Under the pieces are notes generated by a model. The model was given only the letters and a program-made list of their open reading frames with translations, did not search any database and was not told the origin of the DNA. Shown here piece after piece: positions 1 through 20,175 of a DNA stretch of 20,175 nt (its first letter is position 1; every line of letters starts with the position of its first letter). Position numbers and translations under genes: made by a program. This DNA comes from a virus, in the IMG/VR virus record IMGVR_UViG_3300036766_002284, positions 1-20,175 of that record; one strand, given 5' to 3'.

Positions 1-207
1 TCAGGCGGAGCGTTTCTTGCTGCGCAATATCATTTCCATCGTGGCAACTCGGTTTTCAATGGCCGTGTTCACGTCCTCGAGGATTATGACCTGCATGTAC
101 TTTGGAAAACGCAGAATCCGAGCTCCCAACTGCTCCCATTTCTTCATCCACTTCTTACGCAGCTCAGATTCTCGACCCCAATTTTCCAGAACATCAACTT
201 CACACAT
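1..207 (-). CDS. Small helical protein of unknown function, 68 aa
   Basis: The ORF starts at ATG 207-205 and stops at TGA 3-1, on the edge of the window. The protein is highly charged and predicted helical, with a basic middle (ELRKKWMKKWEQLG), a hydrophobic stretch around residues 36-44 (KYMQVIILEDV) and a basic C-terminus (RSKKRSA). It is the last leftward gene seen, after the tail-tip genes, with about 80 untranslated bases before it. I do not recognise a family. Its clean codon structure, ATG start and same-strand position argue that it is real; the plus-strand ORFs across it look like shadows. Its role, perhaps a late virion-associated or regulatory protein, is not visible from sequence. 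Confidence 0.6.
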   Translation of the reverse strand: MCEVDVLENWGRESELRKKWMKKWEQLGARILRFPKYMQVIILEDVNTAIENRVATMEMILRSKKRSA

Positions 208-287
208 TTTTTCGAAGCCCCTACAACTTCATACCTATGAACGGTGCTGATGAACGGCGTTCTGAATCAGGAATCGATCTGATCTGA

Positions 288-458
288 TCAAGCTTCCTGG
301 AGAGTGAGCGTGAATTTCCTAATGCTCTGCCCAGCCACGTTCTCGAGAACCCGCTGAACCCGCAAAACATACACGTTAACGCTGCTCACAGGTCTCACTG
401 CCCGGTCGCTCAAGAATACAACGGTATTTCCATTCTGAGCGCGCGCCCAGTTACTAGG
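288..458 (-). pseudogene. In-frame continuation of the 459-842 ORF beyond a TAA, about 56 aa
   Basis: Directly after the TAA at 461-459 the same frame stays open for 56 codons to a TGA at 290-288. The peptide resembles the end of the preceding ORF: RPVSSVNVYVLRV here matches RPISVNVVVAKCV there, and AGQSIRKFTLTL matches AGKNIRRFIVDF. At DNA level both copies share ACGTTAACGCTG on the plus strand, near 373 and 552. There is no ATG; the first possible start inside is a TTG. It is best read as a second copy of a beta module cut off by a stop codon, produced by readthrough, lost as a pseudogene, or affected by a sequence error. Confidence 0.45.
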
Positions 459-842
459 TTATGGTGTGATGTATTCTCTGAAGTCAACGATAAATCTGCG
501 GATGTTCTTTCCCGCTTCGAATGGTGATTGCAGGACGCATTTTGCGACGACAACGTTAACGCTGATCGGCCTGTACGGATTGTTACATTGCAGAAGAATT
601 GCTGTTCCAGCGCTTTGAATTCCGAAGAGGTATGGAACTGCACTGTTTGCCCACGCTACGTCCTGTTCAGCGCATGTAAGCTGGTATTGATGATATTTGC
701 CGTAGACTCTCGTCGGATGCACGTAGTAGCCTGTGCCGCCGCTGACTTTCCAGCTGTCATGCTCAGAGAATGCGCTTGTCGCTGTCTCCTGCCAATCCGT
801 CACGATTAAGGCTGCTGTTCCTGCTGAAATTTGATAATTCAA
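459..842 (-). CDS. Small beta-rich tail-tip or fibre protein, 127 aa
   Basis: The ORF starts at TTG 842-840, two bases after an AGGGGGTTTGAA motif that contains a purine-rich ribosome binding site, and ends at TAA 461-459. The protein is rich in Ser, Gly, Thr and aromatic residues with alternating hydrophobic positions, as in small beta-sandwich virion proteins. Its first residues (QISAGTAALIV) resemble the end of the preceding fibre protein (AVSAGTATVIL), so the two may share a module. It follows the 393-aa fibre gene by 12 bases and is therefore probably co-translated with it. A receptor-binding or tail-tip role is inferred from position only; I do not recognise the family. A degenerate copy of its C-terminal half follows in frame. 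Confidence 0.6.
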   Translation of the reverse strand: MNYQISAGTAALIVTDWQETATSAFSEHDSWKVSGGTGYYVHPTRVYGKYHQYQLTCAEQDVAWANSAVPYLFGIQSAGTAILLQCNNPYRPISVNVVVAKCVLQSPFEAGKNIRRFIVDFREYITP

Positions 843-854
843 CGTTCAAACCCC

Positions 855-2036
855 CTAAGAATGTCCAACATAGAGACCATTTTTGAAATGCAATATGACC
901 GTTGCTGTTCCAGCGCTTACTGCGATATCTTCAGAGACACCGACAGTCCCGTCTCCAGCTTTGTAAGTTGCTGTTTGAATACTTGTGGGAGTTAATGTAC
1001 CACTTACATTAACGTCCCCCGTCACATTCAAGCTCCCAGAAAACACTGCTGTCCCACCAGACGGATTGAAGCTTGCAGCTTTGACATTACCATAGTAACC
1101 ATTGGCTCCCCACGAGACGATATCACCGTTAGCTGTAATCGGTCCAGTGACCAATAAGCTTACGTCCACCCGTAAACTGCCGGGGAATTCTATGCTTCCA
1201 TCCGAGTTAAAGTAAACAATATCAATCAATGTCTTTCCGTTTCTAATAATCAAAAGGTTGCCTGTCCCTAGCGAATTTGTAGCATTAAGAAGCAGGCAGT
1301 CTGCGCCGCTTGTTGGACTTGCAATTTTCATTAGGCCATTTTTCTGGAGCGCGAATACTTCTTGAGTTCGATCAGCATTCATGAGAGTTATCATTCTCGT
1401 AGTTGGGTTTAGGTCGTCCCAAGGAAGGAGATATATATACGCGTCTGGGTTGCTGACTGCGCTTTTAAGCAGAAGACCAATAGTATCGAAGGATTGATAA
1501 ACTGAAATCGCTTGTCGAAACGGCTTTTTGCCAGCAGATAGTTGGCTTTGGCCGATTACAAGACCATACAGCGTGCTATTCTTGCTATCACCAGCTTCGA
1601 GATCAACACAGACACCACTGTTAGCATCTCCGTAAGGTGGATCATCCTGCCCTGAATTATTGTTAAAATCAAACTCTGCGCAGTGAGCTGGAAAAACACC
1701 AGATTTATCGACTAGTGGATTGATGGCGAAGATGTGGCAACCGCCCGTCGGAGTCGAAGCATGAGCTTGAATATATAGGGCTGCAACATCAGAAAGACCT
1801 GACGCGACCTGCATCTTCCCCGTGAAATCGCAGTCAAAAACGTTTACGAATATTCTGCCCGGAATTTTCTTTCCTATCTGAGTTAATTTTAGTGAAGTTC
1901 TCGTTAAATAGTATATCAGGCTTCCAGGCCAAATATCATAGGCAGTCTGAAAACTTGAACCCGAATAATGCTCAGGCTGCGGTGTGCCCGTAGTCATCCA
2001 TGGAATCTGAGGTATAGTCTGTTTTCCGCTGCTCAT
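855..2036 (-). CDS. Putative tail fibre or spike protein, 393 aa
   Basis: ATG 2036-2034 overlaps the stop of the upstream gene (ATGA), which implies translational coupling; the stop is TAG. The N-terminal half is globular, with aromatic residues and a few cysteines. From about residue 245 the sequence becomes a run of short beta segments rich in Gly, Asn, Ser and Thr (TSGADCLLLNATNS, LLVTGPITANGDIVS, SGSLNVTGDVNVSGTLTP), the pattern seen in fibre shafts of tailed viruses. Alternating LNVTGDVNVSG-like repeats suggest a trimeric beta-structured shaft. It follows the tape measure and another beta protein, the usual place for tail-tip and host-recognition genes. The function is inferred from composition and position; the receptor is unknown. 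Confidence 0.65.
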   Translation of the reverse strand: MSSGKQTIPQIPWMTTGTPQPEHYSGSSFQTAYDIWPGSLIYYLTRTSLKLTQIGKKIPGRIFVNVFDCDFTGKMQVASGLSDVAALYIQAHASTPTGGCHIFAINPLVDKSGVFPAHCAEFDFNNNSGQDDPPYGDANSGVCVDLEAGDSKNSTLYGLVIGQSQLSAGKKPFRQAISVYQSFDTIGLLLKSAVSNPDAYIYLLPWDDLNPTTRMITLMNADRTQEVFALQKNGLMKIASPTSGADCLLLNATNSLGTGNLLIIRNGKTLIDIVYFNSDGSIEFPGSLRVDVSLLVTGPITANGDIVSWGANGYYGNVKAASFNPSGGTAVFSGSLNVTGDVNVSGTLTPTSIQTATYKAGDGTVGVSEDIAVSAGTATVILHFKNGLYVGHS

Positions 2037-3070
2037 GCGATGTCTACCCCGATGTTTTCTATGCAGCCACCAAGGCCGTCGACGATGAAAGAGGCGACGA
2101 ATAGGTTGACGTTTGAGAAGTTGTAGTTGAAGGCGAGTATGCCGACTTCTGCGATGCCGTGAGCGTAAAAGTCGCTCGCGCTGAAACTCACGGCTTTAAC
2201 AACGCCAACATATGCGTCTTTCACAGTATCGAAAAATAATGAGCCAAGATTCGTGTACAGAGTGCTTTGCTGGCTGAAGTCAAGAGTTACAGGAGAATGG
2301 CCGTTTCGCAATGTAGTCGTTAGAATCCATGGGCATGCAACAACACTTGCAGATATAGAGCCGGCAGGCGAAAGAATCGATACTGTATGACTTGCGCCTA
2401 CACTGAGAGGAACGAAGAGTTTGTAGACATATATTCCCGTTGCCCCAGTACCACCATCTTCATCAGGGCTTGTCTGCGTGATTCCGTCAACTTGAACTGT
2501 TAAGCCGGCACCCCAGGCTTGATTTGACCCTATTGTAACGGCATAGACTGCTTGATTAAGTGGACCTAGCGGCGTTTTTCTGGCAGCAACTGTAAGCGCG
2601 ATATTGGCAGGATTTGGCGCTGCATACACCTGAAATGCCGAGTACACTAAATCATTGAAGCTTGTGATTCCGAATGAAATTCCCTGAACAGCAGCGATAG
2701 TCGCAGAATTATCACTTCGACCATAAAGACTAACGTCATACGTGCCAGCGTTAAGCCAGACTACTGAGCCGACAGGGTCGCTTTTATTTCCTGTTAAAGG
2801 CGGTGTGCCAGAGATCTCAATATGTTTTCCAGCTATTGTGTTACCGCCCACTTTAAGGATGAAATCTGCGAATGCAGTTGCGTTCGCGTCGGCAATTGTT
2901 GAGAGGAATGTGTTAACCCAAAAATAGACAAGCGCGCCCCCAGCTGGGACAACTATGTTTCCATAGTCATGTATCAAGACAAGGGCACCGGAAACGGTAG
3001 AGTACAGATTGTCTTCTGTTAGAATGTTTCTTTCGCTTGTTAAGATTCTTTCCTGTTCACACAATAACAT
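2033..3070 (-). CDS. Beta-rich distal tail or baseplate protein, 345 aa
   Basis: ATG 3070-3068 is preceded by GAGGTAGG at a suitable distance. The protein is almost entirely alternating polar and hydrophobic beta-type sequence, with Gly/Ser/Thr-rich turns and few charged residues. Residues around 35-130 (VVPAGGALVYFWVNTFLS, then LNAGTYDVSLYGRSDNSATI) look like a jelly-roll or carbohydrate-binding sandwich; another beta domain follows from about residue 155 (ANIALTVAARKTPLG). It lies directly after the tape measure gene, where siphovirus-like genomes encode distal tail and tip proteins, and its stop overlaps the start of the fibre gene. No specific family was recognised, so 'distal tail protein' is a positional call. 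Confidence 0.6.
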   Translation of the reverse strand: MLLCEQERILTSERNILTEDNLYSTVSGALVLIHDYGNIVVPAGGALVYFWVNTFLSTIADANATAFADFILKVGGNTIAGKHIEISGTPPLTGNKSDPVGSVVWLNAGTYDVSLYGRSDNSATIAAVQGISFGITSFNDLVYSAFQVYAAPNPANIALTVAARKTPLGPLNQAVYAVTIGSNQAWGAGLTVQVDGITQTSPDEDGGTGATGIYVYKLFVPLSVGASHTVSILSPAGSISASVVACPWILTTTLRNGHSPVTLDFSQQSTLYTNLGSLFFDTVKDAYVGVVKAVSFSASDFYAHGIAEVGILAFNYNFSNVNLFVASFIVDGLGGCIENIGVDIA

Positions 3071-3097
3071 TAGTGCCTACCTCTTTTTTGGGCCGAT

Positions 3098-4486
3098 CTA
3101 ACGAGCTATTCTCACTTGTTTCCGAAGAAGATTTGAAGGGCTCGTCGGCTGAATTATGACGTTCTGTAACTGCTCTTTGACCATGTTTGCAGCAAGCTGC
3201 GCAGTTACTCTGTCAGCACTTCCTGCGATGTTGACTAAGGGCGCTGTAATCGTAATACTCACGCTTGGCTTTGTAGAAGGAAGAGCCAAAGGAGTCCCGG
3301 CGCTAATAGCACTAACATTGGAAACGGCTGAAATTCCAACTTCTGCATTAAAGCCCTTGATCGAATCCAAAGCCTTGTCAGTGTTTGTCTTAACCATCCT
3401 CTGCCAATTATCCATCGTCCCCGTGCTTTCGTCAGCAGCTTTCTGAAGAGCGTGAGCAAAGCAAACACTGCTTATGAATCCCCCGATAGCGTCTCTGGCG
3501 CCGCCCAAGGCCCCAACAATCGTGTTAACAAAGCCGCCCATGATGTTGGCAACTACAAGGACAGCGTCAACTATGGGCTTAATGATGTTGTAAAAACTAT
3601 TGAATAGTTCCGTAAGGAATGAGATGATGGGACTGAAAACTCCTTTTATAAAGTTCCCGAAGGGCACGAAAACATTATTCCAGAGCCATTCAAGTGCTCC
3701 TTTTACCGCGTTAACGGCCGCTAAGAAAAAGCCGCCCAGAGTATCTCCTATTGCGTTGATCATGTCTCTGAAAGGCTTGCACGTCTCATACGCGGTGACT
3801 ATTATCGCAACTAGGCCTGCGATTGCGAGTAGTATTATAGCGATCGGATTAGCATCCATCGCAGCGTTCAGAGCCCACTGAATTCCTGTCCAGATTTCTT
3901 GAGCATGCGATACCGTTCCTATGATTGAGATGAGGCTGGGAATTATGGTTAAAGCAGTCCTTATCATCGTGTCGTTGTAGTTACGTGAAGACATGTCTGC
4001 CCTTTCCTGAGCGACTCGCAGGGCTTCTTGCGCGATAGTAAGCTTATCAAGAGCCTCTTTCGCCTGCGTGCTATTCGGACCGTACTTTGCAACTGCATCA
4101 TTGTACGCTGTCTGAGCTTTCTCGGCAGTTTCCGTGCTCCGCTGAACCATCAAGTTCGCGCGGTCAACCATTACTTGAGCATTTTGTATGCGATCAAAAC
4201 TCATGACAAGGGTCGCGCCTGCAAGCGCCAAGTTATTCATTGCCATTACTGAATTACCGAAGCTCGCTTGACTTTTTTCTTGTTGAGCTTGAAGGCTGTA
4301 TCCAGCGTTTTCCACTTGACCGTAATCACTTGCCATTTGAGATGTTGCTGCACCAGTTGTGTTGGCAAGTTCTTGGGTTTTTCCTTCAACATCGCTGAAT
4401 GTCACAGAGAGGTTACTGCCCACGCCTTCTATGACGCTTGAAGCCTCATCATAAGCCATAAGGTGAATTTCAACGTCAGTACTCAA
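3098..4486 (-). CDS. Tape measure protein, 462 aa
   Basis: The gene starts at TTG 4486-4484, with GAGGTT about nine bases upstream, and ends at TAG. The tape measure fills the tail tube and sets its length. Here the N-terminal 95 residues are polar and helical, residues about 96-175 form a coiled-coil-like region rich in Ala, Gln and Glu, two strongly hydrophobic helices lie at about 178-192 and 213-232, and a further hydrophobic, Gly-rich segment runs to about 345. Such hydrophobic helices are typical of tape measures and may insert in the host membrane. It directly follows the frameshifting tail chaperone gene, the classical order. It is short for the family; at about 1.5 angstrom per residue it would suit a tail near 70 nm. 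Confidence 0.88.
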   Translation of the reverse strand: MSTDVEIHLMAYDEASSVIEGVGSNLSVTFSDVEGKTQELANTTGAATSQMASDYGQVENAGYSLQAQQEKSQASFGNSVMAMNNLALAGATLVMSFDRIQNAQVMVDRANLMVQRSTETAEKAQTAYNDAVAKYGPNSTQAKEALDKLTIAQEALRVAQERADMSSRNYNDTMIRTALTIIPSLISIIGTVSHAQEIWTGIQWALNAAMDANPIAIILLAIAGLVAIIVTAYETCKPFRDMINAIGDTLGGFFLAAVNAVKGALEWLWNNVFVPFGNFIKGVFSPIISFLTELFNSFYNIIKPIVDAVLVVANIMGGFVNTIVGALGGARDAIGGFISSVCFAHALQKAADESTGTMDNWQRMVKTNTDKALDSIKGFNAEVGISAVSNVSAISAGTPLALPSTKPSVSITITAPLVNIAGSADRVTAQLAANMVKEQLQNVIIQPTSPSNLLRKQVRIAR

Positions 4487-4492
4487 CTTTCT

Positions 4493-4663
4493 TTAACCTC
4501 TCTGCTGTTCATAATACCATTTTGCCCATTGCTTCAGAAACTCAATTTGGAAAGGAGTCAGCTCGCCTATCATTTGAAGTGTGTAGCCGTACTCATGGGC
4601 GATGAATCCGATGGTCTGGGCTCTTCCGTCGACTCCGACCCATTCTGCGATGTCCTCTGAGGA
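4493..4663 (-). CDS. -1 frameshift extension of the tail assembly chaperone (gpT-like part)
   Basis: After a one-base backward slip on the T run at 4669-4663 the reading frame continues from TCC at 4663 for 56 codons to TAA 4495-4493. The peptide begins SSEDIAEWVGVDGRAQTIGF, continues through HEYGYTLQMIGEL and ends WYYEQQRG. It looks like true coding sequence: amphipathic helices, no stops, and an end nine bases before the tape measure start. It has no canonical start near its beginning. The full fusion would be 164 aa (108 from the first frame plus 56). This matches the lambda G/GT arrangement, where the short form coats the tape measure and the fused T part recruits tail tube subunits. Confidence 0.8.
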   Translation of the reverse strand, partial: SSEDIAEWVGVDGRAQTIGFIAHEYGYTLQMIGELTPFQIEFLKQWAKWYYEQQRG

Positions 4664-4986
4664 AAAAAACTGCCTTCTAGCTGCAGCTTCGTCAACAGCC
4701 TAACAACGACCTCGTAAGGCATCTTCTTGACATCATCAGCCGTTAATCCAGGCGACGCCGGAGCAAGCTGCTTGTACAACAGTTGAATGCTTCTGTCCTT
4801 GTTATCCTTGTATTTCTCGACGATCTCGTTAAGCTCATCATAGTTTAGCAGGACATAGCGTATCGTGCCCAAATCCTCATCATAGACTTCTCGTATCTCC
4901 TTTGCTTTCCGCACAAGCTCTTTCGGATCGAATATTCGCACGCGAGCAAGCCTTTCTTTCTCGATTTCTTCAAGGCGCTGCTCCAT
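4570..4986 (-). CDS. Tail assembly chaperone, short form (gpG-like), 138 aa
   Basis: The ATG at 4986 starts a Lys/Glu-rich helical protein (MEQRLEEIEKERLARV) with a compact domain at about residues 20-105 and a low-complexity tail after the slippery site (QNGSESTEEPRPSDSSP) before TGA at 4570. Position between the tail tube and tape measure genes, plus the frameshift signal, identify it as the tail assembly chaperone. The zero-frame tail after the slip site looks unstructured while the -1 frame encodes a structured extension. The frame is open for 14 more codons upstream, to an ACG at 5028 that sits exactly as the TTG of the 459-842 gene does behind the same AGGGGGTTTGAA motif, so a longer N-terminus (reading SESGQIDWAKVTE before MEQ) is possible. 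Confidence 0.82.
   Translation of the reverse strand: MEQRLEEIEKERLARVRIFDPKELVRKAKEIREVYDEDLGTIRYVLLNYDELNEIVEKYKDNKDRSIQLLYKQLAPASPGLTADDVKKMPYEVVVRLLTKLQLEGSFFPQRTSQNGSESTEEPRPSDSSPMSTATHFK
4663..4669 (-). other. Slippery heptamer for -1 ribosomal frameshifting
   Basis: The minus strand carries seven consecutive T here. In the zero frame it reads AGT TTT TTT CCT, so the heptamer is T TTT TTT, a correct X XXY YYZ slippery pattern. After slippage both tRNAs re-pair with TTT codons and the next codon is TCC in the -1 frame. The position is 30 codons before the zero-frame stop and the -1 frame is open until just before the tape measure gene. Confidence 0.82.
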
Positions 4987-5061
4987 CTCAGTAACCTTCG
5001 CCCAATCTATCTGTCCACTTTCACTCGTATTTCAAACCCCCTTTACCGTTAATAGGAAATC

Positions 5062-5100
5062 AACGCTACAAAAGCGTTAAAAAAGAAAAAAGACGGAAAA
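5062..5100 (-). terminator. Poly-T terminator with small hairpin after the tail tube gene
   Basis: Immediately after the tail tube stop, the transcript reads TTTTCCGTC followed by two runs of six or so T, then a small hairpin AACGC-7 nt loop-GCGTT at 5078-5062. Archaeal RNA polymerase terminates on T-rich stretches, so this could partly stop transcription behind a gene needed in many copies. It could instead be a leader structure for the chaperone gene. Confidence 0.45.
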
Positions 5101-5496
5101 TCACCACGCACTCACAGTTATTGACTGTGCTTCTCCTGCCAAGTCTTCGCCGACGACGCCTTTCTGGTCAACCTTCATGTTTGACGTATCAAGAATGCAC
5201 CCGTTCAGAGTTATCTTCGGATTTCCAACTGAACTTCCTGCAGGTCCCATTATGATCGTGACAGCAGTAGCTGCTAGGAAAAGGTTCTGATACGTCGCAT
5301 CTATGTAAAGTCTAGTCATTGTGAACTTGAGCGTTTGATTTCCGCTCGAGAAAACAGCAGGCTGAGCTGACAACAATGCGTACTCCTTGATTTTTTCAGC
5401 ACTCAGGTTTAACGCGAAGTTCTGTGCGTAGCCAACAGTAACGGCGTTTATTTGAATAAGCGCCCATCGGCCAATTAACGGAACATTTGCTGGCAT
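5101..5496 (-). CDS. Major tail (tube) protein, 131 aa
   Basis: ATG 5496 has GAGGTGA ten bases upstream, inside the end of the preceding gene. The protein is compact and beta-rich: an N-terminal strand region (GRWALIQINAVTVGYAQNFAL), a short helix (LSAEKIKEYALLS), then strands (TLKFTMTRLYIDA, AVTIIMGPAG, PKITLNGCILDT) and a C-terminal strand (AQSITVSAW). This fits the tail tube fold of tailed viruses: about 130-180 residues, beta sandwich with one helix, subunits polymerising around the tape measure. It lies just upstream of the chaperone and tape measure genes, the expected place. A strong ribosome binding site and a following T-rich terminator fit high expression. The call rests on context and fold pattern, not on a single motif. 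Confidence 0.8.
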   Translation of the reverse strand: MPANVPLIGRWALIQINAVTVGYAQNFALNLSAEKIKEYALLSAQPAVFSSGNQTLKFTMTRLYIDATYQNLFLAATAVTIIMGPAGSSVGNPKITLNGCILDTSNMKVDQKGVVGEDLAGEAQSITVSAW

Positions 5497-5506
5497 TTTT
5501 CATTTT

Positions 5507-6055
5507 TCACCTCTTTCCAATTTTTTGCGTATCTCGGAGCTGAAGGTATCCTTCATACTCTTTCGAGCATAGGTTAAAGAGGAAATTGGCGAACATTATC
5601 TCCTGAAATAGACGTTTGTTTTCGTTGAAATGCTCTTTTGGGAAGGCGCCGCGCATATCGAATTCCCATTGAGCCCGTGCAGAAGCCAGAAACTCTTCAA
5701 AGAGCAATCTTTGCTGGTGTTCCTCAACAAGGTCATGAATCAAGAGGAAAAAGAGGCCCAGCCACTGCCGATAATAGCGATCCGTGTCGCCCAGGTAAAC
5801 GAGAAGCTTTCTGGAAAGCTCCAAGATATTAAGAAAATGCCTATCCCGCAGCGCGCTCAAATCCTGATAGGGCACATCATCAAAACGGCCGCAAAATGCT
5901 TCAAGCTTGTAAGCTTGGAACAGTTTTTTGTAGACGTCCTCGAGTAGCTGCGTCTGGGGATACTGCGGATCTCGAGCAGAGAAGAATCTGTTCAGAATAC
6001 GCACGGCAAGATTGGCCAATTTCTTGCGTACGTGAAGCAGGACCCACTTATCCAA
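5507..6055 (-). CDS. All-helical protein in the neck/tail gene cluster, 182 aa, function unknown
   Basis: The start is TTG 6055-6053, with AGGTG eight bases upstream at the end of the gp10-like gene. The protein is predicted wholly helical, rich in Leu, Phe, Arg, Gln and Glu, with amphipathic stretches such as LEDVYKKLFQAYKLEAF, LELSRKLLVYLGDTDRYY and a hydrophobic segment WLGLFFLLIHDLVEE. The last is short and flanked by charges, so it may be a packed core helix and not a membrane span. Siphovirus genomes often carry a tail terminator or a small accessory gene here, but terminators are alpha/beta proteins, so that role is unlikely. I do not recognise a family. Confidence 0.72.
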   Translation of the reverse strand: MDKWVLLHVRKKLANLAVRILNRFFSARDPQYPQTQLLEDVYKKLFQAYKLEAFCGRFDDVPYQDLSALRDRHFLNILELSRKLLVYLGDTDRYYRQWLGLFFLLIHDLVEEHQQRLLFEEFLASARAQWEFDMRGAFPKEHFNENKRLFQEIMFANFLFNLCSKEYEGYLQLRDTQKIGKR

Positions 6056-6062
6056 GGATCCA

Positions 6063-6431
6063 TCACCTGAACGTGTCCGCTATACTCCTGTTTACTGCGT
6101 CCTGGACCTCGAGGGCAAGCTCGTCCCTGTGCAGCTCAAAAGCCCTTGTCATAAAGAGTCGCGGAGCCATTCTATGTGTACCCCACTCTACGAAGGGCGC
6201 GTAGAATGCTCGAGCGTAGATTCCGAAGGCCCACATACCTTCTTCCTGAATGCTTTCAGTGCTGAGAAGGTAGCCGGTACCCACAGGGGTAAACCGTCGC
6301 ATATCTTCAAATATACGGTTTCCAACGGCCCAAAGCGCGTTCTGTACAGGATTCTCTAATCCAAGGCTCAAACTTTGCAGTGCATCTAAGCTTCCTTTGT
6401 AGCTGGCGCTTACCTGCAACTGTATACTCAT
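6063..6431 (-). CDS. HK97 gp10-like neck/tail protein, 122 aa
   Basis: The pattern TPVGTGYLLSTESI followed by YAPFVEWGTHRMAPRLFMTRAFE is the signature of the HK97 gp10-like family: a 'PVDTG-x-L' turn, an aromatic-rich 'Y-x-x-x-x-E-x-GT' motif and a 'P-x-P(R)-x-F-M-x-x-A' loop, then a C-terminal helix. These small proteins belong to the head-tail neck or tail completion module. ATG 6431 follows the stop of the previous gene directly. Length is normal for the family. Neighbours (adaptor and terminator candidate upstream, tail tube downstream) agree with the standard order. Confidence 0.88.
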   Translation of the reverse strand: MSIQLQVSASYKGSLDALQSLSLGLENPVQNALWAVGNRIFEDMRRFTPVGTGYLLSTESIQEEGMWAFGIYARAFYAPFVEWGTHRMAPRLFMTRAFELHRDELALEVQDAVNRSIADTFR

Positions 6432-6875
6432 CTATGGTACCACATGGAAGTTTAGGCATGCTACCTGCAAAGTGATACGAACTAGATCAGGTCCTTCATT
6501 CTTACCTGTTTCACGCTCAACAAACACATCCAGGATGCCCGGAACCTTGAGCTCTTGTGAATGCAGAATCATGTAGATCTGCAGCTTCATGTTTTCACGG
6601 ATGACAGTTGCATCCGCCGGAGACGTCAGTACCTTCACGTAAACGTCAACGAGAACACGTTCAACCTGTTGCCAAGCTTCCCTGCTCAGCACAGTCACCT
6701 GCGTCGGACTGGGAGGGTTATAGCAGCAGACAGCATAGTTTTTTCCGCCGGACAAGAAGGTTGCAGCGTCAACCCGAGTCGTTTCCCAGAGGATATCGTT
6801 GACTCCCGGGCTGCTCAAAGGCCAATTTGCCTTCAAAACATTCGAAACCACCGAAACATTATCAGGCGTAGACAC
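6432..6875 (-). CDS. Tail terminator or neck protein candidate, 147 aa
   Basis: The GTG start at 6875 immediately follows the TGA of the zinc-ribbon ORF, with GAGGAGA nine bases upstream, so the pair is translationally coupled. The protein is alpha/beta: a helical N-terminus (VSVVSNVLKANWP), strands (NYAVCCYNPPSP, ERVLVDVYVKVLT), a central helix (DATVIRENMKLQIYMILHSQ) and two final strands (LDVFVERETG, LVRITLQVACLNFHV). A strand-helix-strand core of this size is common to tail terminators of the lambda gpU type, which cap the tail tube at the neck. The assignment is inferred from this pattern and the position just before the gp10-like gene; no motif proves it. Confidence 0.72.
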   Translation of the reverse strand: MSTPDNVSVVSNVLKANWPLSSPGVNDILWETTRVDAATFLSGGKNYAVCCYNPPSPTQVTVLSREAWQQVERVLVDVYVKVLTSPADATVIRENMKLQIYMILHSQELKVPGILDVFVERETGKNEGPDLVRITLQVACLNFHVVP

Positions 6876-7007
6876 TCAACGGATCTCCTCAAGCAGCTCG
6901 TCAATCAACCTTTTCACTTCGCACTTGGAGCAGACGTCGTAACCCACTGGGGCCAGACAATTCCGACACACAATCCGGCTCAGACGCGTCAGCTTTCCAA
7001 CACTCAA
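6876..7007 (-). CDS. Small zinc-ribbon protein, 43 aa (possibly 3' part of a frameshifted gene)
   Basis: The frame from TTG 7007 to TGA 6878-6876 encodes SVGKLTRLSRIVCRNCLAPV and continues to a second cysteine pair, giving CRNC then CSKC ten residues later, followed by a helix (VKRLIDELLEEIR). Two CxxC knuckles at this spacing are a classic zinc ribbon. The stop abuts the GTG of the next gene. The region upstream (7105-7008) is open in other frames: an ATG at 7105 overlaps the previous stop (TAATG) but runs only 21 codons, and a TTG frame from 7098 reads LLLFSLRSYLIAVRLVSFL before leaving frame with the zinc ribbon by one base. One original longer gene with a shift is therefore possible. Confidence 0.55.
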   Translation of the reverse strand: MSVGKLTRLSRIVCRNCLAPVGYDVCSKCEVKRLIDELLEEIR

Positions 7008-7104
7008 AGGTTTTCCCGCCCTTCAGAAAAGACACAAGTCTAACTGCAATGAGGTAACTCCGGAGGGAGAAAAGGAGAAGGTTCTCTGAAAGGCTCAAGG
7101 ACCA

Positions 7105-7236
7105 TTAGGTTGGCGTCAGAACTTCAACGTCGTAGCCATCGTTAATGAGTTGTTGCATCTCGGTACTTGTAAGCACCTTTTTCGTACCATTAACCTTCGC
7201 GAGAATGTAGTTTCCCTTTGTTAGAACTTTGCTCAC
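7105..7236 (-). CDS. Small protein of 43 aa between adaptor and neck genes
   Basis: GTG 7236-7234 overlaps the TGA of the adaptor gene by two bases (GTGA), and the frame runs to TAA 7107-7105. The peptide is compact: KGNYILAKVNGTKKVLTSTE, a short helix (MQQLINDGYD) and a final strand (VEVLTPT). A beta hairpin followed by a helix and strand is a self-contained fold. The overlapping start, same strand, and lack of alternative coding make it a likely real gene that length cut-offs would miss. The family was not recognised; a neck-associated role is inferred only from place. Confidence 0.62.
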   Translation of the reverse strand: MSKVLTKGNYILAKVNGTKKVLTSTEMQQLINDGYDVEVLTPT

Positions 7237-7952
7237 GGATTCATCAGTCCTCCCTCGTACGTGGACACATCTCCCTGCATTGAAGCTTCAGCAGTCACAA
7301 CGGGCGTAGTCAAGTTGACAAGCTGCTTCTGCAGGTCATCACTCAAACCCTGAATAGTTCGGGCAAGGGCCGCTGCGTAAGGAGCTGTACGAGCAACACG
7401 CAAATCGCCCAGAAAGTAGTCGAAAGCGCCCACAAGTGAACCACCACTACTGATGACTAGGGCTCGCATACAAGCAAGATCCAAGGCAGCAATCCTCGCA
7501 TGCGGATACCGCTGATCACTTGCATCTAAGAGACCGCCGGCAAGCGCGGTAACATAGGCGTTGGCATAGTCCACGTGAGCCTGCAACGCAGTCGTGCTCA
7601 ACGTCAAACCGTAAACAGTGTAGTTTGCCGACCCTGAGTCATATAGCATGTTCAAGTGGCCTTGGACATCGGCGATTGTAATGTACCTAGATACTGGAGG
7701 AGCTGGCCCTTGTTGCCCGGCTGGAACGCTTATCTGCCAGCTGAAGCTGTGGTTAGTGTCTGGATCCGCAAAGCTCATGTTAATCCTGAAGGTTGCTGAG
7801 CCGATGTTGCTAGGCCAATAGGTACGTCCCCCCAAGTCATCTTGAGGCGTCAAACTAATCTGAGAGATATTTGGGGTGGAAGATAGACCGTGCGGTACAT
7901 CAACGAAAGCGTTTCCCGCAATGATTGTTGCTGTACCTGAAACTGAACTCAT
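7233..7952 (-). CDS. Head-tail adaptor with N-terminal beta-sandwich domain, 239 aa
   Basis: ATG 7952 has AAGGA directly upstream. Two parts are visible. Residues about 1-90 are beta-rich (SGTATIIAGNAFVDVPHGLS, ATFRINMSF, FSWQISVPAG), a module I associate with virion surface or fibre proteins. Residues about 92-235 are helical: YITIADVQGHLNML, ALQAHVDYANAYVTALAG, ARIAALDLACMRALVISSGG, then a helix near the end (YAAALARTIQGLSDDLQKQLV). The helical bundle with a start like 'ITIADV...' and a loop before the last helices fits the gp6/gp15-type adaptor that docks on the portal. Position after capsid genes and before neck genes agrees. The domain fusion is unusual for this family. Confidence 0.68.
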   Translation of the reverse strand: MSSVSGTATIIAGNAFVDVPHGLSSTPNISQISLTPQDDLGGRTYWPSNIGSATFRINMSFADPDTNHSFSWQISVPAGQQGPAPPVSRYITIADVQGHLNMLYDSGSANYTVYGLTLSTTALQAHVDYANAYVTALAGGLLDASDQRYPHARIAALDLACMRALVISSGGSLVGAFDYFLGDLRVARTAPYAAALARTIQGLSDDLQKQLVNLTTPVVTAEASMQGDVSTYEGGLMNP

Positions 7953-8002
7953 TCCTTAACATCTCGTAAATTTGAAACTGGACTAAAAAGGGGGACTAAG
8001 AA

Positions 8003-11000
8003 CTAGTCAATGCCGTCAACTATGATTGAGGTTGGTTGTATGCTGCAGAGGTAAAGGAATGTTTTTCCAGATGGAACCGTAACTGAGATATTTGTTGTAG
8101 CAAAGACTAACTGGCCATCAAGTGTAACGTTGCTGACAGTACCGCCGCTTATGTAGATCATCTTGTTTGTTCCAATATTTGTGTAGAGCGTATTGTTCAG
8201 GAGTGTGCCGGTGCCAAGGGCATCAACAATGTATGCTCCATAGGCAGGGAGAGCAATGTACCCGACTGGATTGAAGCCTAGTATCATCTTTGCATAGCTG
8301 TGAGGCCCTTGAATGAAAACTTTAGTGGTGTTCACGAGCCCGAAAACGCTTCCACCAATGTATTCATTGTAATCGTCGCCTGCCTCAAGTTCATGTATTG
8401 CGAGGGCCTGATTTGTACCGTTGACCGTTAAGCCTAAGATTTTGTTGTATGTTGAAGGTTGAGAAGCAATACCTTGCTCGATTAAGACAGCATCGTAGCC
8501 GCCTGAGGTTTTTCGACTATTGTCATCTGCCACGAACCCTTCAACCATACCGTTAGTGCAGCCCATTAGGATTAGGCCTTGCTGCTGGTTATAGTAAGCT
8601 GTGCTGCCAATGATCGTGTTTCTTCCGTTAGCAGGGTCGCCTCGAAGGTAGAAGCCCGCTTGGTTATTCCAGCTTGAGATGCATCCTGTAAGAACGCAAT
8701 CTTGAGCATCTCCATACACGTAGAAACCCCCAGGACTCAGCGTACTAACTACTCCGCTCTGGTTTGCTGTGCAGCCCTGTACTACACATCGTTTTCCTGA
8801 AATACTGTATTCTTCTCTTCCACTTTTCTCGCTTAGCATAGCTGTTAAAACAGCACCATAGCAGGAAGTGTATACTTTGACGCCGTGTTTTGCTGCTTGG
8901 TAGATGTACACTTGGAATACTCTAGCATAATTGCCCTGAACCGTTAGTGCGTCTCCGTCTGTCTCGCTAGGATAGTTTCCATCAATTTTGAGGTTTTGAA
9001 GGGTATCTCCTGTTCCTGAAATTGTGATGAAGTTCGCGTTCATGCTCGGGTTCTCTTTTAGAATCGTGCTGTACATGTTTTCGCCCTCGACAGTTGTGTT
9101 CGCAGTAGCAATGTTAATTGGATTCAAGTCGTATTCGCCGTTCTTGAGAAAGAGTCTTCCACCAGTCGTCATGTTGTTTAAAGCGTTGAGGAAAACAGTA
9201 GTATCATTCGCAAGGCTAAAGTCAATAGCTCCTGTAGTTCCGTTAACTTCGTACGTTGCCGTTGAATTTTTGAAGAGCATGTACTGGAAAGGAAAGCCGC
9301 TTGTAGGTCCCGCGGGGCCTGCTGGTCCTTGTGGTCCTTGCGCGCCTGTCCCGGAAGCTACGCTAACCCAAGTTCCGTTGTAGTACCAAAGCGTGTTATT
9401 CGTTGTTAGATAGAAAGGTTGGCCTACAACTGGGCTTGATGGAAATGCTGAGCCTGACCAGAAAGTCATGTTTACTGCTTGTCCCTGATTGAAATAGATG
9501 TTTCCGGAGATACTGATGCTTGTTGCGTTGAACCATGTTGCACCATACAGACCGTAGCCTGCCACGTTCCAGTCAGCTGTCAAACCCTGAGAACCGTTAG
9601 CGTAGATAAGCAATGGTACCCCGGTTAGGTTTCCCCATGGAAAGGTATTCGGGACGCCGGTTAGATTTGCATAGGGATACGTGATAGGCGGGTAGCCAAT
9701 AGGATTCCAGGAAGTATTGTTATAGACGTAGAGATAGCCTAGATCAGTTCTGTAGAAAAGCTGTTTCTGTATGGGTGAGGCTGGGAAGCTGGTTCCATTT
9801 TCAACGATTAGCTGAAGGATCTTGACACCTTGCCCAGCTGTTAACTGATTGATTGTAGTGACATAGATTGTTGTCGCATTCACGAATGTTAGGCCGTAAA
9901 TGCCGTAGCTGCCTATGTTCCAATCTGCTGTCAATGCCCGTGTGCCATTCTGGAACAGAAAGTTCGTTGCCGAGGAAATTAACAAGTATGCTGAGTCATC
10001 ATCTGCTCCGTCAGATCCACCGCCTGAGCATGCTACCCAAGCTGTGCTGTTGTAGTAATAGAGCGTAAAGAGGTCTTGACGATAGAATAAGCGGCCAGCA
10101 ACAGGCGAAGCTGGAAAACTCGTTCCATTTTCTACGACAAGCTTGAGAATCTGTACAGTTGTGCCGTCTATGCTATCAATCGTTTTGACGTAGACTGTTG
10201 TTACATTGATGTAGGTCAGACCGTATATACCGTAGCTTCCACCCACGTTCCAGTTACCTGTGAGCCCTTGAGAACCGTTTGCGAAGAGCAGAATAGGTAC
10301 ACCAGTCAAGTTCGCATAAGGAAAAGTATTTGGAATGCCCGTAAGATTTCCATACGGATACGTCGCGGGTGGGTAGCCTATCGGAATCCATGTGTTGTTG
10401 TAGACGAAGAGAAAGCCGAGGTCTGTTCTGAAGTACTCTTGATTCGTAACAGGAGAATTCGGAAAGCTTGTACCGCTCTCGACAACAAAGTGTAGAATCT
10501 TTACGCCGCTGCCCGAGATAAGCTGGTCAACAGTTGAAACGTACAGCGATGTCGCATTAACAGAAGAGAGCCCATAGATCCCGAAGCTACTAGCATTCCA
10601 GTCTGCTGTCAACGGCCGTGTGCCATTTTCGAAGAGATACTGGCTTAGATCAGGTTTGTTGATAAGCTGATTGTAGTCATACGTTCCACCGCCACCGCCT
10701 GAGACCCACGTCGTGCTATTGTAATAGAAAAGCACGTTTGAAGCGTTGTTGTAGAAGAGGTAGCCGGGCGCAGGATTCGCAGGCCAGCTGGATCCACTTT
10801 CGACGACGAGTTTCAGGATTTGCAGGTTGCCGGAGAGGCTTGTTATTGTGTTGACGTAGATTGTCGTCAGATTCGCAGACTGCGTGAGAAGGGTCCCGCT
10901 TGCATAGTTGAAGACACTATAAGGAAGTCCGTTGCTGTAGTACTGGAAGATTCCACTGTTGAAGTCGTCTACGATGCAGTTGGCTCCTGAAGCAACAGTG

Positions 11001-11452
11001 TAGTTGATTCCTGTGGCTCCCTTGTCAATAACGAATCTTACGTTATTTGGAACGATAACAGCTACGGAGTATGGATCTGCGAAGACATACACGCTTCCAC
11101 CGAGTACTGAAGCATTGTTCAAACCGTCCATGAATACTTGACTCTGATTCGTAAGATACTCCACAAGCTTGCCATTCGTGCCGTTAAGCAGTGTTGCGTA
11201 CGCGTCCACTGTGCAGATGATGTAGGTGTTGCTTTTCAAGAAAGCGCTGAGACTGCTGTTTACTGGAATGTCAAGACGCTTCTCAATCGTTTCAACTCTA
11301 GCCTGCACATCAACATTAACAGAAACGTTGACTCCATGACTGGCAGCCCAGCCGGCAGCCACAAGAATCACTGCAATCATGATTGTTGCTTGCCACCACT
11401 TCAGATTCGACAGAAAACCAAGCTTTACCGTAGGTTGATTTATTCCATTCAT
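8003..11452 (-). CDS. Membrane-anchored, repeat-rich beta-helix fibre/spike protein, about 1149 aa
   Basis: ATG 11452 is chosen because GGTGAG lies seven bases upstream; an in-frame ATG at 11467 has no such site. From the N-terminus: a basic segment, one membrane span (WWQATIMIAVILVAAGWAA), a short coiled coil (VQARVETIEKRL), then four to five copies of a unit of about 110-115 residues (key parts LTADWN, YGIYGL, NATTIYV, GTSFPASP, YNNT-W), a collagen-like GPQGPAGPAGP stretch near residue 705-720, and a region from about 740 with the look of a right-handed beta helix (LQNLKIDGN, VVQGCTANQSG, CVLTGCISSWNNQAGFYLRG). The many N-x-S/T sequons suit archaeal surface glycoproteins. It may be a receptor-binding fibre or a protein placed on the host surface; a membrane anchor is odd for a tail fibre. 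Confidence 0.75.
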   Translation of the reverse strand: MNGINQPTVKLGFLSNLKWWQATIMIAVILVAAGWAASHGVNVSVNVDVQARVETIEKRLDIPVNSSLSAFLKSNTYIICTVDAYATLLNGTNGKLVEYLTNQSQVFMDGLNNASVLGGSVYVFADPYSVAVIVPNNVRFVIDKGATGINYTVASGANCIVDDFNSGIFQYYSNGLPYSVFNYASGTLLTQSANLTTIYVNTITSLSGNLQILKLVVESGSSWPANPAPGYLFYNNASNVLFYYNSTTWVSGGGGGTYDYNQLINKPDLSQYLFENGTRPLTADWNASSFGIYGLSSVNATSLYVSTVDQLISGSGVKILHFVVESGTSFPNSPVTNQEYFRTDLGFLFVYNNTWIPIGYPPATYPYGNLTGIPNTFPYANLTGVPILLFANGSQGLTGNWNVGGSYGIYGLTYINVTTVYVKTIDSIDGTTVQILKLVVENGTSFPASPVAGRLFYRQDLFTLYYYNSTAWVACSGGGSDGADDDSAYLLISSATNFLFQNGTRALTADWNIGSYGIYGLTFVNATTIYVTTINQLTAGQGVKILQLIVENGTSFPASPIQKQLFYRTDLGYLYVYNNTSWNPIGYPPITYPYANLTGVPNTFPWGNLTGVPLLIYANGSQGLTADWNVAGYGLYGATWFNATSISISGNIYFNQGQAVNMTFWSGSAFPSSPVVGQPFYLTTNNTLWYYNGTWVSVASGTGAQGPQGPAGPAGPTSGFPFQYMLFKNSTATYEVNGTTGAIDFSLANDTTVFLNALNNMTTGGRLFLKNGEYDLNPINIATANTTVEGENMYSTILKENPSMNANFITISGTGDTLQNLKIDGNYPSETDGDALTVQGNYARVFQVYIYQAAKHGVKVYTSCYGAVLTAMLSEKSGREEYSISGKRCVVQGCTANQSGVVSTLSPGGFYVYGDAQDCVLTGCISSWNNQAGFYLRGDPANGRNTIIGSTAYYNQQQGLILMGCTNGMVEGFVADDNSRKTSGGYDAVLIEQGIASQPSTYNKILGLTVNGTNQALAIHELEAGDDYNEYIGGSVFGLVNTTKVFIQGPHSYAKMILGFNPVGYIALPAYGAYIVDALGTGTLLNNTLYTNIGTNKMIYISGGTVSNVTLDGQLVFATTNISVTVPSGKTFLYLCSIQPTSIIVDGID
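9583..10873 (-). repeat. Tandem degenerate repeats of about 330-350 bp in the fibre gene
   Basis: Repeat units in the encoded protein begin (LTADWN or LTGNWN) at about 10612, 10264, 9934 and 9583, with a partial unit from about 10873 that starts at LTTIYVNTI. Shared pieces include 'YGIYGL', 'VENGTSFPASP', 'FYRTDLG-LYVYNNT' and the paired 'YANLTGVPNTFP'. The copies have diverged in DNA but stay in frame. Confidence 0.8.
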
Positions 11453-11480
11453 TGAATCTCTCACCATTTATCTTGCGTTT

Positions 11481-11514
11481 TGCGAGACCTTCAGCATGTG
11501 AAAGCCTTCTCGCA
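11481..11514 (-). other. Hairpin in the leader of the fibre gene
   Basis: TGCGAGA at 11481-11487 pairs with TCTCGCA at 11508-11514, with further imperfect pairing (CCTTCA against TGAAAGCC) inside. It lies 29 bases upstream of the chosen fibre start. A run of six T in the transcript at 11568-11563, just after the capsid gene, could be a weak terminator. Together the 138-base gap may separate fibre expression from the capsid gene. Confidence 0.3.
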
Positions 11515-11605
11515 CGCTACTCATTCGCGCGCTGACAGACTAGCCGAAAATGATGCAACAACAAAAAATGGGAAGCTTGGTCAGTGAAAATCGAATTCGA
11601 ACTTT

Positions 11606-12499
11606 CTAACTTGTTGCTAGACCCGTGATTTTGACGATTGCTTCTCCACATGTGACAACCGGCGAGTACCGGGTGGTCAAGCTGACGTCGACTGCATCGA
11701 ACTCTTTTTTGACGTCCAAATCCGAAAGCAAGGGGCGCTTGATTACAAAGAATCCCAGAGGCGCGTATGAACCGCTTAGGTTTTGGCCCGTGCTCAGCAA
11801 ATACGCTGTGCCTGCAGACACGACGTTGCTCACGTAAAAGTCGAACCCGTACACTTTGCCGATGTTACCCGATTGCACGACTGGCTCGCCGTACTGAGCG
11901 CTCAGGCTGAAATTCGGCAGGTACCTCAAGTCTCTAGCGTTAATTGGGTTCACGAGCAGACTGTCAGCAACAAAGTTGTAGCTTCCTATGATAGCCTCCG
12001 CCTTCAAAATGTCCTTTGTACCCGTTCCGCCTGAAACAGTGAACTCCGTGCCCGTTGCACCCATCGTTGTCCCCGTTGCCGTGATGTTGTTAGCTGCTGC
12101 ACCGTCGATGCATGTGAGGCAATCCTTGTCAATCTGGTAGGCTACACGCCTTGCTAGACGTCTCAACTGCTGCTCAATCACGGGAATGTACAGATCTTCA
12201 ATCTGCTCGCGAGGTACACGTACCCGTTCTCCCTTCTTGTAGGGCGTAACGGTGACGTAGTCAAGCGGTGTGAAATCCATTGGAATTTCAGTGGCCTCGC
12301 TGATTGCGCTAATGCCAATGCTCCTAGACCCTTTCTCTTTGGTGAACGTTGCTGTTCGTCCTGCAACCAACGGAAATTCAGGTAGCAGGCGTTTAACGAT
12401 GAGCGCGGGCATCGTCAACTCGATGATGTGCTGGTGCAACGCTGGATACGCAACTGCTCCAGTGTCAACCCATGTTAGAGCATCTCGAACAAAACTCAT
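11606..12499 (-). CDS. Major capsid protein, HK97 fold, 297 aa
   Basis: The start ATG 12499 (MSFVRDAL) is preferred because AAGGTG lies seven bases upstream and directly follows the stop of the decoration gene; a longer frame begins inside that gene with a basic, unlikely stretch. Features fit HK97-fold capsid proteins: an N-terminal helix, an extended E-loop-like region (FPLVAGRTATFTKEKGSRSIG, with acidic and Thr-rich sequence after), a spine helix (YIPVIEQQLRRLARRVAYQI, then DKDCLTCIDGAA), a beta/alpha A-domain with 'DSLLVNPINARDLRYLPNFS' and a C-terminal segment (DVSLTTRYSPVVTCGEAIVKI). Its place after protease and decoration genes is standard. It forms the icosahedral shell. Confidence 0.9.
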   Translation of the reverse strand: MSFVRDALTWVDTGAVAYPALHQHIIELTMPALIVKRLLPEFPLVAGRTATFTKEKGSRSIGISAISEATEIPMDFTPLDYVTVTPYKKGERVRVPREQIEDLYIPVIEQQLRRLARRVAYQIDKDCLTCIDGAAANNITATGTTMGATGTEFTVSGGTGTKDILKAEAIIGSYNFVADSLLVNPINARDLRYLPNFSLSAQYGEPVVQSGNIGKVYGFDFYVSNVVSAGTAYLLSTGQNLSGSYAPLGFFVIKRPLLSDLDVKKEFDAVDVSLTTRYSPVVTCGEAIVKITGLATS

Positions 12500-12509
12500 C
12501 CATGACACC

Positions 12510-12929
12510 TTACCAGAGGGATACGATTCCAACGCCGCCGCTTGCGATTGCCTGCAGTGCCTGGCCGAGGATCGTGGTGTTCTTGCTCGTGTTGTCACTG
12601 ATTATGTAGCCGGCTGAAGTGCCGCCGCTTGCGGATCCGATTTGGTCGCCTGCAGCTATGTTTCCCCAGGCTGTTGCGCGTACAAGGCCACGGCATGCGA
12701 TTGACACTGGGCTGCCGTTCTTTGCACCCGTCAAGGTTATGCCTTTGACTTTCATGCTGTTGATAGTCTGGCATTTCTTGACCGTGAAGTCGCCTGTGAT
12801 TTCAACAAGGTATCCTGGACTCAGGTCTTCGCCCGCAAGCATGGTGATGACGAAAGTGTCTGAGACGAGGCTTGCTCCAGCGCTGGCCTCAAGATTCGGA
12901 AAACCCGTGAAATAGTTTGGAGTACTCAT
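12510..12929 (-). CDS. Capsid decoration (cement) protein, DUF2190-like, 139 aa
   Basis: The protein has a beta-barrel pattern: AGEDLSPGYLVEITGDFTVK, a Lys-rich strand, then GITLTGAKNGSPVSIACRGL, ATAWGNIAAGDQIGSASGG and a Gly-rich end. 'GAKNGSPVSIACRGLVRA' followed by 'I-x-AGD-x-I' is typical of the DUF2190 family of capsid cement proteins, which bind between capsomers and stabilise the shell. ATG 12929 follows the protease stop by nine bases, and the gene directly precedes the major capsid gene, where decoration genes commonly sit. Confidence 0.82.
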   Translation of the reverse strand: MSTPNYFTGFPNLEASAGASLVSDTFVITMLAGEDLSPGYLVEITGDFTVKKCQTINSMKVKGITLTGAKNGSPVSIACRGLVRATAWGNIAAGDQIGSASGGTSAGYIISDNTSKNTTILGQALQAIASGGVGIVSLW

Positions 12930-12938
12930 GCAAAATCA

Positions 12939-13421
12939 CTAACCCTTGAATCCAGCGGCGTTCAGCTTTCGAGAGGCCTTGATCAGGTCATTGAACCACT
13001 TGTAATCGCCGAGACCATCAGGATCGGATGATCCTTCAATCGCCCCGACGATGCCCTTGCCACTGGCTCTTTGCGCCGCCCCTGCACTTGCACCACTTGC
13101 CTCATCGCCTTCCTCGCCTTGCTCTTCCGCCGTGCCCTCGCCAAGCTGCTTTGACAACTCGCTGATTTTCTTTCCGAGCTCAGCTTTCCTGGCTCTCTTC
13201 GCCAGTTCGCCCTCGAGATCCGCAAGTTTACTTTGCAAATCATTAAGTTCAGAATCAGAAGCACCTGGCTTCTGCATAATCTGTTGCTTAAGCTGCGTCA
13301 ACTGATCTATGTACTGTTGATACGTCAACTCTTTCGGCGCACCTTCTCCTGGCGCCACGTTGACTACTCCTTGCGCTTGATGCGGAGAAGCCTTCTGCTG
13401 AGCATTTTGCTGTTCAGACAT
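12939..13421 (-). CDS. Putative separately started scaffolding protein, 160 aa (internal start)
   Basis: An in-frame ATG at 13421-13419 (MSEQQNAQQKASP) is preceded by GAGGTGA at 13433-13427, a seven-base match to the anti-Shine-Dalgarno sequence, with a five-base spacer. It sits at the border between a low-complexity linker and the coiled-coil scaffold region. The product would be the free scaffold, with Gln-rich N-terminus, a coiled coil (LTQLKQQIMQKPG, LNDLQSKLADLEGELAKR) and a basic C-terminal helix that may bind the capsid protein. Lambda makes its scaffold Nu3 from an internal start in the protease gene in the same way. Use of this start is inferred from the site. Confidence 0.65.
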   Translation of the reverse strand: MSEQQNAQQKASPHQAQGVVNVAPGEGAPKELTYQQYIDQLTQLKQQIMQKPGASDSELNDLQSKLADLEGELAKRARKAELGKKISELSKQLGEGTAEEQGEEGDEASGASAGAAQRASGKGIVGAIEGSSDPDGLGDYKWFNDLIKASRKLNAAGFKG

Positions 13422-14213
13422 AGGCTTCACCTCTCTTGTGTTTGATTGTTGTTTTTCAGGTTCTTGCGACTCCCGTCTAGAACCCACATCTTTGTCATTT
13501 TGACATGACTGTGAATTTCTGACTGGAAAATTCTTCCAATCATCATCATTCCAGAAAATACTGTCTATTGGCCGTGAGAAATCGCCTTTCGTTGCTGCTT
13601 CTCTTATCGCTTGTGCGCGTTCCAATATTTTCTGACTGGGATACGTTGTAGCTTCGAACTCTATGCCGACGTTTTTTTGGCTCTCATTCATTGCCGCCGC
13701 GAAGCCCACAGGCTTAAACTCGGTTTTCTCGTAAGCAGGAGAAGCAACAATGCTGAGCTCGCGGACCCTTGGCTTGTGAACGATTTCCCAAGCGTCTGGG
13801 CACAGATGAAAGAGTATTCCTTCATTCCTGGTTGGCTTGTGACACTTGCTACACTCAACATCGTCACTGTCAACCTGGACACTCACATATTCTATGTAAC
13901 CGCGGAGTATCTTGTCAATAAGTTTCTCTTCTCCGCCGACCTCAGCTCTGAAATAGACTTCTTGCCCTTGACGTCTTGCCTCTGGCACTTTTCCAACAAC
14001 CATGAAAACGCTTTCAGCATGATCCGCACGCAACTGAGCTCCTTTGAGCGTTTCAGTGAAGAAGTCAAGGTCCTCCTCTGGAACCTGCCACTTGTTCTTA
14101 TTAACACTCGTATCGATTGCGAGCCCTTCAATGTTAATCAGCTTCTCTCTTGACGCGAACTGTGCGTCAATGCCTGCCTGTGCCTTGAACGGAACAAAGT
14201 ATTTGAGCTGCAT
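12939..14213 (-). CDS. Prohead maturation protease with C-terminal scaffold region, about 424 aa
   Basis: ATG 14213 is preferred: GGTGAC lies upstream, while the in-frame TTG at 14217-14219 overlaps the previous stop region. The N-terminal domain (to about residue 175) is of the HK97 prohead protease (S78) type, with a candidate catalytic His in LRADHAES (about 65) and Ser in RELSIVASPAY (about 153-157). Inserted between them is a Cys/His cluster, C-x2-C and then H-x-C about a dozen residues later (121-138), which looks like a zinc knuckle. Residues about 265-400 are Gln/Glu/Lys/Ala-rich and coiled-coil-like, as in scaffolding proteins, ending in a basic tail (WFNDLIKASRKLNAAGFKG). The scaffold part also seems to have its own start. 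The protease cleaves scaffold and itself during capsid maturation. Confidence 0.87.
   Translation of the reverse strand: MQLKYFVPFKAQAGIDAQFASREKLINIEGLAIDTSVNKNKWQVPEEDLDFFTETLKGAQLRADHAESVFMVVGKVPEARRQGQEVYFRAEVGGEEKLIDKILRGYIEYVSVQVDSDDVECSKCHKPTRNEGILFHLCPDAWEIVHKPRVRELSIVASPAYEKTEFKPVGFAAAMNESQKNVGIEFEATTYPSQKILERAQAIREAATKGDFSRPIDSIFWNDDDWKNFPVRNSQSCQNDKDVGSRRESQEPEKQQSNTREVKPMSEQQNAQQKASPHQAQGVVNVAPGEGAPKELTYQQYIDQLTQLKQQIMQKPGASDSELNDLQSKLADLEGELAKRARKAELGKKISELSKQLGEGTAEEQGEEGDEASGASAGAAQRASGKGIVGAIEGSSDPDGLGDYKWFNDLIKASRKLNAAGFKG
13427..13433 (-). promoter_or_regulatory. Internal ribosome binding site GAGGTGA in the protease gene
   Basis: The site reads GAGGTGA on the minus strand and is followed after AGCCT by ATG. 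It is as strong as the best site of any gene in the window (the tail tube gene has the same sequence) and lies in a region where the protein is an unstructured linker. Confidence 0.65.
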
Positions 14214-14215
14214 TC

Positions 14216-14626
14216 TCAAGTCACCAAAACCGCACGTTTACCCTGGGCTCTAAACCATTCTTCTTGGTACGCCCTGAACGTGTCAACTTCAAGCATGCTC
14301 TTCTTTTTCGGACTGTAACCCTTGCACCCGGACACACTGCAGGACGGGTGTTCCATGCCAACCTGCTTATAGACTCTAAGAAGTACATCATGAGCTTTCT
14401 TCTGCAGGGTCGCGCTCACCTTCGTATGGGTTACGCGTGCCATGGCGTTGCGCAAATGTGGAATGTCGATTTTGCCGTTCTTGTCCTTGTAGGGCAGATG
14501 TCTCAAGCTTCTGGGAACAGTCTTGCCTTCACTGTCCTTCTTGCCGCCAGACTCAATCAGAGAGAAGCTTGAATCTGGAAGGTCATTTACGTATTTCGTA
14601 CTCCATACTGCCGCTTCAAAACTCAT
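14216..14626 (-). CDS. XkdF-like/prohead-associated small protein, 136 aa
   Basis: The stretch YVNDLPDSSFSLIESGGKKD, then 'GKTVPRSLRHLPYKDKNGK', then 'LRNAMARV' matches a conserved module (NDLPDSxF, GGKKDxEGKTxPRxLRHxP, HxRNAxxR) that I know from tailed-virus proteins next to or fused with the prohead protease and from XkdF-like proteins. The module is followed by a helix and a Cys/His pair region (HPSCSVSGCKGY) and a basic helical end. ATG 14626 has GAGTGAT upstream, and the stop overlaps the leader of the protease gene. The exact role is unknown; a part in prohead assembly is inferred. Confidence 0.72.
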   Translation of the reverse strand: MSFEAAVWSTKYVNDLPDSSFSLIESGGKKDSEGKTVPRSLRHLPYKDKNGKIDIPHLRNAMARVTHTKVSATLQKKAHDVLLRVYKQVGMEHPSCSVSGCKGYSPKKKSMLEVDTFRAYQEEWFRAQGKRAVLVT

Positions 14627-14632
14627 ATTTCA

Positions 14633-14944
14633 TCACTCAACATTCGAGATTTGAACGTAAGCGTTAACGACGCGGCGTCTGTACTCGTTCCACGCCCTGA
14701 AATCAAGCAGGGTTTGAATCTCGCCCTTCAAATGCGCGTCAAGCCACTTGCGCACCTGCTCACGCGTCTTAAACTGCTCCTTCGCAAACAAGTAACTCTG
14801 AATCTCCCAGCGGCCGGAGCCCTTCACGTTGCCAAGGGCAATCTTGACGCCTTTGCCGAGTTCCTTAACCCGGGTCTTCCCAAACTTTGCCTGGTCCTGA
14901 ACCCGATAGCGAAAGGTCGTAGTGGTCTCTTCAAGTCCAGGCAT
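14633..14944 (-). CDS. XkdF-like N-terminal domain protein, 103 aa
   Basis: The protein contains FRYRVQDQAKFGKTRVKELG, 'GVKIALGNVKGSGRWEIQSYLF' and a C-terminal helix 'REQVRKWLDAHL'. The combination 'YRVR-x-P-x-x-F ... G(V/I)xAxxGKLKG ... xxQSYLF-x-K ... EExxxWxxxH' occurs at the start of many XkdF-like and protease-fused proteins of tailed viruses. Here it is a separate small gene: ATG 14944 follows the TAG of the previous gene by one base. It precedes the other XkdF-like piece and the protease, so the usual multi-domain protein seems split over three genes. Function in prohead assembly is inferred from this association. Confidence 0.7.
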   Translation of the reverse strand: MPGLEETTTTFRYRVQDQAKFGKTRVKELGKGVKIALGNVKGSGRWEIQSYLFAKEQFKTREQVRKWLDAHLKGEIQTLLDFRAWNEYRRRVVNAYVQISNVE

Positions 14945-14945
14945 G

Positions 14946-15215
14946 CTAGTTCGCCAGCCATTCGCAAATCGTAAGCAGACGCTTCAAAATGGCTCCTTTC
15001 AACTTCGCTAGGTGCCGCTTGTTATCAATGAACAGGACATAATTCGAACAGTCCTGGGGCATGACAACGCGCATCAACCTGTTGTAATGAAACTTCTTTC
15101 TGTCCAGTTTCCCATAGAAGTAGCGTCTCACCCTGCAGAAGAGGCAAGTAATGTGCGGTCTGCTCATCTCGTTGGTATAGCCGCACAAGGTGTGACAGGC
15201 GAATCTCGCTCTCAT
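14946..15215 (-). CDS. Small basic Cys-rich protein, 89 aa, function unknown
   Basis: ATG 15215 overlaps the portal stop (ATGA), so translation is coupled. Near the N-terminus lie C-x3-C (CHTLC) and, eleven residues later, H-x2-C-x2-C (HITCLFC), a likely metal-binding site. The rest is strongly basic (VRRYFYGKLDRKKFHYNRLM) with a strand (NYVLFIDNKRHL) and a C-terminal helix (LKGAILKRLLTICEWLA). It may bind nucleic acid or stabilise the portal region, but I recognise no family. The stop is one base from the next start. Confidence 0.68.
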   Translation of the reverse strand: MRARFACHTLCGYTNEMSRPHITCLFCRVRRYFYGKLDRKKFHYNRLMRVVMPQDCSNYVLFIDNKRHLAKLKGAILKRLLTICEWLAN

Positions 15216-16570
15216 GGGGGATTGCCCTCCTTAGAAATTGAGACAGATGACCCTGAGGAGACGCCACCTGAACTAGCAGAGGGCGGCTGCTCCGGGAAGC
15301 CAAGCTGGGGCCTTGCTTCGCTGACCTCGATAATTTTCTTCTCAACGAGATCCGCCATGTATTTCGCCTTGACATCAACCAAGGGCTCCCACACAGGGCG
15401 CCACTTGACAACCGGAACCTCTTTGCCCTCTCCAAATTTTTCTCGTATCAGCTGCTTGAAAAGTACAGTTTCAAGAGTATCGCCGATGAGCTCCTGAAGC
15501 ATACGCAGCCGGGTAACGTATTCCTGCATCACGATCTCGGCTGTAGCGCGGTTCGTCCGTTCGCTCTCGCCCAGAAAGATTTTTGGGACGCCCAGCACTG
15601 CGGACCGTTGAACCTGAAGGTACGTGAGCCACCATTCAATGTTCACTTCCTTCGTCATGCTCTGCACTACGGTGACTTCAACGTCTCCACGCACGAACAC
15701 GTCGGTAGCAGGCTTCCTGTCGCGAAAAGCCTCCATAAGACCCTGCAGCTGCGGGTCCGAAAAGGGACGTTCAGGCGTGCCGGCCTTCACGACGAGCATT
15801 GGCTTCGTGTAAATATGCATGATGAGCGCCATGTCATCCTGCAACAGGTCGATGAGCGCTTGAAGCTTCAGCAGCGGCCTCAGAAGGCTCGTGCCGTAAC
15901 TCCACTCGTACCACCAGCTTTTCGCTCCGTAACGGAAATGAACGATGTCATCCGCGACAAAAACCACCGGAGGAAAAGTTAGCAGTTGAACGTAGCCGAA
16001 CACGTTGCCGTACGCGTCTCGGCGAACGCGCATGTGCACCGGATCCAAGGGCTTGAGCCACGCGACCTCTCCAGTCTCTTCATACCTGCACACCTCAAGG
16101 TATGCGTTGCCAAAAACAAGCATGTCCGTGCCCACGATTCTCAGCGTGTGCAGGATGTTGTGTTCATCAAGCCAATCTGAAAGCCACTCTCGAACCTCAT
16201 CTTCAGAGCCCTGAAGCTCGAAACCGTTCCCAACGGCCATGTTAACTGTAACGTCGACCGACGCCTTGATGTACGGCGTAAAAGTGTACAAGTCCTTGTA
16301 CGTCGGAAGATCCTCAACCGGCGTGGCGCCCCAAAGCCTCTCCCAATACGCCAGGTACGGAGGAGTAACGAAGCCGGCTCCGGAGCCTTTAAGCATGTAC
16401 TTGGTAACGTAGCCCCAGAGCATGTTGTCTTTTTGCCAGCTAACCGGAACCTCCTCTTCAATCTGCTTCCTGGCAACGTCTGGAGGAACCTGGCGCTGAG
16501 CAACAAACCTACCTGCAGCATGCCGTACGCTGTTGAAACCCTTACGAAGCCTCTCAGCAACAAAACTCAC
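15212..16570 (-). CDS. Portal protein, 452 aa
   Basis: The portal forms the dodecameric DNA entry ring at one capsid vertex. GTG 16570 is used; AAAGGAG is 13 bases upstream. Recognisable parts are the region 'YIKASVDVTVNMAVGNGFEL' (about 100-119), 'DMLVFGNAYLEVCRYEETGE' (about 149-168), 'WLKPLDPVHMRVRRD' and 'DDIVHFRYG' (about 207-215), 'YGTSLLRPLLKLQALI' (about 225-240), the helical stem and crown-side region with 'TNRATAEIVMQEYVTRLRMLQ', and a Ser-rich disordered tail from about 430. This order is that of HK97/SPP1-type portals. It follows TerL by 77 bases and precedes the prohead genes. Confidence 0.93.
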   Translation of the reverse strand: MSFVAERLRKGFNSVRHAAGRFVAQRQVPPDVARKQIEEEVPVSWQKDNMLWGYVTKYMLKGSGAGFVTPPYLAYWERLWGATPVEDLPTYKDLYTFTPYIKASVDVTVNMAVGNGFELQGSEDEVREWLSDWLDEHNILHTLRIVGTDMLVFGNAYLEVCRYEETGEVAWLKPLDPVHMRVRRDAYGNVFGYVQLLTFPPVVFVADDIVHFRYGAKSWWYEWSYGTSLLRPLLKLQALIDLLQDDMALIMHIYTKPMLVVKAGTPERPFSDPQLQGLMEAFRDRKPATDVFVRGDVEVTVVQSMTKEVNIEWWLTYLQVQRSAVLGVPKIFLGESERTNRATAEIVMQEYVTRLRMLQELIGDTLETVLFKQLIREKFGEGKEVPVVKWRPVWEPLVDVKAKYMADLVEKKIIEVSEARPQLGFPEQPPSASSGGVSSGSSVSISKEGNPP

Positions 16571-16647
16571 TTGTACAGTTTCGCTCCTTTCTTCTTTTTG
16601 CGGCGAAATGATTTTTCAATTCAAAAGCCGTTACTCATTCCCTGTTA

Positions 16648-18027
16648 CTAATGTGGAAGCATAACCGCGCCTCTTCCAGGCAACGGAGACTGAACACAAG
16701 CGTACACAGCAAGGGCCGTGCTCCAGAACACGTCGTCGTGGCCGCCTTCCGGATGGCTGAACCTGATATGGCCGGTCTTCATCAACTCGTACTTTTCAAT
16801 GTTTAACTCAGCTGTAAGGTCGACGTCCTCTATCTTTCTTGCGGGCACGTAGGGAATCTTCACTTCGCCGGTGCGCATCTTCTCCCGCAAAATCGTGGCC
16901 ATCTCCTCTTTCGACTGGACCGTGAAGGTTACGCCGGTTACGCCTTGGATCCCGCTGCGAACCATGTCCTCAACAATGTACGCGCCTACACCTGTAATGT
17001 CCGCGTACACCGACCTGATTTGCCAGCGGTCCTGAAGACTCTTCAAATAGCCGATGACACTCGCAAACTCGGCATGCAACGGAAAGCGATGCATGTGAAC
17101 AAAGCGAAGCACCTGGTCAGCTTTCACAGCAACAGACACCACGCTGAAATCCTGCTCTTTCCCAAAATCGACGCCAACGTAAAACTCGCCTTGGGGTCGA
17201 TCCTGAAACTCGAAAGGCTGCAAGTTACTGTCAATGCAGCTGACAATCAAGCTCTGCGTAAGCCAAGCGTCCACGTCCTCGACAAACTCTGCCATGAACT
17301 CCCGCTGAAAACGTTCAAACGGCAGCTGAGACCGCATCTCATCAATAAAACTCTGTTTTATTAGACCGGTTTTCACGACGTCTTCTGAGGTTACAACGTG
17401 CTTGCTGTACTCATTACTCTGGCACATCCGGTAGAAGACGCTGTCCTTACTCCAAGGAGTGGACGAAGCGATCATGGTGCCATCGGTCGTGGCCAGCATC
17501 GGATACAGAACATTGTAAAACACCAGGTCATCATCACGGAAAAACGCGGCCTCGTCGCAGATCACTTGGTTGGCCGTGTATCCTCTGAGGAGCTGAGGAC
17601 TGTTAGGCAAGGCCACAATGCGGCTGCCGTTCTTGAAGCGGATTGTGGCTCTCTGCAATTTTTCAATTATCTGCAGACGTCGCTCCTTGGGCAAGCTTGC
17701 GAGAAAATCCTGAACTCTATCGCTCATGATCATTGATTGCCGCAAGGAGGCTGCGACAATCAGCGTCAAAGTTTTCGGGTGCACAATCGCAGACCAAATG
17801 GCTCTTAAAGCGATACAGGTTGTCTTACCAGCCTGACGGCTCCACCTGACAACAATGCGTTTTGAGGCATCTCGCAGAAGCTTCGCCTGGTACTCGTTAC
17901 ACTTGAACCCGAAAAGAAGAAGTGCAAAAGTCACTGGATCCAGAGGGAGCTCAGTCATTTCACTTGCCCGGTGCGCTTCCAACTGCTCCTTCAACTGCTT
18001 CAGCTTGGCCTTTTTTGCTTGCTTCAT
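16648..18027 (-). CDS. terL: Terminase large subunit, ATPase and nuclease, 459 aa
   Basis: This motor protein cuts concatemeric DNA and pumps it through the portal. The ATPase domain has Walker A SRQAGKTT (63-70), Walker B VICDEA (155-160) and coupling motif SST (188-190). The nuclease domain shows the RNase H-like acidic residues in VGVDFGK (D287), YADITGVG (D343) and the HDD motif (431-432). ATG 18027 has GGAG ten bases upstream and overlaps the preceding gene by 68 bases; an alternative in-frame ATG at 17958 (MTELPLDP) lies one base after that gene's stop and would give 436 aa. All key residues are intact. It is flanked by a small-terminase candidate and the portal, as usual. Confidence 0.95.
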   Translation of the reverse strand: MKQAKKAKLKQLKEQLEAHRASEMTELPLDPVTFALLLFGFKCNEYQAKLLRDASKRIVVRWSRQAGKTTCIALRAIWSAIVHPKTLTLIVAASLRQSMIMSDRVQDFLASLPKERRLQIIEKLQRATIRFKNGSRIVALPNSPQLLRGYTANQVICDEAAFFRDDDLVFYNVLYPMLATTDGTMIASSTPWSKDSVFYRMCQSNEYSKHVVTSEDVVKTGLIKQSFIDEMRSQLPFERFQREFMAEFVEDVDAWLTQSLIVSCIDSNLQPFEFQDRPQGEFYVGVDFGKEQDFSVVSVAVKADQVLRFVHMHRFPLHAEFASVIGYLKSLQDRWQIRSVYADITGVGAYIVEDMVRSGIQGVTGVTFTVQSKEEMATILREKMRTGEVKIPYVPARKIEDVDLTAELNIEKYELMKTGHIRFSHPEGGHDDVFWSTALAVYACVQSPLPGRGAVMLPH

Positions 18028-18373
18028 TCACGAGTTTCTCCAGTTCAGCCAAGTCCTCATCAATCTGCTTCTCGTCAAACCCTTTGGCAATGTTCTGCAT
18101 GATTTGGGCGACATACGCGGCAACCTTAATCCAACCCTGCCTCTCCTTCAACGTAATAGGATGCATTTTCCCCCCAATGCGCTGATACTGAACCTTTCCA
18201 CGAGCAATGGCAGACGCAGAATTGAAAAGTTGTTTCAACTGTCTAATCGTCTTCGTGCGTAGCTGTTGCGTGTCAAGTTTCACACGTCGTCTCAGCTGAA
18301 AAACACGAGCAACTATCACATCGTTATAAGGTATACGACCCCGCAACGATTGCCCTTCCCCCACTTTTCTCAA
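17960..18373 (-). CDS. Terminase small subunit candidate, 137 aa
   Basis: TTG 18373-18371 overlaps the stop of the upstream gene (TTGA). The protein is helical and basic in its first two thirds (NDVIVARVFQLRRRVKLD, then 'RQLKQLFNSASAIARGKVQYQ') with an acidic coiled-coil-like C-terminal part (DEKQIDEDLAELEKLVNEA). Small terminase subunits bind the packaging site through an N-terminal helical domain and form a ring through a central coiled coil, and their gene normally precedes terL, as here. I see no clear helix-turn-helix signature, so this is a positional call supported by size and charge pattern. Confidence 0.6.
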   Translation of the reverse strand: MRKVGEGQSLRGRIPYNDVIVARVFQLRRRVKLDTQQLRTKTIRQLKQLFNSASAIARGKVQYQRIGGKMHPITLKERQGWIKVAAYVAQIMQNIAKGFDEKQIDEDLAELEKLVNEASKKGQAEAVEGAVGSAPGK

Positions 18374-18615
18374 CGCTGAAAACTCCCAAGGCCGCGACTG
18401 TCAACCAAAACCTCACCGTTCACGACATCAGGCACATCACCAATTTCCACAGCTCCAGTCAGGAGACACAAAACGTCCACCCGAGATATGAGAGAAACGG
18501 TCTCTCCTAATCTCGCATCATGAAAACTGGCAGAAAGAATTACTCGCTTAGCTGCCCTCTCCTGATTTTTGCGCTGTCTATCCTGAAACTTGAACTTGCT
18601 TCTAGCATGAACCAA
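18370..18615 (-). CDS. Small protein of unknown function, 81 aa (3' part of an interrupted ORF)
   Basis: From TTG 18615 the frame encodes a basic start (HARSKFKFQDRQRKNQERAA) followed by a beta-rich half (VISRVDVLCLLTG-like, DVVNGEVLVDSRGLG). The same frame is open upstream to an amber codon at 18660-18658, and beyond that to a GTG at 18750, so the natural gene may be about 126 codons interrupted once. The stop overlaps the start of the small-terminase candidate. No family was recognised. A DNA-binding or regulatory role is only a guess from the basic N-terminus and its place as first gene of the leftward series. Confidence 0.5.
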   Translation of the reverse strand: MVHARSKFKFQDRQRKNQERAAKRVILSASFHDARLGETVSLISRVDVLCLLTGAVEIGDVPDVVNGEVLVDSRGLGSFQR

Positions 18616-18657
18616 AACATCACTTTCCGTAACAGGGCCACTCCAGGCGGCCTCGAA

Positions 18658-18750
18658 CTACCACCAACACTGAAAGGCGGCGAACTTCGAATTCTCCACG
18701 CACAGAATACATCTACGAATTGAAATAGGACACGGTACCGCACGCGGCAC
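18658..18750 (-). pseudogene. 5' part of the interrupted first gene, Cys-rich, 30 codons ending in TAG
   Basis: The GTG at 18750-18748 opens a frame that reads PRAVPCPISIRRCILCVENS, then KFAAFQCWW and a TAG. The same frame continues after the TAG as FEAAWSGPVTESDVLVHARS into the 81-aa ORF. The cysteines (C, then C-x2-C, then C ten residues on) suggest a metal-binding knuckle. A TATA-like element lies about 31-38 bases upstream, which would give a short or leaderless transcript. The stop is read as an inactivating or erroneous change, because TAG ends many intact genes here. Confidence 0.4.
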
Positions 18751-18780
18751 CTTAGACAGTACTGTGGAAGGCCTTTGCCA

Positions 18781-18788
18781 CATAAAAG
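18781..18788 (-). promoter_or_regulatory. Possible TATA box for the leftward structural genes
   Basis: The minus strand reads CTTTTATG. A start of transcription about 25 bases downstream would fall near 18758, just ahead of the GTG at 18750. It is only a partial match to an archaeal TATA box. Confidence 0.3.
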
Positions 18789-18897
18789 CGAGCGCATATT
18801 AAGAAATATCAAGTAAACAAGTCTTGCAAGAGATAAGTTCTGACTCTGGAAGAGTGCGGGAGACATCGCCTCACTGTGCGCAGACGACGTCAAATTC

Positions 18898-18905
18898 CTT
18901 ATAAG
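18898..18905 (+). promoter_or_regulatory. Archaeal-type TATA box for the integrase
   Basis: The plus strand reads CTTATAAG, a good archaeal TATA box. Transcription would start near 18925-18930, about 20 bases ahead of ATG 18947. This supports ATG 18947 as the original translation start of the integrase transcript. Confidence 0.5.
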
Positions 18906-18946
18906 TAGAAAGGTTGTCTTAAGTGACTCGGAAGTGCGAAGTGGTC

Positions 18947-19099
18947 ATGGACGATTCTTCTCTGGAGAAATTACCTCTCCTATACGTTAGACATATAATG
19001 GATGCGCGCGCGCTAGAGCAGGAGAGAACCTCATTGAATATCGAAACCGAGCTGCAAGGTTTGAGAAGGAAATCGAGAAGTTCCACAGCTATCTCTTAG
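18947..19099 (+). CDS. Small ORF ahead of integrase, probably its displaced N-terminus, 50 aa
   Basis: ATG 18947 lies a suitable distance behind the TATA box and opens a frame reading MDDSSLEKLPLLYVRHIMDA and then RALEQERTS. From about 19025 onward the integrase-like sequence is in another frame (LIEYRNRAARFEKEIEKF), which has no ATG, GTG or TTG between its upstream stop at 18988-18990 and 19138. The likely reading is one integrase gene beginning at 18947 with a single shift near 19022-19035. The rest of this ORF after that point (RRKSRSSTAIS) would then be out of frame. No classical slippery sequence is present there. Confidence 0.4.
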   Translation: MDDSSLEKLPLLYVRHIMDARALEQERTSLNIETELQGLRRKSRSSTAIS

Positions 19100-19137
19100 A
19101 ACAAGACTACACGATCAATACAGCGAGAAACCTGACT

Positions 19138-20175
19138 TTGGGAATCAGGCAATTGTTCCGATTCTATGAAATGGGAATAAGATTCAGAGCAGGAAGCAAA
19201 GTAGCCAAGACAGTCAAGACGACAAAGAACTTTCCGTTGACCATCGAGCACGTCAGAACCATATTTAGGGTCGCAGACCTTCGAGAAAGAATCATTCTCA
19301 GCATGGCGACTGACCTAGGCCTCAGAGTTGGCGACTTCATAAACATCAAGAAAACTGACATACCCCCTTTAGACCAAGAACCGCCTATTTCATTTGACCT
19401 GATGACCAGCAAAGAAGAAGTTGTAGCTCATGGTTTCTTGAGCCATGAAACAGTTGACCTTCTCAAAGCCTATTTGCCCACCCTTGAGAAGAAAAATGGC
19501 AACCCCTACCTTTTCCCTTCAAACGGAACAGCCCATATATCAGACGAATGGTTAAACAAACTACTACAACGACTAGCAAAAAACGCTAAAATCAACCTCA
19601 ATGGAAAAAGCCTAACGTTTCACTGTTTCAGGAAAATGTTCCTATCCGCAGCAATAGATTCAGGCATAGGTCTGACCGCAGGAAAGAAACTGTGTGGGAA
19701 AGCCATTGCAGAAAGTGATGACACCTACCTCACCACCGTAAACCTACGAGACAAATTCCTTCAGCTAAAGCGGTTTCTAGTACTAGTAGAACAACCTCGG
19801 ACAGAAATTGAGAAGATTGACTCACTGAAGAAAGCCATAGTCGGGCTTCAGGAACAGCTATCCAACCAGCAACTAGTCACTCAAACAGTTTCTGATGAGT
19901 ACACCAAAACAAAACAGAAACTTCAACCCCTTCTAGAATTCGTAGAAGGCTTCAAAGATGAGGAAACACTTCAACTGTTCTTAGACCTACTGAGAAAGGC
20001 GACGAGCGTCTCACTGCCTCCAGATGAAGGTGTGTTCGTCAAGGTTGACTTTCCCGAGGAACTATCAGAAAGAATCGATAAACTCGCAAAGAAGAAAGGC
20101 ATAACAAGACAACAGGCAATAACCTACCTAACTGACGAAGGAATCAAGGCACTGGAGAACCTAACCTCCAGCTAG
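19138..20175 (+). CDS. Tyrosine recombinase (integrase) with C-terminal coiled coil and RHH-like domain
   Basis: The protein joins virus and host DNA at att sites. The coordinates use TTG 19138 (345 aa), but the frame is open from 18991 and encodes more of the core-binding domain upstream (RAARFEKEIEKFHSYLLEQD). Catalytic residues, numbered from 19138, are R63 (GLRVGDF), K92 (TSKEEV), H162-x2-R165 (FHCFRK) and Y197 (DDTYLT); the usual 'LGH' His is replaced by Lys in KLCGKA (188). Residues about 222-290 look like a coiled coil (KKAIVGLQEQLSNQQL). Residues about 299-341 (VFVKVDFPEELSERIDKLAK, then GITRQQAITYL) fit a ribbon-helix-helix fold. The gene is divergent from all others and ends at the window edge, so an att site would lie outside or nearby. 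Confidence 0.9.
   Translation: MGIRQLFRFYEMGIRFRAGSKVAKTVKTTKNFPLTIEHVRTIFRVADLRERIILSMATDLGLRVGDFINIKKTDIPPLDQEPPISFDLMTSKEEVVAHGFLSHETVDLLKAYLPTLEKKNGNPYLFPSNGTAHISDEWLNKLLQRLAKNAKINLNGKSLTFHCFRKMFLSAAIDSGIGLTAGKKLCGKAIAESDDTYLTTVNLRDKFLQLKRFLVLVEQPRTEIEKIDSLKKAIVGLQEQLSNQQLVTQTVSDEYTKTKQKLQPLLEFVEGFKDEETLQLFLDLLRKATSVSLPPDEGVFVKVDFPEELSERIDKLAKKKGITRQQAITYLTDEGIKALENLTSS

Follow-up and report, generated by a model that had tools for sequence, protein, structure and literature searches.

We describe a viral locus that very probably encodes two tail assembly chaperone products, the longer of which would be made by programmed −1 ribosomal frameshifting, in an arrangement like that of the lambda G/GT genes. 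The locus was found in a stretch of viral DNA of 20,175 nucleotides (hereafter, "the window"), and its interpretation is based on what can be read by sequence: the slip site and its frame, the conservation of both, frame-specific selection, synteny, and predicted folds. An initial annotation of the window had proposed the lambda-like arrangement from the letters of this one DNA; conservation across relatives, selection that differs between frames, gene order, a predicted fold and evidence on the host now lend it support. Here, we describe the locus and its relatives, the explanations that might account for the frame break, and what the gene family adds to known cases of recoding in archaea and their viruses.

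The slip site and the −1 frame

The zero-frame ORF, referred to here as "G", encodes the short product of the putative chaperone gene. It lies on the minus strand at positions 4570–4986, with a stop codon at 4572–4570, and encodes 138 aa when counted from the ATG at 4986. Within G, the minus-strand codons AGT (4671–4669) TTT TTT CCT place a T_TTT_TTT heptamer at 4669–4663 in the phase for −1 slippage, just as the initial annotation had read it. The corresponding plus-strand A7, at exactly 4663–4669, is the sole A7 in the window; there is also one plus-strand T7, at 13672. The −1 frame entered at the heptamer is open for 56 codons, which confirms the length first reported. This ORF, "T", occupies 4493–4669 on the minus strand and would form the C-terminal domain of a "GT" fusion; it reads FF, then SSEDIAEWVGVD...QQRG, and ends with a stop codon at 4495–4493. 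The predicted junction peptide across the slip is EGSFFSSEDIAEW....

Counted from the ATG at 4986, the predicted fusion comprises 108 + 56 codons, i.e., the 164 aa originally given for it. In close homologues, however, G starts with an ATG 14 codons further upstream, at a position where the window has an ACG codon (5028–5026, minus strand) standing behind a GGGGG stretch. Given the position of the homologues' ATG, the natural G and GT proteins may have lengths of 152 and 178 aa, respectively. Candidate explanations for the ACG are a non-AUG start, a mutation, or a sequence error. At the other end of the fusion, the −1 stop had been placed nine bases before the tape measure start; this distance is correct when the three bases of the stop codon are included, and 6 bases lie between the stop and the TTG start at 4486.

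Neighboring genes and predicted structures

The ORF directly downstream, at 3098–4486 on the minus strand, has a TTG start and matches PHROG tail length tape measure families with E-values down to 1e-12. Directly upstream, the minus-strand ORF at 5101–5496 probably encodes a tail tube protein, based on a weak match to the Pfam family Phage_tube_2 (E 3.8e-4, below the curated cut-off). This order of genes, i.e., tail tube, G/T, tape measure, is kept in 12 distinct homologous contigs. In one subgroup of relatives, represented by L016 and L207, T runs into the tape measure gene, its last codons being shared with that gene's start (ATGAGCAGCGAAGTTGAG); this suggests that the two are translationally coupled there.

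Profile libraries (PHROGs and Pfam) recognized neither G nor T, a tblastn search with the G–T fusion against isolated phages gave zero matches, and the chaperone showed no detected sequence similarity to isolated phages or to chaperone families described so far. An AlphaFold2 model of G, built with 30 sequences, has a mean pLDDT of 79–94 over residues 41–120, and residues 125–152, which correspond to the zero-frame tail past the slip, have pLDDT <50 and are predicted to be disordered. When the G model was compared with 867 chains, the HK97 tail assembly chaperone 2ob9 ranked first, with 91 residues aligned at a Z score of 6.6, a middling score that lies below 8; Bacillus YqbN (3klu) ranked second of the 867 chains, with a Z score of 6.2. 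The top match thus agrees with the function predicted from gene position. The −1 peptide had been described as structured and helical, and an AlphaFold2 model of the T domain, built with 29 sequences, bears this out, being all helical with a mean pLDDT of 91.6. Foldseek searches gave no significant match for G, and nothing significant for the T domain against the PDB.

Conservation of the heptamer across relatives

Relatives were collected by scanning viral contigs, with the chaperone and a capsid protein from this virus group as queries, and by searching a T-domain profile against 257 genomes of the class and 398 of the phylum of a Bathyarchaeota MAG. These searches yielded 45 loci with a T domain; together with the window there are 46 sequences, 45 of them distinct (i.e., 44 further distinct sequences), and 29 of the 45 are <85% identical at the nucleotide level. 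An exact scan of viral contigs with the 14-mer GGCAGTTTTTTTCC was also made, and two contigs among the matches listed had already been recovered with the protein query.

Every one of the distinct sequences has T in the −1 frame relative to a G-like ORF, and in all 45 an in-phase X_XXY_YYZ heptamer is found at the junction. Elsewhere in the same genes, such heptamers occur in phase at 0.34% of codon positions (15/4350). The heptamers themselves are of eight kinds: T_TTT_TTT (15 sequences), T_TTT_TTA (13), T_TTT_TTG (5), T_TTT_TTC (4), G_GGT_TTT (4), A_AAT_TTC (2), A_AAT_TTT (1) and C_CCT_TTC (1), with the U-type one counted at loci that have two overlapping heptamers (e.g., G_GGT_TTT and T_TTT_TTA). 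A T7 run is present in the window and in 14 relatives, and the other junctions have T6 or T3–T4 (G_GGT_TTT_A, A_AAT_TTT_C, A_AAT_TTC, C_CCT_TTC). At the slip, each of the 45 sequences has UUN as its A-site codon. The refuting case originally named, homologues lacking both a T run and the downstream −1 ORF, was looked for, and no homologue of that kind was found. The conserved element is the X_XXY_YYZ heptamer rather than the T run as such. Because the heptamer varies in sequence while its property stays constant, the pattern has the signature expected of selection for tandem tRNA slippage, as opposed to selection for a homopolymer.

None of the 45 distinct sequences encodes G and T fused in a single frame. 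Four loci (L207, L208, L212 and L214) had appeared as candidates for an in-frame fusion, being covered by long single tblastn segments, and were rejected once their frames were read.

Selection on the two frames

Nonsynonymous codon differences were counted among 15 close sequences and compared with the number expected when the same substitutions are placed at random. In the part of G that precedes the slip, 2595 such differences were counted in the zero frame against 5054 expected. In the region of overlap, it is the −1 frame that is depleted, with 837 differences against 1270 expected (sd 15); the zero frame there is nearly neutral, with 1209 against 1256. Past the zero-frame stop, the −1 frame has 737 differences against 1364 expected. 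Since the sequence pairs are not independent of one another, the comparison with shuffles is to be read as a measure of effect size and not as a probability. Judged by these substitution patterns, the protected frame nevertheless plainly switches from zero to −1 at the slip.

Possible mechanisms and alternative explanations

In the scheme that we infer, both for the occurrence and efficiency of frameshifting and for the assembly roles of G and GT, the majority of ribosomes would read G through to its stop at 4572–4570, and the chaperone so made would end in a disordered tail. In the smaller share of ribosomes, the P- and A-site tRNAs on T_TTT_TTT would slip back by one base together and continue in the −1 frame, and the product would be a G–T fusion that carries the conserved helical T domain and ends just before the tape measure start. 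By analogy with lambda, the tape measure protein would be coated by many copies of G and a few of GT, and recruitment of the tail tube protein would fall to the T domain.

Two kinds of stimulator were considered, and neither was found. Nested RNA structures downstream of the slip scored no better than those of shuffled sequences (z −1.45 to +1.36, eight sequences), giving no sign of a stem-loop there. GAAGG or GAGGG is found near the slip in close relatives, but Shine-Dalgarno-like matches upstream of it are at background level over the family as a whole. One tentative idea, to which we give a low probability, is that the −1 signals used by viruses of Thermoproteota form a U-only class, with UUN (Phe or Leu) in the A site and no RNA structure, and that they rely on how archaeal tRNA-Phe and tRNA-Leu behave; the frameshift rate, and so the G:GT ratio, could then be set by how far position 37 of host tRNA-Phe carries wyosine-type modification. 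PF08608, a family of wyosine enzymes acting on tRNA-Phe, was found in all seven of the genomes tested, which makes an influence of tRNA-Phe modification possible but speculative. Such an influence would leave the UUA and UUG sites uncovered.

The same fusion protein could also be made if RNA polymerase, and not the ribosome, slipped on the T7 run, adding a U (T7 to T8) to an mRNA that is then read normally. The T7 run of the window and 14 relatives is the kind of homopolymer on which this could happen, and at the T7 sites taken alone transcriptional slippage is possible. Yet the junctions with T6 or T3–T4 all keep a heptamer in phase for tandem slippage, a rule needed for tRNA re-pairing and not for slippage of polymerase; since even the T3–T4 junctions obey it, transcriptional slippage fails as a common explanation, and we consider it improbable for the family. 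Still less probable is that T is made as a protein of its own by reinitiation or from an internal start. The position of the −1 ORF, immediately before the tape measure gene, would suit a separate gene, but in the window its frame lacks ATG, GTG and TTG from the upstream stop as far as codon 30 of 56. Nearly all of the 31 sequences scanned lack a start codon in the T frame before its conserved part, which begins at the slip, and several relatives have no start codon anywhere in T. A frame break could, lastly, be created by an assembly or sequencing error, or by decay of a gene whose true form is in one frame, and it counts toward this reading that homopolymers are error-prone and that the window also lacks the ATG start of its homologues. 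The same break recurs, however, in 45 distinct sequences from many samples, at heptamers that differ from one another and in some cases contain no long run, with zero in-frame fusions among them; we regard error or decay as highly unlikely. Programmed −1 frameshifting by the ribosome is, by a wide margin, the reading that we prefer.

Host and virus group

The window had been taken to come from an archaeal virus, and two lines of evidence uphold this. Relatives of the capsid protein (MCP; 67% identical), the portal (64%) and the protease (45%) are encoded on one contig, 309 kb long, from a Candidatus Bathyarchaeota metagenome-assembled genome (MAG). In addition, when a T-domain profile was searched in 257 genomes of this MAG's class and 398 of its phylum, the T domain was found in 6 of the 257 and, in the phylum sample, in three further genomes outside those 257. 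The virus-gene relatives and the T domain together indicate that the host, a sediment archaeon, is very probably a member of the Bathyarchaeia or a near relative, to be read with the caution that binning of MAGs calls for. With the G–T fusion as query, the genome contigs gave no match; the capsid protein as query succeeded.

One Bathyarchaeota MAG, L137, contains a provirus with a homologous head module and a different tail module, and the T domain is absent from this genome. This points to exchange of head and tail modules within the virus group. The virus of the window is probably temperate: a tyrosine integrase, whose C-terminus weakly matches a ribbon-helix-helix motif, is encoded at 19138–20175 and runs off the end of the window. 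Between the capsid and neck genes, at 8003–11467, the window encodes a large protein of 1154 aa that contains repeated segments and a stretch, GPQGPAGPAGP, resembling collagen; no homologue was found in the 15 loci compared, and it looks like an inserted fiber or adhesin.

In two subgroups of relatives, the major capsid genes are exactly broken by short insertions. A 31-base insertion follows IIEL at the same capsid-gene position in L009 (about 181–213) and L012, and a 37–38-base insertion follows SSYAP in L010 and L011 (in L011, about 4653–4690). The capsid frame is intact on both sides, each insertion can form a hairpin, and no Rfam match was found for them. They look like candidate bulge-helix-bulge mini-introns, of the archaeal tRNA-endonuclease type, in viral mRNA.

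Relation to known systems

Frameshifted tail chaperones are conserved in tailed phages (Xu, Hendrix and Duda 2004, as cited in PMC5009743). For haloarchaeal viruses, a −1 frameshift was proposed earlier in HVTV-1 and in HCTV-1, -2 and -5 (PMC5009743, PMC8211752), and in Hardycor1 (PMC7911831), and a +1 frameshift was proposed in HSTV-2 (PMC5009743, PMC7911831, PMC8211752). A 2021 review gives fucA1 as the single reported archaeal programmed −1 frameshift, haloarchaeal virus predictions aside; in Saccharolobus solfataricus, the fucA1 frameshift occurs at A_AAA_AAT. The view that such recoding has been little described in archaeal viruses is only partly borne out, since cases in haloarchaeal viruses had already been proposed. 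In a 2024 paper on viruses of Bathyarchaeia (PMC10848311), the terms frameshift, tape measure and chaperone are all absent from the main text.

The locus described here has the gene arrangement of lambda G/GT. It differs in its slip sites, where the A-site codon is always UUN, whereas the lambda slip site is G_GGA_AAG. HVTV-1, HCTV-1, -2 and -5 and Hardycor1 share with it the same gene pair and a predicted −1 frameshift, and are likewise archaeal viruses; their hosts, however, belong to another phylum, and no chaperone similarity was found in phage records. HK97 2ob9 and Bacillus YqbN 3klu are the two best matches to the predicted core of G, at 11–14% identity and middling strength. The fucA1 case shares with the predicted one here a −1 shift in an archaeal setting, but fucA1 is a cellular enzyme gene with no clear need for recoding, and its site is lost in more distant homologues. 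What is new is the lineage of the host, how deeply the arrangement is conserved, and an A-site codon that is always UUN at the slip. A known trick thus appears to extend to viruses of another archaeal phylum, with comparative support that is unusually good.

Ordinary gene calls for these viruses miss the T domain and end G wrongly. Beyond annotation, eight heptamers occur naturally within a single family of orthologous genes from viruses of uncultured archaea, and such a series makes it possible to test directly if archaeal ribosomes follow the tandem-slippage rule and if a stimulator is required.
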